Origin: Ferruginibacter paludis
Lineage (GTDB): Bacteria > Bacteroidota > Bacteroidia > Chitinophagales > Chitinophagaceae
Length of the DNA stretch: 64,000 nucleotides
Assembly: GCF_030409685.1 (NCBI RefSeq)
Contig: NZ_JAUFQJ010000023.1
Coordinates: 1-64,000 of the forward strand
Direction of reading: 5' to 3'
Part shown: positions 1 through 64,000 of the stretch, piece after piece
Layout: each line of letters begins with the position of its first letter
Position numbering within the stretch: position 1 is the stretch's first letter
Notes under the pieces: generated by a model
Database searches by the model: none
What the model saw: the letters and a program-made list of their open reading frames with translations, nothing else
What the model was told of the DNA's origin: nothing
Program-made: the position numbers and the translations under genes

Positions 1-427
1 CTTTTTCAAGCGGGTTGCAAAAGTAAATCACTTTATTTATTTTACCTAATTTAATTTTAAAAAACTTCTAAATTTCTTTTGGTTATTTTTCGAATTTAAG
101 GTGATTTTTATTTTTAAGAACTACCCCTTTTTTATTTGGGAGTGCGAAGGTAAGGGCGTTCACTATAGCTTCCAAATTTTATTAAAACTAATTGCCGCTT
201 TGTGCAAAATACTTTTATGAAAAGCTGCAGGAAGAGATGCTTTATAACTGTTTTATATATGCTACCCTACCAACCCGGGCAAAATACAAATTGCCCTGAA
301 ACCTTTATGTATAAGGACTTCAGGGCAATTGATATATCTGTCTGAATTAAATTTTTGCGGGTAAACTACAAGCCGGAAATATTTTTCAAAACAGAATAAA
401 TCTTTTATTTATTCAGGAAATAATTTT
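1..427. other. Intergenic region left of ilvE
   Basis: AT-rich stretch with no credible gene. It holds a minus-strand -7 box at 18-25 (CAAAAGTA on the plus strand, TACTTTTG on the minus), which probably belongs to a gene starting beyond the left edge. It also holds a strong hairpin at 289-330 downstream of ilvE. A one-mismatch -7-like site, CGAAGGTA, lies at 145-152. Nothing else recognised. Confidence 0.5.
289..330 (-). terminator. Hairpin downstream of ilvE
   Basis: Perfect 12-bp inverted repeat: AATTGCCCTGAA at 289-300 and its complement at 319-330. Within the 18-nt loop, CCTT (302-305) can pair with AAGG (313-316) and lengthen the helix. Read on the minus strand the hairpin is followed by a T-rich run (TTTGTATTTT), as expected for intrinsic termination of leftward ilvE, about 100 bp past its stop codon. 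Confidence 0.6.
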
Positions 428-1492
428 TTAAACGGCCATCATCCACTGATGATTATCCGGTGCTTCGCCATATTTAATTGCATCCATCCTCGTTTTTATT
501 TCCGGCGCAATTGTCCATTTGTCTACATCAAAGGTCATAATAAAATCTTTGTACTTTAATTCCTTAATTAAAGAGATGGTTGCAGCGGTTCCTGTACCAA
601 AAATTTCGTTTAAAGTACCTGCTTTATAAGCATCCATTATTTCTTCAATACTCAGCTTCCTTTCTTCCACGATATACCCCATTTCTTTTAAAATTTCAAT
701 GGTACTATCCCTGGTAACGCCTGCTAAAATGGTACCGTCTTCCAAACCAGGTGTAATTACCTTGTTGTCTATAATAAAAAAAGCGTTCATTGTGCCACAT
801 TCCTGCACATATTTATGCTCAAACGCATCCATCCACAATACCTGGTCGTAACCCTGTTTTTGTGCTATTGCAGATGCATGCAACGAACCTCCGTAATTAC
901 CAGCTGCTTTGGCATAGCCGTATCCTCCCTGCACTGCACGCACATATTTTTCTTCTACATAAATACGCATGGGCGCTGCATAATAAGGGCCAGTTGGGCT
1001 TAGAATGATCAGGAATTTATACTTATCACTTGGCCGTACTCCAATGGCTTCATCGCTGCTGAACATGAAAGGGCGGATGTATAATGAGTGATTCGGCTTT
1101 GCAGGTATCCAGTCTTTCTCAATTTCAATCAGCTGGCGCATTCCTTCAATAAATATTTCTTCGGGCACAACAGGCATTTCCATTCTTTCCGCAGAACTAT
1201 TGAATCTTTTGAAATTATCATAAGGCCGGAAAATAGACGCATTACCATCCGCATCCTTATAAGCTTTAATACCTTCAAAAATAGCCTGACCATAGTGCAG
1301 GGCAGCTAAAGAAGGTGCGAGGGAAAGTGGCTGATAAGGTTTAATGGACGGAGTTTGCCACTCGCCATTTTCATAATCCACTTCCAGCATGTGGTCTGTA
1401 AAATATTTACCAAAAGGCACGTTATCCAAACTTATTCCTTCCAGTTTACTCTGTTTTACTTTGGTGATATTAAAATCTTCTGCGGCTATCAT
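428..1492 (-). CDS. ilvE: Branched-chain amino acid aminotransferase
   Basis: PLP-dependent fold-type IV enzyme that swaps amino groups between glutamate and the keto acids of leucine, isoleucine and valine, in the cytoplasm. At 354 residues it has the length of the longer BCAT class (ilvE type II). The PLP lysine is Lys195 in the segment AKAAGNYGGSL. The GQAIFEGIKAY block near residue 70 and the C-terminal block around GTGTAATI are also typical. It is monocistronic, diverging from the gene at 1543 across 50 bp. On the minus strand upstream there is a near -7 box (TTACTTTG). Confidence 0.95.
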   Translation of the reverse strand: MIAAEDFNITKVKQSKLEGISLDNVPFGKYFTDHMLEVDYENGEWQTPSIKPYQPLSLAPSLAALHYGQAIFEGIKAYKDADGNASIFRPYDNFKRFNSSAERMEMPVVPEEIFIEGMRQLIEIEKDWIPAKPNHSLYIRPFMFSSDEAIGVRPSDKYKFLIILSPTGPYYAAPMRIYVEEKYVRAVQGGYGYAKAAGNYGGSLHASAIAQKQGYDQVLWMDAFEHKYVQECGTMNAFFIIDNKVITPGLEDGTILAGVTRDSTIEILKEMGYIVEERKLSIEEIMDAYKAGTLNEIFGTGTAATISLIKELKYKDFIMTFDVDKWTIAPEIKTRMDAIKYGEAPDNHQWMMAV

Positions 1493-1542
1493 ATTCCTTA
1501 ATTTTACAACAAAGTAACAAAAAAAATACAGAGTAAAGGTTC

Positions 1543-2043
1543 ATGAACATAGATAATATTCAGTTAACGCCGTTTTTAATACAGGAGTTATTTAAAAATT
1601 CACTGGTTGAATCAGACAATCCGGAGCCTGTAAAAAAGCCCGATGCAGCGGCTTCATTTGCTATATTGGGACATAACCGCAAAAAAATAATTATCCTCGT
1701 AGCCAATGATGAAACCTTGTATTTGCCAGATGAACAATTAAATTTTTTGCTGGGTATATTATCGGCTTGCAGCTTAACCATGGAAGATGTAGCCATTATC
1801 AATACCAGGAAAAATAAAAACATAACCTACAAGGCAATTGAACAGGAGTTAAAGGGAGAAAAGGTTATTTTATTTGGCGTAACACCTGCACAAATCAACC
1901 TGCCTATTGAATTTCCGCAATACCAGGTACAGGCCTTTAACAGCCAGACCTATCTTACTGCCGCTATGCTTCCGGAAATACAGGAAAATAAAGCTGAAAA
2001 AGCTAGACTGTGGAATTGCCTGAAACAAATTTTTTCTATATAA
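1543..2043 (+). CDS. Unknown 166-residue protein in an operon with rdgB
   Basis: Not recognised. It is a soluble protein with no signal peptide or membrane segment. The N-terminal 45 residues look flexible (run of charged residues and prolines). Residues about 45-140 alternate hydrophobic strands and helices (KKIIILVAN, LNFLLGILSA, VAIINT, KVILFG), suggesting a small Rossmann-like alpha/beta fold. That layout loosely recalls psi subunits of DNA polymerase III, but I cannot support the match. Only 7 bp separate it from rdgB, so the two are almost certainly cotranscribed. Codon use is like its neighbours. Confidence 0.75.
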   Translation: MNIDNIQLTPFLIQELFKNSLVESDNPEPVKKPDAAASFAILGHNRKKIIILVANDETLYLPDEQLNFLLGILSACSLTMEDVAIINTRKNKNITYKAIEQELKGEKVILFGVTPAQINLPIEFPQYQVQAFNSQTYLTAAMLPEIQENKAEKARLWNCLKQIFSI

Positions 2044-2050
2044 TTTTCTT

Positions 2051-2632
2051 ATGGATCAATTGATTTTTGCGACCAACAACCAGCATAAAGTAGATGAAAT
2101 AAGAGTTGTGCTTGGTGATCTGTTTGCTATCAGTACATTAAAAGAAGCTGGCATTGACATCGATATTCCTGAACCGCATGATAAGCTGGAAGCGAATGCA
2201 ACTGAAAAATCGCTGACTATTCATCAACTCACCGGTAAAAATTGTTTTAGCGAGGATACCGGTTTGGAAGTAACCTCATTGAATGGAGAACCGGGCGTAA
2301 AGAGTGCACGATACGCCGGTGAAGAAAGATCGTTTGATGCCAATATTGATAAGCTGCTTGATAAGCTGTCTTCATTACCCAACCGGGAAGCCAGGTTTAG
2401 AACGGTGATATCACTTATACTAAATGGAAGGGAAATACAGTTTGAAGGAATTTGTGAGGGTACAATTATTAAAGACAGACGGGGCGGCCACGGATTTGGG
2501 TACGATCCTGTTTTTGTACCTGCCGGAAGTGACAAAACTTTTGCTGAAATGTCTCTGGAAGAAAAAAGCCAGTTCAGTCACAGAAAAAAAGCAATTACCA
2601 AAATGATTGCATTTTTAAAAGAACAGAAATAA
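2051..2632 (+). CDS. rdgB: XTP/dITP diphosphatase (RdgB/HAM1 family)
   Basis: House-cleaning pyrophosphatase that hydrolyses non-canonical purine triphosphates (XTP, dITP, ITP) to monophosphates so that they are not built into DNA or RNA. The family signatures are in order: FATNNQHKVDEI at the N-terminus, SEDTGLEV and GVKSARYAG in the middle, GHGFGYDPVF near residue 140, and SHRKKA at the C-terminus. Its 193 residues are the normal length. It is the second gene after the unknown gene at 1543. Confidence 0.95.
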   Translation: MDQLIFATNNQHKVDEIRVVLGDLFAISTLKEAGIDIDIPEPHDKLEANATEKSLTIHQLTGKNCFSEDTGLEVTSLNGEPGVKSARYAGEERSFDANIDKLLDKLSSLPNREARFRTVISLILNGREIQFEGICEGTIIKDRRGGHGFGYDPVFVPAGSDKTFAEMSLEEKSQFSHRKKAITKMIAFLKEQK

Positions 2633-2654
2633 TAGGAAATAATTAAAGCCTTAG

Positions 2655-2755
2655 GGATTGCAGCGGAAAGCCCGGAACGAAGCGCAGTGCAACGAAGTGT
2701 AGTGAGGACTTGTAGCGGAAAGCCCGGCCCGCCGCGGAGGGAAATGCCCAGGCTA
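2655..2755 (+). repeat. GC-rich intergenic repeat with internal direct repeats
   Basis: This noncoding stretch is much richer in GC than its surroundings. AGCGGAAAGCCCGG occurs twice exactly, at 2662-2675 and 2714-2727 (52 bp apart). Between them lie two tandem 15-bp units, 2676-2690 and 2691-2705, both starting AACGAAG and matching at 12 of 15 positions. It sits between rdgB and the thioesterase gene. The layout suggests a member of an interspersed repeat family rather than a gene. Confidence 0.55.
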
Positions 2756-2792
2756 AAAACATCTTTATTCTTTTTTTAACTTCGTGATATCA

Positions 2793-3227
2793 ATGGCAAG
2801 AATAAAGATTATCATTCCTTCATATAAAATTTTCACTGTAACTATCCCGGTGCGGATCAGTGATATCAACTATGGTAATCATGTTGGCAACGATGCATTT
2901 GTTTCTATTCTGCACGAAGCCCGGGTGCAATGGTTAAAAAGCCACTTCTTTACTGAGCTCAATGTCGCAGGAATCGGACTCATCATGAGCGATCTGGCTG
3001 TGGAATTTAAAAAGGAATCTTTTTATGGCGACAGTATTGAAGTACAACTAAGCTGTGGCGAAATTTCAAGCGCCGGATTTGAATTGTATTACCAGCTTTT
3101 TACAAATAGAAACGAAGAAATGTGTTTGCTGGCCAATGCTAAAACCGGCATTGTTTGCTATAACTATTCTTCAAAAAAAGTAAGTGCTATCCCGCAGGTA
3201 TTAAAGAATATTTTGGCAGCTCATTAA
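2793..3227 (+). CDS. Acyl-CoA thioesterase, hotdog fold (4HBT type)
   Basis: 144 residues from the ATG at 2793; an in-frame GTG lies three codons upstream at 2784. The segment SDINYGNHVGNDAFVSILHE near residue 25 is the 4HBT/YbgC-type hotdog signature, with Asp, Asn and His around the active site. Such enzymes hydrolyse acyl-CoA or acyl-ACP thioesters in the cytoplasm; the substrate cannot be told from sequence. Its stop codon shares the four bases TTAA (3224-3227) with the stop of convergent aroE. Confidence 0.8.
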   Translation: MARIKIIIPSYKIFTVTIPVRISDINYGNHVGNDAFVSILHEARVQWLKSHFFTELNVAGIGLIMSDLAVEFKKESFYGDSIEVQLSCGEISSAGFELYYQLFTNRNEEMCLLANAKTGIVCYNYSSKKVSAIPQVLKNILAAH

Positions 3228-3964
3228 GTGTTGTTCCATATCTCCCAACTCGCTTCCGCCTGAAGAATCAGCATTTTATAGCCGTTTTGTATCTGCGCCC
3301 CACGCTCCTCTCCTTTTTGAAGAAATAATGTTTTGGCAGGTTTGTACACCAAATCGTACAGGTAATGTTGCGAATTGATAAATTGATATGGGAGATGCGG
3401 ACAGGTGTGATTGTTGGGTGACATGCCAGCAGGTGAGCAATTGATAACAACTAGGTAAGATTGCATTATTTGTTCATCAATTATATCATAATTGATATAA
3501 CCAGGTCCTCTGTCTTCCTGGCGTGTAACCAATAAAAATTGAATACCCAATTTTTGCAACACATATTGTACTGCTTTTGATGAACCTCCTGTTCCTAACA
3601 CCAAAGCCTTTTTATGATGCGGCTGCAATAATTGGCGAAATGATTGTTCAAAGCCAATGACATCTGTATTAAATGCTGTCAACTGTTCCCCCTCTATTTT
3701 GATACAGTTTGCGGCCCCAATTGCCTTCACCTCAGGAGTTACCTGCGTAACAAATTGCAGCACCTGTTCTTTATAGGGAATGGTAACATTTAATCCTTTT
3801 AAATTGGGATTGTCTCTAATTAATGATGGAAATTGATCAATGGCCGAAATGGGAAAGGCCTCATAAAAACAATCACTAATTCCTTCCCTGGCAAATTTTT
3901 CTGCAAAATATTGCTTTGAAAAAGAATGGCCCAACGGATAACCAATCAATCCATACAACTTCAT
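3224..3964 (-). CDS. aroE: Shikimate dehydrogenase
   Basis: Reduces 3-dehydroshikimate to shikimate with NADPH in aromatic amino acid synthesis. The shikimate-binding motif GYPLGHSFSKQYF is at the N-terminus, the catalytic Lys is in NVTIPYKEQV and the catalytic Asp in FNTDVIGF; the NADP-binding loop is LGTGGSSKA. I place the start at 3964 (MKLYGLIGYP), giving 246 residues; the open frame extends 14 codons upstream into the preceding gene. Only 7 bp separate it from the upstream comA-like gene (stop at 3972), so the pair is likely cotranscribed and perhaps translationally coupled. Confidence 0.93.
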   Translation of the reverse strand: MKLYGLIGYPLGHSFSKQYFAEKFAREGISDCFYEAFPISAIDQFPSLIRDNPNLKGLNVTIPYKEQVLQFVTQVTPEVKAIGAANCIKIEGEQLTAFNTDVIGFEQSFRQLLQPHHKKALVLGTGGSSKAVQYVLQKLGIQFLLVTRQEDRGPGYINYDIIDEQIMQSYLVVINCSPAGMSPNNHTCPHLPYQFINSQHYLYDLVYKPAKTLFLQKGEERGAQIQNGYKMLILQAEASWEIWNNT

Positions 3965-3971
3965 GTGGTGG

Positions 3972-4733
3972 TTATTTATTAAGATAGAGTTCGAAGGTAT
4001 CTCCACGCAATCCTATGCGCATGGCTTCCAAAGGAATGACTTCTGTTGGAGCAATATTACCCAGGTTAACGTTGCAGCCAATCAGCTCCAGGAAGTACAA
4101 CTGTTGTGCCTTTTGGGGAGCTTCCCATAAAATTTTGTCTTCGGGTATCTGTGTTAAAATTTCCTGTACCAGGCCTTCTCTTACTTCACCACTGCCCCGG
4201 TAAATACCAACATTGCCAGCTTCCCTTGCTTCAGCTATAACATAGGCAGAGCCTGCTTCCAGTTCGGCCCGCATTAACTCTATCCATTTATAGGGAGGAA
4301 TGATATGAGCCGCATCTTTGCTGCCAACTTCGCTCAACACAATAAAATTTTTGGCTAGTTTTTCAATGTATCCGCATTTCTCTGTATGTGGTATAGTAAC
4401 TGAACCATCGCTCACTTCAACATATTTAATTCCGAATTCATTGCAGACTTTTATATAGTCATCAAACTGGTTACGAATCAGGAAAGCTTCAAATAAAGTA
4501 CCGCCAAAATAGACTGGAATATCATAAGAAAGATAAACTTCCAGTTTCTCTCTCAGTGTTGGCGTAACAAAGGCAGTCCCAAAACCAAGCTTCACAATAT
4601 CAACGTGCGGATGGGAAACACTCATGAAATTTTTTGCCTCCTGTACACTTAGTCCCTTGTCCATTACCATTGTGATACCATGCGCACGTGGCTTTTTGTG
4701 GCGCTCCGGTATCTGAGAAAGATTGAAATTCAT
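3972..4733 (-). CDS. comA: Phosphosulfolactate synthase (ComA family)
   Basis: Adds sulfite to phosphoenolpyruvate to form (R)-2-phospho-3-sulfolactate; known as step one of coenzyme M synthesis in methanogens. Family blocks are all present in 253 residues: KPRAHGITMVMDKGL, DIVKLGFGT, GGTLFE, EVSDG, SEVGSKD, REAGNVGIY, WEAPQKAQQ and GCNVNLGNI. A bacterium of this type does not make coenzyme M, so the product probably serves another sulfonate, possibly cysteate for sulfonolipids (inference). It is immediately upstream of aroE and has its own -7 box (TATCTTTG, minus strand, 4756-4763). ComB and ComC homologues are not in the window. Confidence 0.9.
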   Translation of the reverse strand: MNFNLSQIPERHKKPRAHGITMVMDKGLSVQEAKNFMSVSHPHVDIVKLGFGTAFVTPTLREKLEVYLSYDIPVYFGGTLFEAFLIRNQFDDYIKVCNEFGIKYVEVSDGSVTIPHTEKCGYIEKLAKNFIVLSEVGSKDAAHIIPPYKWIELMRAELEAGSAYVIAEAREAGNVGIYRGSGEVREGLVQEILTQIPEDKILWEAPQKAQQLYFLELIGCNVNLGNIAPTEVIPLEAMRIGLRGDTFELYLNK

Positions 4734-4755
4734 TCCACTATTTTTTTGATTGGCG

Positions 4756-4763
4756 CAAAGATA
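4756..4763 (-). promoter_or_regulatory. -7 box of comA-aroE
   Basis: Plus-strand CAAAGATA reads TATCTTTG on the minus strand, an exact match to the Bacteroidota -7 consensus TAnnTTTG, 22 nt before the ComA start codon. No good -33 TTG is visible at the expected distance. Confidence 0.5.
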
Positions 4764-4813
4764 ACCATTGACTACTAATAGTTAGTAATGCACCAGCAGA
4801 AAAACGGGATGTT

Positions 4814-6235
4814 TTAAATTGACTTGTTGCGCTTGAATCTGGCAATAACATCTACTACCAATTGATTTTGGAGAATGGAAGGATTTAATTCGATGAATTT
4901 TTTTACCAGCTTGGGGTTCTTTTCCATACCCAGTTCCAGCTGAATGATAGCTTCCTTTGATTTACCCGCTGCTAAAAGAAAGGCACTTTTATAAAAAAGG
5001 AAAATTGGTTTTACATTGGTTAATTCGATGGCGTGCTCAACATACTCCAGGCCTTCATCTATGCATTTGGCATGATACAAACATTTTAACAGCTCCAGCC
5101 AACCGTTGCTGTTTTTTGGTTTGTTACGTACCACATTGCCAAAGTATTGCACTGCTTCTTCTATTTTGCCCTGCTCCATAAAGCACTGCCCCATGGCTAA
5201 ATTATATTCCGGCTGTAACCGGTGAATGCGCATTGCAATGTGAAGATTTTTTATAGCGCTGTCCCAAACGCCTTCGTTCATATACGTTACTGCAATCTTA
5301 TAAAACAACTGGCTGTCATCCTGGTTTAGATGTGTAGCCTTGCGATAATTAAATCTTGCCTGTGCATAATTGTGCAATTTGTCGTAGCAATGGCCGATGG
5401 CTTCATAAATAACATCTTCCGGCCTCGCCAATTCCAATACTTTTTGCAATACTTCAATAGCATCCTTGTATTTTCTAAGTCTCAAGTAAGCATCGCCCAT
5501 GTTACGCCAGGCATAATCAAATTTTTCGTCTATTGCGACGGCGTATTGGTAGGCATCAATTGCCTTTTCGTATAATTTAATTCCCTGGTAAGCTGCGGCC
5601 AGGTTAAACCAGGCTAATTCGCTGAAGGGAAAATCCTCAATAATTTTCTGGTGCAATCTTATCCCCTCCTCATTTCTGCCAGTGAAATCTGTCCAGAAAC
5701 AAATTTTGTACAACGCTTCTTCGTTATTAGGATCCATTTCAAGTATCATTTTCAGGCAATCAAATACCTTATCAAAATTTTCGTAATCATCATATACGTC
5801 TGTCAATTCAAAAAGCAGTTCCAGTTTTTCCTCTCCCCCAAAATAATTGAGGGCATCTTCCAGCACCTCGGCGGCTTTTTCCTGCTGATCCAATGCCAGG
5901 TAAGCATCCGTTTTAAGAATGTACAGATTAATATCGCTGCTGTCCAGGATTTCTGCCTGCTCTAAAAAATACAGCGATTCCTTGTACTTTTTTGCTGCAA
6001 TTAAAAGGTCAGCCCTTTTTATAAGTAATGAAGAAGAGTATGGATATTGATTGATAGCGTAGTCGGTGACTTCCAATGCCTGAATCAGTTCGTCTTTGTC
6101 ATCAAAATAGTCGATGATTTTTTCGAAGGCATCCTCTTCAATAAAAGAATGGCTGCGCCCTGTTTTAAGGTTGTCATACTGTTGCAGCAGTTCCTTCAAC
6201 TCTTCCCTGTCTTGACGGTATGGATTTTTGCTCAT
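4814..6235 (-). CDS. Tetratricopeptide repeat protein
   Basis: 473 residues if started at MSKNPYRQ (6235); the open frame reaches 20 codons further upstream. Almost the whole protein is a TPR solenoid: repeated 34-residue helix pairs with the usual alanine, glycine and aromatic positions, for example SELAWFNLAAAYQGIKLYEKAIDAY followed by DYAWRNMGDAYLRLRKYKDAIEVL. There is no signal peptide from this start, so a cytoplasmic scaffold role is likely, partner unknown. It lies 80 bp upstream of comA on the same strand. TPR genes of this size are common in Bacteroidota and carry no specific function by themselves. Confidence 0.85.
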   Translation of the reverse strand: MSKNPYRQDREELKELLQQYDNLKTGRSHSFIEEDAFEKIIDYFDDKDELIQALEVTDYAINQYPYSSSLLIKRADLLIAAKKYKESLYFLEQAEILDSSDINLYILKTDAYLALDQQEKAAEVLEDALNYFGGEEKLELLFELTDVYDDYENFDKVFDCLKMILEMDPNNEEALYKICFWTDFTGRNEEGIRLHQKIIEDFPFSELAWFNLAAAYQGIKLYEKAIDAYQYAVAIDEKFDYAWRNMGDAYLRLRKYKDAIEVLQKVLELARPEDVIYEAIGHCYDKLHNYAQARFNYRKATHLNQDDSQLFYKIAVTYMNEGVWDSAIKNLHIAMRIHRLQPEYNLAMGQCFMEQGKIEEAVQYFGNVVRNKPKNSNGWLELLKCLYHAKCIDEGLEYVEHAIELTNVKPIFLFYKSAFLLAAGKSKEAIIQLELGMEKNPKLVKKFIELNPSILQNQLVVDVIARFKRNKSI

Positions 6236-6367
6236 GCGCTTGTAGGTTACTGTAAAATACATTAATTTGAATAAACCATCAAAAAAAAGTAACATTTCCT
6301 AAGGCTATGCGTTAAACTCATCATAAAGATTTGTATAAGTGGTACGCATTTTGACAGAACTTTAATA

Positions 6368-6375
6368 TATCTTTG
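6368..6375 (+). promoter_or_regulatory. -7 box of the exported-protein gene at 6396
   Basis: TATCTTTG matches TAnnTTTG exactly and lies 20 nt before the start codon. A TTTTG at 6349-6353 could serve as -33 element, but the 14-nt spacer is shorter than usual. Confidence 0.5.
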
Positions 6376-6395
6376 TTTAGTTAAAATTATTTTAA

Positions 6396-6743
6396 ATGAA
6401 AACGTTCACCAAAAAGTTACTTACAATTGCTCTGCTGTTTGGCATTGCACAGGTTGCTATGGCTGACAGAGGCGTTGGGAAAAAGAAGAATAAAACTATT
6501 TTAAACATCTATACACCGTCTACTCTAAGAAATTCAATTGCATTTAATCTTAAATCGGGATTAAGTTACAAGGGAAGTTTGTTAACCAATACGCAAACAG
6601 TTGGCAACAGCATTATGGCCAACTCATTAATTACTTATCAGAAAGGAAATATAACTTATGTTATTCCTTACAAACATAAAATTGTAATGCCGGAAATTAC
6701 ACAGGGTTATACAGGAATGAAATTGATCATTCACAGCCATTAA
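6396..6743 (+). CDS. Small exported protein of unknown function
   Basis: 115 residues with a clear Sec signal peptide (KKLLTIALLFGIAQVAMA, cleavage near residue 23). The mature part is short, rich in Asn, Thr and Lys, starts with a basic patch (GVGKKKNKT) and shows alternating hydrophobic residues suggestive of beta strands. No cysteine and no lipobox. It is a single gene with its own -7 box and a downstream terminator. Function not recognised. Confidence 0.75.
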   Translation: MKTFTKKLLTIALLFGIAQVAMADRGVGKKKNKTILNIYTPSTLRNSIAFNLKSGLSYKGSLLTNTQTVGNSIMANSLITYQKGNITYVIPYKHKIVMPEITQGYTGMKLIIHSH

Positions 6744-6766
6744 CTGCTTTCAGCAAAAATATTTTG

Positions 6767-6795
6767 AAAGATCTTTCTTAACGAAGGTCTTTTTT
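6767..6795 (+). terminator. Terminator after the 6396 gene
   Basis: Stem AAAGATCTTT (6767-6776) pairs with 6783-6792 with two G-U pairs and a six-base loop, followed by T residues. It lies 24 bp after the stop at 6743 and touches the end of the convergent gene at 6794. Confidence 0.6.
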
Positions 6796-7459
6796 AGTTA
6801 CTGTCTTTTTTCCCAACCCGGCTTTCGTCGTAACTCATTACCCGGTAACCGGATTTTGGGATATCAAATTTGGAAACGGCAACTGCACCCGGATCAACAG
6901 AAGCAAGTGTATATTTAAATTTCAGTTTGCCACTTTCAAATTCGTATTCTACAGGAAGCCCGGGAAGATTTTTAAATAGCTGGTTGTAGTTTTTATCATT
7001 CACGTTTATATCCGGCGAATAAAAGACTGTCATAACGCTGCCATCCTTTAATTTGGCGGTTGCCATTACGCAGTTATAGCCCGCGATTTTTTTGGTATCA
7101 GTAGTTGGGGTAAAAACTATGCCTTCGAATTTTTTATTGTGACTTGTCCAGTTATCTTTCGTTAATGTAATCATCAGCTTCTGACCGCTGTATTCTTTTA
7201 ATATAACACCAGTCGAACTCTTTGCATCGTAAATAGTTGTTTCCTTTCCCAGCGGACTTGACATTTCTGTTTTGCTTAAATTTCCTTTTAAATACACAGT
7301 ATTCGTAGCACCGCTTAAAGGGTCGGGCTGCGCAGCATTACTACCGGTTTGCGTAGCAATCGTATAAACCAGGGTCCCCTCTGAAATTATTTTTTGAGCA
7401 TAGACATAACCATTGAGCGCTAACATTACAACCATTGCTACAGCTTTCATAACTTTCAT
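6794..7459 (-). CDS. Exported protein of unknown function
   Basis: 221 residues with an N-terminal signal peptide (VMKAVAMVVMLALNGYVYA, cleavage before QKIIS). The mature protein looks all-beta: repeated short strands such as EGTLVYTIAT, TIYDAKSSTGVIL and LKFKYTLASV. This resembles the many Bacteroidota periplasmic proteins of the DUF4412/GLPGLI kind that carry a lipocalin-like or LolA-like sheet, but I cannot assign a family with confidence. No lipobox. It stands alone between a convergent terminator and yidC. Confidence 0.75.
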   Translation of the reverse strand: MKVMKAVAMVVMLALNGYVYAQKIISEGTLVYTIATQTGSNAAQPDPLSGATNTVYLKGNLSKTEMSSPLGKETTIYDAKSSTGVILKEYSGQKLMITLTKDNWTSHNKKFEGIVFTPTTDTKKIAGYNCVMATAKLKDGSVMTVFYSPDINVNDKNYNQLFKNLPGLPVEYEFESGKLKFKYTLASVDPGAVAVSKFDIPKSGYRVMSYDESRVGKKDSN

Positions 7460-7520
7460 TTTGTGTTGATAAAGATAGGGAAATACAATGCCAAAATAAT
7501 CACAAACTCATACACGAAAA

Positions 7521-7548
7521 AGCCTGCAGTTGTTGAAAACTGCAGGCT
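7521..7548 (-). terminator. Terminator of yidC
   Basis: Perfect 10-bp stem, AGCCTGCAGT (7521-7530) with ACTGCAGGCT (7539-7548), around an 8-nt loop. On the minus strand it is followed by TTTTT. It lies about 20 bp past the yidC stop codon at 7569. Confidence 0.85.
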
Positions 7549-7568
7549 AATATTTTCTTTAAAGACGT

Positions 7569-9407
7569 TTACTTCTTTTGTGTTTTGGCTTTCACATCCT
7601 GCACCTTTTTATTAGCATCCTGCATTGCCTGAATTCTTTCCTGCAGCTTACTTTGCTTAACCGGCTTCTTTCTGTTTTCTTCAATCTGTGCCAGTATTTT
7701 ATCATGATCAATAATGTATTTCTGAATCACAATCTGCAGGATCAAAGTAATGGTATTGGAAATAGTATAATACCATGTTAGGGCCGAAGGCAGTTTATTA
7801 AAAACGCCCAGCAGCAACACGGGGAAAATATAAGGCATGTATTTCATCACAGGATTGGAATTATCCTGCATGTTAGTCATGCTATATATCGAAATCAGTA
7901 AACTGGTTATTACCGCCGTTAATGTGAAAAGGCTCACATGGTCGCCGTAGAAAGGAATATTAAAGGGAATGTTATAAATAGAATCGTATGCCGCCAAATC
8001 TTTTGCCCAAAGAAAATTTTGCCCCCGCAACGAAATGTTTGACTGGAAGAAATAATACAGCGACATAAAGATCGGAATCTGTAACACTGCCGGTAAACAA
8101 CCGCCTAATGGACTTACCCCCGCCGATTTCCACAGCTTCATCTGATCCATACTAAAAGCCTGCTTATCTTCTCCATGCTTCTCTTTCAGCTTATCTATTT
8201 CCGGCTTTAGTGCTTTCATTTTTGCACCACTTACATAACTCTTATATAAAATGGGCGAAGTAAGTAAACGGATAAAAAGGGTCAATAATAAAATTACGAT
8301 TCCCATACTGGCCACATTCTTTCTTAATATATCAAATACAGGTAATAAAACATGCCGGTTGATATATTTTACAAAAGCAAAAACACCACTTCCGTAAGGC
8401 ACGATATTTTCCATTTTATTATTGTACGCTTTTAACACATGGTAATCACTCGGGCCATAATATAATTGTAAGGGAACGGTTGCCTGGGAACCTGAACCGA
8501 TGTTTATATTACAGCTGGCCACTGTTTGCGCCAAAATATGCAGGGAAGTATCCGCCGGCACAGTCCATTTAATTTCGGCACTTTGAAATTTATTTTTGTT
8601 TACCAGGGCACTTACAAAAAACTGTTGCTTTACAGAAAGCCAGTCAACCGGCTTTTCAAATTTCTTGTCATCGCCGCTATTACCGAGCATAGTAAAATCA
8701 TAACTGCCATCTGTGAGGTAACAAATATGGGTTTGTCCTTTTTCGTATACCTCGTCTTTTTCAATTTGATTGGTTTGCGTTTGCCATTGCAGGTTAATGG
8801 TATTTTTTGACACCAATTTTTCTGCACCGTTTAATACAATTGCAAAGTCGAGTAAATAATCATTAGCACGCAACGTATATTGATGGGTGATTTGCTTACC
8901 CGCCGAATCTTTGATACTGAATGTGAGGGTCTGGCTTTTGTCAGCGTTTTCCGTTTTAGCACCGGTTACGAAAACCAAGTCGGCAGTGTGCCCGGTTACA
9001 TTTTCGCCGGTATTTATATCATAAGAAATCTTATTGAATTCGCCCTGTTGTATGATCACAGGTTTACCATCCAGTGTTTTATAGTTTTTTAATTCAACTG
9101 TTTTAGGTTGTGCACCTTTGTTGGTAAAAGTAATTTTCATCACTTCGTTTTCAAGCGTGGTTTCTGCAACCGCCCCATCCTGCTGTAAACTACCAGCCGC
9201 TTTTTCCCTGCGGGTAGAATCAAATCTCAGCGAATCCAGCTTCATTTTTGCGATATCAACCTTAGGTTTTGTTCTTGCAATTGAATCTGCCAGCCGCTGT
9301 TGCTCTGCCTGGTAAGCAGCATTGCCTTTATTATTAAAATAAAACATGCCCATCAACAACATACCTATTAGCACAAAACCAATCACGGTATTTCTATCCA
9401 TTCCCAT
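7569..9407 (-). CDS. yidC: Membrane protein insertase YidC
   Basis: Inserts inner-membrane proteins, alone or with SecYEG. The 612-residue form has the long layout of Gram-negative YidC: an N-terminal membrane anchor (residues 6-26), a large periplasmic beta-sandwich domain (about 50-350) and the conserved insertase core with five membrane segments (about 360-570). The core blocks SPILYKSYVSGAKMKALKPEI, GGCLPAVLQIPIFMSLYYFFQ and the final helix are typical. The C-terminus is basic (KAKTQKK), as expected for ribosome contact. It has a -7 box at 9426-9433 and a strong terminator. Confidence 0.97.
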   Translation of the reverse strand: MGMDRNTVIGFVLIGMLLMGMFYFNNKGNAAYQAEQQRLADSIARTKPKVDIAKMKLDSLRFDSTRREKAAGSLQQDGAVAETTLENEVMKITFTNKGAQPKTVELKNYKTLDGKPVIIQQGEFNKISYDINTGENVTGHTADLVFVTGAKTENADKSQTLTFSIKDSAGKQITHQYTLRANDYLLDFAIVLNGAEKLVSKNTINLQWQTQTNQIEKDEVYEKGQTHICYLTDGSYDFTMLGNSGDDKKFEKPVDWLSVKQQFFVSALVNKNKFQSAEIKWTVPADTSLHILAQTVASCNINIGSGSQATVPLQLYYGPSDYHVLKAYNNKMENIVPYGSGVFAFVKYINRHVLLPVFDILRKNVASMGIVILLLTLFIRLLTSPILYKSYVSGAKMKALKPEIDKLKEKHGEDKQAFSMDQMKLWKSAGVSPLGGCLPAVLQIPIFMSLYYFFQSNISLRGQNFLWAKDLAAYDSIYNIPFNIPFYGDHVSLFTLTAVITSLLISIYSMTNMQDNSNPVMKYMPYIFPVLLLGVFNKLPSALTWYYTISNTITLILQIVIQKYIIDHDKILAQIEENRKKPVKQSKLQERIQAMQDANKKVQDVKAKTQKK

Positions 9408-9425
9408 AATATTAATTTAAGTGGG

Positions 9426-9433
9426 CAAAGGTA
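9426..9433 (-). promoter_or_regulatory. -7 box of yidC
   Basis: Plus-strand CAAAGGTA is TACCTTTG on the minus strand, an exact TAnnTTTG match, 18 nt before the yidC start codon. The rplY terminator lies just upstream, so yidC must have its own promoter. Confidence 0.55.
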
Positions 9434-9458
9434 ATTAAAGTTTATAGTTGCCCCGTAT

Positions 9459-9490
9459 AAAAAATGCCCTGTAAAAGCAGGGCATTTTTT
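9459..9490 (-). terminator. Terminator of rplY
   Basis: A 13-bp perfect stem, AAAAAATGCCCTG (9459-9471) with its complement at 9478-9490, around a 6-nt loop. A and T tracts on the two sides let it work in both directions. It lies 24 bp past the rplY stop and separates rplY from yidC. Confidence 0.9.
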
Positions 9491-9514
9491 TGATATAAAT
9501 TACATTCAAATCAC

Positions 9515-10159
9515 TTATTTTTTTGCAGCAGGTGCGGCTTTAGCAGCGGCAGCAGCAGGTGCAGCAGCTTTTGCAGGAGCCGCGCCCTTAGGAGCAGCAG
9601 CTTCTTCCTGTTTCAACTGACGCGTCATTGTGATAGAGGCAATTGGAATACGGGGTGAGTTCATAATCTCCATATTTTCAGCCTTTACATCCTGAACGCG
9701 GATATTTTCATTTAAAGCAAGATTGGTAATATCCAGCTCAATGTTTTCGCGTAAATATTTAGGCAACAATTTAACTTTCAAACTTTTCATCTTGATAACC
9801 AGCTTACCACCCGCTTTAACACCTGCAGGGGCCCCGGTGAATTTAAGCGGCAATGTAACAGTAACCTTTTTATCTTCCACCAATTCCAGGAAATCTACGT
9901 GAATTAACTGGTCACTTACCTTGTCAAATTGCAGATCTTTCAATACGCACCGGTAAGGTTTTCCGTCTATCGTAGCTTCCACTACATTAAAATCAGGCGT
10001 ATAAACAATGTTTTTAAACGCCGTTGCAGGAGCAGCAAAATTAATCTCCTCAGCACCTCCGTAAATTACAGCTGGCACTTTTTCCTCAAGGCGAAGCTGG
10101 CGGGTGGCTTTTTTGCCAAATTCGGTCCTGATTTGTCCTTCGATTGTAATCGTTTTCAT
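9515..10159 (-). CDS. rplY: 50S ribosomal protein L25 (Ctc/TL5 form)
   Basis: Binds 5S rRNA in the large ribosomal subunit. The N-terminal L25 domain covers residues 1-95 (IEGQIRTEFGKKATRQLR, VPAVIYGG, DLQFDKVSDQLIHVDF) and the C-terminal beta domain about 96-185. After that comes a low-complexity tail of about 28 residues made almost only of Ala, Lys and Pro. The gene follows prs on the same strand, as in many bacteria, but a -7 box at 10183-10190 suggests it also has its own promoter. Confidence 0.95.
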   Translation of the reverse strand: MKTITIEGQIRTEFGKKATRQLRLEEKVPAVIYGGAEEINFAAPATAFKNIVYTPDFNVVEATIDGKPYRCVLKDLQFDKVSDQLIHVDFLELVEDKKVTVTLPLKFTGAPAGVKAGGKLVIKMKSLKVKLLPKYLRENIELDITNLALNENIRVQDVKAENMEIMNSPRIPIASITMTRQLKQEEAAAPKGAAPAKAAAPAAAAAKAAPAAKK

Positions 10160-10182
10160 TTAATGATTTTTTTAATGAGGCG

Positions 10183-10190
10183 CAAAGGTA
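10183..10190 (-). promoter_or_regulatory. -7 box of rplY
   Basis: CAAAGGTA on the plus strand gives TACCTTTG on the minus, 23 nt before the rplY start codon. No clear -33 TTG is seen. Confidence 0.45.
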
Positions 10191-10278
10191 AGGAAATAAT
10201 GGGTATTTTGATAGTTGAAAACGAATATTTGACATGCCAGCATCTTTTAGCAATTTGAAACAACATTACCCATTATTA

Positions 10279-11235
10279 CTATATCTTTCTATTTGCCATA
10301 CGGCTGCGTAAGAACAGACTATTAATGCTCTTATTTTCCAATGCATTACGTATTGCAATTGCAAACAGTTCCGCTGTAGAAACTACCCTGATTTTTCCGC
10401 CAATATGTTTTACCGGAATGGTATCACAAACTACCAGTTCTTCCAGTGCACTGTTTTCAATATTTTCGTAGGCGTTGCCACTTAAAACGGGATGCGTACA
10501 AAATGCCCTTACGCTGCGGGCACCTTTTTCTTTTAGCAATCCTGCGCTTTTTGCCAGTGTGCCACCCGTATCGCAAATATCATCCAGCAACACAATATCC
10601 CTATCGGCAACATCTCCAATAACTACCATACTGGCAATTTCATTCGCTCTTTTCCTGTGCTTATCACAAATAACCATTTCGGCTTCAAAATAAGTAGCCA
10701 CTTCCCTGATGCGGTTAGCGCTGCCTACATCCGGAGCTGCGAACGTGAGGTTTTCGAGATTTAAACTTTCTATATAGGGAATGAAAATAGCAGAAGAATC
10801 AAGGTGATCCACCGGAATATCAAAATAGCCTTGTATCTGCGGCGCATGTAAATCCATTGTAACAACACGGTCGGCGCCTGCAGCGGTTAACATATTGGCT
10901 ACCAGTTTTGACCCGATAGCCACCCTCGGCCTGTCTTTCCTGTCCTGCCTGGCGTAGCCATAATAGGGCATTACTGCGATTACTTTATAAGCCGATGCCC
11001 TTTTTGCCGCATCAATCATCAGCAGCAATTCCATCAGGTTGTCTGTTGGCGAAAATGTACTTTGAATTAAAAACACAAACTGGCCCCGGATACTTTCCTG
11101 GAATTCCACCCCTATCTCACCATCACTAAAGCGTTGTATATTTACTTTACCTAATGGCTCGCCAAATTTGGTTGCAATGGCCTCGGCAAGATAGCGGGAA
11201 CCTGTACCGGAAAAAAGTTTTGCGTTATACGACAT
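10279..11235 (-). CDS. prs: Ribose-phosphate pyrophosphokinase
   Basis: Makes PRPP from ribose 5-phosphate and ATP, the entry point to nucleotide, histidine and tryptophan synthesis. 318 residues, normal for class I. Seen blocks: FSDGEIGVE, the flexible loop region YGYARQDRKDRPR, the Mg/ATP site VVTMDLHAPQIQGYFDIPVD, and the PRPP-binding loop DIVLLDDICDTGGT near residue 225. Transcribed leftward toward rplY, with a -7 box at 11279-11286 in the gap to divergent radC. Confidence 0.97.
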   Translation of the reverse strand: MSYNAKLFSGTGSRYLAEAIATKFGEPLGKVNIQRFSDGEIGVEFQESIRGQFVFLIQSTFSPTDNLMELLLMIDAAKRASAYKVIAVMPYYGYARQDRKDRPRVAIGSKLVANMLTAAGADRVVTMDLHAPQIQGYFDIPVDHLDSSAIFIPYIESLNLENLTFAAPDVGSANRIREVATYFEAEMVICDKHRKRANEIASMVVIGDVADRDIVLLDDICDTGGTLAKSAGLLKEKGARSVRAFCTHPVLSGNAYENIENSALEELVVCDTIPVKHIGGKIRVVSTAELFAIAIRNALENKSINSLFLRSRMANRKI

Positions 11236-11278
11236 AATGAATGGTTGCTTGGACGATGAACGAAATATTAAGATGCTG

Positions 11279-11286
11279 CAAAACTA
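11279..11286 (-). promoter_or_regulatory. -7 box of prs
   Basis: CAAAACTA on the plus strand reads TAGTTTTG on the minus, matching TAnnTTTG, 43 nt before the prs start codon. Confidence 0.45.
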
Positions 11287-11317
11287 TCGTATATAAGCTG
11301 ATGTTTAAATTTCTATC

Positions 11318-12019
11318 ATGGAAAATATCAACAAACCTTCCACGTCTATAAAAAACTGGGCAGTGGATGACCGGCCGAGAGAAAAATTGTCACTGAAGGG
11401 AGCTGCTGTTTTAAGCGATTCTGAGTTACTGGCAATTTTAATAGCCAACGGCAGCAAAGAAAAATCAGCTGTACAGCTTGCAAAAGAAGTGTTGCAATTA
11501 GGTGGCCACAATCTGAACGAATTGGGTAAACTTTCCTTAAAAGAATTACAAAAAATAAAAGGGATTGGAATTGCCAAAGCCATTACCATTGCGGCTGCGC
11601 TGGAAATCGGGCGCAGACGACATGCTTCAGCTGCGCTGGAAAAAACTGTGATCAAAACAAGCAGCGATATTGCACAATATCTTCGGGCAACCATTAAGGA
11701 TTTTAGCTATGAAGTGTTTGCGGTGCTCTTTTTGAACAAGGCCAATAAAATAAATCATTTTGAAATTATAAGCCGCGGCGGGTTAACAGGCACGGTAGCC
11801 GATCCTAGAGTCATATTAAAAATAGCATTGGAGCAGGAAGCCACTTCCATCATACTTTGTCACAATCACCCTTCAGGTAATTTACGGCCGAGCAGGGCAG
11901 ATGAAGAACTAACACAAAAAATTAAAACAGCCGCCCGATACCTCGATATTTTAATGATGGATCATTTGATAGTAAGCGAAGAAGGTTATTATAGTTTTGC
12001 CGATGGCGGATTGCTTTAA
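11318..12019 (+). CDS. radC: RadC family JAB/MPN domain protein
   Basis: 233 residues. The N-terminal part (about 1-100) holds the UPF0758 helical region with a helix-hairpin-helix (LQKIKGIGIAKAITI near residue 80). The C-terminal JAB metalloprotease-like domain has the metal motif HNHPSGNLRPSRAD near residue 187 and an upstream Glu. RadC was named for DNA repair but its role is unproven. It is a single gene, convergent with the DUF3467 gene 13 bp away. Confidence 0.93.
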   Translation: MENINKPSTSIKNWAVDDRPREKLSLKGAAVLSDSELLAILIANGSKEKSAVQLAKEVLQLGGHNLNELGKLSLKELQKIKGIGIAKAITIAAALEIGRRRHASAALEKTVIKTSSDIAQYLRATIKDFSYEVFAVLFLNKANKINHFEIISRGGLTGTVADPRVILKIALEQEATSIILCHNHPSGNLRPSRADEELTQKIKTAARYLDILMMDHLIVSEEGYYSFADGGLL

Positions 12020-12032
12020 TATCCAACAATAC

Positions 12033-12344
12033 TTAAGCCTGAGCCGGCGGCCCTCCGAAAGTAAAGGGAATCTCAAGTGCTTCCATATCCTGTATTACGC
12101 CGTTGGCTGTTTCAAACTTTTTTACATTTTCCACCATTGCCTTCATAAAACGCTTTGCGTGAAAAGGAGTTAAAATAATCCGGCTCTTGACTTTACTCTT
12201 TGGTGTACCAGGCATCACGTTTACAAAGTCTATAATAAACTCGGCATGACTGTGCGTAATAATAGCGAGGTTGGCATACTGACCTTCGGACATTTCCTCT
12301 GAAATCTCTATGTTTATTTGATTGGGCACTTGTTGATCGGGCAT
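12033..12344 (-). CDS. DUF3467 protein
   Basis: 103 residues, soluble and acidic at the N-terminus. The pattern IEISEEMSEGQYANLAII, HAEFIIDFVNVMPG and SRIILTPFHAKRFMKAM is characteristic of DUF3467, a small family found throughout Bacteroidota with no established function. Single gene with a -7 box at 12391-12398. Confidence 0.9.
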   Translation of the reverse strand: MPDQQVPNQINIEISEEMSEGQYANLAIITHSHAEFIIDFVNVMPGTPKSKVKSRIILTPFHAKRFMKAMVENVKKFETANGVIQDMEALEIPFTFGGPPAQA

Positions 12345-12390
12345 AATAAAAATTTAAATGTGGTTATGTTGATAATCTATAGCTGGACAA

Positions 12391-12398
12391 CAAAAGTA
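12391..12398 (-). promoter_or_regulatory. -7 box of the DUF3467 gene
   Basis: CAAAAGTA on the plus strand reads TACTTTTG on the minus, 46 nt before the start codon. Confidence 0.4.
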
Positions 12399-12471
12399 GG
12401 AAATAGACCCTATAAAATTGCAATAGTTATATTTTGTAAAAACAATATTCTGAGCAAGTCGACGTTAAATT

Positions 12472-14583
12472 TTAAAATCGGTACTGCAATTGCATTTTAA
12501 TTTCAGATTTTTTATTTCCCGGTATTTCATCCAGCCCGCTGCCAATGGAAGTTTTATCCTGGTAAATACTTTGTCCCCATTTTATCCATACAGTTATTTG
12601 CTTATTCAAATCGTAATTAAAGTTGAGGTAATATCTGAAGCCCTTATCATAAAAAACAGGAATGGAGTAACTATACAACACATCATTTTCATAAGCATAT
12701 AAACGGCTTTCGTAGCCACCCGTTTCAAAATATTGCATACGCATACCGGCTGAATAATTCTTTAATGCCGGTTTATAAAGAATATCTGCAAAGGATAAAA
12801 ATCCATTTTGCGCATCCTGACCTTTTTTGTTATACCAAACCATCTCCACCCTGTTGCGGAATGTAATGGCAGAATTAATTTTATAATTAACCTGCGTTCT
12901 GAAATTTTGTTTAGGTTTATTTACAACCAGCGAAAGCAGTGATAAATCGGGATTAAAATTCTTTGATTTGGATTCCGCGTGGTACCGTACATACCATTCC
13001 AATTGTTTATTCGGTTTATAAGTTGCCTGCAACATGTAATCAGCACCTGCCGATGGGGCATCCGTTAAATATTTAAGCCAGGGAAATTTATATAAATCGG
13101 CATATACATCAATACGCCAAAAATTGGTTGGCCTTATGCTGATGCCACCGAACATTCCTTTTTCATTTACCGGTGTTGAATTTTCTGTAAAGGCACTGGA
13201 ATATAAAGCATGGTATTTTTCTGAAATGTTCCGATATAAAAAACTCAGGTCAACATTTGCATCCACACTAATGAGCAACCCGTTTACAAATGCTTTAGCA
13301 AAATTATTGGTCACCGCAGCTTCCCCAAAAAAGTGCATATTCTTAAAAGTATAGGAATAATCAATACTGTAATTGCCCAATGTATTTCCTGACAATGCAT
13401 ATAAATTATAAGGCACTGCTTCCTTATTAATCGGAAGCCGGAAATGATATTGAATTCCATTCACCCCTACATGAAAAATGTTTTTATTATATGCCAGGTT
13501 ACCACCAAAAGCAAGTTGCTGTTGTATACCTTTATCAGCGGTCTCGCTGCTGGTTCTGTGCAAGCCCGATGTTTGTAAAGAAGTAATAAAGCCATCAGTA
13601 TTAATTGTGTCCAAAGCAAAATTGCCATCCACGTTTTTGAGCGATGCGAATACCGTTGTCTCCCAGTTTTTTCTGCCAATGGTAATTCCAACTCCACGAT
13701 GAAAATTAATTTCTCCCGCGGAATTATATGGCCGTAATATTGCCAGCTGTCTTTTAATATTCGTTATATCGGCGCTTTTCTTAAAAGCAAGGCTTTGCCA
13801 TTGCGTTAAGCCCTGCCCCATGTTCACAGTAAAATCGCCCAATGCCAGTTGTTTTATAACACCAATATTTCGTGCAAATAAATGAGCTGAATAAAAATCA
13901 AATCCGTTTTTTTGAGCGCCTTTAAAAAATTGTTCTCCTGCATCCTTTTCCGCCAACAAGCCATACTGCAACAAATTTTTGTACTGGTATTTGTACCGCA
14001 CAAAAACCTTTTGCGGTGAGCCCGGATAAAAATTGTGTGCTGTTGTAGCATCTGTTCTATACCCTTTCGACTTCTCTAATCCCTCCGATGCTCTTACCAA
14101 TATTGTATTGCTTCCATTATGCAACCTTTCATTTAAAGAATGTGTCAACACAACTTTGTTGCTAACGGTAATAAATAACCGCAGTTTTTGAATGGTGATA
14201 ATATTCCATCCTGGCACGGCCTGCAACTCATACAGATTAATAAAATTGCCCAACAGGTTTCTGTAACTGATCAGGTTTTGAATTTGTAGGGGAGATAATA
14301 TCATTAGTTCTTTTAATTGTTCCGCATCGGCAGTATTCAGGTTAATTGGATCTTTTAAAAACTGTTGCATGGATTGTAAAAAAGAATCGTCTTCTGTTTC
14401 ATTATCATCATTGTTTTCGGTTATGGCCTCCAGTTGTTGTTCTGCAATGTTGGAAGGTATTTCCGGCGTTTGTGCTATTAATAATTCCGGTAATAAAATG
14501 ATAGTTCCAATCAACAGAGAATAACCCGCCACTTTTAAAGCAGCAGGTAAAATACATCCTCCATTTTTTTTAAGGCGTATCAT
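12472..14583 (-). CDS. Helix-hairpin-helix domain fused to a predicted outer-membrane beta-barrel
   Basis: 703 residues. A signal sequence ends near residue 37 (LLIA, then QT). An acidic linker follows, then at residues 80-140 a ComEA-like helix-hairpin-helix unit: NLNTADAEQL, ISYRNLLGNFINLYEL, AVPGW. The hairpin glycines of classical ComEA (GIG) are not kept, so DNA binding is uncertain. The remaining 550 residues alternate polar and aromatic residues like a large barrel and end IKMQLQYRF, an aromatic C-terminus typical of outer-membrane barrels. It overlaps the upstream barrel gene by 14 bp, so the two are coupled. Function unknown; a role at the outer membrane, possibly with DNA, is inference. 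Confidence 0.8.
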   Translation of the reverse strand: MIRLKKNGGCILPAALKVAGYSLLIGTIILLPELLIAQTPEIPSNIAEQQLEAITENNDDNETEDDSFLQSMQQFLKDPINLNTADAEQLKELMILSPLQIQNLISYRNLLGNFINLYELQAVPGWNIITIQKLRLFITVSNKVVLTHSLNERLHNGSNTILVRASEGLEKSKGYRTDATTAHNFYPGSPQKVFVRYKYQYKNLLQYGLLAEKDAGEQFFKGAQKNGFDFYSAHLFARNIGVIKQLALGDFTVNMGQGLTQWQSLAFKKSADITNIKRQLAILRPYNSAGEINFHRGVGITIGRKNWETTVFASLKNVDGNFALDTINTDGFITSLQTSGLHRTSSETADKGIQQQLAFGGNLAYNKNIFHVGVNGIQYHFRLPINKEAVPYNLYALSGNTLGNYSIDYSYTFKNMHFFGEAAVTNNFAKAFVNGLLISVDANVDLSFLYRNISEKYHALYSSAFTENSTPVNEKGMFGGISIRPTNFWRIDVYADLYKFPWLKYLTDAPSAGADYMLQATYKPNKQLEWYVRYHAESKSKNFNPDLSLLSLVVNKPKQNFRTQVNYKINSAITFRNRVEMVWYNKKGQDAQNGFLSFADILYKPALKNYSAGMRMQYFETGGYESRLYAYENDVLYSYSIPVFYDKGFRYYLNFNYDLNKQITVWIKWGQSIYQDKTSIGSGLDEIPGNKKSEIKMQLQYRF

Positions 14584-15415
14584 CTGGAGCTGATTTGGAT
14601 GGCTTTTCGAAATTAATAATCAGCAGCAGCCCCGGCGATAAACCAAGTTGCGGGTGATAGCTCCCTGTAACGTCCAATCGGAAATTATTCCATCCAACTC
14701 CAAAACCTGCATACCCGGCAGAAGTAGCGGTGGCAACACCAACCCTCGCAAAAAACTGTTTCATAAACTGGTATTGAACACCCGTATTGATATTGACAGG
14801 GAATTTTTCTTCTTTAACAATTTCAGCCCCAATAAAAAAATGATCGTTCACATCATAACCCGCCCCAACTGTAACAGCACTGTTAAGCTTTTCATCGGTT
14901 TTTGAAAATTTGCCCCCAACAGGATTGTATACATGCAGGCCAAGATTTAGCTTATCCGTGAGATGAAAAACAGTTCCTATTTCAACATTTATAACACTGG
15001 AATTTATGTAAGACGGCGCGTTGTAGTTATAGTAATTAAATTGAATGCCGACATTCAGTTTTTTACCAACGCTCCTTGCATAGGCAAGGCCTGCCTGGCT
15101 TTCATTAAAATTTTTAAACCCACTGTAATGAACAGCAACCCCGAAGTTACCGTTGGCCGTAGGAACCGCCACAGCAGCGGCATACAAGCTGGTAGCGGCA
15201 AGCAAAAATCTTCGTTCGCCATACACGCCTGCCGTAATGTTTTTCACCTGTGCTAAGGCAGCCTGGTTATTTATAAAAGATAAGGCATCAGCCTGGCGTG
15301 TACTATAAGCCGAAAGGCCAATATAGCCGGCCGAAAGCGGTTGACGGAAAGATTGTGACAAGCAGTGCGATATGGCAAAAAGTAGCAGGGCGGCTGTACA
15401 ACTATTTTTTTTCAA
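14570..15415 (-). CDS. Outer-membrane beta-barrel protein, PorV/FadL-like
   Basis: 281 residues with a signal peptide (CTAALLLFAISHCLS, cleavage near residue 21). The rest is glycine- and aromatic-rich beta strand with an N-terminal segment (GYIGLSAYSTRQADALSFINNQAALA) resembling the PorV/PorQ/UPF0164 branch of FadL-type barrels, in which an early helix plugs the pore. The C-terminal strand is PGLLLIINFE, followed by a short polar tail. It is the first gene of a pair with the HhH-barrel gene, which starts inside its last codons. Whether it is a PorV paralogue in type 9 secretion cannot be decided here. Confidence 0.75.
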   Translation of the reverse strand: MKKNSCTAALLLFAISHCLSQSFRQPLSAGYIGLSAYSTRQADALSFINNQAALAQVKNITAGVYGERRFLLAATSLYAAAVAVPTANGNFGVAVHYSGFKNFNESQAGLAYARSVGKKLNVGIQFNYYNYNAPSYINSSVINVEIGTVFHLTDKLNLGLHVYNPVGGKFSKTDEKLNSAVTVGAGYDVNDHFFIGAEIVKEEKFPVNINTGVQYQFMKQFFARVGVATATSAGYAGFGVGWNNFRLDVTGSYHPQLGLSPGLLLIINFEKPSKSAPDDTP

Positions 15416-15484
15416 AACGTTACAGATTTAATATTAGTAATATAATAATATTTTTCCAATTGAAATAGTTTTATTAATAGTAGT

Positions 15485-15492
15485 TACTTTTG
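15485..15492 (+). promoter_or_regulatory. -7 box of folD, almost touching the start codon
   Basis: TACTTTTG matches TAnnTTTG. Only four bases separate it from the ATG at 15497, so transcription should begin at or next to the start codon. A TTG at 15460-15462 gives a 22-nt spacer. Confidence 0.55.
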
Positions 15493-15496
15493 CAGC

Positions 15497-16369
15497 ATGC
15501 AAATTTTAGATGGAAAAATTGTATCTCAGGCTGTAAAAGATGCTATTAAGATTAAAACCGAAGCGGCAAAAAGTGCCGGTAAAAAAACGCCTCACCTTGC
15601 CGCCATTTTAGTGGGCAGCAATGGCGCCAGCGAAACATACGTTGCCAGTAAAGTAAAAAGTTGCGAAGAAGTAGGCTTTAAAAGTTCACTGATAAGATTG
15701 GCTGACACTATAACAGAAGCTGAGTTAATTACAGCAATTGAGGAACTAAATGCCGATTTGGATGTGGATGGTATCCTGGTACAATTGCCTTTGCCAAAGC
15801 AAATCAGCGAAGCAAAAATTATTGGTCTTATTCATCCTGATAAAGATGTGGATGGGTTTCATCCGATGAGTATTGGTAAAATGGTTCAGGGCCTGCCCAC
15901 CTTTATTCCTGCTACACCTTACGGCATCTTACTGATGCTGGAACATTATAAAATTGACACCAAAGGCAAGCATGCAGTCGTTATCGGCAGAAGCAATATT
16001 GTTGGCAGACCCATCAGTATTTTATTAAGCCGCAATGCCTACCCGGGCAATTGCACCGTAACTGTTTGTCATAGCCACACCCATAATTTAAAGGAAATTT
16101 GTTTACAGGCTGATATTATTGTAGCCGCTCTCGGCATACCCGGTTTTTTAACGGCCGATATGGTAAAGGAAAATGCTGTGGTAGTTGACGTAGGTATCAC
16201 AAGGGTAAAAGACGATACAAAAAAATCCGGCTTTGCCATTAAAGGCGATGTTGATTTTGCAAACGTAGCACCCAAATGCAGCTATATTACACCAGTACCC
16301 GGCGGCGTCGGATTAATGACCATTGCAGCTTTGCTGATGAACACCTTCAATGCATGTGAACAAAAATAA
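15497..16369 (+). CDS. folD: Methylenetetrahydrofolate dehydrogenase/cyclohydrolase
   Basis: Bifunctional cytoplasmic enzyme interconverting 5,10-methylene-THF and 10-formyl-THF with NADP. 290 residues, normal. Seen: [24 protein letters not shown] with catalytic Tyr and Lys, [19 protein letters not shown], the NADP loop [13 protein letters not shown] and the C-terminal [13 protein letters not shown]. The start codon is fixed by family alignment (MQILDGK). It appears to have a leaderless or nearly leaderless transcript. Confidence 0.97.
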
Positions 16370-16400
16370 TTATTGTTTACCAGTAGTTGTTTTTCAATCA

Positions 16401-16451
16401 GCATCGTTGTGTCACTCACTTTTACCGTATACCCTTTAGCGGCTTTTATCT
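16401..16451 (+). repeat. Diverged intergenic repeat, copy 1
   Basis: Begins GCATCGTTG and matches the stretch at 22008-22058: 22 of the first 29 bases are identical, most differences are transitions (TG/CA, A/G, T/C), and a shared CTTTA block follows. It sits in the folD-queE gap and codes for nothing. Confidence 0.5.
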
Positions 16452-16491
16452 AAGCGTAACAGCAGCTGTTCATTAGAATGATTAATAAAAA

Positions 16492-17115
16492 ATGACTATA
16501 ACTTCTTCCACCATAACGCAACAACTTCCTGTAATGGAACACTTCTATACCATCCAGGGAGAAGGTGGCCACCAGGGCCGGGCCGCTTACTTTATACGCC
16601 TTGGCGGATGCGATGTAGGCTGTGTTTGGTGCGATGTAAAAGATAGCTGGGATGCAAATAAACATCCATTGGTGGCTATTGATACACTTGTTGAAATAGT
16701 AGCAGCAACGCCTGCCAGGCTGGTGGTAATTACGGGTGGCGAACCACTGATGCATGATTTAACAGCACTCACATCTGCCTTACAGTCAAAAGGTTTTGAA
16801 ACAAATATTGAAACCTCGGGATCCCATCCCCTATCCGGCAGCTGGGACTGGATCTGCCTTTCGCCTAAAAAATTTAAAGCACCGCTACCTGAAGTAGTTC
16901 CATTCGCTAACGAATTAAAAGTTGTTATTTTTAATCAGTCAGATTTTGCCTGGGCAGAAAAATATGCTTCATTGGTGTCACCACACTGCAAATTATATTT
17001 ACAACCCGAGTGGGATAAAGCTGCCATAGTTACGCCGTTAATCATTGATTATATTAAAGCCCATCCCAAATGGCAACTTTCTCTGCAAATACACAAATAC
17101 ATAAACGTACCATAA
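16492..17115 (+). CDS. queE: 7-carboxy-7-deazaguanine synthase
   Basis: Radical SAM enzyme that makes CDG from 6-carboxytetrahydropterin, a step toward queuosine. 207 residues, in the range of the shorter QueE forms. The cluster motif C-x3-C-x2-C is GCDVGCVWCDVKDSWD near residues 39-55, followed by the SAM-binding segment VVITGGEPLMHDL. The substrate-binding N-terminus EHFYTIQGEGGHQGR is kept. Other queuosine genes are not in the window; it stands alone after folD. Confidence 0.93.
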   Translation: MTITSSTITQQLPVMEHFYTIQGEGGHQGRAAYFIRLGGCDVGCVWCDVKDSWDANKHPLVAIDTLVEIVAATPARLVVITGGEPLMHDLTALTSALQSKGFETNIETSGSHPLSGSWDWICLSPKKFKAPLPEVVPFANELKVVIFNQSDFAWAEKYASLVSPHCKLYLQPEWDKAAIVTPLIIDYIKAHPKWQLSLQIHKYINVP

Positions 17116-17116
17116 A

Positions 17117-17250
17117 GCCGAAAGCTTAAGGCAGAAAGTAAAAGGCAAGTGAAAAACCACGTTGCTATTTATCAGTAAATCCAATACTTTCAGCCTTTAG
17201 GCTTCATGCTTAAGCGTTTGGCGTTAAGCTTTAAGCCTTCTGCTTCCAAA
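17117..17250. repeat. Low-complexity intergenic stretch with imperfect inverted repeats
   Basis: The queE-to-OmpA gap is built from variants of TTAAGC, AAGCTT and GGCTT. The segment 17117-17138 is an imperfect inverted copy of 17201-17222 (about 15 of 22 positions). No coding signal. It could form a weak secondary structure or be the remains of a repeat family. Confidence 0.4.
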
Positions 17251-17320
17251 AGCAACTTTAACAGCCATCACAATTTTTTCTTTGTAATTCGTTTTACCTT
17301 CAACCAACAATTGATAGTGT

Positions 17321-19255
17321 ATGGCAATAACAAACATTACTTTTAAAAGACTGGCTTTGGTTGTATGCTCACTTTCCTGCTTTGTTGCAGTAAGTAAAGC
17401 CCAATGGTATAGTCCTGAAAAAGTAAATAAAAAAGCGTACGCTATTTATGAATCAGCATATCAAAATGCAATGGATCAAAAATATGATGCTGCCATTGCC
17501 GACATTGATAAAGCCATCAGCATTGACCCTAAATTTGTAGAAGCCTGGCTAACCAAAGCAGGAATTTACGCCGATCAGAAAAAATATGATTCTTCGGTTA
17601 TTAATTTTGAAAAAGCCTTGCAGCTGGATTCCGTGTTTGCAAAAACTTATTTGCTGCCCTACTCAATTTCACTTGCGGGCATGGGGCAATTTCAAAAAGC
17701 ATTAACAGCAATTACCGAATTTTTAACCAACCCCACACTCAATCCGCAAAGCATTAAAGCAGGCAATTACCGCAAAAGCGTGTATGAATTTGCACTGGAG
17801 TATGATAAAAAACATCCCGCAAAAAATTATGTATTTGCCCGTAAAAATTTAGGCGACAGTGTTAATTCAGATGCACTGGAATATTATCCATCCCTTACCA
17901 TTGATGGTAAAAAATTAATTTTCACCAGGCGACTTTCAGGCGATGAAGATTTTTATGAATCCGACTTTACAAATGGAAAATGGAGCAAGGCAAAACCGCT
18001 CGGAGGAAAGGTGAATACCAATTTAAATGAAGGAGCACAAAACATTTCGCAGGATGGTGAGTGGATTATTTTCACGGGATGTAATTACCCCGAAGGCCAG
18101 GGCAGCTGCGATTTATATATTTCCTTTAAAACAAAAAATGGCTGGAGCGAAGCAGAAAATATTGGCCCAATAGTAAACACCGATTTTTGGGAATCGTCGC
18201 CTTCACTCTCCCCGGATAAAAGAGATCTTTATTTTTCCAGCAACCAGTCTGGAACCTATGGTGGTAAAGACATTTGGGTAACGCACCGGAGTAATGCCGG
18301 CAAGTGGAGCCGGCCGGAAAACCTGGGACCTGTCATCAATACCAAAGGCGATGAAAGCTGCTCATTTATGTACGCCGATAACCAAACATTATTTTTTAAC
18401 AGCAACGGCCATCCCGGCTACGGTCAGACAGATTTATTCTTTTCCAAAAAAATAACAGACAGCACCTGGAGTGAACCCGAAAATTTAGGCTATCCCATCA
18501 ACACCATTGATGAAGAAGGTTCTTTGATTGTAGCTGCTGATGGGAAAACAGCCTATTACGCAAGCGACGGAAGTGACACCCGTGGCGGGTTAGATTTATA
18601 TAGTTTTCAATTAAGGGAAGATATACAACCACCCAGAACATTGTGGGTAAAAGGAAAAGTATTTGATGCCAAAACAAAAAATGGTCTGCCTTCTTCAGTT
18701 GAATTAACGGACATCAATACACGCCGTTTAGTCAGCAAAGTACAAACGGATGAAGATGGTAATTATTTAACTACACTGCCTGTAGGTAAAGATTATGCTT
18801 TCAACGTAAACCGGAAAGGATATCTCTTTTTTTCCGAGCATTATAATATTGATGCAAGTAGTGATTCAGTTTATACCGCCGATATTCCCTTGCAGCCAAT
18901 TGAAACCGGCGCTTCAATTATTTTAAAAAATATTTTTTTCGACACAAAGAAAACAGCATTAAAACCAGCGTCGATTGTTGAACTGGATAAGGTAATTCAA
19001 TTGATGAATGATAACCCGAAACTGAAAATTGTAATCACCGGCTTTACTGATAATGTTGGTAAACCACAGGATAATGTTGTGCTGTCCAACGGCAGGGCAT
19101 TGTCTGTTGTAAACTACCTGCTGGCCAGCAGGCAAATAGCCCGCGAACGACTGCAGTTTAAAGGCCTGGGTGCTGCAAAACCTATTGCAGATAACACTAC
19201 CGAGACGGGTAAAGCCCTCAATCGCAGAACGGAATTAAGCGTTATCAGCAATTAA
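17321..19255 (+). CDS. PorE-like TPR / PD40 propeller / OmpA-domain protein
   Basis: 644 residues with a signal peptide (cleavage near residue 28, VSKA then QW). Domains in order: TPR repeats (about 35-150), a PD40/WD40-like propeller (about 180-430, repeated SPSLSPDKRDLYFSSN-type blades), a carboxypeptidase-regulatory-like beta domain (about 440-525) and an OmpA-type peptidoglycan-binding domain (about 540-644, with ITGFTDNVGKPQDNVVLSNGRA and NRRTEL). This order is that of PorE, which anchors the type 9 secretion complex to peptidoglycan. Paralogues with the same order are common, so the assignment is tentative. No strict lipobox is seen, unlike PorE. dprA follows after 63 bp. Confidence 0.85.
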   Translation: MAITNITFKRLALVVCSLSCFVAVSKAQWYSPEKVNKKAYAIYESAYQNAMDQKYDAAIADIDKAISIDPKFVEAWLTKAGIYADQKKYDSSVINFEKALQLDSVFAKTYLLPYSISLAGMGQFQKALTAITEFLTNPTLNPQSIKAGNYRKSVYEFALEYDKKHPAKNYVFARKNLGDSVNSDALEYYPSLTIDGKKLIFTRRLSGDEDFYESDFTNGKWSKAKPLGGKVNTNLNEGAQNISQDGEWIIFTGCNYPEGQGSCDLYISFKTKNGWSEAENIGPIVNTDFWESSPSLSPDKRDLYFSSNQSGTYGGKDIWVTHRSNAGKWSRPENLGPVINTKGDESCSFMYADNQTLFFNSNGHPGYGQTDLFFSKKITDSTWSEPENLGYPINTIDEEGSLIVAADGKTAYYASDGSDTRGGLDLYSFQLREDIQPPRTLWVKGKVFDAKTKNGLPSSVELTDINTRRLVSKVQTDEDGNYLTTLPVGKDYAFNVNRKGYLFFSEHYNIDASSDSVYTADIPLQPIETGASIILKNIFFDTKKTALKPASIVELDKVIQLMNDNPKLKIVITGFTDNVGKPQDNVVLSNGRALSVVNYLLASRQIARERLQFKGLGAAKPIADNTTETGKALNRRTELSVISN

Positions 19256-19318
19256 TATTGTGTTTTGGTAAAAAGATTTTTTATTATTGTTCTTATATTT
19301 ACCAAGCCGCCATCCCCC

Positions 19319-20416
19319 ATGTCTGATTTGCTTTATCAAATTGCATTAACCCTTGTGCCTAATATTGGCGATGTACATGCCAAGTCATTGATAAATATAT
19401 ATGGCGACGCACAGTCTGTTTTTAAAGCAAAAAAGAAGGAGCTTGAAAACCTGGAAGGTATTGGCACAGTAAGGGCTAACAGCATTAAATCATTCACCGA
19501 TTTTACCAGCAGCGAAGCGGAAATAAAATTTATTGAACAGTACAAAATTACCCCACTCTTTATAACAGATAGAAATTATCCGCAACGCTTATTAAACTGT
19601 TACGATAGCCCGCTGCTGCTGTTTTACAGGGGAACAGCTGACTTAAATACGAGCCGGATTATTTCCATTGTGGGCACCCGCAGTAATAGTGATTATGGCA
19701 AAGCCGTTTGCGAAAGACTGGTAGAAGAATTACAATCTGAAAATGTACTCATAGTAAGCGGACTGGCATATGGGATTGACACCATCGCACATAAAGCGGC
19801 ATTAAAAAATAATCTACCTACCTTAGGCGTGCTGGCGCACGGGCTCGACAGGATTTATCCGCCGCAAAATAAAAGCATGGCCAAACAGATGGTTGAACAG
19901 GGCGGATTGCTAACCGAATTTTTAAACAACACCAACCCCGATAAACAAAATTTTCCCAAACGTAACCGTATTGTAGCTGGCATGTGTGATGGGTTAGTGG
20001 TGATCGAAAGCGGCAAAAAAGGAGGTTCATTAATTACAGCTGAATTAGCCAACGGGTACAACAAAGACGTTTTTGCTATACCCGGCAAAACAACTGATAG
20101 CAAAAGCGAAGGATGCAATTATTTGATAAAAAATAATAAAGCTTCTTTAATCACCGGCGGAGATGACCTGCTTGAAATGATGAATTGGAAATCTGCAGCA
20201 AAAACTACCCATAAAAAACAACGGGAACTATTTATAGAATTTACCGCAGATGAAAAAATAGTGGTAGATATATTACAGCAGCACGAAAGCCTGCAGATAG
20301 ACCAGCTGTATTTTAAGAGTAGCCTCAGTAGTAGCGCCATGGCTGCAGCTTTACTGATGCTGGAAATGAATGGAATAGTTGACAGCTTACCCGGTAAAGT
20401 ATATAAAATAAGTTGA
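19319..20416 (+). CDS. dprA: DNA-processing protein DprA
   Basis: Loads RecA onto incoming single-stranded DNA during natural transformation. 365 residues from the ATG at 19319; the frame is open upstream to a TTG at 19265, but homologues start near MSDLLYQIAL. An N-terminal helix-hairpin-helix region (LENLEGIGTVRANSI) precedes the Rossmann-like domain with SIVGTRSNSDYG, VSGLAYGIDTIAHKAAL and KRNRIVAGMCDGLVVIE. A C-terminal winged-helix (DML1-like) domain covers about 300-365. Other competence genes are not recognised nearby, apart from the HhH-barrel protein 5 kb away. Confidence 0.95.
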   Translation: MSDLLYQIALTLVPNIGDVHAKSLINIYGDAQSVFKAKKKELENLEGIGTVRANSIKSFTDFTSSEAEIKFIEQYKITPLFITDRNYPQRLLNCYDSPLLLFYRGTADLNTSRIISIVGTRSNSDYGKAVCERLVEELQSENVLIVSGLAYGIDTIAHKAALKNNLPTLGVLAHGLDRIYPPQNKSMAKQMVEQGGLLTEFLNNTNPDKQNFPKRNRIVAGMCDGLVVIESGKKGGSLITAELANGYNKDVFAIPGKTTDSKSEGCNYLIKNNKASLITGGDDLLEMMNWKSAAKTTHKKQRELFIEFTADEKIVVDILQQHESLQIDQLYFKSSLSSSAMAAALLMLEMNGIVDSLPGKVYKIS

Positions 20417-21967
<1,551 letters not shown>

Positions 21968-22007
21968 ACAGTGCAGTTTTAGTGTCCGGGCTTTGAAGCT
22001 TTGTGGT

Positions 22008-22058
22008 GCATCGTTGCATCGCCCTCTTGTACTGTACCGCTTTAACGAACTATTATGT
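22008..22058 (+). repeat. Diverged intergenic repeat, copy 2
   Basis: Matches copy 1 at 16401-16451, sharing the initial GCATCGTTG, the segments CTT-TAC-GTA and the CTTTA block. Located between guaB and the DUF4105 gene, same orientation as copy 1. Noncoding. Confidence 0.5.
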
Positions 22059-22174
22059 CCAAACATATTAATTAATGCAACGATTGTATCGCGAAGGATG
22101 TCATTGTTACGTTACAAATTTTAAAACAAGAAAATATATTCCGGCAAACTTCTGCACAGGCTGAAATAATTATC

Positions 22175-23362
22175 ATGAAACAAAACCTGCATAATAGTAC
22201 AGCCTCTGCATTTTACCGTTTCAAATTGCAGTTGTTAACTGTAGTATTTTTTCTTTTATCTTTTACTTCGTTCGCCCAGGATTCCTCACATATCAGGGTT
22301 TCATTGCTCACCTGTACACCCGGCGATGAATTGTATTCTACTTTCGGTCATAGTGCTTTAAGGGTAACCGACAGTAGTAGTGTATCAGACATTGTTTTTA
22401 ATTACGGCACTTTTAATTTCGATGATCCGGGCTTCTATATAAAATTTATCAGGGGCAAATTATTGTATTACGTTTCGACAGCAGATTTTCCTGACTTTAA
22501 AGAAGAATATCAAACTACCAACCGGGGCATGACGGAACAAGTATTAAATTTAAGTGCCGCCGAAAAAATAGCGCTCATGCATTTTGTTTACAACAATGCA
22601 AAGGAACAAAACAGGTATTACCAATATGATTTCTTTTTGGATAACTGCACCACACGGCTCAGGGATATTATTGTACAATTTAAAACCAATTATCCTCCAT
22701 TGAAGCCCGTGATGCCCGCAAAAACACGGTTTCGCCAGGCCATTCATGAATACCTTGATAAAGGTAGCAAGTACTGGAGCAAATTAGGCATTGACCTTTT
22801 GCTGGGCGCTCCCACTGATGCTGTAATGACTACCGCTCAATCTCAATTTTTACCCGATAACCTGATGAAGGCATTGGACAGCACAAATCCGCAGCATCAG
22901 TTGGTTGTGAGTGAAAGCAAGTTATATCCATTTACACCGGCAGACAACGGTCATTCCTTTTTTACGCCAATGGTCGTTTTTTCAATATTATTAGTATTCA
23001 TCATCGCCTTAAGTTTTTCCGGCAATAAAAAAATAATCCTCTTTTTAAACGGTTTCGATGGATTGTTACTTTTTTTAACCGGCGCTTTGGGCATTTTATT
23101 TGTGTTTATGTGGACAAGCACTGATCACTCCATGGTTAAAAATAACTTCAACTTGCTTTGGGCATGGCCAACAAATATCGTGTTTGCATTTTTTGTTAAC
23201 AGCAAAAAAAATTGGGTAAAAAAATATCTGGGTTTATTGACCATCGGTTTAATCCTTGTGCTATTGAGTTGGTTTTTTCTGCCACAGCAAATGAACAATG
23301 CTCTGTTACCGGTAATTCTTATGATGCTGTACAGTAGCTATCGCAGATACCAGTTATTTTAA
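22175..23362 (+). CDS. DUF4105 protein, Lnb-type lipoprotein N-acyltransferase candidate
   Basis: 395 residues. A signal anchor (about 18-35) leads to a periplasmic domain of about 220 residues with the DUF4105 pattern: LLTCTPGDELYSTFGHSALRV, a YGTFNFDDPGFYIKFIRG block and DNCTTRLRDII. The His and Cys of these blocks look like a thiol catalytic pair. Four to five membrane helices fill the C-terminal third (about 265-390). This layout is that of Lnb, the enzyme recently reported to N-acylate lipoproteins in Bacteroides, which lack Lnt. The match is by family pattern only. The hydrolase gene follows after 6 bp. Confidence 0.8.
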   Translation: MKQNLHNSTASAFYRFKLQLLTVVFFLLSFTSFAQDSSHIRVSLLTCTPGDELYSTFGHSALRVTDSSSVSDIVFNYGTFNFDDPGFYIKFIRGKLLYYVSTADFPDFKEEYQTTNRGMTEQVLNLSAAEKIALMHFVYNNAKEQNRYYQYDFFLDNCTTRLRDIIVQFKTNYPPLKPVMPAKTRFRQAIHEYLDKGSKYWSKLGIDLLLGAPTDAVMTTAQSQFLPDNLMKALDSTNPQHQLVVSESKLYPFTPADNGHSFFTPMVVFSILLVFIIALSFSGNKKIILFLNGFDGLLLFLTGALGILFVFMWTSTDHSMVKNNFNLLWAWPTNIVFAFFVNSKKNWVKKYLGLLTIGLILVLLSWFFLPQQMNNALLPVILMMLYSSYRRYQLF

Positions 23363-23368
23363 TTTTTT

Positions 23369-24175
23369 ATGGAAGCAAAACATATTATCTGTCAAAATTC
23401 GTTCGTTTATTACCAGGTTTATGGTGCAGGCAAACCTGTGGTATTACTTCATGGCTTTGGGGAAGATGGTAAAGTTTGGCAACCGCAAATTGATTTTCTG
23501 CAGGAACATTTCCGTCTCATCGTTCCCGATATTCCGGGCAGCGGACAATCGGAAATTATAAAAGATGCCAATATTGATACCTATGCAGATGTAGTAAAAC
23601 AAATAATAGACAAGGAATACCCGGAAGGGCAAGAACAAGTTACACTCATTGGGCATAGTATGGGCGGGTATGCAACGCTGTCATTTGCTGAAAAATATCC
23701 CGGCTGTTTAAACAGCATCGGATTATTTCACTCGACCGCTTTTGCCGACAGTGAAGAAAAAAAACAAACGAGGCGCAAAGCAATTGAGTTTATAAAAACA
23801 AAAGGAGCATTTTCATTTTTAAAAACAAGTATACCTGGATTGTTTACCGCATCATTTGTTGAAAACAATCCTGAAAAAATAAATGCACTTATTGGATACG
23901 GCAAAAATTTTAGCAATGAAGCGCTGGTTCAATATTACGAAGCAATGATTGAACGGCCAGACAGAACACGCGTATTAAAACAAATGAATACACCAGTATT
24001 GTTTATTATTGGCGAAAATGATATGGCCATTCCTTTGCAAAGCAGCCTGCAACAATGCTACCTGCCGGACCAATCGTGTGTTACCATTTTAGAACAGTCG
24101 GCCCACATGGGTATGTGGGAGGAATCGGAAAAAGCCAATAAAGTATTGTTCAATTTTTTATTCAATTACTTTTAA
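23369..24175 (+). CDS. Alpha/beta hydrolase
   Basis: 268 residues, cytoplasmic. Catalytic triad is visible: nucleophile Ser in GHSMGG near residue 93, Asp in GENDMAIP near residue 212, His in SAHMGMWEE near residue 243. The oxyanion segment LLHGFGEDGKVW is at residue 27. The family includes esterases, thioesterases and C-C hydrolases; the substrate cannot be read from sequence. It begins 6 bp after the DUF4105 gene, so it is likely in the same transcript. Confidence 0.9.
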   Translation: MEAKHIICQNSFVYYQVYGAGKPVVLLHGFGEDGKVWQPQIDFLQEHFRLIVPDIPGSGQSEIIKDANIDTYADVVKQIIDKEYPEGQEQVTLIGHSMGGYATLSFAEKYPGCLNSIGLFHSTAFADSEEKKQTRRKAIEFIKTKGAFSFLKTSIPGLFTASFVENNPEKINALIGYGKNFSNEALVQYYEAMIERPDRTRVLKQMNTPVLFIIGENDMAIPLQSSLQQCYLPDQSCVTILEQSAHMGMWEESEKANKVLFNFLFNYF

Positions 24176-24250
24176 CAAGTTAACCATCCGGCCACCCAAC
24201 GTTTTTAACTATATTTATATCTATTATTTGCCTAAACTGCAGGACAAAGA

Positions 24251-26884
24251 ATGAAAAAAATCTTCCTTCTATCGATTTTACTCATGTGTACCTTATGTAC
24301 TTTTTCCCGCCACATTAAAGGAGGTTTTTTCAATTACCGTTACTTAGGACCAGGCACGGCCAATACGTCCTACATCAAATATAAAATTACACTTACAGTT
24401 TACATGGATTGCGATGCAACAGGTGCTCAAATTGACCCCACTGTAAATTTTACCATTTTTAGCGGAACATCTTCCACGCAAGTCGATAACATTCTTGTAA
24501 AGCAAACCTCAAGTTTTTTACTACAAAAAATATATGATGATCCCTGCATCACCGGCGACCAGGCGATTTGTTATTACCGGATTGTTACTTACGAACTTGC
24601 AAGTGTTGAATTGCCTGCTTCCGCCAACGGCTATACCATCAGCTATCAGCGCTGTTGTCGTATTGAAAATATGGACAACATTGCCAACTCGGGTACCATT
24701 GGAAACACCTACACAATTAAAATTCCAGGCACTGCCTCTCCTGTGCCGGATGCCATTAAAAATAGTAGTCCTGAGTTTCCCGTAAATGACACAGCGGTGA
24801 TTTGCGAGAATAGTTTTTTCAGATACCCGTTTTCAGCAAGCGATCCTGATAAAGATTCATTGAGTTACTCTTTCTGTAATTCGTTTAGTGGTGGCACTGC
24901 TACAGAACCGGCTCCTGCAATAGCAGATGCTCCTCCTTATAATACGGTTCCTTATTTTGCTTCATACAGCGGTTCAAATCCACTCGGCACTAAAGTCACT
25001 ATTAACCCTGTTACCGGCTTAATAAGTGGTATTGCGCCACCCATTACAAATACCGGAGAATATGCGGTAACCGTGTGTGTGTCTGAATATAGAAAAGGGG
25101 TTTACATTGGTGAAACCCGGAAAGAATTACACATCAGGGTAAGAGACTGCTCGGCCACCAAGGCATTTTTAAACCCTATTCCAACTAGTTGTGATGGATT
25201 TACTGTCAACTTTTCCAACAACGCAACCAATCCCTCCGGTACTAACTATTTCTGGGATTTTGGTGAAGCGGCGTCGGGTATTAATAACACGTCTTCATTA
25301 GCAACTCCTACACACAACTACCTGGACACCGGCGTTTATCTCTTAAAATTAAGGGTAGATATAGGTGGCTTGTGTGCAGACTCAACCACTACCCAGGTGA
25401 AAGTGTATCCCGGATTTTTTCCTGGTTTTAAATCCAATGCACCTTTGTGTAAAGGATTTCCGGTACAGTTTACGGATACTACCAACGCTAAATTTGGTTC
25501 CGTAACGGGCTGGCACTGGGACTTTGGTAACCTGGCTACAACTACTGATACGAGTGCAGCAAAAAATCCCAGCTATATTTACGCAGATTCCGGTACCTAC
25601 CAGGTTCGCCTGATTGTAGGCAGCACATTGGGTTGTATAGATACCGTTCAAAGCACTATTCAAATCAGGAACACACCCGCCATTTCAATTATACCAAGAG
25701 ATACATTGATTTGCTTTATTGATACACTGCAAATAAAAACAAACAATACAGGTACTTTTCAATGGAGTCCGAATTACAATATTAACAACGTTGCCAGCGC
25801 CAACCCGCTGGTAAGTCCTGATGTACCCACTACCTATTTTTTAACCTTTACAGACCCGACGGGTTGTATTGGTAAAGATTCTGTGTTTGTAGATGTAATA
25901 CGTTCGGTCAACGTCAATGCCGGTAATGATACCATTATCTGTAAAACAGATGGAATGTTAATAGGTACTACGGGCAATGCGTTGCATTATACCTGGAGCC
26001 CGTCAACCTACCTGAGCAGCGATACTGCGAAACATCCCTTTGCCAACCCGCTGGTACCTGCTATAACTTATCATGTGGTAGGCAATGTTGGCAAGTGCAG
26101 CAGTGCTGATGATATAACTATTCGTACGCTACCATACCCCCCTGCCAAAGCGGGAAACGATACCACGGTTTGCTATGGACGGTCAGTTCAATTAAAAGCT
26201 ACCGGTGGCGTTAGTTATCAATGGAGCCCTGCTACTTTTTTGAATGCTACCAATATTCCCAATCCGATAGCAGTAAACCCAACAAACACCACGCAATACA
26301 TTGTTGCTGTGACGGATGTTACCGGTTGCCCAAAACCTGCTTATGATACGGTGATTTTAAATGTAGATCCTTTAGTAGTGGCTAACGCAGGTCCGCCAGA
26401 TACAACTTCTGTATTGGGCGAGCCTCTGATTTTTAATGCCACAGGCGGTATCGCTTATGAATGGACGCCGTCCACCTGGCTTAGCAATACCAATACCGCC
26501 AATCCTACTGCCCTGCCGGAAGAAAATATTACCTACTATTTAAAAGTAACCAGTGAAGCAGGCTGTAGCGATACAGATAGCATCCATGTAAAATTGTACA
26601 AAGTGCCACCCAGTTTTTATGTGCCCACTGCATTTACTCCTAACAATGATCAGAATAATGATGTACTGAAACCCATTTTACTGGGCATGCGAACCCTTAA
26701 TTATTTCAGGGTATATAACCGTTGGGGTAAACTGATGTTTGCTACCAGTCAGAAGGGACAGGGATGGGATGGCACTTTCAAAGGCAACCCGCAAGATCCC
26801 GGCACGTATGTTTGGATGGCGGAAGGGGCTACTTTTCAAAACAATGTAATAAAACGAAAAGGCTATGTTGTGTTGCTGCGATAA
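24251..26884 (+). CDS. PKD-domain surface protein with gliding-motility type C-terminal domain
   Basis: 877 residues, exported: a signal peptide of about 20 residues is followed by a Bacteroidota surface module (20-295), two PKD domains (about 300-390 and 395-475, each with a W-DFG core), and a series of Ig-like repeats with AGNDTTVC / YQWSPATFL patterns (about 480-785). The last 90 residues (YVPTAFTPNNDQNND, VYNRWGKLMF, GWDGTFKG, GTYVWMAEG) are the type B C-terminal sorting domain that sends proteins through the type 9 secretion system. Probably an adhesin-like cell-surface protein. Its likely translocon, SprA, is encoded 5 kb to the right. Confidence 0.93.
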   Translation: MKKIFLLSILLMCTLCTFSRHIKGGFFNYRYLGPGTANTSYIKYKITLTVYMDCDATGAQIDPTVNFTIFSGTSSTQVDNILVKQTSSFLLQKIYDDPCITGDQAICYYRIVTYELASVELPASANGYTISYQRCCRIENMDNIANSGTIGNTYTIKIPGTASPVPDAIKNSSPEFPVNDTAVICENSFFRYPFSASDPDKDSLSYSFCNSFSGGTATEPAPAIADAPPYNTVPYFASYSGSNPLGTKVTINPVTGLISGIAPPITNTGEYAVTVCVSEYRKGVYIGETRKELHIRVRDCSATKAFLNPIPTSCDGFTVNFSNNATNPSGTNYFWDFGEAASGINNTSSLATPTHNYLDTGVYLLKLRVDIGGLCADSTTTQVKVYPGFFPGFKSNAPLCKGFPVQFTDTTNAKFGSVTGWHWDFGNLATTTDTSAAKNPSYIYADSGTYQVRLIVGSTLGCIDTVQSTIQIRNTPAISIIPRDTLICFIDTLQIKTNNTGTFQWSPNYNINNVASANPLVSPDVPTTYFLTFTDPTGCIGKDSVFVDVIRSVNVNAGNDTIICKTDGMLIGTTGNALHYTWSPSTYLSSDTAKHPFANPLVPAITYHVVGNVGKCSSADDITIRTLPYPPAKAGNDTTVCYGRSVQLKATGGVSYQWSPATFLNATNIPNPIAVNPTNTTQYIVAVTDVTGCPKPAYDTVILNVDPLVVANAGPPDTTSVLGEPLIFNATGGIAYEWTPSTWLSNTNTANPTALPEENITYYLKVTSEAGCSDTDSIHVKLYKVPPSFYVPTAFTPNNDQNNDVLKPILLGMRTLNYFRVYNRWGKLMFATSQKGQGWDGTFKGNPQDPGTYVWMAEGATFQNNVIKRKGYVVLLR

Positions 26885-27029
26885 GAGCATATTTCACCCT
26901 GCCTTACCGTTGTGCCCCAACGCTACAACCTGCCTCCCAAAGTAATAATTTCACTTTCCTGGCCATTACAGGCTTGGAATCAAGGCATTAACCCTTCAAA
27001 CTTCAAATAATCTACCTTAATTTAGGGGC

Positions 27030-27791
27030 ATGAATAAGATCGTATTAATAACAGGCGCTACTTCGGGTATTGGCGAAGCCTGCGCAAGAAAATTTGCTTC
27101 GGCTGGCTATAGTCTCATCATAACGGGCAGAAGAACGGAACGCCTGGAAAAATTGAAAGCAAGTTTAGAGACTGAATATCCAACTGAAGTAATCTCGTTA
27201 ATATTCGATGTCCAGGACAGGCTGGCCGTGAATAAAGCAATTGAAGGATTATCAGCACCATGGAAGCAAATTGATATTTTAATCAATAATGCAGGGCTGG
27301 CCGCGGGCCGTGATTTGTTTGAAGATGCTGATATGGATGATTGGGAAACGATGTTAAACACCAACGTACACGGTTTATTATACGTTAGTAAAGCGGTATT
27401 GCCATTTATGATAGCCAGGAAATCAGGCCATATAATTAACATGGGCTCTGTTGCCGGTAAAGAAGTATATGAAAAAGGCAATGTGTACTGCGCCAGTAAA
27501 TTTGCTGTTGATGCTATCAACAGGGGCATGCGCATCGACCTGCTTAAACATAACATCAAAGTGACAGCCGTTCATCCCGGAGCTGTTGAAACTGAATTTG
27601 CCCTCGTCCGCTTTAAGGGAGACGAAGAAAAGGCTGCTGCCACCTATACCGGCATTACTCCCCTGACGGCGGGAGATATAGCAGACACCATATTTTATTG
27701 TGCCGGTCTGCCAGCACACGTTTGCATCAACGACCTGATTATTACCTGTACACAACAGGCTGATGCCTTCTATTTTAGTAAAAATACCTGA
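27030..27791 (+). CDS. Short-chain dehydrogenase/reductase, YdfG-like
   Basis: 253 residues. Classical SDR with NADP loop TGATSGIGEACARKF, structural motif NNAGLA, catalytic Ser in NMGSVAGKEVY and the Y-x3-K pair in YCASKFAVDA. The arginine pair after strand 2 (TGRRTERL) favours NADP(H). Nearest in pattern to YdfG-type 3-hydroxy acid dehydrogenases; real substrate unknown. Single gene. Confidence 0.9.
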   Translation: MNKIVLITGATSGIGEACARKFASAGYSLIITGRRTERLEKLKASLETEYPTEVISLIFDVQDRLAVNKAIEGLSAPWKQIDILINNAGLAAGRDLFEDADMDDWETMLNTNVHGLLYVSKAVLPFMIARKSGHIINMGSVAGKEVYEKGNVYCASKFAVDAINRGMRIDLLKHNIKVTAVHPGAVETEFALVRFKGDEEKAAATYTGITPLTAGDIADTIFYCAGLPAHVCINDLIITCTQQADAFYFSKNT

Positions 27792-27967
27792 GGCTGGCGT
27801 TTTTTGACAGCAATTTTTTGGCCATTATATAACATTTTATAAAAATAACCGTTGTTATACTGGCATGAATTTGGAATACTGCCCATTTTAAATTGTTATA
27901 CATTTATAAATGGCCAATGAACAGATTTATCCCGACGCTTACATCCTATGACCTCTAACCTTAAACC

Positions 27968-28444
27968 ATGAAAATTTACACCCTTCTTATCTCAATTACT
28001 TTACTATTGGGCCTAAGTAAAGAAGCAGCTTCTCAAAATGTAATACGACAATCGGCATGCTCAGATCCCTATATTTTACACCAGGCGGATAGTATAAAAC
28101 AGGAACTGGCAAAACAAGGCTTTTTAATAGTAAAAGAAGCTTCTATGGCAATGGAAAGCGAATATGAAATGCCGGTCATTGTTCCACTTACAGAAGGCAG
28201 CTGGTACCAGTTTGTTTTTATTGGTGATGTTACTTCTAAATTATATGAAGTAAGAATGTATGACTGGGATGAAAAGCAGGTTGCTTATCAGAAAAAACAA
28301 TGGGGAGATGTAGATGGCAATGTGATTAGTTATTCCTACATACCAAAATTATCAGAATATCATATGATGAAACCGGTTCAGGTAAATAAAGGAAAGAAGA
28401 ACCTTTGCGGCTATGTAATGCTGCTTAAAAAAGTGAAGCAATAA
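27968..28444 (+). CDS. Small exported protein of unknown function
   Basis: 158 residues with a Sec signal peptide (LLISITLLLGLSKEAAS, cleavage near residue 22). The mature part starts with helices (DSIKQELAKQGFLIVKEASM) and goes on as beta strands (WYQFVFIGDVTSKLYEVRMYDWDEKQ). It contains two Cys, no lipobox. No family recognised. It is followed by a good terminator, so it is its own unit. Confidence 0.75.
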   Translation: MKIYTLLISITLLLGLSKEAASQNVIRQSACSDPYILHQADSIKQELAKQGFLIVKEASMAMESEYEMPVIVPLTEGSWYQFVFIGDVTSKLYEVRMYDWDEKQVAYQKKQWGDVDGNVISYSYIPKLSEYHMMKPVQVNKGKKNLCGYVMLLKKVKQ

Positions 28445-28485
28445 ATACGTTTTCCCATAAATGTTGATTATAAATGGTTGATTAA

Positions 28486-28520
28486 GCGCCCTGGCCACCC
28501 GGGGCGTTTTTAATTTTTTT
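28486..28520 (+). terminator. Terminator after the 27968 gene
   Basis: GC-rich stem CGCCC (28487-28491) with GGGCG (28502-28506), extendable by G-U pairs on both ends, followed by TTTTTAATTTTTTT. It lies about 40 bp after the stop codon. Confidence 0.75.
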
Positions 28521-28602
28521 AAAGAGCATACCAGAGTGGCCAATAGTAATAACCTGTTACTTTAAAAAGAAATTCATTGACTAATAAAACAGAATAAAAA
28601 CA

Positions 28603-29262
28603 TCATCCTTCTTTTTCAACCAATATCCTTTCGCACACGACATTACTTAATACTTCTGCCTGCCTTTTGCCATAACTCACCACCATCGATTTATCAAAAG
28701 GCTCTATTGAGCGTATCTTAATCTTTACTCCCAAACGCATTTCGCGGCCATTTAAAAATTTTAAAAAATCCGACGAAGTGTTGATAACGGCGGCTAGTTT
28801 TGCTGTTTCCCCTTCACGGCAATCACTTAACTTGTTATACTCTTTCCAAACTATTTTGCCACTTTTATCAGGTATTGGAGAACCATGTGGGTCAACCTTG
28901 GGATATCCGAGCAACTCGTCCATTTTTTCAAAGAAAACAGGCGACTGGATATGTTCAATTTGTTCGGCTATGTCATGAACATCTTCCCAACCCAGGTGCA
29001 TTTTTTCAACCAAAAACATTTCTGTAAGGCGGTGCTTACGGATGATTAGCCCGGCCTCTTTCTTGCCTTTTTCACTCAGCCGTAAAGGCTTATAACTTTC
29101 GTACAGTACCAACTTTTTATCTGATAATTTTTTCATCATGCTTGTGACGGTAGGCATCTTTATTTCAAGCCTCCTTGATAGTTCCGTAACATTCACTTCG
29201 CCGGCCTCATTGGCCATATTGAACAAAGCTTTCAGGTAGTTTTCTTCTATTAATGAATTCAT
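28603..29262 (-). CDS. DtxR/MntR family metal-dependent regulator
   Basis: 219 residues. An N-terminal winged helix (2-65, VTELSRRLEIKMPTVTSMMKKL) leads to the dimer/metal domain (66-135) and a C-terminal FeoA/SH3-like domain (about 145-219). By eye against B. subtilis MntR, His77, Glu100, Glu103 and His104 match four metal ligands; the Glu at the Cys102 position of DtxR points to a manganese-type sensor. Positions 8 and 11 are Asn and Lys rather than Asp and Glu, so the site is not canonical. It diverges from the TonB receptor gene, with a perfect palindrome between them. Confidence 0.9.
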   Translation of the reverse strand: MNSLIEENYLKALFNMANEAGEVNVTELSRRLEIKMPTVTSMMKKLSDKKLVLYESYKPLRLSEKGKKEAGLIIRKHRLTEMFLVEKMHLGWEDVHDIAEQIEHIQSPVFFEKMDELLGYPKVDPHGSPIPDKSGKIVWKEYNKLSDCREGETAKLAAVINTSSDFLKFLNGREMRLGVKIKIRSIEPFDKSMVVSYGKRQAEVLSNVVCERILVEKEG

Positions 29263-29266
29263 AACA

Positions 29267-29274
29267 CAAATCTA
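29267..29274 (-). promoter_or_regulatory. -7 box of the MntR-like gene
   Basis: CAAATCTA on the plus strand reads TAGATTTG on the minus, matching TAnnTTTG, with just four bases before the ATG at 29262. A CAAA at 29290-29293 (TTTG on the minus strand) gives a 15-nt spacer. The transcript is probably leaderless. Confidence 0.5.
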
Positions 29275-29318
29275 TTAAAATTAGTGCGTCAAATAAAAGC
29301 GCAAATATTGACAAATAA

Positions 29319-29350
29319 TTTTGTTAGATTAATCTAACTTATTATTTTTG
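29319..29350 (+). promoter_or_regulatory. TonB receptor promoter
   Basis: TTTTG at 29319-29323, a 19-nt spacer and TATTTTTG at 29343-29350 are a full match to the Bacteroidota promoter consensus. The spacer is almost filled by the palindromic operator, so a bound repressor would block RNA polymerase. Confidence 0.75.
29323..29338. promoter_or_regulatory. Palindromic operator, DtxR/MntR-box-like
   Basis: GTTAGATTAATCTAAC is a perfect 16-bp palindrome between the divergent regulator and receptor genes. Its TTAG...CTAA core resembles operators of the DtxR/MntR family. A further half-site ATCTAAT lies at 29354-29360. Binding by the neighbouring regulator is inference. Confidence 0.7.
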
Positions 29351-29370
29351 TTTATCTAATTAATAAACAC

Positions 29371-31848
29371 TTGGTAAAAAATTATTTTTGTACCGGAAGA
29401 TTTTTTTTGCTTTTTTCCATCTTGATTTTAGAAATGCCGGTGCACTCACAAAATATAAGCGGCGTAGTAAAAGATGCCCAGACTCAGCAGGCGCTTAGCT
29501 TTTGCAGCATTCAAATTATGCAAACGGGTGTTGGTACAAGTACGGATGTGAATGGAAAATTTAAGTTACCAATTCCGCAAAACATGACAGCTGTGGAATT
29601 GGCGATTTCGTCATCAGGTTACTTTTCAGATACCATTACAATTTCCCCGACTGGTAAACATATGGAGGTATTTATGACGCCCTTATCTGGCACATTAAAT
29701 GAAGTTGTGGTTACCAGCGCATCGAAAGCGACACTTGCAAAGGAAAATCCAGTCGCCATTACCAGTGTATCTTCAAAAGCAATTGAAAATGGTGCCGAAA
29801 CAAACATCATAGATGTATTGGTAAAAAATGTACCTGGCCTGAACGCCGTTAAAACAGGACCCAATATTTCCAAGCCTTTCATCAGGGGATTGGGCTATAA
29901 CCGTGTTTTGGTACTGTACGATGGGTTAAGGCAGGAAGGGCAGCAATGGGGCGATGAACATGGTATTGAAACCGATGCATACAGCATAGGCAAAGCAGAA
30001 GTTGTGAAAGGCCCTGCAAGCATTATGTATGGCTCAGACGCCGTGGCGGGAGTGGTAAGCCTGATTCCAGAAACACCTGCAAATAAAGACGAAAATCTGC
30101 AGGGAAAATATTATGTAGAATATCAACATAATAATGGTTTAATCAGCAACGGACTAAAACTATCGTGGTCAAAAAACCATTGGGGATATATAATGCGTGG
30201 TTCTTTTAAAATGGCAAAAAACTACACTAATAGCATTGATAAAAGGATTTATAACACAGGGTTTCGGGAGACCAATGCATCCGTAATTGTACAGCATTAC
30301 AGTGATAAAGGTTACTCTAATGTGAGCCTCACATTGTATAACAATCTACAGGGAGTACCGGATGGGAGCAGGGATTCAGCAACCAGAAAATTCACCAGGC
30401 AAATTTATGAAGGCAGCAACGACGACATAAAAAACCGGCCAGTGGTTTCAGAGACGACATTAAACGGATATATGCCCAGCCCTTTACATCAGCATATTCA
30501 GCACTACAGATTATACAGCAACAATCATTATGAGTTGGGCAGTGGAAACATTGATATTTTGTTGGGACTGCAACAAAATATCCGTCGGGAATATAATCAC
30601 CCCACTTTACCTGAACAGGCTGGAATGTATGTACGGCTGAACACCTTTAATTACAGCCTTCGTTACAACGCTCCGGCTTTACTGAACACTGAAATTTCGT
30701 TCGGCGTAAATGGAATGTATCAGAACAACAAGAGTAAAGATGCTACCGATTTCCCCATTCCCGATTACAGGCTGCTGGATGCCGGCATTTACCTCTATGG
30801 AAAATGGAAACAAAAAAAATGGACTATCAGCGGAGGTGTAAGATATGACAACAGGCATTTAAAAGGTGCTCCATTCTATACTGGTGTAAACAACCTGACA
30901 GGCTTCAACAAACATATTTATTCGCCCGATACAGCCGGAGCCTATTTACAATTCCCCCAATTTAATAAGTCATTCACAGGCACATCCCTGAGCATTGGCG
31001 CTACTTACCAGGCGAACGAGCACGTCAGCATAAAAGCCAACGTGGCAAGGGGCTACCGTGCACCCAGCATTACTGAATTCGCATCTAACGGACTCGATCC
31101 CGGAGCACATATCATTTACCTGGGAAACAGCAATTTTATTCCGGAATTTAGTTTGCAGGAAGATATCGGAACAGCGTTTAGTTTTAAAGATGTTACTGCT
31201 AATGTCAGCCTGTTCAACAATAACATAGCGCATTATATTTATTTATCGCAATTAACAGATGAAAACGCCAACCCTGTTTTAGATGCACAGGGTAATAAGG
31301 CTTTCCAATATCAGCAAGCCGCGGCGCAACTGTATGGTATGGAGCTCAATTTAAATTTGCATCCATCTGGTTTTAAAGCATTTTCATTTGACAATGCCTT
31401 ATCGATGGTATATGGTTTTAACAAGAAACGTGCTTATAAAAGCAAAGGCATCAATGGGGCTTATTTGCCATTGATCCCACCATTGAAAATATTAAGCAGT
31501 CTGATCCAAAATATAAATATGGAGTCAAAAATTTTAAAAGATATCAATGCAAAAATCGAAGCTGAATTCAATGCCGCTCAAAACAGGTTCTTAGCGTTGA
31601 ACAATACTGAAACCCCAACACCTTCCTATACCCTTTTCAATTTATCAGTAAGCACAAAGATAGTTTTGACAGTAACGAGCATCTTGCAATTTCAATTACA
31701 GGTAAACAATTTGTTTGATAAAGCATATCAATCCAACCTCAGTAGGCTGAAGTATTTTGAATATTACGAAAGCCCGCCTGATGGTCGTTCAGGAATTTAT
31801 GGCATGGGAAGAAATATTTGCTTAAAAGCAAGCTGGTCATTTAAGTAA
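29371..31848 (+). CDS. TonB-dependent outer-membrane receptor, probably for metal uptake
   Basis: 825 residues. The likely start is TTG at 29371, because the signal peptide (FFLLFSILILEMPVHS) needs it and no ATG lies upstream before the promoter. Domains: carboxypeptidase-regulatory-like (about 28-110), plug (about 120-230, with NVPGLNAVKTGPNISKPFIRGLGYNRVLVLYDG) and a 22-strand-type barrel ending in WSFK. The plug segment carries acidic residues and a DEHGIETDAYSIGKAEVVKGPASIMYG block typical of metal-complex receptors. The divergent MntR-like regulator suggests manganese or iron as cargo (inference). Confidence 0.92.
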   Translation: MVKNYFCTGRFFLLFSILILEMPVHSQNISGVVKDAQTQQALSFCSIQIMQTGVGTSTDVNGKFKLPIPQNMTAVELAISSSGYFSDTITISPTGKHMEVFMTPLSGTLNEVVVTSASKATLAKENPVAITSVSSKAIENGAETNIIDVLVKNVPGLNAVKTGPNISKPFIRGLGYNRVLVLYDGLRQEGQQWGDEHGIETDAYSIGKAEVVKGPASIMYGSDAVAGVVSLIPETPANKDENLQGKYYVEYQHNNGLISNGLKLSWSKNHWGYIMRGSFKMAKNYTNSIDKRIYNTGFRETNASVIVQHYSDKGYSNVSLTLYNNLQGVPDGSRDSATRKFTRQIYEGSNDDIKNRPVVSETTLNGYMPSPLHQHIQHYRLYSNNHYELGSGNIDILLGLQQNIRREYNHPTLPEQAGMYVRLNTFNYSLRYNAPALLNTEISFGVNGMYQNNKSKDATDFPIPDYRLLDAGIYLYGKWKQKKWTISGGVRYDNRHLKGAPFYTGVNNLTGFNKHIYSPDTAGAYLQFPQFNKSFTGTSLSIGATYQANEHVSIKANVARGYRAPSITEFASNGLDPGAHIIYLGNSNFIPEFSLQEDIGTAFSFKDVTANVSLFNNNIAHYIYLSQLTDENANPVLDAQGNKAFQYQQAAAQLYGMELNLNLHPSGFKAFSFDNALSMVYGFNKKRAYKSKGINGAYLPLIPPLKILSSLIQNINMESKILKDINAKIEAEFNAAQNRFLALNNTETPTPSYTLFNLSVSTKIVLTVTSILQFQLQVNNLFDKAYQSNLSRLKYFEYYESPPDGRSGIYGMGRNICLKASWSFK

Positions 31849-31905
31849 TAGCATCAGTTATTTAAAAATTGTTTAAGAAATCAGTGTGTTACTGCATGTC
31901 GTAAT

Positions 31906-31935
31906 AAAAAAAAATCCTCACCGTTAAGCGAGGAT
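31906..31935 (-). terminator. Terminator of ruvA-sprA
   Basis: On the minus strand a six-base stem (ATCCTC/GAGGAT) with a 10-nt loop is followed by nine T residues. It lies 20 bp after the sprA stop at 31956. Confidence 0.75.
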
Positions 31936-31955
31936 GATATACGTTTTATTAGTAG

Positions 31956-34900
31956 TTATTGTGCCAGCGAAATTCTTATTTGCACACCTGCCCTTGTATT
32001 GGTAATCGGCGCACTCGATGAAATATATGGAATTACCCTTCGCTGATCAAAATATAGTTTAAGGTTTACCCTGCTATTAAGGTAATAATCAATAGTTGGC
32101 GAAAGTGTTATTTCTTTACTACCGCCTGTAGGTAATGTGGCTTCCTGGTCAAGCCGGTTGTTTACAGTAACATTGTCACGGATTTTCATATCAAACCGGA
32201 AATTGATTTCATTATCCAGTTTACCTTTCCCACCCTTGCTTAGGAACTTGGGCAACGTCAAACCACCTAGCAATCGCAGCCCTTTTTTACGGTAGCCGCC
32301 ACCAATAGAAAATTCAGTAGACCGGGTTTCGCTCAACTGGAAATCTATCAGGCTTAAACTGAGAGTACGCTGTTTTGTATAGTCAATTTTAAACTGTACC
32401 TGGTTGGTGAACATTACATCGATACCCACCAGTGGTGCAAACTGCTCTGTAATAGTGATGTTGGGAACCAAAAAGTAGGGAACATAATTTTTAGAAACCG
32501 TATCGTAAAAAGAAGGAAATCCGTACCTGAACTGATCTGCATAAAATAAGGCTGAAGTAAATCCATTCATGCTCAGGCTTCCGTTATATGCATGTGATAA
32601 GGTGATGTTACTGAATATTTTTTCCAGTCCCTTTACCCTGCTAAGGCCAGTGTAATCAATTTTCCAATTGGGCTTAGGTATAAACCCTTTGTAAGGATTT
32701 GATTTGATGTTTGGATTGCTTTGATTGATAAGGGAGATAGACTTGGGGTCTTTACCAGAATAAGCCGCAACAAATGCAGGAATCAAAACGTCTGTTGCAT
32801 AGCGGTTGTACCCATGCGCATAGCCATCCGCATCCGACGGAATACCTGCATTGTATTTGTTCGCAGTGCCCAGTCGTTGTGAAATAATTTGCCTGTACGA
32901 CTCGAACTTTTGAAACGTGGTGGAAATTCTGTTGGGATCAAATTTGCCAAACAAGGTTTTGTAGGATATAAAACTAATATCAAAACTTCCACCGGAATAA
33001 GGACTCAAGTGACCAAAATTATTGCCCGTACCGGTTGTATCTTTAAATATTTCAGAATAATTTTTACTGAACGTTTTATTGAGGTTTACAGAAATCTGCA
33101 AATCACGTATCGGCTCCAGCTGAGCAGTAACCGTCAGCCGCTGATCAAAGGATTGCTGAAAAATAGTGTTGAAATTACTGTCTCTTGTAATCAGCCCTTT
33201 CCTTGCAGCAGCACTCATCCAATTGGTATCTGGTTGATTGCCTGCAATAAAACCCATATCAGGCTGCATGCTGCGCCAGTTGCGTCCTATTTCCTGCGTG
33301 CTGTCCATATAACCGGGTAAACGGGTATTGGCATTTTCAGATAACGAAACATTTACCTGTTTTAAACTACTCACCAGTTTACCAAAAGCACGGCCCATAT
33401 TGCCTACATATGGCATGGCGTTGGGATCTTTTATTTTTCTTGTTTTGATTTTCCTGATTTGTTTAATCCTGATGCTGTCTTTCATCACATACTTATACAG
33501 CGTATCTTTTTTAATGGTGATATTTTTTTCTGTTCGCTCTGCTTTCGGTTGGTCGATGACCCTGAAAAATTTTGATTTGTTGTACAACCGGGTGAAATCC
33601 AATTGAGCGGTCGCTTCTTTGGATTGGCCGTTTTCTAAAATATTGCCAAGCTCAACAGCCAGCCTGGAAGCGCCGATCCAGCGGTAAGTAGCCTGGTATT
33701 TCAGGTTTACCGTTGTCCAGTCAAGCAGGGGAAATTTTGCTGTAGGTAACGTATAACTTACGTTCGCCGTTTGATTGTACAACGTATTTCGCCCTCCCTT
33801 AAATAAGTTTTTAATAATAGTATCCTTCTTTTCTTTTGTATCAATACGGCCGTAAGGTTCGTCAATGCGACTGTTATTGGTAGCATTAAAATCAAACATG
33901 ATGGACCGTGTAAGACCCCAGCGCAAAATATAATCCCGTTGAAAAGTGAAGTACTTGTCATAGGTTTCGGGAATTTTATATTTGTCAGATCCAACACTTC
34001 TTGGCCTGATGGCACCAAACTGCCGCTGAATATCGGCTCTGAAACTTAGCTGTGAGGGTACCGGGTTTACATTGATATCTTTTACCAAATCGAACCAATG
34101 CTTTTTGCGTTTGGTAAACAGTTTCATTTTTTTGAATGGCTCAATGTATTTTGGCTGCGGTACAAAATTGTAGCCCAAACCGCCACGGTGCCGCGTAATT
34201 TCATTGTTTTCTATCAACGGACTATGGGCTGTTATATTGATATAAGAATAACTGACATCCACATTTTCTATGTCGTAAATTTTAGGCTTTTTTGTACCCG
34301 TGCGGTTTTTGCGAACGTTCGTAAAATTCAGTGTTTTGGTACTGGTAAAATCTACTGCTGCATTTTTTATCGAGTCTCTCATTTTGGCAGGAGACACAGA
34401 CAGCTTATCTTTTAGTTTGATGTCCAGATCATATGGATCATACAACGGCTTGCTGACGGTTTGAGAAATACTGGCAAAAACAGGTATGGAGATAGCTGCT
34501 TTTTTAGGTAACAATTTTCCTAATTCCAGGTTAGCGGCTACATCAAATTGGGTCATATCATCCCTGAATCGCTCGTCTACCCTTTGTTCCAGCGTTCCAA
34601 ACCCGCTGCTATGTGTGGAAATTGAACCAGTTACGGTACCCAAATCTGCCAGGTTCATGTCCATTCTTGCCAGGGCTGCATACCCTCCTTTTTCATTGAT
34701 AGACGTAAGCCGCAGTTCGTTCACCCATATTTCGCCGCAGGCGTTCGGATTATTTACATTTTCGACACCAATCAATACGCCCCTCAGCTCGCCGAGGTTA
34801 GGATCGCCGAGTATTGAATATGTTTGACCATTGCCCTGCAGTGCACTGAAAATAACAGTCGGTGAACCCTGTACATTTCGTAGCTGTTTTAACTTGGGTA

Positions 34901-37900
34901 ACAGGGTAAGATCTACATTGAGGTTATTGATGGCCCGCCATAATGTATCGTTATAGGCATCTGTATTAGGATTCAGCGTATTGGCCCCAAGCGGCGTCAT
35001 ATACAAAGGAATTTTTATTTCGTAATAGTTGCTTACAAAGTCAGTTCCTATCCTTATAACAGCATTCAGGTCTTTGTCTTTAATACTGTTTGGACTTTTG
35101 ACATTGTTCTCTGCATGTATGTACATGCTTAAATTACCATACTGGCGAATGTCCCTGTTGGCAAAAGTTTGGAATACACCTCTTGCGTCATTCTTACCCA
35201 AAGCACAAAACTGCAGCGACATACTTTGCTCATTTTGCAACAGATTAACACCGTTGTTGCTTTGAATTTGCTGGCGCTGAATTTCTCTTGGTGTGCGGTA
35301 AGGCAACGGAGAACGTTTGTCATTTTCTTCAATGTTAACAGCCCCTACATTAAAGTCTACGTTGGTAGAAATAGGAGAATAAATTCCGGTGGTATCAATT
35401 TTATTTTTAAAGCTGCGCCAGATGTTGCGGGTTAATTCCAGTTTTCCAAAACGCATTACTACTGAGTCAGAAAAATCTGTCAGGAACATTCTTATAAAAC
35501 GAATGGATTTAAAGTCGGGTATATTACCTATTTTCCTGTTGTACGATCCGATGGGAATTTTAAACTGGTACCAGGTTTCGTTACGGGTATTGCCATTTAC
35601 CAATTTTACACCCACCACTTTTTTATCTACAATATAATTAACCCCAATCTGCATGTTCGGATCTGTTTGCGGTTTGATATCCACGATGTACTGGAAATAT
35701 TCTTCCGACTCGTTCATGGTATTGTCTTTATTCAAATCTTCTGCATCAGGATAAAGTGTTGCTGCTGATGAAAAGATAGATCCATCATTTACTTTTGAAT
35801 TACCCTGGGGATTATTGAAATTTTTATACCTTTTTAAAATCCCGTCATTGGCCGTGAAAGCAGCATCCCTGTAGTGCGTATAATCATCCTGTGAAGGATC
35901 AGCAGACACTTCCTGTAAAGCGGCACTATTAAGTACAGGGCCCAAAGCAGCAAGATAGGGTGCCCTCTTTATTTTTTCAGCAGCATCATCCAAACCGTCA
36001 AAACCAACGTCCTGGTATTGCCGTTCGTTCGCATCATTGCTAAAGGCATTGGTCACCTGTATCGGGTTTAAGGGAGCCTTACCCCAAACGGTAGTAGAAT
36101 CTACCTGAGCCGGTGCATTCGGCGTAGGCATTCCATTTTCGTAAAAACGGCGGCCATCTTTCAACACATCTTCCGAAATATTACCCAGGTTAAAATACAA
36201 TTTACCTCCCGCTGTTGGGGAGATGGGCGTTTTAATAAATGGATCCTGCACCCAAAATTCTATAAACTCTACATTGGCTGTTTCAAAATCTGTCTGATCA
36301 ATATTGCGCATTAAACCACCCCATCGTTGCGTTGGGTTTTTTAAACGGTTATTCGCATCAATACTTAAAGGAGAGGCATCAAAATTATAAGGTCCCTTCT
36401 GATCAGGATAATAGGCAAGGTCAAACGTTGTTAACTGGTTTTGTCCATAGTCAGTAGTCCGTTGAGGAAAAATTTCACTCTGACTTATCAGGCGCACCTG
36501 CGGATCGCTCAGTTCGTCCCTGTTATTGCCGAGCGGGTTATTAGCCCCTTTATACAGTTGCAAAGCTGGCTCAATCTGGTACCAGGCTAGTTTAGCCCTG
36601 TTCTTTCCATAATCCAGGTTATTATTTAATTTTCCTTCCTTAAAAATTTCATTACCCGCCTCATCAGTGGCACCCTGCGGAGTAGAAGCAAGTCCCCAGC
36701 TGATGGCAGGAAAGCGAAGGTCAATACCAGATTTACTTCCTTCAAAATCATCAATGTACACAGCACCTGCGGAGCCCTTGCCTATTTGCGAAGCATGCCC
36801 GGGTTGCAGGTAAGCGCCTTCTGCATAAAAATTAATGGTTGATGGTGCAGTGGTTGAATAGAACGGGAGCTTATCCAACAACTTAGTAATTCTTGGTGTT
36901 TCTTTCCGGTAATTCACATCCAGCCCGTACATGGTATTTTTTATCGGGTCTTCGCCAATATTATTTTTTGTAAAAAAAGGTCGCTCGCTTAACCGGACAA
37001 TGGTACCACCGATGGCCAGTTGTTCTTTCAGGGTATTTTTCGCCAGGTAATCCAGCCGCAATCCTAAAAAAGATTTTTGCTGCAAGCCGTAACCGGCATT
37101 ATTTTCAAAGTTTACTTGAACTGGTAAACCTGCATTCAAAATGGCTTGGTTGGTAACTTTAATGGTACCAAGGTCATAATTAATATCATAGTCTACTCCT
37201 TCGGTTAATGTTTGTCCGCCTGCGGTTACTTTAACACTGCCCTTTGGAATATTATAACCAATGCTGATATCGGATGAGCCCGAAGTTTTGGCAGACCCCT
37301 TCATTACAAACCGGTTCAGATTTGGGTATTGCTGCGCCACTGCCTTAATGGAATCATACAATGCATAATACAACGTATCCTTGGCTGTTGCAGGTATCAC
37401 ATTGTATATCTGTGTCGCAAGGTCGCGGCCAAAAGGCTCCAATACAGGAAACACAATTCTGCTGTATTGTGATATAACTGTAAAGCCCTCCACATAATCA
37501 AATACACCATCCGGCTGCGGATCCCGGTTACTGTTAAGCCGGTCTAAATTTACCAGTGTTAAAATAGGTGTACCCTGGTTTTTATCGCCGAAAGGCACAT
37601 ATCTTTTTGCTCCGAGGCTTGGTTCCTGGTATAACAAATTCAGTTTAAAATCTGTTGGAGTCAGTACACCATAACCAACAGAATAAACGTTTTTCATCAT
37701 CAGTTGCCAGATAGGTAATTGGGTACGCTGGGACGTTGCTTTTAATAATTTTAGAAACAACACCTTTTGTGTAGCCGAAGTGCTGTCTGGCGGAAGATCC
37801 TGTGAAAATTCACCCACCTGGTACGTATGCCCGTTATAAGAGTATTGATAAGCTACGGCCAGTACCTCATCCGATTGCAGGGGCTGACTTAAAGAAATAT

Positions 37901-39257
37901 ATCCCGCCTGCCGGTTAAAAACATACGCGGTTGAATCCAGTTTCCGGGCAAATGTCTTCTCAAAATCCTGTACCGGCGCAAGGCCCAAAGCCTGCAGATT
38001 ACTAACCACCAAAGCGGGGTTTCTGTTATTGCCGTTAGTTATTATTTTACTATAAAGGTCATTGGTTCCATTTTGTGGGGGAGCAAAATTGCTTATCACA
38101 TTGATTGTTGGCGGAGCACGAAACGGATTTTTTTCGCCCAGGTCCATTAAGCCGACGATGTCTCTTGTATTGGTTGTTCCACCATTTTTATTGGTCACCC
38201 AAACCTCTAACCTAAGAATTTGCACAGGCGTTGTCACAGCTGGCAGTTTCGCCAATACCTTGTTATAGTTGTCTTTAAAATACTGGCCCAGTAAAAAGTG
38301 ACGGTTCTCTTCGTATTCATCTGCTTTAATGTCTATCACCTGCGAAGCCGCGCCACCCTGCAGGTTGGCTGTTTGCCTTGCTGATTTTTGATAGGCCAAT
38401 ACAGAAGTTACATTCAGTTTACCAAACTGTAACTGTGTTTTTAAACCAAATAACTGCTGCGCTCCGGGAATAAAAGTACTGCGGGAGCTAAATGTAACAG
38501 CCCCTGCTTCAATACGTTTTATAATTTCATCATCCACGCCCGAATAGTCGAGCTTTAACTGGTTATCCTGCCCAAAATTGGCAAGTGTGTTGTAGTTGAT
38601 GGGAAATTTTAATTTGTCGCCGATATTGGCATTTACATTTACCTGGGCGGCCATATTAAAATCGAAGCCGCCATTCTTCCTGGCTCTTTCCGGCAGTGTG
38701 GGATTTTTTATATTTTGTCCCTGGTAACCTGCGGTAATATCCACGTTGCCCTGTGGCGCTATATCAATTTTACCATTGCCAAATAAGCGGTTAAAAAGGT
38801 TATCATACAACGACATTTTGGGCTTGGTCAGTTTGCGGTTCAACAAATTCATTGTGTTGGCCCGCTTCTTAAAATAATCCAGTTCCGCCTGTTTGTTTTT
38901 CAACGCCCAGTATTCATCAAAAGTGTATGTGGTGGGAGTACGGTAATATTTGTTGCCTATTTTTTCGTAGAGGGTATATAAATGTGTTTCAGGATCGTAT
39001 GCAACGGAATCTGTAATGTTGGATGGCTTTTTAAAATCCAGGGTATTTTTAATACCGCTGTTCATAAAATCATTGCGGGTATCATGAATGGGATACGGCA
39101 GTCCCTTTGGCGGAATGGTATCGCCTATAGCAGGCAAATTTCTGCCTGAAGGGGTATTATTTTGTGCCGAAATGGAAAGTGAAATTGAAAGTAAAACCAC
39201 TAACTGTCCCAACCCAAAGCCAATTACTTTTGGTAACAATTTTCTTTTAAAAAACAT
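31956..39257 (-). CDS. sprA: Type 9 secretion translocon SprA/Sov
   Basis: Giant outer-membrane barrel that carries type 9 substrates across the outer membrane. 2433 residues, close to F. johnsoniae SprA and P. gingivalis Sov (about 2400-2500). A signal peptide (cleavage near residue 31, SISA then QN) is followed by the conserved N-terminal region (DTRNDFMNSGIKNTLDFKKPSNI), repeated domains with GAVYIDDFEGSKSGIDLR and GEIWVNELRLT signatures, and a barrel ending in VQIRISLAQ. It lies 28 bp downstream of ruvA on the same strand, the arrangement seen in other Bacteroidota. No frameshift is visible. Confidence 0.97.
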   Translation of the reverse strand: MFFKRKLLPKVIGFGLGQLVVLLSISLSISAQNNTPSGRNLPAIGDTIPPKGLPYPIHDTRNDFMNSGIKNTLDFKKPSNITDSVAYDPETHLYTLYEKIGNKYYRTPTTYTFDEYWALKNKQAELDYFKKRANTMNLLNRKLTKPKMSLYDNLFNRLFGNGKIDIAPQGNVDITAGYQGQNIKNPTLPERARKNGGFDFNMAAQVNVNANIGDKLKFPINYNTLANFGQDNQLKLDYSGVDDEIIKRIEAGAVTFSSRSTFIPGAQQLFGLKTQLQFGKLNVTSVLAYQKSARQTANLQGGAASQVIDIKADEYEENRHFLLGQYFKDNYNKVLAKLPAVTTPVQILRLEVWVTNKNGGTTNTRDIVGLMDLGEKNPFRAPPTINVISNFAPPQNGTNDLYSKIITNGNNRNPALVVSNLQALGLAPVQDFEKTFARKLDSTAYVFNRQAGYISLSQPLQSDEVLAVAYQYSYNGHTYQVGEFSQDLPPDSTSATQKVLFLKLLKATSQRTQLPIWQLMMKNVYSVGYGVLTPTDFKLNLLYQEPSLGAKRYVPFGDKNQGTPILTLVNLDRLNSNRDPQPDGVFDYVEGFTVISQYSRIVFPVLEPFGRDLATQIYNVIPATAKDTLYYALYDSIKAVAQQYPNLNRFVMKGSAKTSGSSDISIGYNIPKGSVKVTAGGQTLTEGVDYDINYDLGTIKVTNQAILNAGLPVQVNFENNAGYGLQQKSFLGLRLDYLAKNTLKEQLAIGGTIVRLSERPFFTKNNIGEDPIKNTMYGLDVNYRKETPRITKLLDKLPFYSTTAPSTINFYAEGAYLQPGHASQIGKGSAGAVYIDDFEGSKSGIDLRFPAISWGLASTPQGATDEAGNEIFKEGKLNNNLDYGKNRAKLAWYQIEPALQLYKGANNPLGNNRDELSDPQVRLISQSEIFPQRTTDYGQNQLTTFDLAYYPDQKGPYNFDASPLSIDANNRLKNPTQRWGGLMRNIDQTDFETANVEFIEFWVQDPFIKTPISPTAGGKLYFNLGNISEDVLKDGRRFYENGMPTPNAPAQVDSTTVWGKAPLNPIQVTNAFSNDANERQYQDVGFDGLDDAAEKIKRAPYLAALGPVLNSAALQEVSADPSQDDYTHYRDAAFTANDGILKRYKNFNNPQGNSKVNDGSIFSSAATLYPDAEDLNKDNTMNESEEYFQYIVDIKPQTDPNMQIGVNYIVDKKVVGVKLVNGNTRNETWYQFKIPIGSYNRKIGNIPDFKSIRFIRMFLTDFSDSVVMRFGKLELTRNIWRSFKNKIDTTGIYSPISTNVDFNVGAVNIEENDKRSPLPYRTPREIQRQQIQSNNGVNLLQNEQSMSLQFCALGKNDARGVFQTFANRDIRQYGNLSMYIHAENNVKSPNSIKDKDLNAVIRIGTDFVSNYYEIKIPLYMTPLGANTLNPNTDAYNDTLWRAINNLNVDLTLLPKLKQLRNVQGSPTVIFSALQGNGQTYSILGDPNLGELRGVLIGVENVNNPNACGEIWVNELRLTSINEKGGYAALARMDMNLADLGTVTGSISTHSSGFGTLEQRVDERFRDDMTQFDVAANLELGKLLPKKAAISIPVFASISQTVSKPLYDPYDLDIKLKDKLSVSPAKMRDSIKNAAVDFTSTKTLNFTNVRKNRTGTKKPKIYDIENVDVSYSYINITAHSPLIENNEITRHRGGLGYNFVPQPKYIEPFKKMKLFTKRKKHWFDLVKDINVNPVPSQLSFRADIQRQFGAIRPRSVGSDKYKIPETYDKYFTFQRDYILRWGLTRSIMFDFNATNNSRIDEPYGRIDTKEKKDTIIKNLFKGGRNTLYNQTANVSYTLPTAKFPLLDWTTVNLKYQATYRWIGASRLAVELGNILENGQSKEATAQLDFTRLYNKSKFFRVIDQPKAERTEKNITIKKDTLYKYVMKDSIRIKQIRKIKTRKIKDPNAMPYVGNMGRAFGKLVSSLKQVNVSLSENANTRLPGYMDSTQEIGRNWRSMQPDMGFIAGNQPDTNWMSAAARKGLITRDSNFNTIFQQSFDQRLTVTAQLEPIRDLQISVNLNKTFSKNYSEIFKDTTGTGNNFGHLSPYSGGSFDISFISYKTLFGKFDPNRISTTFQKFESYRQIISQRLGTANKYNAGIPSDADGYAHGYNRYATDVLIPAFVAAYSGKDPKSISLINQSNPNIKSNPYKGFIPKPNWKIDYTGLSRVKGLEKIFSNITLSHAYNGSLSMNGFTSALFYADQFRYGFPSFYDTVSKNYVPYFLVPNITITEQFAPLVGIDVMFTNQVQFKIDYTKQRTLSLSLIDFQLSETRSTEFSIGGGYRKKGLRLLGGLTLPKFLSKGGKGKLDNEINFRFDMKIRDNVTVNNRLDQEATLPTGGSKEITLSPTIDYYLNSRVNLKLYFDQRRVIPYISSSAPITNTRAGVQIRISLAQ

Positions 39258-39285
39258 CCGCTAAATCAATTAAAGTAAAATTTGA

Positions 39286-39903
39286 TCAAATGGCTTTAAG
39301 CGCTTTTTTTATTAAATCTTCTAAATTGTTTATGTCGGGTTCAGTGTGGTTGATTTTTTGTATTGCCAATTCCGCCTGTGGACGGGATATACCCAATGAA
39401 ACCAATGCATTTAACGCATCCTGCTGTAATCTATTGCCCACTGTGGCAGGCAGGCTGAGATCCGTTGCGGCTTTGGCTACTTTATCTCTTAATTCAAGTA
39501 CCAGTCTTTCAGCTGTTTTTTTGCCAATTCCTTTTACGCTTTCCAGCAGTTTTACATTGTTTTGGATAATAGCTTTGCTTACTTCTTCGGGTTTCAGGTG
39601 AGACAGCATCATTCTGGCAGTTGCAGCACCAACGCCGGAAACACTGATCAGCTGAATAAACATTTCTTTTTCTCCCTTATCAAAAAACCCATAGAGTGTG
39701 TGTCCGTCTTCCTTTATCTGCAGGTAAGTATATAATTTACCTTTTTCTAAATTTTGGATATAGGTAAATGTGTTCAGGCTTATATTTAATTCGTATCCAA
39801 CGCCGTTTATGTCCACATAAACCTGCGCCGCATTCTTCATAGTAAATTTGCCTTCCAGGTATGCGTACATGTCTTTCTTTGAGTCAGCTGCGAAAATAAG
39901 CAT
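39286..39903 (-). CDS. ruvA: Holliday junction branch migration protein RuvA
   Basis: Binds four-way junctions and targets the RuvB motor. 205 residues with the three RuvA domains: N-terminal OB fold (1-63, MYAYLEGKFTMKNAAQVYVDINGVGYEL), two helix-hairpin-helix motifs (about 70-140, VSGVGAATARMML and VKGIGKKTAERLVLEL) and the small RuvB-binding domain (about 155-205). An alternative start is the Met at residue 12 (MYAYLEGKF, position 39870), which fits the usual RuvA N-terminus better than the first Met. Cotranscribed with sprA. Confidence 0.95.
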   Translation of the reverse strand: MLIFAADSKKDMYAYLEGKFTMKNAAQVYVDINGVGYELNISLNTFTYIQNLEKGKLYTYLQIKEDGHTLYGFFDKGEKEMFIQLISVSGVGAATARMMLSHLKPEEVSKAIIQNNVKLLESVKGIGKKTAERLVLELRDKVAKAATDLSLPATVGNRLQQDALNALVSLGISRPQAELAIQKINHTEPDINNLEDLIKKALKAI

Positions 39904-39949
39904 AAAAACCGACCGAAGGTATTGAAATTCATCCTTGCGATTTTTAGCG

Positions 39950-39957
39950 TATTTTTG
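39950..39957 (+). promoter_or_regulatory. -7 box of fabH
   Basis: TATTTTTG matches TAnnTTTG and lies 52 nt before the fabH start codon. The -33 region is not convincing. Confidence 0.35.
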
Positions 39958-40009
39958 CCCGCTTTTAAAATTATCAAATAAAACCTAAAATAAAAATCTT
40001 TTATACGAT

Positions 40010-41017
40010 ATGCAAAAAATTACCGCAGCAATTACTTCAGTTGGTGGATACGTTCCGGAATACAGGTTAACCAATGCCATACTGGAAACAATGATTGATA
40101 CCAATGATGAATGGATCAGGAGCAGGACGGGTGTGGAAGAAAGAAGAATTTTGAAGGGAGAAGGCCTGGCTACTTCGGATATGGCTGTTCCAGCGGTGCT
40201 GGAAATATGCAAAAAAAGAGGCATTGACCCTACTGAAATTGATTGCATGATCTGTGCTACGGTAACACCGGATATGATTTTTCCTGCAACAGCTAACATC
40301 ATCTGCGATAAAATTGGTGCTATAAATGCCTGGGGATTTGATTTAAGCGCCGCCTGTTCCGGTTTTTTATTCGGATTAACAACCGGCGCCGCGTTAATTG
40401 AAAGTGGACGCTATAAAAAAGTAGTTATTGTTGGGGGTGATAAAATGAGTGCCATCGTAGATTATACGGATCGTACAACCTGCATTATTTTTGGTGACGG
40501 TGCAGGAGCGGTTTTACTGGAACCTTCTACAGAAGATGTTGGGGTGATGGATAGTTTATTGAAAAGCGACGGATCAGGCAAAAATTACCTGCACATGAAA
40601 GCGGGCGGATCTTTACGGCCGGCATCTGTTGAAACCGTGCAAGCCAAAGAACATTATATATTTCAGGAAGGACAGCCTGTATTTAAAGCGGCGGTAAAAG
40701 GTATGGCTGATGCGGCATATGATTTATTGCAACGCAACCACCTGACAGGTGATGATATTGCCTGGCTGGTACCGCACCAGGCCAACAAAAGAATTATTGA
40801 TGCCACCGCCAACCGCATGGGCTTACCGGCAGAAAAGGTAATGGTAAATATTCAGCGGTATGGCAATACTACGGCGGGTACTATCCCACTGTGTTTGTGG
40901 GAGTGGGAAAGCCAGTTACACAAAGGTGATAACATTGTATTGGCGGCATTCGGCGGCGGATTTACCTGGGGTGCAACTTTGGTTAAATGGGCTTATGATA
41001 CACCTTCAGCTACCTGA
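40010..41017 (+). CDS. fabH: 3-oxoacyl-ACP synthase III
   Basis: Condenses acyl-CoA with malonyl-ACP to start fatty acid synthesis. 335 residues. The catalytic Cys is in DLSAACSGFLFGL near residue 115, His in VPHQANKRI near residue 256 and Asn in RYGNTTAGTIPL near residue 286. NDEWIRSRTGVEERR at the N-terminus is characteristic. Single gene here, unlike the plsX-fabH cluster of many bacteria; a second fabH elsewhere would be normal in this phylum. Confidence 0.95.
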   Translation: MQKITAAITSVGGYVPEYRLTNAILETMIDTNDEWIRSRTGVEERRILKGEGLATSDMAVPAVLEICKKRGIDPTEIDCMICATVTPDMIFPATANIICDKIGAINAWGFDLSAACSGFLFGLTTGAALIESGRYKKVVIVGGDKMSAIVDYTDRTTCIIFGDGAGAVLLEPSTEDVGVMDSLLKSDGSGKNYLHMKAGGSLRPASVETVQAKEHYIFQEGQPVFKAAVKGMADAAYDLLQRNHLTGDDIAWLVPHQANKRIIDATANRMGLPAEKVMVNIQRYGNTTAGTIPLCLWEWESQLHKGDNIVLAAFGGGFTWGATLVKWAYDTPSAT

Positions 41018-41050
41018 TTTCTCATTATCTTAATAGTGTACTCAATACAA

Positions 41051-41087
41051 AAAAATGGTCGTGTTATTAAAAATGCGACCACTTTTT
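41051..41087. terminator. Shared terminator between fabH and the 41109 gene
   Basis: Stem TGGTCG (41056-41061) with CGACCA (41076-41081), flanked by AAAAA on the left and TTTTT on the right, so it can stop transcription from both convergent genes. Confidence 0.7.
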
Positions 41088-41108
41088 ATATTCCAAAATT
41101 TTACTTTA

Positions 41109-41828
41109 TCAGTTGCCCGTCTTTCCTCCAAATATATAACCCACTTTAAAATTTGCGCCATTTGTTTTTAAGGATGAATTTGGGTTAGGATCAATATCGT
41201 TAAAGCCCATGGTATAACCCGCCTGAAAATATATTCCGCCCGGGAATTTATAGCCAGCCAGGATATTACCGCCAAAGTCAAGCGCCTTGATGTGTTTATC
41301 TGGATCGCTGGCGGAGATCTCACTATCTTTTTTCCCATCAAACCTCACATGACCATTGCCGGATAAAGTTTGGGGAGGGTAACCCGACATAGTAGTGTTG
41401 ATAGTATAATTATATTTCCCAGACAAGCCATAACTGACGGATGGACCTATCCCCAAATAAAAGGTGTTGGCTCCTGATGGAAAACTGTAGACAAAATTTA
41501 AAGGCAGTTCAATAAAATTAAAAGTTCCCTCTCCTGTTGATGCTAAACTCATCGTCGCATCAGTCTTGTTATAATTTGCATTATACCCTTTTTGAATAAT
41601 ATTCAATTCGGGTCTGAAAGAAATTACATGCGTTACAGGCACAACAGCTACAACACCAGCAAGAAATCCAAATTTGGGTTTGGTCAACCCCTTGGTGGTT
41701 GTCCCGGATTCTGTACGTTCTCCCTGGAGATTAGCAAAATTTCCACCCAAATGTGCGCCAAAATTAATTTGTGCTGTTACACCTGTTGCTAAAACTGCCA
41801 ATGCAGCGCTCATGATTAGTTTTTTCAT
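41109..41828 (-). CDS. Outer-membrane beta-barrel protein (PorT-like family)
   Basis: 239 residues: signal peptide (LIMSAALAVLATGVTA, cleavage before QINFG), then alternating strands of an eight-strand-type barrel, starting INFGAHLGGNFANL and ending ANFKVGYIFGGKTGN. The pattern GAHLGGNFANL ... FGFLAGVVA ... FRPELNIIQKGYN ... IELPLNFVYSF is that of the large PF13568 outer-membrane barrel family of Bacteroidota. The role is unknown for most members; only a few (PorT) act in secretion. Single gene. Confidence 0.85.
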   Translation of the reverse strand: MKKLIMSAALAVLATGVTAQINFGAHLGGNFANLQGERTESGTTTKGLTKPKFGFLAGVVAVVPVTHVISFRPELNIIQKGYNANYNKTDATMSLASTGEGTFNFIELPLNFVYSFPSGANTFYLGIGPSVSYGLSGKYNYTINTTMSGYPPQTLSGNGHVRFDGKKDSEISASDPDKHIKALDFGGNILAGYKFPGGIYFQAGYTMGFNDIDPNPNSSLKTNGANFKVGYIFGGKTGN

Positions 41829-42070
41829 CCAGCTTGATTTTTCTTAAAAATATTGATAAATATAACAATTGCGAAACTGTTCCTGCATTCTGAAGTTTGC
41901 TTTGCATTTTAATTTTGCCAATTTTATTGCAGGGTTAAAACAACAGCAATGGATCAAAGCCGTAACGCTGCGATTTTTTTATTTAACTGCTATCATAATT
42001 ATCAGCATTATATAGTGTAAACGATTTAACTTTATGAAGATAGAGCTACACCTTTAAAACAATTGCCAGT

Positions 42071-42913
42071 ATGAAAGTTTCACCAATTTTACAAGTGTTT
42101 ATCATCTTCTGCAGCTTAACGATTGGCTCAGTAAACTTGTTGCCTGCCCAACAAATCGGGCTGCAATTATACAGTCTCCGCAATCAATTTAAAACAGACG
42201 TGCCGGGTACGCTCGCCAAAATAAAAGATTGGAAAATTACGGCCATTGAAGGAGGCGGTACCTATAATTTACCTGTTGAAGAATATAAAAAATTGCTGAA
42301 GCAAAACAACCTGCAAATGGTTAGCTACGGTGCCGGTTTTGAAGAACTTCAAAACAATCCGCAACTGGTGGCAGACAATGCAAAAGCTTTTGGCAGCAAA
42401 TTTATCATGTGCGCCTGGGTGCCGCACAAAGGTGCCTTTACAATTGAAGATGCGCAAAAAGCCATCGCGGTTTTTAATACTGCCGGAAAGGTGCTGAAAG
42501 AAAATGGTCTGCAATTTTGCTACCATCCGCATGGATATGAATTCATGCCTTTTGAAGATGGAACCATGTTCGACTACCTGGTAAAAAACACCAATGCCAG
42601 GTATGTAAATTTTGAAATGGATGTTTTTTGGGTAAAGCACCCTGGACAAGATCCGGTAGCATTGCTAAAAAAATATCCCAAACGTTTTTTACTGCTGCAT
42701 TTAAAAGACCGTAAACCCGGCACGGAAGGAAACCAGGAAGGACATGCCCCGGATGAAACCAATGTTGTACTTGGACAAGGAGATGTTGGCATTGCAGCCG
42801 TTATGAAAGAAGCAAAAAAAATCGGTATTAAATATTGTTTTATAGAAGATGAATCGCCCACACCAGTAGAACAAATTCCGCAAAGCCTCCAGTTTTTACA
42901 TTCACTTAAATAA
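42071..42913 (+). CDS. Exported sugar phosphate isomerase/epimerase-like TIM-barrel protein
   Basis: 280 residues with a signal peptide (LQVFIIFCSLTIGSVNLLPA, then QQIGLQLYSL). The rest is an AP-endonuclease-2/xylose-isomerase-like barrel: IGLQLYSLRNQF, ITAIEGGGTY, FCYHPHGYEF, VNFEMDVFWVKHPGQDP, LLLHLKDRKPG, CFIEDESPTP, with Glu, Asp, His and Glu placed as metal ligands. The export signal and neighbours suggest work on periplasmic sugars. Members of this superfamily include isomerases, epimerases and 3-keto-glycoside lyases; I cannot choose among them. Confidence 0.85.
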   Translation: MKVSPILQVFIIFCSLTIGSVNLLPAQQIGLQLYSLRNQFKTDVPGTLAKIKDWKITAIEGGGTYNLPVEEYKKLLKQNNLQMVSYGAGFEELQNNPQLVADNAKAFGSKFIMCAWVPHKGAFTIEDAQKAIAVFNTAGKVLKENGLQFCYHPHGYEFMPFEDGTMFDYLVKNTNARYVNFEMDVFWVKHPGQDPVALLKKYPKRFLLLHLKDRKPGTEGNQEGHAPDETNVVLGQGDVGIAAVMKEAKKIGIKYCFIEDESPTPVEQIPQSLQFLHSLK

Positions 42914-42943
42914 ATCGGTTGTATATATCTGGTGACGAGATTG

Positions 42944-44053
42944 TTAACCTTTCAATAATTTTCTAAAAAAGGGAATTAACTCTTCGGCGAGTATTGCGTG
43001 TTCAGCGACAGAAGGGTGACCGCCGCAACCGGTTGCCTGCATAGGTTCGAAAAAAAACACGGCTACTTTTTTATCCGCAGGATACAACTCATCAATATTT
43101 TTTTGTACTGCCAGCAGGCAATTCTGCAGCAGTATCCTGTTACTGCCATTTACCATCGCACTGCTGAGCAGCGCTATTTGTGCCACCGGGTATTTTGATT
43201 TTACCAGCTGTACAAATTGGATATAGCTGCTTACAAAAATCCCGCTGTCAAACGGCAACCTTTTTTTGAGGCCATCACCATTGCTGAAATCATTTGTGCC
43301 CAATGCAATGCTCACAATTCTTGGTGTGTACAATTTAAAATCCCACATGGCTGAACTGCTTTCCTGGAAATCCGCTTTTTCGTATACCTGTGGCATAACC
43401 GGCGCATCACTGTTCCAGTTGCGATAGATGCCGATACCGCTAACACTGCTTAATATAAAATTGGTTTTTAATTCCCTTGCAACCCTTGGGCCATAAGCAT
43501 AATAGGCGTTGTGCTGATCATGATACTCTCCTGTTCCGCACGGCACTTCAGAAGTATCTGCTGCAGCACCACAGGTTATACTGTTGCCAATAAATTCTAT
43601 CAGCGGTGCTGATTTTGGTTTAATGGCTTTTACACTTTGCCCGATTATTTTTTCTATTATAATTGCTCCGGTATGTGCTTCCGTAGCCTTGTAAATCCAC
43701 ACGATATGTTTGCCATCTTCACCAGCGGAAATGACAAGAGGGACATGTGAATTTTTTGAAACCTTAATCCGCTTTTGATAAACACCATCCAGTTCATATT
43801 GCAGGTAATTGCGGTCTTGTGTATTGGCGATGGATGCAACAACCTGGCAATCCTTACCTTCAAAACTAAACCCAAAATGAACGGCTGAACTTATCAGTTC
43901 AAGATTATGTTCTTTATTAATCAGGCATCTCCCATAAGGGAATAAGGCTGTTGCAGGCAACTCGGTGGGTATATCTTTATGGATTGTAAAAGCTGTTACA
44001 GTAAGAAACAAAATACATACACCTGCGGCGACTCTTTTAAAATGAAATTTCAT
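42944..44053 (-). CDS. Exported SGNH-type carbohydrate acetylesterase (CE2-like)
   Basis: 369 residues with a signal peptide (about 1-25). Residues 35-145 form a jelly-roll domain and 150-369 an SGNH hydrolase: GNSITCG (nucleophile Ser) near residue 158, LGTNDFSNG (block III) near 262 and GCGGHPSVAEH (catalytic His) near 346. This two-part build is that of carbohydrate esterase family 2, which removes acetyl groups from xylan or other glycans. It faces the exported isomerase and follows the AGE gene on the same strand (74 bp apart), suggesting a small secreted glycan-processing set. Confidence 0.9.
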   Translation of the reverse strand: MKFHFKRVAAGVCILFLTVTAFTIHKDIPTELPATALFPYGRCLINKEHNLELISSAVHFGFSFEGKDCQVVASIANTQDRNYLQYELDGVYQKRIKVSKNSHVPLVISAGEDGKHIVWIYKATEAHTGAIIIEKIIGQSVKAIKPKSAPLIEFIGNSITCGAAADTSEVPCGTGEYHDQHNAYYAYGPRVARELKTNFILSSVSGIGIYRNWNSDAPVMPQVYEKADFQESSSAMWDFKLYTPRIVSIALGTNDFSNGDGLKKRLPFDSGIFVSSYIQFVQLVKSKYPVAQIALLSSAMVNGSNRILLQNCLLAVQKNIDELYPADKKVAVFFFEPMQATGCGGHPSVAEHAILAEELIPFFRKLLKG

Positions 44054-44127
44054 AAGCAGCTTTGTTGATTTCTTTGTGTAAATTATGAAAAGAAGATCGG
44101 ATAGTACGAATATGAATTAAACTTGTT

Positions 44128-45498
44128 TTATTCTCCCTTACCATTGACTTTTTTCAACCGCTGAATACAGTTGGACAAAGCCCTGAAATTGTGATAATTT
44201 CCTTTCCATATATGTCCTTTTAAAGCAGTCTTTCTTTGCGGTTCTTTATCCAATCCTTCTTCGTACCAGTCTCCGTTTACATGATCAATCAGGTAGGTTT
44301 GTATATACTTCCACTGCTTTTTAAATTTAGCATAATACTGCATCGCATCATTGGGAAAATAATCTGCCATGAGCAGTAAGGTGTTCATACCTTCAGCCTG
44401 TGCCCACCAGTTTTTACTGTCCAGCAATATGGAAATGGTATCACGGTTTTTAAAATAGTATCCTTCATCATAAAAGCCACCAATTGAATTATCCCAGCCA
44501 TTGCGCAGTGCGTGGTCTACCATCTTTTTGCCTGCATATAATGTGGCGGTATCGTTTTTTATCCCCAATGCGTGCGACGCTTCCAGCATCAGGTAAGCAG
44601 TTTCTATATCATGGCCAAAAGATACATGGTCTAAATATGTATGTTTCCTTATAACAGCTTCTGATGAATCCTTAAATGACACCGGCACCCAATCTGGTGT
44701 AAAAAAAAGTGTGAGGTACCCTTTGGGGTTGGTGATTTTATCTCTTATCAAATAAAGCATTTCCTCCAGCCTTTCCTTCACCAAATTATCTGGCCATACA
44801 GCGTATAATTCTGTAAATGCTTCCAGTAAATGAATAGAAGAATTCTGGTCTTTGTAACCCAGGTCAGCGGTTGAAGGTGTAGCTGCATCTCTTTTTACAA
44901 CACTGCCATCTCTTTTTAAATGCTGGTAGTAACCCTTATACACCGGATCGTGACTGTGCTGTTCCAGCCACAAAAATGTCTTCTTCGCCAGGTTCAAAGC
45001 GCCTGTATCACCAGATGATTTGTAGTAAGCAGACAGCGCATAAATAGCAAAGGCGTTTCCATAGGCTTCCTTGGGAGCATCAGGATTGCTTTTGTCTGTA
45101 CCCTTCCGCGTGACAAGGTTGTAAAATCCGCCGTAAGTTTTATCCCACATTACATCCCGTAAAAAATGAAACCCGTTTGCCGAGGCCTTCATATAATATT
45201 TTATATTGGGATACAACGATGCCGCCTTTGCGCTTGTCCAGGTATGCCTTGCCTGGGTTACAATAAATTTATCCTGTGGACCGGTAGGTTTAAAATCGTA
45301 CGTATAAGTGGTGAGAAAACCGCCATACATATTATCAATGCATTGCGGATACCATTTGTTTAGTAATTCTTTTTTAACGGAATAATCCATCTCTGCCGCA
45401 ATTTTAAACCGCTCTTGCTTTGCAGCTGTAATTGCGTTTGTTTGAGCCGATGCGTCGGTGAAAAATAAAAAAGACAGGAACAATAAGATTGTTTTCAT
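44128..45498 (-). CDS. Exported AGE-family epimerase/isomerase
   Basis: 456 residues: signal peptide (ILLFLSFLFFTDASA, then QTNAITA) and an (alpha/alpha)6 barrel of the N-acylglucosamine 2-epimerase family. Active-site blocks match cellobiose 2-epimerase type members: NSSIHLLEAFTELY, SFGHDIETAYLMLEA, WWAQAEGMNTLLL and the C-terminal WKGNYHNFRAL, together giving the catalytic His residues. Substrate is probably an oligosaccharide or free sugar such as mannose, glucose or cellobiose. Unusual in being exported, whereas many family members are cytoplasmic. First gene of a likely pair with the CE2 esterase. Confidence 0.9.
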   Translation of the reverse strand: MKTILLFLSFLFFTDASAQTNAITAAKQERFKIAAEMDYSVKKELLNKWYPQCIDNMYGGFLTTYTYDFKPTGPQDKFIVTQARHTWTSAKAASLYPNIKYYMKASANGFHFLRDVMWDKTYGGFYNLVTRKGTDKSNPDAPKEAYGNAFAIYALSAYYKSSGDTGALNLAKKTFLWLEQHSHDPVYKGYYQHLKRDGSVVKRDAATPSTADLGYKDQNSSIHLLEAFTELYAVWPDNLVKERLEEMLYLIRDKITNPKGYLTLFFTPDWVPVSFKDSSEAVIRKHTYLDHVSFGHDIETAYLMLEASHALGIKNDTATLYAGKKMVDHALRNGWDNSIGGFYDEGYYFKNRDTISILLDSKNWWAQAEGMNTLLLMADYFPNDAMQYYAKFKKQWKYIQTYLIDHVNGDWYEEGLDKEPQRKTALKGHIWKGNYHNFRALSNCIQRLKKVNGKGE

Positions 45499-45806
45499 GC
45501 TTTTGATTGCTATTGTTATTTACCACGTTTTTTTATACCTGCTTATGCTATGCCTTAAATGTCACACGCAACATACGAAAGCAGAGAGAAATAAAATACG
45601 AAAGATAAAATGGCATATGATATTGCTAAATCACTTTTTAACGACCCAGTAATTTACTACAATGCACATGAAATCTATTGTACTTCTTTATCTGATCGCA
45701 ATAATAAATTAGCCGTTAATAAATGAGTTATCTACCAACAACGGTTTAATTGCCGGAGTTAAAAAGGCTAAACTCGTTCTGGAAAAAAGCAATAACTTAA
45801 TCTCAA
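45499..45806. other. Intergenic region between cydB and the AGE gene
   Basis: About 300 bp, AT-rich, between the start of the AGE gene and the end of cydB (both leftward). It must hold the AGE promoter, but I see no exact TAnnTTTG box close to the start codon, and no convincing hairpin after cydB. No CydX-like small gene was found. Confidence 0.4.
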
Positions 45807-46844
45807 TCAGGCATTTTTTTTAGGCTTGCTTACAACAATTTTTTTATGTTGAAAATCGTACACTAAATAAAACAGTGCTGGTAAAATAAACAGGCTGCCA
45901 ATCAGCAATGCCATTGCCAGTGTGTAGATGGTTTTTTCGGGTGCACTTCCATCGGTTAAGGATAAATATTGACCGCCTTTGAGCAATACAATATTTGGGA
46001 AATGCTGATAGGTAATCGCAAGTAAAATCATCGTAACCTGGAAACCTGCCAAAACACGAATAATTATTTTTTTTCCCTTAGATAAAAGATACCACAGCAA
46101 TGCCAGTGACACCATTGCTGTTGCGATGGCGGCTACCCCCACGGCATTGCCAAACAACCATTCGGCAAGTGGCACGCCATCAAGCTTTGCTGCAATAAAA
46201 ACAAGTGTACCCGCAACTGCTGCGGCAATATTGGTAGTGCGTGCTTTTGTCTTAAATCGTTGAACGTCCTGTTCATTTTCCGTTTCACCAATTAGATACA
46301 CAGATGCTAAAAAGCCGCAGATGCTTACTGTAAATAAACCAACCGCCACAGAGAAAAAATTGAGCCAGCTAAAAATATAAGCGTCCAGGTAATTGCCTGC
46401 CGCGGAATCAATTTTACCTGAAACTGCCGAACCGGCAATGATACCTAAAAACAATGGCGTTACACAACTGGCATACATAAAAATACGGTTGTAAACTACC
46501 TGCAATTCATCGGTTACTGCATCGTAATTTCTAAAAGTAAATGCAGTGCCTCTTGCGATAATGCCCAGTAACATACCTACCAACGGAATGTGCAGATTTA
46601 CCGACATGGTAGTATAGATAGTAGGAAAGCCGACAAATAAAATCACAATCACGATAATAAGCCACATGTGGTTGGCTTCCCAAATAGGACCTATTGCCCG
46701 ATACATGGTTCTTCGGGTTCTTTCCTGGTTCTTTTTGGTAGTAAATAATTCTATGATGCCGGCACCAAAATCGGCACCGCCCATTAAAAGATACAGCAGT
46801 ATCGCCACCCACAAAAACGCCATTACTACATACAGCATAATCAT
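45807..46844 (-). CDS. cydB: Cytochrome bd oxidase subunit II
   Basis: Partner of CydA in the bd-type quinol oxidase of the inner membrane. 345 residues with eight or nine membrane helices; the N-terminus LWVAILLYLLMGGADFGAGIIELF is the CydB signature, followed by GPIWEANHMWLIIVIVILFVGFP. Its ATG overlaps the cydA TGA by four bases (ATGA), so translation is coupled. The C-terminus is basic and cytoplasmic. No third small subunit (CydX) is evident downstream. Confidence 0.96.
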   Translation of the reverse strand: MIMLYVVMAFLWVAILLYLLMGGADFGAGIIELFTTKKNQERTRRTMYRAIGPIWEANHMWLIIVIVILFVGFPTIYTTMSVNLHIPLVGMLLGIIARGTAFTFRNYDAVTDELQVVYNRIFMYASCVTPLFLGIIAGSAVSGKIDSAAGNYLDAYIFSWLNFFSVAVGLFTVSICGFLASVYLIGETENEQDVQRFKTKARTTNIAAAVAGTLVFIAAKLDGVPLAEWLFGNAVGVAAIATAMVSLALLWYLLSKGKKIIIRVLAGFQVTMILLAITYQHFPNIVLLKGGQYLSLTDGSAPEKTIYTLAMALLIGSLFILPALFYLVYDFQHKKIVVSKPKKNA

Positions 46845-48175
46845 TCATTTATTAACTGTTCGCCTGCCGGAATATCATATAATTTACCCACCATTTTTAT
46901 TTGCCGGTACAACATAAATATTACAATCAGCGCCAATGAAAGATAGACAGCACTGAAAAGATAAAACGAATACACAATGCCTGGCATTGGCGTTACAGCA
47001 TCTTTTGTCTTCATCACGCCGTAAATAATCCATGGCTGCCTGCCTACTTCAGTTACTGTCCAACCAGCTTCTACAGCAATAAAGCCCAATGGCGTTGCCC
47101 ACACAAATAATTGCAACAACCAGCGGCTGTTACGCCATTGTTTTTTTCTTATCACTGCAATAAAATACATAATGCCAATACCCATCATGATCATGCCCAG
47201 GGCAACCATTACCTGGAATGCATAATGCGATATGGCTACCGGGGGGCGCTCCTCTTCCGGTACACTATCCAATCCCTTTACCTCGCTATTAAAATCACCA
47301 TTGGCCAAAAAACTTAAACCTCCCGGAATTTTTAATGCATAGTTTACTTCCTTATTTTTTTCATTGGGTATACCTCCAATGATTAAAGCGGCTGACTTTT
47401 CTGTAACAAAATGTGCTTCCATCGCAGCCAGTTTTGCGGGCTGGGTTTTAGCAACAAATTTTGCAGAAATATCTCCACTTAAAGGTTGCAGTATAGCAGC
47501 AGCTGCACCAAAAACCGCCGCAATTTTAAATGCTTTGGTATGAAAAACTACATTCTTTCTTTTCAACATCATCAACGCATGAATGCCTGCTACCGCGAAA
47601 CCAGTAGCAGCAAAAGCAGCGATAGACATGTGCAGTGATTGAGAAAACCAGGCCGGGTTAAAGATAGCTTTTACCGGATCAATGTCTGAGTATTGTCCAT
47701 TTGCAAAAGTAAAACCAGTTGGTGTATTCATCCAGGCATTGGCGGCCACAACCAATACACCGGAAACCAAACCGCTAATACCAACTACCACGCCGGTAAC
47801 CCAGTGAAACCATTTATTAAACCTGTCCCAACCATAAAGAAAGAAACCAAGTGCAATGGCTTCTATAAAAAAGGCGGTGCCTTCCAGTGAAAACGGTAGT
47901 CCGAAAATGGGCCCCGCATGCAGCATAAATTTAGGCCATAACAAGCCCAGTTCAAAAGAAAGTACTGTGCCCGATACAGCGCCGGTGGCGAAAAAAATAG
48001 CCACGCCCTTGCTCCATGCTTTGGTAACATTTCTATAAACCGGCTGATTTGTTTTGAGATAATAATAATGGGAAACAGCCATAAAAAACGGCATCACCAT
48101 ACCGATGCAGGAGAACACAATATGAAAGCCCAGCGACAGCGCCATCTGCGAACGGGCGGCGATAAAATCGTCCAT
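46841..48175 (-). CDS. cydA: Cytochrome bd oxidase subunit I
   Basis: Quinol-oxidising, haem-bearing subunit that lets the cell respire at low oxygen without pumping protons. 444 residues from MDDFIAARSQ at 48175; the open frame runs 11 codons further up but homologues start here. Haem b595 ligand His18 is in LGFHIVFSC. GRQPWIIYGVMKT near residue 375 is the conserved quinol-site region. The protein is much shorter than E. coli CydA (522), so the quinol-binding Q loop is the short type. First gene of cydAB with its own promoter. Confidence 0.96.
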   Translation of the reverse strand: MDDFIAARSQMALSLGFHIVFSCIGMVMPFFMAVSHYYYLKTNQPVYRNVTKAWSKGVAIFFATGAVSGTVLSFELGLLWPKFMLHAGPIFGLPFSLEGTAFFIEAIALGFFLYGWDRFNKWFHWVTGVVVGISGLVSGVLVVAANAWMNTPTGFTFANGQYSDIDPVKAIFNPAWFSQSLHMSIAAFAATGFAVAGIHALMMLKRKNVVFHTKAFKIAAVFGAAAAILQPLSGDISAKFVAKTQPAKLAAMEAHFVTEKSAALIIGGIPNEKNKEVNYALKIPGGLSFLANGDFNSEVKGLDSVPEEERPPVAISHYAFQVMVALGMIMMGIGIMYFIAVIRKKQWRNSRWLLQLFVWATPLGFIAVEAGWTVTEVGRQPWIIYGVMKTKDAVTPMPGIVYSFYLFSAVYLSLALIVIFMLYRQIKMVGKLYDIPAGEQLINE

Positions 48176-48197
48176 AAAAAACTGATTTTTTGCGAGG

Positions 48198-48226
48198 CAA
48201 AGGTACAATCAATGAGATGAGGACAA
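48198..48226 (-). promoter_or_regulatory. Promoter of cydAB
   Basis: On the minus strand, TTG (48226-48224), an 18-nt spacer and TACCTTTG (48205-48198) match the Bacteroidota consensus. The -7 box is 22 nt before the cydA start codon. Confidence 0.65.
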
Positions 48227-48344
48227 TAGATTTGTTTAGCTATTTGCAATATGAAATGTCTTCTACAAATAACCAGAAAAGATTGCACCGGATTCCAATA
48301 ATCTGTTCTCAATCCCCCTTGGAGTTAGGGGCTGTCCTTCGAGG

Positions 48345-49514
48345 TTAGGGGGCCACTCTTTTTGTTCCAGCATACAATTCATATTCAAACAAACGGCAGT
48401 CAATTTTACTTGTGTAAAATTCTATGCGGCGGCTGGGTTTAAGACCAATCTTTTTTGCCAGCTCCAGATTACCAGTGAAGATATAGCCGAAGTATCCTTT
48501 GCATTTCTTCTTTAAAAAATCACCCATACGGCCATAAGTAATTTCCAGGGCGGCGGCTACCCCCAGGCGGTCGCCATATTCAGGATTGAAATAGATAACA
48601 CCTGACTGATCTTCCGGAATACGGGTTGTTTCAAAATCACCAACAGCAAACTCAATCAAATCTGCCACGCCTGCAGCACCAGCATTTATTTTTGAAATGT
48701 TGATGGCGTCTTCACTAATGTCTGTTGCGATGATGGTAAGGCCCGGAACTACCTTAATTACTTCGTCTAACCGTTGGCGTTGTTGCTGGTACATCTCGAT
48801 TGCAAACCCCGCTACATGCATAAAAGCGTAATTGCTGCGGTATAAGCCGGGCCTGCGGTTGGTAGCCAGTAAAGCGGCTTCAATGGCCAGTGTGGATGAT
48901 CCGCACATGGGATTGATAAAGGGCGATTTCCGGTCCCATTTGGTTGCCAGTAAAGTGGCTGCAGCCAAGGCTTCCAGCATGGGTGCTTTGCCGGGTATTT
49001 TTCGATATCCATGTTTGGACAATGTCTCACCGGAAGTATCAATAAATATTTCCGCCACGGATTCTTTCCAGTATAAATGAATAACTGTTTTATCCAGTTC
49101 CGGACCAGAATTGGGACGTAAGCCAGTTCTGTCGCGGAAGCGGTCAACAATGGCATCTTTCACTTTTACATTGGCGTATAACGAATTGTTGATGGTTTCA
49201 TTATCGACATTGCTGCTGATGGAAAAATAGCCATCGGCAGGGATGATATCTTCCCATTCAAAATCAATTAAGGTTTTATACAAATCATCCGCATTGTACG
49301 CCGTAAATTCTTTTACAGAAAACAATACCTGACTGGCACAACGCAGGTTCAGGTTGAGTTTGATACAATCCGCTAACGTGCCTTTTAGTTCAACACCGGT
49401 TTTAAAAACACGGACTGGTGTAAACCCGAGTTCAGTAATTTCCTGCTGCAGGTAAGGAGAAAGCCGGTTGCTGCAGGTAATGATTATTTTGCTGGTGAGG
49501 TGGAAGACTTGCAT
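48345..49514 (-). CDS. THUMP-domain RNA N2-guanosine methyltransferase (RlmL-like)
   Basis: 389 residues from MQVFHLTSK at 49514. An N-terminal ferredoxin-like/THUMP region (about 1-155) precedes a Rossmann methyltransferase with FINPMCGSSTLAIEAALLATNRRPG near residue 190 (SAM site) and the base-flipping motif FNPEYGDRLG near residue 300, an N-P-x-Y variant. This is the layout of the RlmL/Trm14 group that methylates guanosine in rRNA or tRNA. The exact target cannot be told. -7 box at 49523-49530, 8 nt before the start. Confidence 0.88.
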   Translation of the reverse strand: MQVFHLTSKIIITCSNRLSPYLQQEITELGFTPVRVFKTGVELKGTLADCIKLNLNLRCASQVLFSVKEFTAYNADDLYKTLIDFEWEDIIPADGYFSISSNVDNETINNSLYANVKVKDAIVDRFRDRTGLRPNSGPELDKTVIHLYWKESVAEIFIDTSGETLSKHGYRKIPGKAPMLEALAAATLLATKWDRKSPFINPMCGSSTLAIEAALLATNRRPGLYRSNYAFMHVAGFAIEMYQQQRQRLDEVIKVVPGLTIIATDISEDAINISKINAGAAGVADLIEFAVGDFETTRIPEDQSGVIYFNPEYGDRLGVAAALEITYGRMGDFLKKKCKGYFGYIFTGNLELAKKIGLKPSRRIEFYTSKIDCRLFEYELYAGTKRVAP

Positions 49515-49522
49515 AAGTAGTG

Positions 49523-49530
49523 CAAAAGTA
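49523..49530 (-). promoter_or_regulatory. -7 box of the THUMP methyltransferase gene
   Basis: CAAAAGTA on the plus strand reads TACTTTTG on the minus, 8 nt before the ATG at 49514; a short leader is expected. No clear -33. Confidence 0.45.
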
Positions 49531-49718
49531 ACCAATACAAATGTTTATTTGGCCGGTAAGAAGTCAAGTGTTTGGTAATAGATTTTTTGCATTAAGACAT
49601 TTTAGTGTCAGAAAAAGTAAGGCTGTAATCTCATTAATGAAAAGTAAATTGTCGAGACCGCTGATTGCAAATAACTTCGAAGCGGAAATAAAATTATATA
49701 AAAGAAGTAACTTGTGTA

Positions 49719-50486
49719 ATGGACTTTCAAAAAGATATACGGCTGGCTGTACTGATAGATGCAGACAATGTGCCTTACAGCAACGTCAAAGGCGTGATGG
49801 AAGAAATAGCCAAATACGGCACGCCAACCTTCAAAAGAATTTATGGCGACTGGACAAAACCTACGGTATCCGGTTGGAAGAATGTATTGCTTGAAAATGC
49901 AATTACACCCATTCAGCAATACAGCTATACCAGTGGCAAAAATAGCAGCGACAGCGCCCTCATTATTGATGCCATGGATATCCTTTATTCCGGTAAGGTC
50001 GATGGATTTTGTATCATCTCCAGCGATAGCGATTTTACAAGACTGGCAACAAGGTTACGGGAAGCGGGAATGAAAGTGTTTGGCATTGGTCAAAAGAAAA
50101 CGCCCAACCCTTTTATAGTTGCCTGCGATAAGTTTATTTACATGGAAATTATTCCTTTGTTTGAATCAGGCGAACCTGAAACCGTTGTTGCTAAGGCCAG
50201 CAAACCTACTACCAAAGCGGTTGTTGACAAAGTAAACAGGGAAACGCTTAAAATTATAAAAGCCACCATTGATGATTTGGCCGATGAAAATGGCTGGGCC
50301 TTTTTAGGCGATGTCGGCAACCTGGTGTTAAAAAAACAGCCTAATTTCGATCCGAGGAATTATGGCTTTTTAAAACTCACGCCGCTGATGAAATCGTTAC
50401 CGCAGTTTGAAATTGAAAAGCGGGAGACAGAAAAAGGTGGTACCAAATTAATTTTTGTGCGCAATAAAGAAGCACAGCAGCAATAA
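49719..50486 (+). CDS. NYN (PIN-like) ribonuclease-type protein with C-terminal LOTUS/OST-HTH domain
   Basis: 255 residues, cytoplasmic. The N-terminal NYN domain (about 5-150) keeps the acidic cluster of PIN-like nucleases: LIDADN (Asp14, Asp16), NSSDSALIIDAMD (Asp78, Asp84) and SSDSDF (Asp103, Asp105). The C-terminal 70 residues (ETLKIIKATIDDLADENGWAFLGDVGNLVLKKQPNFDPRNYG is the region 190-235) fit the winged-helix LOTUS/OST-HTH fold, an RNA-binding module. Probably an RNA-processing protein; target unknown. The GT25 gene follows 11 bp later, so the two may share a transcript. Confidence 0.88.
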   Translation: MDFQKDIRLAVLIDADNVPYSNVKGVMEEIAKYGTPTFKRIYGDWTKPTVSGWKNVLLENAITPIQQYSYTSGKNSSDSALIIDAMDILYSGKVDGFCIISSDSDFTRLATRLREAGMKVFGIGQKKTPNPFIVACDKFIYMEIIPLFESGEPETVVAKASKPTTKAVVDKVNRETLKIIKATIDDLADENGWAFLGDVGNLVLKKQPNFDPRNYGFLKLTPLMKSLPQFEIEKRETEKGGTKLIFVRNKEAQQQ

Positions 50487-50497
50487 AAAACAGGAGG

Positions 50498-51232
50498 ATG
50501 ATTGAAGAGTTTGGCATAGAGGACATTTACATTGTTCATGCAAAAAAAGGCTACGAATTTCATGAGAACAGGATCAATAAATTATTTGCAAAAAATGGCT
50601 TGCGATTTGAATATGTAACGGATGGTGACCCCAGTTGTTTTGATCAGGCATTATTGGATAAATATTTTTCAGCCGATATAAAACAGGTATTGTCTGTTGG
50701 CGTATTGAGTTGTACGCTCAACCATATCTTAAGTTATGAGCGGATGGTAAAACGCAATAATCGCTTTGCGTTGGTATTTGAAAATGACCCTTTCTTTTTA
50801 GGTGACTTTGTTGAGCAGATAAAAAAAATAGCGGCTGAAGCCGCCAAACTTACTCCGGGCTTTATCATCTCTCTTGAAAATACAACACTGCAATTTCCTG
50901 CAGTTAAAAAATTACGCAAAGGGCAACTGTTATACCCGGCAATTAAGGGGCGGTGCGCCGGTGCATATTTGCTGGATCTACAGGCTGCAAAGAACATGCT
51001 GAAGGATCTGGAAACGCATAAATGCAGGCAGGTAATCGACTGGTGGCACAATACTTTGATTGATACAGGTGTGATAAAAATGTATTGGGCTGATCCGCCT
51101 ATAACAGAGCAGGGATCGCATAATGGGTTGCTTTCTGCCGGTATCTCAACTAAAACAAAAAGCACTCAACGCCGCATTGCATGGCTTGCTCAGAAATATT
51201 ATAAATCTTATGTGAGCAGGTGGTTTAAGTAA
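50498..51232 (+). CDS. Glycosyltransferase family 25 protein
   Basis: 244 residues. Blocks match GT25 (LOS beta-galactosyltransferase-like): IYIVHAKKGYEFHENRINKL at the start, GVLSCTLNHILSYERMV, LVFENDPFF as the acidic metal/sugar site, and GAYLLDLQAAKNML. Such enzymes add hexoses to lipopolysaccharide or other surface glycans at the inner face of the membrane. AGGAGG directly touches the ATG, so it is unlikely to act as a Shine-Dalgarno site. Located next to, but in opposite direction from, the nucleotide-sugar operon; it may use its products (inference). Confidence 0.85.
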   Translation: MIEEFGIEDIYIVHAKKGYEFHENRINKLFAKNGLRFEYVTDGDPSCFDQALLDKYFSADIKQVLSVGVLSCTLNHILSYERMVKRNNRFALVFENDPFFLGDFVEQIKKIAAEAAKLTPGFIISLENTTLQFPAVKKLRKGQLLYPAIKGRCAGAYLLDLQAAKNMLKDLETHKCRQVIDWWHNTLIDTGVIKMYWADPPITEQGSHNGLLSAGISTKTKSTQRRIAWLAQKYYKSYVSRWFK

Positions 51233-51253
51233 GCCCCATCCCCTGAAGCGGAG

Positions 51254-52129
51254 TTATGAAGCGTCTAACAATTGCAGGCATTTAACCAAACTGTCTTTCC
51301 ACGCAGGAATATTTAAATCAAAGCTCTTTTGAATTTTAGTTGTATCCATTACCGAATAGGAAGGCCGTTTTGCCGGCGTTGGATAACTGGATGATGGAAT
51401 GGGATTAACCATGCATTTGCTACCGGATAATTCTTTGATTGCATCCGCAAACTGGTACCAGTTGATAACGCCGGTGTTGGAATAATTATAAATACCGGCG
51501 TGTGATGTTGCTTTTTCTGACACAATGATTTGCATAATGGCTGCAGCAAGATCGGCAGCATAAGTCGGGCAACCTACCTGGTCGCTTACAACATTCAGGC
51601 TTTCCTTTTCTTTCATCAGGCGCAGCATCGTTTTTACAAAATTATTTCCAAAGCTGCTGTATACCCAGGAAGTGCGAATGATAATACTGCCTGCATTATT
51701 TTCCTGCGCCAATTCTTCTCCTTTTAATTTGGTTGCGCCATACATATTTACAGGTGCAACCGGAAAATCTTCTGTATAAGGAATGGTGGCGGTGCCATCA
51801 AAAACATAATCTGTTGAAACGTGTATGAACAGGGCGTTGTGCGTTTTGCAAACAGCAGCCAGATTACCTACCGCAGTTGCATTCACCAGCATGGCTTTTT
51901 CAGTTTCTGTTTCAGCTTTATCCACAGCAGTATAAGCGGCGCAATTGACACAATAGTCAATTGCATGGTTATCAAAATAGCTTTTTACTGCTTCCGGATC
52001 ATCAATTGCGAGTTCATCTTTTGTTACAAATAAAAAATTATACGCCGGAAATGATGCACTGATTACTTTCATTTCGTTACCGAGTTGCCCGTTGGCACCG
52101 GTTACTAAAATTGTCTTTTTTTCTGCCAC
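51254..52129 (-). CDS. rfbD: dTDP-4-dehydrorhamnose reductase
   Basis: Last step of dTDP-L-rhamnose synthesis. 291 residues, SDR-extended fold with the NADPH loop TGANGQLGNEM, the segment VSTDYVFDGTATIPYTE and the Y-x3-K pair in MYGATKLKGEE. The start codon is GTG at 52129; no ATG lies upstream before the rfbC stop. It follows rfbC by 8 bp and is the last gene of the seven-gene nucleotide-sugar operon. rfbA and rfbB are not in the window. Confidence 0.95.
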   Translation of the reverse strand: MAEKKTILVTGANGQLGNEMKVISASFPAYNFLFVTKDELAIDDPEAVKSYFDNHAIDYCVNCAAYTAVDKAETETEKAMLVNATAVGNLAAVCKTHNALFIHVSTDYVFDGTATIPYTEDFPVAPVNMYGATKLKGEELAQENNAGSIIIRTSWVYSSFGNNFVKTMLRLMKEKESLNVVSDQVGCPTYAADLAAAIMQIIVSEKATSHAGIYNYSNTGVINWYQFADAIKELSGSKCMVNPIPSSSYPTPAKRPSYSVMDTTKIQKSFDLNIPAWKDSLVKCLQLLDAS

Positions 52130-52137
52130 AATAAAAA

Positions 52138-52692
52138 TTAAATAGTAAAATTGGTTTTGCAGTCTTCTATATTAGGAAGCACCAGGTCTTTGGCAGCTAC
52201 CATTTCTTTGCCTGCCGGTACCTTCCAGTCGATATTCAGTGTGGGATCATTGTACATCAATCCGCCTTCGCTTTCTTTGTGATAAAAACCATCACATTTA
52301 TACAATACTTCAGCGGTTTCTGTCAATACGGAATACCCGTGAGCAAATCCCCTGGGTACCAGTAATTGCTTTTTATTTTCTGCTGATAATTCTATACTGA
52401 AGTGCTTACCAAAAGTTGGTGAACCAACTCTCAGGTCAACCACAACATCTAAGATAGTACCGCTCAGTGAACGGATTAATTTAGTTTGCGCATTGGGGTT
52501 TAACTGAAAATGCAACCCGCGGATTACACCGTAAGTAGATCGGGCCTGGTTATCCTGCACAAAAGTCATTGTTGCGCCACCATCTGTGAAAGTATTGTAA
52601 TTGTAGCTTTCGAAAAAATAGCCACGGTCATCATTAAATACTCTTGGTTCATAAATCAATAATCCCGGAAAATCAGTTGCGGTAAAAGGCAT
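52138..52692 (-). CDS. rfbC: dTDP-4-dehydrorhamnose 3,5-epimerase
   Basis: 184 residues, cupin fold. Converts dTDP-4-keto-6-deoxyglucose to the L-lyxo form. Key blocks: DDRGYFFESYN, FVQDNQARSTYGVIRGLHFQ (catalytic His), VVVDLRVGSPTFG and LVPRGFAHGYSVLTETAEVLYKC. Normal length. Lies between the WbpP-like gene (14 bp upstream) and rfbD (8 bp downstream). Confidence 0.96.
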   Translation of the reverse strand: MPFTATDFPGLLIYEPRVFNDDRGYFFESYNYNTFTDGGATMTFVQDNQARSTYGVIRGLHFQLNPNAQTKLIRSLSGTILDVVVDLRVGSPTFGKHFSIELSAENKKQLLVPRGFAHGYSVLTETAEVLYKCDGFYHKESEGGLMYNDPTLNIDWKVPAGKEMVAAKDLVLPNIEDCKTNFTI

Positions 52693-52706
52693 AAATAATT
52701 AAATGT

Positions 52707-53693
52707 TTAAGAATATAATTTTTTAAAAAATTCGATTGTTTCGGTTAACCCGTCTTTAAAATTTTTAACCGGCTCATAACCCAGCAAATTCTTTGCAAGC
52801 GAAATGTCTGCCAGCGAATTCCGGATATCACCTGCCCTTGGTTCCCTGTAGGTTGCTTCAAATGTACTATCTAAATAGTCCCTGCACGCATTAAATAAAT
52901 AATTTACAGAAAAATTTTCGCCAACCGCCACATTATAAACCTGGTCTAACGCCGCCGCATTATCAGTCAGCATACCTTTTACATTAACCTGCACCGCATT
53001 GTCTACAAAAGTAAAATCGCGGGTTTGTTCTCCATCGCCATTAATATATACAGGTAACTGCTTCATAATTCCTTTTACAAACAAAGGAATTACCGCTGCA
53101 TAAGCCCCATCAGGGTCTTGGCGCGGGCCAAAGATATTAAAATAACGGAAACCCATTATTTTTAAGCCGTATGTCCTGGCAAAAACCTGGGCATACAATT
53201 CGTTTGTTTTTTTTGTTGCAGCATAAGGAGATAAGCAGTTTCCCACCCTACTTTCCACTTTAGGCAAGGTTGGCTCATCGCCGTATACAGAAGAGGATGA
53301 GGCATAAACAAACTGCTCAACTTTGTTATCAGCCGCCGCTTTAAGCATGTTCATAAAGCCGCCAACGTTTACTTCATTAAAGTAAACCGGTTCTTTGATG
53401 GATCGTGGTACAGAGCCCAGGGCTGCCTGGTGGCTTATATAATTAATCCCCATGCAGGCTTGCTGACAGATGTCCGCATTTCGGATATCACCTTCTATAA
53501 ATTCAAATGCGGGGTATTGACGGAGAATTGACAAATTTGAATCAAACCCATTCGCCATATTATCCAGCACCCTTACCTTGCGTGCACCATTTTTTAATAA
53601 GTATTCCGCAATATGGCTGCCGATAAAACCTGCTCCGCCTGTTATTAAAAAATCAGCAGTGGTTAAATCTTTGGTATGAAAAAAATTATCCAT
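52707..53693 (-). CDS. UDP-N-acetylglucosamine 4-epimerase (WbpP/TviC-like)
   Basis: 328 residues, extended SDR. NAD loop ITGGAGFIGSHIAE, the block HQAALGSVPRSIKEP that is diagnostic of WbpP-type epimerases acting on N-acetylated UDP-sugars, SSSSVYGDEP, Y-A-A-T-K catalytic pair and RYFNIFGPRQDPDGAYAAVIP. With the upstream WbpA-like dehydrogenase it should give UDP-GalNAc uronic acid, as in the Vi antigen and P. aeruginosa O6 pathways (known families; the pairing here is inference). Confidence 0.92.
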   Translation of the reverse strand: MDNFFHTKDLTTADFLITGGAGFIGSHIAEYLLKNGARKVRVLDNMANGFDSNLSILRQYPAFEFIEGDIRNADICQQACMGINYISHQAALGSVPRSIKEPVYFNEVNVGGFMNMLKAAADNKVEQFVYASSSSVYGDEPTLPKVESRVGNCLSPYAATKKTNELYAQVFARTYGLKIMGFRYFNIFGPRQDPDGAYAAVIPLFVKGIMKQLPVYINGDGEQTRDFTFVDNAVQVNVKGMLTDNAAALDQVYNVAVGENFSVNYLFNACRDYLDSTFEATYREPRAGDIRNSLADISLAKNLLGYEPVKNFKDGLTETIEFFKKLYS

Positions 53694-53741
53694 CGAATTT
53701 TAGTCTTTGTAAAAAAGCTGGGCTCTTATTATCCAGGTTAT

Positions 53742-55034
53742 TTATAAACTCCAGTACAATCGGCTTTTTATTGCCGTCCTGTAAATACCCTTCAGATCGG
53801 CTATCATCGCTTCAGGCTTTGTAATACCTGTAAAATAATCGTCACCCAGTTGTTTATATTCATTGTGAGGTACTGCAGCAATTACTGCGTCATAATCATT
53901 TCCGATATTTGTAGTTAAGCCAAATCCATACTCATGCATCAGCTCCGTGCTTGAAGCATGCGGATCAGTTACATGAACATTGAGCGAGTAAGACTGTAAT
54001 TCCTTTACAACATCAGCCACTTTACTATTTCTGATATCACTCACATTTTCTTTAAACGTGGCACCCATCACAAGCACCTTCGCGTTTTTTATATTACCAT
54101 TATGCTGAATGATATGCCGCAACACTTTTTTTGCTATATAGCCAGACATTCCGTCATTGATAACACGCCCCGCTAAGATAACCTGGCTGTCATATCCCAG
54201 TTCCTTAGATTTATACGTCAGGTAATACGGATCAACACCTATGCAGTGCCCTCCAACAAGGCCAGGCTGAAATTTCAAAAAATTCCATTTGGTTCCTGCA
54301 GCCTCCAAAACTTCAAAAGTATTGATCCCCATTTTATCGAAAATAATAGACAACTCATTCATCAGCGCAATATTTAAATCACGCTGCGTGTTTTCAATAA
54401 TTTTTGCTGCCTCTGCTACTTTTATGCTGGATGCTTTGTGTACGCCCGCTGTTACTACCAATTCATATACTTTCGCAATCAAATCAAGGCTTTCAGCGTC
54501 ACAACCACTTACCACTTTTATAATTCTTGCCAAGGTATGTTCCTTGTCGCCCGGGTTTATTCTTTCAGGCGAATAGCCGCTTTTAAAATCCACTACATTT
54601 TTTAGACCGCTTAATTTTTCAATAATCGGCAAACAGTCTTCCTCGGTGCAGCCTGGATAAACAGTACTTTCAAAAACAACATAATCGCCCTTTTTTATCA
54701 CTTTGCCAATCGTTTCACTGGCTCTCGTAACCGGCACCAGGTCTGGCACATTGTGTTCATCCACCGGTGTAGGTACGGCTACTATATAAAAAGAAGCCTG
54801 CTTCAGTACTTCAAGATCATTGGTAAATTCGATATCACATCCATCAAATGCAGTTGTTTCCAACTCTTTACTTGGGTCGATATTATTACGCATCATGTCC
54901 ACCCGCTTCGCATTGATATCAAAGCCAATGACTTTAATTTTTTTTGCAAATTCCAACGCTATCGGTAAGCCAACATACCCCAGCCCTATTACTGCCAGTA
55001 TTTTATTTTTATCTATCAGTTCCTTGTATTCCAT
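53742..55034 (-). CDS. UDP-N-acetyl-hexosamine 6-dehydrogenase (WbpA/WbpO/TviB-like)
   Basis: 430 residues, UDP-glucose/GDP-mannose dehydrogenase superfamily. NAD loop VIGLGYVGLPIALEF, the block VAVPTPVDEHNVPDL, the Glu in VVFESTVYPGCTEE, and the catalytic Cys in GLVGGHCIGVDPYYLT. These patterns follow the branch acting on UDP-GlcNAc or UDP-GalNAc rather than UDP-glucose. Upstream of the WbpP-like epimerase by 48 bp. The operon has a second, different dehydrogenase (ugd) at 56335. Confidence 0.92.
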   Translation of the reverse strand: MEYKELIDKNKILAVIGLGYVGLPIALEFAKKIKVIGFDINAKRVDMMRNNIDPSKELETTAFDGCDIEFTNDLEVLKQASFYIVAVPTPVDEHNVPDLVPVTRASETIGKVIKKGDYVVFESTVYPGCTEEDCLPIIEKLSGLKNVVDFKSGYSPERINPGDKEHTLARIIKVVSGCDAESLDLIAKVYELVVTAGVHKASSIKVAEAAKIIENTQRDLNIALMNELSIIFDKMGINTFEVLEAAGTKWNFLKFQPGLVGGHCIGVDPYYLTYKSKELGYDSQVILAGRVINDGMSGYIAKKVLRHIIQHNGNIKNAKVLVMGATFKENVSDIRNSKVADVVKELQSYSLNVHVTDPHASSTELMHEYGFGLTTNIGNDYDAVIAAVPHNEYKQLGDDYFTGITKPEAMIADLKGIYRTAIKSRLYWSL

Positions 55035-55205
55035 TCTAAATTTATTTTACACGCCTCTAACCCCTGTGGGGAAATGGCATAGATCGTTATTTCTCCAAAA
55101 CGGAGTGGTTAATTTAATATTTAAACTGTTTTTTGCGGAAACCCACATTTAGTTTTACAACTAATTGCCTGATTTTCTAGCAAAACGTCCCACATAAGCT
55201 ATTGC

Positions 55206-56189
55206 CTATTTTTTCTTAATAAATTCCTTAGGCAATTTATACAATTCTTCCTGCGGGAGCGATTTAAAATACTCGTAAGTAATCTTTAATCCTTCGGCAC
55301 GATTTACAGTAGGCTGCCAGCCGAGAATTTCTTTTGCCTTTGTAATATCCGGTTGACGTTGTTTAGGGTCGTCTGTAGGCAAGGGCTTATAGATAATTTT
55401 TTGTGATGTGCCTGTTAGCTTTATAATTTCTTCCGCAAAATCTTTTAAAGAAATTTCATCCGGATTGCCAATGTTAACAGGTTGCTCATGATCGCTCATT
55501 AACAGCCGGTAAATGCCTTCCACCAAATCAGCCACATAACAAAAACTCCTTGTCTGACTTCCATCACCGAACACCGTTAAATCTTCCCCTCTCAATGCCT
55601 GCCCAATAAATGCTGGTAATGCACGTCCGTCATTGAGGCGCATTCTTGGTCCGTATGTATTGAATATTCTTACAATCCTTGTTTCCAGGTGGTGAAAAGT
55701 ATGGTAGGCCATGGTAATAGCTTCCTGGAATCGTTTGGCTTCATCATATACACCCCGTGGTCCTATGGGATTTACATTGCCCCAATATTCTTCCGTTTGG
55801 GGATGAACCAAAGGATCGCCATACACTTCGCTGGTACTTGCTACCAACATTCTTGCTCCTTTTGAAAGGGCAAGTCCGAGGCAGTTGTGGGTACCAAGTG
55901 AACTAACTTTTAAAGTCTGGATAGGTATTTTTAAATAATCAATCGGGCTGGCTGGTGAAGCAAAATGAAGTATGTAATCGAGTGGGCCGGAAACATGTAT
56001 AAATTTAGAAACATCATGATGATAAAACTCAAATTCTTTTAACTTAAAAAGATGCTCGATGTTTTTTATATCACCGGTGATCAGGTTATCCATTCCGATA
56101 ACATCGAACCCTTCTTTTATAAACCGGTCACACAAATGTGATCCTAAAAAGCCAGCAGCTCCCGTTATCAATACCCTTTTGTTTGCCAT
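55206..56189 (-). CDS. UDP-glucuronate decarboxylase (UDP-xylose synthase)
   Basis: 327 residues. Converts UDP-glucuronate to UDP-xylose. Family blocks: [69 protein letters not shown] (Y-x3-K) and [10 protein letters not shown]. It uses the product of ugd just upstream (145 bp), so the two form a two-step UDP-xylose route. Confidence 0.95.
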
Positions 56190-56334
56190 ATTACTCGTTT
56201 AAAGTCTGATTTTTTATATTTATGTTGGATATCTTATTTTTGAATAGCCGTTGGTGATCTCTTCTTAACTTGAAAAATCTTATATAGATTAAAGCTGCTT
56301 CTATATCAGCCACGGTAATTTAGAAATCATCCAT

Positions 56335-57666
56335 TTAGCTATTTTGAACAATTGCTTTTCTACCAATACTTACATAGTGATACCCCAGGTCTTCCATCTG
56401 TTTTAAATCAAACAAATTACGTCCGTCAAAAATAGCTTTGTTCTTTAACAGGGATGTTATCTTTTTAAAATCCGGTGTTCTGAACTCACTCCATTCTGTT
56501 GCAATTACCAATGCATCAGCATCTTTCAGCGCATCATACTGGCTTTCTACAAAAGTAATCTTATCCCCTACCAGCTGCTTCACATTGTTCATAGCTTCGG
56601 GATCAAAGGTAGCCACTGTGGCACCGGCCTCTAAAAACGCATCAATTAAATATAAGGCTGGTGCCTCTCTGATGTCATCTGTATTAGGCTTAAACGCCAA
56701 TCCCCACAATGCAATTTTTTTTCCTTTCAGGTCATTATTAAAGTAAGATTTTATTTTTGGCACCAGGTGAAGTTTTTGTTTTTCATTCACTTCCATTACT
56801 GCATCGAGTATTTTAAAACTATAATCAACTTCAATAGACGATTTTGCCAGTGCCTGCACATCTTTAGGAAAGCAACTACCTCCATAACCAATGCCCGGAA
56901 ATAAAAAGCGCCGGCCAATGCGTTCGTCACTGCCAATTCCTTTCCGGACCATGTCTACGTCAGCGCCCAACAGTTCACACAACTGTGCAATTTCATTCAT
57001 GAAAGTTATTTTGGTTGCTAAAAACGAGTTGGCAGCATACTTTGTTAACTCAGCACTTTTTTCATCCATAAAAATTACCGGGTTGCCCTGGCGTACAAAG
57101 GGTGCATATAAATCATTCAATACTTTTTTTGCCTTATCTGAAGAAGTGCCAATAACTACCCTGTCTGGCTTCATAAAATCATCTACCGCAACACCTTCTC
57201 TTAAAAATTCAGGATTGCTCACAATATCAAATGTTCCTTCAATGCCTCCATTGTCAAGCAATGCCTTTTCTACCTTTGCGGCAGTACCCACAGGCACCGT
57301 GCTTTTATCAATAATTATTTTATAATCTCCTGCTTTTATAAGGGCGCCCAAATCTTTTGCAACACCTAATATATATTTTAAATCCGCACTTCCATCTTCT
57401 CCGGGAGGTGTTGGTAATGCAAGAAAAATAACCTGGGCATCTTTTATCCCATCTGCAAGAGATGTTGTAAACTGCAACCTTCCTTCACGCTGGTTTCTTA
57501 AAAATATTTTTTCCAGCCCGGGCTCGTAAATTGTTATTTTTCCTGAAGACAATTTGTCTACTTTGGTCTTGTCAATATCCACACACACTACTTCGTTTCC
57601 TGTTTCTGCAAAACAGGTTCCGGTTACAAGGCCAACATAGCCTGTTCCTACAACTGCTATCTTCAT
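56335..57666 (-). CDS. ugd: UDP-glucose 6-dehydrogenase
   Basis: 443 residues. Oxidises UDP-glucose to UDP-glucuronate with two NAD. NAD loop VVGTGYVGLVTGTCFAE, LALPTPPGEDGSADL, Thr/Lys block KSTVPVGTA, NPEFLREGVAVDDF and the catalytic Cys in GGSCFPKDVQAL near residue 263. Follows the aminotransferase gene by 9 bp and precedes UDP-xylose synthase. Confidence 0.97.
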   Translation of the reverse strand: MKIAVVGTGYVGLVTGTCFAETGNEVVCVDIDKTKVDKLSSGKITIYEPGLEKIFLRNQREGRLQFTTSLADGIKDAQVIFLALPTPPGEDGSADLKYILGVAKDLGALIKAGDYKIIIDKSTVPVGTAAKVEKALLDNGGIEGTFDIVSNPEFLREGVAVDDFMKPDRVVIGTSSDKAKKVLNDLYAPFVRQGNPVIFMDEKSAELTKYAANSFLATKITFMNEIAQLCELLGADVDMVRKGIGSDERIGRRFLFPGIGYGGSCFPKDVQALAKSSIEVDYSFKILDAVMEVNEKQKLHLVPKIKSYFNNDLKGKKIALWGLAFKPNTDDIREAPALYLIDAFLEAGATVATFDPEAMNNVKQLVGDKITFVESQYDALKDADALVIATEWSEFRTPDFKKITSLLKNKAIFDGRNLFDLKQMEDLGYHYVSIGRKAIVQNS

Positions 57667-57675
57667 AATTAATGT

Positions 57676-58803
57676 TTAGTTTATATAGTTTAAGATTTTA
57701 GATGCAATAAATGTTTGCTGTTCTTCATCCAGCTCGGTATGAATTGGTAACGAAATCACTCTTTCAGTTAACCAGTCCGTAGTTGCAAGCTGGTAATTTT
57801 TTCCGCCAAAGGCGTCAAACATTTTCTGTTTATGACAGGGCACGGGGTAATATATCATTGAGGGAATTCCATTTTCAGCCAGGTACTTATTTAATCCATC
57901 CCGGTCAACGTTGTTTAGCGTTAATGTGTACTGATGAAAAACATGTTTACAATACGAAGCCCGGAACGGAGTAGTTATTTGCTTATAACCTGCAAAAGCG
58001 TTGTCATAAAAATCAGCTGCCTTTGTCCGCGACGCGATGTATTCATCCAGGTGCTGTAATTTAATGTCAAGAATAGCAGCCTGTATCGCATCTAATCTTG
58101 AATTGCAGCCCACCATTTCATGATAATATCTTTTGCTTTGCCCATGTGCTGCAATCATTTTTAATTTTTCTGCTAACGCATCGTCATTGGTAAATATTGC
58201 CCCCCCATCGCCGAATGCACCCAGGTTTTTCGACGGATAAAAAGAGGTACATCCAATATGTCCGATGCTGCCGGTTTTTACTATCTGCCCATCACCAAAT
58301 GTATAATCACAGCCTATTGCCTGGGCATTGTCTTCGATAACAAAAAGGTTATGTTTTTTTGCAATCGCCATAATCTGCTCCATCTCAGCCGCATGCCCAT
58401 ACAAGTGCACAGGAATAATGGCTTTTGTTTTAGGGGTAATGGCCTTTTCCAGCGCTTCCACATCCATACAAAAAGTCCGTTTATCAACTTCTGTAAAAAC
58501 AGGTTGCAGGTGCAGCAATGCGGCCGCTTCTACCGTAGCTATGTAGGTAAACGACGGGGTAATTACTTCATCACCAGGGTTAAGTCCTAATGCCATCATA
58601 GAAATCTGCAAAGCGTCGGTACCATTGGCGCAGGGAATAACATGCCTTACGCCGTTGTATGCAGCCAGGTTTGCCGCAAAATCATTTACCACTTTCCCCC
58701 CGATAAACTGACTGCTTTCCATCACACTCAACACAGCTGCATCCACCTCTGGTTTTATTTTCAGGTACTGTGTTTTTGTATCAACCATCTGCAGAGGCCT
58801 CAT
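57676..58803 (-). CDS. DegT/DnrJ/EryC1-family sugar aminotransferase (WbpE-like)
   Basis: 375 residues from MRPLQMVDTK at 58803; the frame is open for 38 more codons, but these cross the promoter. PLP-dependent transaminase acting on nucleotide-linked keto sugars. CANGTDALQI, PVHLYGHAAEM, IEDNAQAIG and the PLP lysine in FYPSKNLGAFGDGG are typical; overall pattern is close to P. aeruginosa WbpE, which aminates UDP-3-keto-GlcNAc uronate. WbpB and WbpD partners are missing here. First gene of the seven-gene operon. Confidence 0.93.
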   Translation of the reverse strand: MRPLQMVDTKTQYLKIKPEVDAAVLSVMESSQFIGGKVVNDFAANLAAYNGVRHVIPCANGTDALQISMMALGLNPGDEVITPSFTYIATVEAAALLHLQPVFTEVDKRTFCMDVEALEKAITPKTKAIIPVHLYGHAAEMEQIMAIAKKHNLFVIEDNAQAIGCDYTFGDGQIVKTGSIGHIGCTSFYPSKNLGAFGDGGAIFTNDDALAEKLKMIAAHGQSKRYYHEMVGCNSRLDAIQAAILDIKLQHLDEYIASRTKAADFYDNAFAGYKQITTPFRASYCKHVFHQYTLTLNNVDRDGLNKYLAENGIPSMIYYPVPCHKQKMFDAFGGKNYQLATTDWLTERVISLPIHTELDEEQQTFIASKILNYIN

Positions 58804-58821
58804 ATATAATTTTTTCGTTGG

Positions 58822-58851
58822 CAAAGATAGGGATTCAAGGGCAGTTTCAAA
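58822..58851 (-). promoter_or_regulatory. Promoter of the nucleotide-sugar operon
   Basis: On the minus strand TTTG (58851-58848), an 18-nt spacer and TATCTTTG (58829-58822) match the consensus. The -7 box lies 18 nt before the aminotransferase start at 58803, supporting that start. Confidence 0.7.
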
Positions 58852-58877
58852 TTTGATCCTATAGTAATAGCAACTGA

Positions 58878-58906
58878 TTGTATTTGAATTTTTGCTGTTA
58901 GCTTTG
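58878..58906 (+). promoter_or_regulatory. Promoter of waaA
   Basis: TTG (58878-58880), an 18-nt spacer and TAGCTTTG (58899-58906) match the consensus, ending 15 nt before the TTG start codon. It is divergent from the nucleotide-sugar operon promoter. Confidence 0.65.
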
Positions 58907-58921
58907 TTGTAAAACAACTAA

Positions 58922-60169
58922 TTGGGCACCTTTCTTTATAGCATTTTCCTCTCGCTTTATATCGCGGGTCTTAAAATTTTATCACCATGGAATGCTAAGG
59001 CAGGACTGTGGGTTTCGGGCAGAAAAAAATTTCCGGGAATCACGTTTCCGCGTGATAATAATATAAAAACGGTATGGATGCATTGTGCCAGCCTGGGGGA
59101 ATTTGAACAAGGCAGACCCGTACTTGAATTGTTAAAAAAACAAAACCCGTCATTAAGAGTGGTGCTTACTTTTTTTTCGCCCAGTGGCTACGAAGTCCAA
59201 AAAAATTACACCGGGGCAGATGCTGTTTTTTATTTGCCCATCGATAGTAAAGCCAATGCTGACAAAATGATTTCTATCATTCAGCCCTCGCTGGTTTTAT
59301 GGGTGAAATATGAGTATTGGTTTTTCTATTTGCAGGCTTTTAAGCAACATAATATTCCGGTTTTATTGGTATCCGGCATCTTCAGAAACAGGCAGCCATT
59401 TTTTAAATGGTATGGTGGGATGTGGAAAAAAATTCTGCCGAGTTTTACGCATTTTTTTGTTCAGGATGAAGCATCAAAGGAATTACTTACCAAAGCGGGA
59501 TTTGCTAAAAATGTAACCGTAAGTGGCGATACCAGGTTTGACCGTGTGATCGAAATTGCAGCACAGTTTACACAGGTTCCAATGATACAAAGTTTTTGTG
59601 GCGAAAATAAAGTTATCGTAGCAGGCAGCACCTGGGAGGAGGATGAAGCTGAATTAATTCATTATGTAAAGGCCAATCCGCAGATAAAATTTATCCTGGC
59701 GCCGCATGAAATTGATGCGGATAACTTAGAAGACGTTCAGAAACAATTCAGCGGAGCAGTACTTTATTCACAGTTGAAAGATGCCCCCGGTGTTACAACA
59801 AATGTTTTGATCATCGATAATGTAGGCATGCTTTCCCGCCTGTATTTCTATGCTGATATAACCTATGTTGGTGGCGGATTTGGAGGCGACGGCGTACACA
59901 ATGTGCTGGAAGCAGCAGTGTTTGGAAAGCCTGTAATTTATGGGCCTGAGTTTGAAAAATTTATTGAGGCCATTGAGCTTACTAATTGTGGCGGAGGCAT
60001 CAGCATTAACAGTGCCCTGGAACTGGAGGCTGAACTAAATAAATTGTGGGAAAACAAAACATTATTAGAGACAACCGGTAAAGCAGCAAAAACTTATGTG
60101 TATTCCAATGCCGGCGCATCAAAAAAAATAGCAGATTTTATTCAGGCAAATCGTCTCCTGATCAGTTGA
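58922..60169 (+). CDS. waaA: 3-deoxy-D-manno-octulosonic acid (Kdo) transferase
   Basis: Transfers Kdo from CMP-Kdo to lipid A precursor at the inner membrane. 415 residues, GT30, two Rossmann-like halves. The start is TTG at 58922: a stop codon (TAA at 58919-58921) lies just upstream in frame and the next Met is far inside. An N-terminal membrane anchor (LYSIFLSLYIAGLKIL) and the blocks WMHCASLGEFEQGRPVLELL and VLWVKYEYWFFYL fit WaaA, as does the C-terminal GGGFGGDGVHNVLEAAVFGKPVIYGP. The last 28 bp overlap the convergent gene. Confidence 0.94.
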   Translation: MGTFLYSIFLSLYIAGLKILSPWNAKAGLWVSGRKKFPGITFPRDNNIKTVWMHCASLGEFEQGRPVLELLKKQNPSLRVVLTFFSPSGYEVQKNYTGADAVFYLPIDSKANADKMISIIQPSLVLWVKYEYWFFYLQAFKQHNIPVLLVSGIFRNRQPFFKWYGGMWKKILPSFTHFFVQDEASKELLTKAGFAKNVTVSGDTRFDRVIEIAAQFTQVPMIQSFCGENKVIVAGSTWEEDEAELIHYVKANPQIKFILAPHEIDADNLEDVQKQFSGAVLYSQLKDAPGVTTNVLIIDNVGMLSRLYFYADITYVGGGFGGDGVHNVLEAAVFGKPVIYGPEFEKFIEAIELTNCGGGISINSALELEAELNKLWENKTLLETTGKAAKTYVYSNAGASKKIADFIQANRLLIS

Positions 60170-60861
60170 TCAAACTGCTGCACAATCCGGTTATCTTCCG
60201 ACCAGCCTATCTTGATTTTTAACTCCCGCTTGATCCAGTATTCTGCTTCAGGCCAGATGGTAAAACTGTTAATTGTTTTTATACTACGTTCGTACATTGC
60301 TTCATCTCCTCTAAATAATTCACTGATAAATAAAAAGCGGTCGTTAACACCAATTGCTTTTTTAAGGTCCTTCACGGGGCCATCACTTAGTTTAGAACTC
60401 AGCTCTTTAAAAGATTCTCTCAAGGTATCGTTCAAAGATATTTTTTCAGTGGCTACAGCTTCGTTGATTTCTCTTTTTGGGGCAGCAACCGGTTGGTGAA
60501 TGAATGTTGGAATTTCATCAATCGGCTGGTACTGAACAGTTGGTTTATTGGTAGCGCTGATATGTTGCATAACAGACGCATTGCGTTTTATCTCTTCAAG
60601 CTCCGCTTCCATAGCGGCTTCATCTACCTGCAGCACTTCTACTATTTTTTCTTGCTGAACATCTGATGATGCTGATCTTGGTTGTGGATTTTGCATTGGC
60701 ATGGATACTGTTACCAGTTTGCTGGTTTGCGTCGGTTGCATTCCCTGCACACGCATTAATTCATGGCGCATCATTTCTACTGTGAGCAATATTTTTTCCG
60801 GAGGAAATTTTTGAGTTACTTGTTGTTGCAGCTGCTGCAAAAGTGTTTCCACTCTTTCCAT
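60142..60861 (-). CDS. Conserved protein of unknown function next to waaA
   Basis: 239 residues from MERVETLLQQ at 60861. Three zones are visible: an N-terminal helical part (1-45, LLQQLQQQV, ILLTVEMMRHEL), a low-complexity Gln/Pro/Ser/Glu linker (about 45-145) and a compact C-terminal domain (about 165-239) with NDRFLFISELFRGDEAMYERSI and WPEAEYWIKREL. No signal peptide or membrane span. Function not recognised. Its 3-prime end overlaps waaA by 28 bp in the opposite direction. Confidence 0.8.
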   Translation of the reverse strand: MERVETLLQQLQQQVTQKFPPEKILLTVEMMRHELMRVQGMQPTQTSKLVTVSMPMQNPQPRSASSDVQQEKIVEVLQVDEAAMEAELEEIKRNASVMQHISATNKPTVQYQPIDEIPTFIHQPVAAPKREINEAVATEKISLNDTLRESFKELSSKLSDGPVKDLKKAIGVNDRFLFISELFRGDEAMYERSIKTINSFTIWPEAEYWIKRELKIKIGWSEDNRIVQQFDQLIRRRFA

Positions 60862-60903
60862 AAATACCATTATTTGTTAATAAGCAATTACAAAGAAATT
60901 TAG

Positions 60904-60935
60904 TTTTGACTAATGCCTTAAAAGGGCAATCTTTG
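60904..60935 (+). promoter_or_regulatory. Promoter of tdk
   Basis: TTTTG (60904-60908), a 19-nt spacer and AATCTTTG (60928-60935), one mismatch from TAnnTTTG, 48 nt before the tdk start. Confidence 0.5.
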
Positions 60936-60983
60936 CAAACATTCAAAATAAAGTTACAAACTCAATCTCTAAAAAATATATAA

Positions 60984-61550
60984 ATGTTTATTGAGCCAAA
61001 TTTAAAAGGCGGGCGGGGTTCTATTGAAGTGATTTGTGGAAGCATGTTTAGCGGAAAAACTGAAGAACTCATCAGGCGTTTAAAGAGGGTAAAAATAGCC
61101 AACCTCACTTACGAAATTTTTAAACCGGCCATAGATGTACGCTACGACCAGGTAAATATTGTAAGTCATGATACCAATTTTATTCAGAGTACACCGGTTG
61201 AAAGCTCACAAACAATTTTGCTGCTCGCAGGTGAGGTTGATGTGGTAGGCATTGATGAAGCACAATTTTTTGATGCGGAAATTGGTAACGTGTGCGAACA
61301 GCTGGCACTGCGGGGCATAAGGGTAATAATTGCGGGGCTGGATATGGATTATACTGGGAAACCATTTGGCCAAATGCCCAACCTTTTAGCCATTGCAGAT
61401 TATATAACTAAACTGCACGCCATCTGTGTAAAGTGCGGTAATATCGCTAATATCAGTTACCGTAAAACTGCCGCGGCTGGACAGGTGGTACTAGGTGAAA
61501 AAGACATATATGAACCCCGTTGCAGGATATGTGCCCTGCTGAAAGACTAA
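60984..61550 (+). CDS. tdk: Thymidine kinase (type II)
   Basis: Phosphorylates thymidine with ATP in the salvage pathway. 188 residues. P-loop [15 protein letters not shown] near residue 17, Walker B-like DEAQFFD near residue 89 (catalytic Glu), the lasso-domain zinc ligands as CVKC and CRIC near residues 148 and 183, and the substrate loop [13 protein letters not shown]. Single gene upstream of the ccm genes. Confidence 0.96.
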
Positions 61551-61649
61551 CCTCCATTTCAATATTGAGGCGGGGTTCTTTATACTAAAAATAATAAATT
61601 CCTAACACGCAGTTTGAAAACCTGATTTATAAATAAGCGCTACATTTTA

Positions 61650-62303
61650 ATGAAAACAATTTTTGCTTTATTAAAAAAAGACTTACTGCTGGAGCTAAGG
61701 CAGCAGCATAGCTTTTATGGCATATTGTTATATGTAGCGTCTACTATATTTGTATTATACCTGTCCCTCAGTAACCCGGAGCCGGATGTATGGAATGCGT
61801 TGTTTTGGGTGATACAATTGTTTGTTTGTGTAAATGCCGTGGCCAAAAGTTTTTTACAGGAAAGCCGTGGCCGCATGCTTTATTTTTATTCTATTTCTGG
61901 CGCCAGGGAATTTATCATAGCCAAATTAATTTACAATATCATTTTAATGCTGCTGATGAGCATGATGAGCCTTGGGCTTTTTTTCCTGCTATTAAAAAAT
62001 CCACTTGATAAACCCCTTGTTTTTTTAGGTATTGTATGTCTGGGTAGCATTAGTTTAAGCCTCGTGTTTACATTACTTGCAGCCATTGCAGCCAAGGCGC
62101 AACAAAATGCAGCCCTGATGGCCATCCTGGGTTTCCCTTTAATTGTGCCTCAGTTATTACTGGTAATCCGTTTGTCCAAAGCAGCTTTTGGCGAACAGTT
62201 CCGGACAGGAGCAGTTTTAAATTTAACCGGCCTTATTGTGGGGCTGGATATTATGGTGCTTATATTGTCCATTATTTTATTTCCATTCCTGTGGAAAGAC
62301 TAA
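61650..62303 (+). CDS. ccmB: Haem exporter protein CcmB
   Basis: Membrane subunit of the CcmAB transporter for cytochrome c maturation. 217 residues with six hydrophobic segments. Blocks LLKKDLLLELRQQHSFYGILLYV, FWVIQLFVCVNAVAKSFLQE, and GFPLIVPQLLLVIRLS near residue 160 fit CcmB. The ATPase CcmA is not next to it. Precedes ccmC by 95 bp. Confidence 0.92.
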   Translation: MKTIFALLKKDLLLELRQQHSFYGILLYVASTIFVLYLSLSNPEPDVWNALFWVIQLFVCVNAVAKSFLQESRGRMLYFYSISGAREFIIAKLIYNIILMLLMSMMSLGLFFLLLKNPLDKPLVFLGIVCLGSISLSLVFTLLAAIAAKAQQNAALMAILGFPLIVPQLLLVIRLSKAAFGEQFRTGAVLNLTGLIVGLDIMVLILSIILFPFLWKD

Positions 62304-62372
62304 GCATTGAGCTCCCCTCTCTATACCCGTTATAGTTTTAAAAATTATCACCCAATAAAGGCAGCTTTCCCC

Positions 62373-62380
62373 TAAATTTG
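62373..62380 (+). promoter_or_regulatory. -7 box of ccmC
   Basis: TAAATTTG matches TAnnTTTG, 18 nt before the ccmC ATG at 62399. No clear -33 is seen, and the gene may also be read from ccmB. Confidence 0.35.
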
Positions 62381-62398
62381 CCTTCTTATTATTTAAAA

Positions 62399-63076
62399 AT
62401 GCGTAAAAGCTGGTGGAAGATATTAGCGGTAGTATTATTGATTTACACTTTTACCGCTGGATTTTTAATACATATACCCCATATCGGTAATTTAAAGGAA
62501 ACTGCCCGTAATCTTTTTTTTCATGTTCCCATGTGGTTTGGTCAAATTACCCTGCTCAGTATTTCCCTGGTATACTCCATTTTATATTTACGTACGCCTG
62601 ATTTAAAGTATGATATTTTTGCAGTATGCTTCGCTAAAACCGGTATTTTAATGGGCATATTAGGATTGGTTACCGGATCCATTTGGGCCACTTACACCTG
62701 GGGATCGCCCTGGAGCAACGACCCCAAACAAATTGGCGTTGCCATTGCCCTGCTGATTTATTTTGCCTACCTGGTGCTGAGAAATGCAGTACCTGATATT
62801 GACAAACGGGCTAAAGTAAGTGCGGTCTACAACATCTTTGCCTACTTTATTTACATTCCCTTAATAATGATTTTACCGAGAATGGTGGAGTCTTTACATC
62901 CCGGCGGCAAGGGTGTTGAAGGCAACCCCGGTTTAAACGGTGCAGATCTTGATGCCAATATGCAACTGGTATTTCTGCCGGCAGTAATTGGCTGGACTTT
63001 ACTGGGCGCCTGGATCAGCACTTTAAATATCAGGATTGAATTAATCAGAGATAAAAATTTACTCAATGCGGAATAA
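62399..63076 (+). CDS. ccmC: Cytochrome c assembly protein CcmC
   Basis: Inner-membrane haem-handling protein that loads haem onto CcmE. 225 residues from the ATG at 62399 (a TTG lies seven codons upstream). Six membrane helices; the periplasmic tryptophan-rich signature is TGSIWATYTWGSPWSNDPK near residues 95-113, with conserved His in FFHVPMWFGQ and in the SLHPGG segment. Overlaps the following ccmD-like gene by 11 bp. Confidence 0.93.
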   Translation: MRKSWWKILAVVLLIYTFTAGFLIHIPHIGNLKETARNLFFHVPMWFGQITLLSISLVYSILYLRTPDLKYDIFAVCFAKTGILMGILGLVTGSIWATYTWGSPWSNDPKQIGVAIALLIYFAYLVLRNAVPDIDKRAKVSAVYNIFAYFIYIPLIMILPRMVESLHPGGKGVEGNPGLNGADLDANMQLVFLPAVIGWTLLGAWISTLNIRIELIRDKNLLNAE

Positions 63077-63284
63077 AATTTATTACCTGTTGCTAAGCGT
63101 ACCAGCACTTTTGTTTAGTTCAAATCTGTTTGCCCAGATGAGTGATAATGAGCAAACAGGGATGCGTAGTAATGGAAAAATTTATGTAGTGCTTGCTGTT
63201 TGCATAACCATACTGGCCGGGCTGCTTTTATACGTTGTAAGTATAGACAGGAAGATAGGCAAAATTGAAAAAGAAAACGGGTAG
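63066..63284 (+). CDS. CcmD-like small membrane protein
   Basis: 72 residues. A signal-like N-terminal helix (YYLLLSVPALLFSSNLFA) and a second membrane span (IYVVLAVCITILAGLLLYVVSI) are followed by a basic tail (DRKIGKIEKENG). Position directly after ccmC with 11-bp overlap and the second helix with its charged tail fit CcmD, which helps release holo-CcmE. It is longer than CcmD of proteobacteria because of the extra N-terminal part. Confidence 0.8.
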   Translation: MRNKIYYLLLSVPALLFSSNLFAQMSDNEQTGMRSNGKIYVVLAVCITILAGLLLYVVSIDRKIGKIEKENG

Positions 63285-63548
63285 CAACTGCCTGCCCCAT
63301 TATTGTGTTTACTGATTTTAAGCCTTCCTAAATTAGTCCACTTCCTTTGCAATAAATTTAATACAACAGAGTTATTTATAATACAGTTTCGAGCTGATTA
63401 CTTATGTATCAGATTAAAAAATACTTTCAACAGTAAGCTGGTTGTGAAATCTTTTTACAATCAACCCCAAGCACCACACAGGAAAACTTCAATAGCTGCC
63501 TGCCAGTTGCTATGATTTATTTACGATTGCATCATTTAAACAAAAATT

Positions 63549-64000
63549 ATGTCAGCACAAACAACGTACAGTTTTTTCGAAAGCGTAGAAAAAAGCTTTG
63601 ATAAAGCAGCCTTATTTACCAAGTGGGATAATGGCATTTTAGAACAGATTAAAGCCTGTAACAGTGTGTACAGGATGAATTTCCCCATCAAACGGGATGA
63701 CGGCAGTATTGAAGTGGTAGAAGCCTACCGCGTACAGCATAGCCAGCATAAATCTCCTTGCAAAGGCGGTATCCGCTTTAGCCATGCAGTAAACCAGGAT
63801 GAGGTAATGGCGCTGGCCGCATTGATGACGTATAAATGCGCCATCGTTAACGTACCCTTCGGCGGTGCGAAAGGTGGTATAAAAATCAGCCCGCGGAATT
63901 ACAGTGTATATGAACTGGAAAAGATTACCCGGCGGTACACTTCTGAGCTGGTAAAGAAAAACTTTATCGGTCCTGGTATAGATGTGCCGGCGCCTGACTA
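63549..64000 (+). CDS. Glutamate/leucine/phenylalanine/valine dehydrogenase, N-terminal part (runs off the window)
   Basis: About 150 residues are visible from the ATG at 63549 to the right edge. The dimerisation domain and the catalytic region are present: [32 protein letters not shown] and the Lys motif [14 protein letters not shown], which binds the amino acid substrate. The sequence pattern is that of the Glu/Leu/Phe/Val dehydrogenase family, most likely glutamate dehydrogenase, converting glutamate and 2-oxoglutarate with ammonia. The NAD(P)-binding domain lies outside the window. Confidence 0.9.

Follow-up and report, generated by a model that had tools for sequence, protein, structure and literature searches.

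Overlapping genes for two predicted barrel proteins

The reverse strand of the window, i.e. the whole 64,000-nucleotide stretch of Ferruginibacter paludis DNA that was analyzed, carries two overlapping genes, here called H and F, with the following features.

12472..14583, minus strand: H, a 703-aa protein with a helix-hairpin-helix (HhH) segment and a barrel (open reading frame call, HHH_3 match, structure model)
14164..14349, minus strand: part of H that codes for the HhH (residues 79-140), which is acidic across the family and lacks the first G-h-G hairpin
12478..14112, minus strand: barrel-coding part of H, residues 158-702 (structure model)
14570..15415, minus strand: F, a 281-aa PorV/FadL-like 14-strand barrel with a TTG start, overlapping H by 14 bp

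The two open reading frames share 14 bp, which agrees with the leftward pair described in the initial annotation. Read by eye, H has a signal peptide at about residues 14-38 and an acidic linker at about 44-66. The family HHH_3 (PF12836) matched residues 79-139 with an E-value of 2.7e-9 and 37.4 bits (gathering cut-off 27), and 53 of the 56 members of the H family matched it as well (E 0.01). The structure of H alone was predicted from an alignment of 56 sequences with a mean pLDDT of 89.7 and a pTM of 0.86. The model contains a helix cluster of the HhH at about residues 87-134, followed by 24 long strands from residue 158 to 702 (our count from the secondary structure of the model). The barrel that the initial annotation had placed in residues 150-703, behind an HhH domain, is thus present in the model. 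H ends in QYRF with an aromatic last residue. With a signal peptide recognized by eye, an even number of modelled strands and this C-terminus, it is predicted to be an outer-membrane beta-barrel protein.

A Pfam scan of the barrel part matched no family in 55 of the 56 members of the H family, the exception being a match to BBP2_2. The fold search with H returned porins, AlgE (Z 15.9, 287 residues aligned, rmsd 5.5), TonB receptors and the usher FimD (entries 9fxb and 9fx8, Z 13.6, 349 and 369 residues aligned, rmsd 3.8). Many large barrels score alike in this search and therefore no function is deducible from the fold; absence of a family from the match lists does not exclude that family. A description of the HhH-barrel protein was not found in a literature search. 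As it stands, H represents an uncharacterised protein family of unusual architecture, and its standing as a new kind of DNA gate is conditional on its function.

The structure model of F shows 14 strands (pLDDT 89.2). FadL entries were its best matches in the fold search and PorV (8gl6_F) ranked eighth, in line with the FadL/PorV-like partner named in the initial annotation. F also matched, weakly, chains from two BAM structures of Bacteroidota (9hiv_F, 9n2d_B). The PorV/PorQ family NF033709 (NCBIfam) matched F with 27.1 bits, under its cut-off of 90, and was matched by 34 of 41 F relatives at an E-value of 0.01 or better.

The HhH segment was analyzed for its potential to bind DNA. Over 121 distinct family sequences its median net charge is -1 and its median pI 5.7. 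Seven standalone ComEA-like domains carry net charges of +6, +5, +5, +4, +3, +2 and -2; an eighth, L079, was left out of these values as a piece of a frame-broken H. The H gene concerned (L079:5929-8030) is broken into two open frames in that record. In a comparison group of 25 longer HhH proteins, presumably mostly Tex to judge by their length and including two motifs of the window genome's own three-HhH protein (+1, +1), the median charge is +4. In the window protein, ILSP stands at the first hairpin, so that the G-h-G motif is lost, as the initial annotation had observed for the hairpin glycines typical of ComEA. Most of the displayed class relatives have lost this motif too, and a few deep relatives keep it or are basic. 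The HhH of H thus lacks the first G-h-G hairpin and the basic make-up expected of a DNA-binding HhH. Scores of H against the ComEA models are under the cut-offs (TIGR01259, 25.7 of 152.35 bits; TIGR00426, 21.1 of 53.1 bits). The same genome also encodes a 319-aa ComEA-like protein, distinct from H, that contains three HhH stretches; it resembles Riemerella RA0C_RS02645 as that protein is described in PMC8459023. Judged from its sequence, the HhH of the window protein is unlikely to bind DNA. The binding of DNA that the initial annotation had envisaged at this place is not supported, given the negative net charge and the lost first hairpin; for this task the genome has the separate ComEA-like protein. 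Due to its acidity and the loss of the first G-h-G hairpin, the segment is more likely to act as a gate or a dock than as a clamp that grips DNA.

Conservation of the pair and its distribution relative to the type IX secretion system

The search of genome contigs yielded 283 relatives of H, of which 80 were kept. The search for such HhH-barrel fusions across the phylum, to which the initial annotation had pointed, was productive: a protein search matched H in 222 of 296 genomes and in 44 of 50 sampled families, and only 13 of the positive genomes had more than one match. A profile recheck covered 58 of the 74 H-negative genomes, plus G115 and G041. A barrel-range match was gained in 12 of the 58, none of them in families f1, f3, f4 or f5. 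The phylum counts of H are therefore lower bounds. In families f4 and f5 (35 genomes) the first search found no H at all, and the 24 of these genomes retested with the profile gave no barrel-range match. Two degraded copies were noted. An H-like match at G323:C1:833116-834783 is interrupted in frame by 12 TGA codons and by no other stop codon, reflecting either decay or recoded TGA, and G115:C3:44297-44904 holds decayed H fragments in a small genome that carries DUF5689 (see below).

Of the 79 loci that extend far enough, 78 have F upstream of H. If the earliest possible start codons are taken, 49 of these 78 pairs share 4 bp. When about 6 kb of flank was fetched for 40 H loci from 30 families, F was found in 27. 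The gene dprA, whose vicinity had been cited in the initial annotation, is conserved at some distance from H (in 41 of the 55 loci that extend far enough), but it is encoded on the strand opposite to F and H and does not belong to the pair. The gene downstream of H differs between families, and outside family f3 no common function was seen among the genes directly 3' of H.

These data bear on two alternatives to a role in DNA uptake. The main rival is that F and H form a transporter or porin for nutrients or metabolites, in which the HhH serves as a plug or docking module and both the comEC operon and the exclusion of DUF5689 described below are incidental. The porins, AlgE and TonB receptors among the fold matches of H (which also include the usher FimD), the FadL-like nature of F, the family-specific gene 3' of H and the acidic HhH are consistent with it. 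However, nutrient receptors of these bacteria are multi-copy, unlike the mostly single and phylum-wide conserved H, and chance would have to account for both the comEC operon and the exclusion pattern. We consider this explanation rather unlikely. The second alternative is a role in outer-membrane biogenesis or envelope integrity, i.e. assembly or lipid export, with loss tolerated in some lineages. It would accommodate a widespread, mostly single-copy H and the weak matches of F to the BAM-entry chains, but not readily the absence of H from every f4 and f5 genome, and appears improbable.

A role in the type IX secretion system (T9SS) as the main reading was suggested by the PorV-like F, by porD and by the nearby sprA. 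In the window, sprA is found at 31965-39041 (minus strand; TIGR04189, 2392.8 bits). A TPR/PD40/OmpA protein at 17321-19255 (plus strand) is PorE-like with a score well below the cut-off (256.7 of 600 bits); such a gene precedes folD in 60 of the 65 loci that extend far enough. A porD gene, defined by a BLAST cluster of which two members were scanned and both scored above the NCBI PorD cut-off, accompanies H at a short distance, on the other strand, in 20 of 40 loci (16 families). The cross-table with SprA overturned this reading. In the first search of the 296 genomes, H and SprA occurred together in 154, H without SprA in 68, SprA without H in 73, and neither in one. In family f17, H is present throughout (65 of 65 genomes) and a SprA match was obtained in none; these are green sulfur bacteria, as the bacteriochlorophyll A protein (PF02327) was present in the six of six genomes tested. 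Within the class of the window F occurs in 23 of 31 H-bearing genomes and in none of the 42 without H; SprA is present in 41 of these 42. Thus, in this class F tracks H and not the T9SS. In the phylum, F occurred without H in 16 genomes (first search), none of them in the class of the window. That F and H form a T9SS accessory, a second translocon-plus-shuttle like SprA-PorV, would agree with the closeness of F to PorV/PorQ in sequence and with the nearby porD, sprA and PorE-like genes, but given the independent occurrence of H and SprA it has only a small probability.

Association with comEC and alternation with DUF5689

All four H-bearing genomes of family f3 (G122, G002, G080 and G138, from three genera) carry comEC directly after H on the same strand, with a spacing between an overlap of 10 bp and a gap of 3 bp. 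The ComEC identity is based on PF03772 in G122 and G002 and on similarity only in G080 and G138. The pair was not found in H loci of other families, and the comEC flanks of 20 further genomes, 11 of them H-bearing, contained neither F nor a barrel-bearing H. The adjacency in family f3 is likely to be one ancestral event. Co-occurrence with comEC, which the initial annotation had put forward as informative, was determined as well, but comEC is present in 288 of 296 phylum genomes and the comparison therefore has almost no power. Seven of the eight comEC-less genomes (G167, G207, G215, G246, G258, G270 and G278) belong to family f37, a single lineage, and were also without H in the first search; five were retested with the profile, and G246 gave HhH-range matches. 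In a separate observation, comEC of G158 (L271:5286-8170) overlaps a gene for a three-HhH ComEA-like protein by 4 bp.

No secretin was found in any of the 10 H-bearing genomes of the class that were tested, the genome of the window included. One of two H-less class genomes and one of two green sulfur genomes tested contained one. The genome of the window possesses comEC, dprA and the three-HhH ComEA-like protein and showed no DUF5689 match at an E-value of 1e-5. Chlorobaculum tepidum, a green sulfur bacterium, is naturally transformed in practice according to PMC3842273; the H counts for this group refer to the 65 sampled f17 genomes.

In Riemerella anatipestifer, RA0C_RS04915 and RA0C_RS04920 form an outer-membrane transformation pair. 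The latter is essential for transformation and belongs to the family DUF5689 (PF18942), and the receptor of the pair, RA0C_RS04915, is reported only in Flavobacteriaceae (PMC8459023). DUF5689 was detected in 45 of the 296 phylum genomes (cut-off E 1e-20), and 36 of the 296 have neither H nor DUF5689. Among 175 Chitinophagaceae, six genomes contain an intact H together with DUF5689, 68 H only, 77 DUF5689 only and 24 neither (Fisher p 1e-20, uncorrected). Counted by genus (n=92), the corresponding numbers are 5, 31, 41 and 15 (p 3e-8). In the Chitinophagaceae table the degraded H of G115 and G323 was counted as H-less, and the DUF5689 match of G381, weak at E 1.8e-27, was kept. In the class of the window (73 genomes), 38 genomes have DUF5689 only, 24 H only, seven both and four neither, so that 69 of 73 carry one or both.

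To assess the influence of kinship, a SprA tree was built. It covers 36 genomes of the class (n=73); the four that have no SprA match (G002, G230, G238 and G269) and 33 others were left out. G115 was counted as H-less on the tree too, and as H-bearing in the phylum and class tables. The state of H changed at least five times on this tree and that of DUF5689 at least eight times. The H-less, DUF5689-bearing Chitinophagaceae occupy three separate places, one of which is G115 with its decayed H. Five independent pairs differing in H gave no pair with a change of DUF5689 in the same direction, a mean of 3.3 in the opposite direction (range 1 to 4 over 200 pairings) and 1.7 without difference. The sign test on these pairs, which are too few to reach 0.05, had a median p of 0.25, and Pagel's test a likelihood ratio of 10.9 (p 0.027). 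The exclusion between H and DUF5689 rests partly on shared ancestry.

Twelve DUF5689 loci were read by eye. In nine (L209-L214, L216, L218 and L220, from Chitinophagaceae and other families) a receptor-like gene of about 850-960 aa and an endonuclease/exonuclease/phosphatase gene adjoin; one locus has the receptor-like gene only and two differ. Pfam confirmed two loci, with PF19580 for the endonuclease/exonuclease/phosphatase gene. The combination of DUF5689 with a receptor-like gene matches the published Riemerella pair. The nuclease-type genes in nine of the 12 loci would also suit an import of DNA as a nutrient and not for transformation, an explanation that otherwise draws on the same support as a DNA-uptake module. 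As the comEC operon points to cytoplasmic entry, it is highly improbable.

A possible outer-membrane gate for DNA and related systems

The neighbours of H and its near exclusion with DUF5689 suggest that H admits DNA to the cell. The simplest account of the distribution would be that the receptor/DUF5689 pair and H serve a common function in the outer membrane, which, based on the comEC operon of family f3, we read as DNA uptake. Our leading, still tentative explanation, which we would rate at somewhat below an even chance, is that F and H form an outer-membrane module that brings DNA into the periplasm during natural transformation. The pair would take the place held in Flavobacteriia by the TonB-receptor-like/DUF5689 pair. 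Double-stranded DNA would pass the 24-strand barrel of H, and the acidic HhH at its periplasmic mouth might gate the passage or offer a docking site to the three-HhH ComEA-like protein, from where the DNA would be handed to ComEC and DprA. The PorV-like F probably stabilises H or aids its assembly, since H occurs without F and, in the class of the window, F was not found without H. The DNA-uptake gate considered in the initial annotation has thereby gained the f3 comEC operon, the near exclusion with DUF5689 and the lack of a secretin in 10 of 10 genomes, while the acidic HhH with its lost hairpin counts against it. So do the probably single origin of the f3 operon, the part of the exclusion that stems from shared ancestry, the genomes with both or neither of H and DUF5689, the neighbouring porD, the likeness of F to PorV/PorQ and its occurrence without H elsewhere in the phylum, the single lineage behind the f37 genomes and the secretin of one green sulfur genome.

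A more far-reaching version, to which we give a somewhat lower probability, is that H represents a new type of gate for DNA in the outer membrane, in which a 24-strand barrel carries an HhH module on its periplasmic side. This gate would do the task of secretins, be ancestral in Bacteroidota and green sulfur bacteria and have been repeatedly replaced by the TonB-receptor/DUF5689 system. The setting for both versions is the route of DNA across the outer membrane in the secretin-less bacteria of this phylum. If H is the gate, 44 of the 50 sampled families would possess one, and uptake would be explained in genomes that have comEC, a ComEA-like protein and dprA and no known outer-membrane step.

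Several known systems are comparable in part. ComEA (TIGR01259, TIGR00426; PDB 8dss, 8dfk) shares the HhH superfamily with H, but the HhH of H is acidic, lacks the first hairpin, is fused to a barrel and scores far below the ComEA cut-offs. PorV/PorQ (NF033709, NF033710, NF033711) are FadL-type 14-strand barrels like F, which is far under the NF033709 cut-off and in the class of the window accompanies H and not the T9SS. The SprA-PorV translocon likewise combines a large barrel with a PorV-like partner. However, SprA is far larger (2,319-position model), its barrel has 36 strands compared with the 24 counted by us in H, and the distribution of H is independent of it. The Riemerella pair resembles F-H in that an outer-membrane barrel gene has an adjacent partner, and its DUF5689 family alternates with H across Chitinophagaceae genomes. 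The two differ in domain content: RS04915 has a carboxypeptidase-regulatory domain and RS04920 is DUF5689 (PMC8459023), the receptor relatives read here show a weak TonB plug match too, and H and F contained neither the carboxypeptidase-regulatory nor the DUF5689 Pfam domain at an E-value of 1. The PilQ-type secretin of classical competence, finally, has the same task as the one proposed for H, but the fold of H is a different one.
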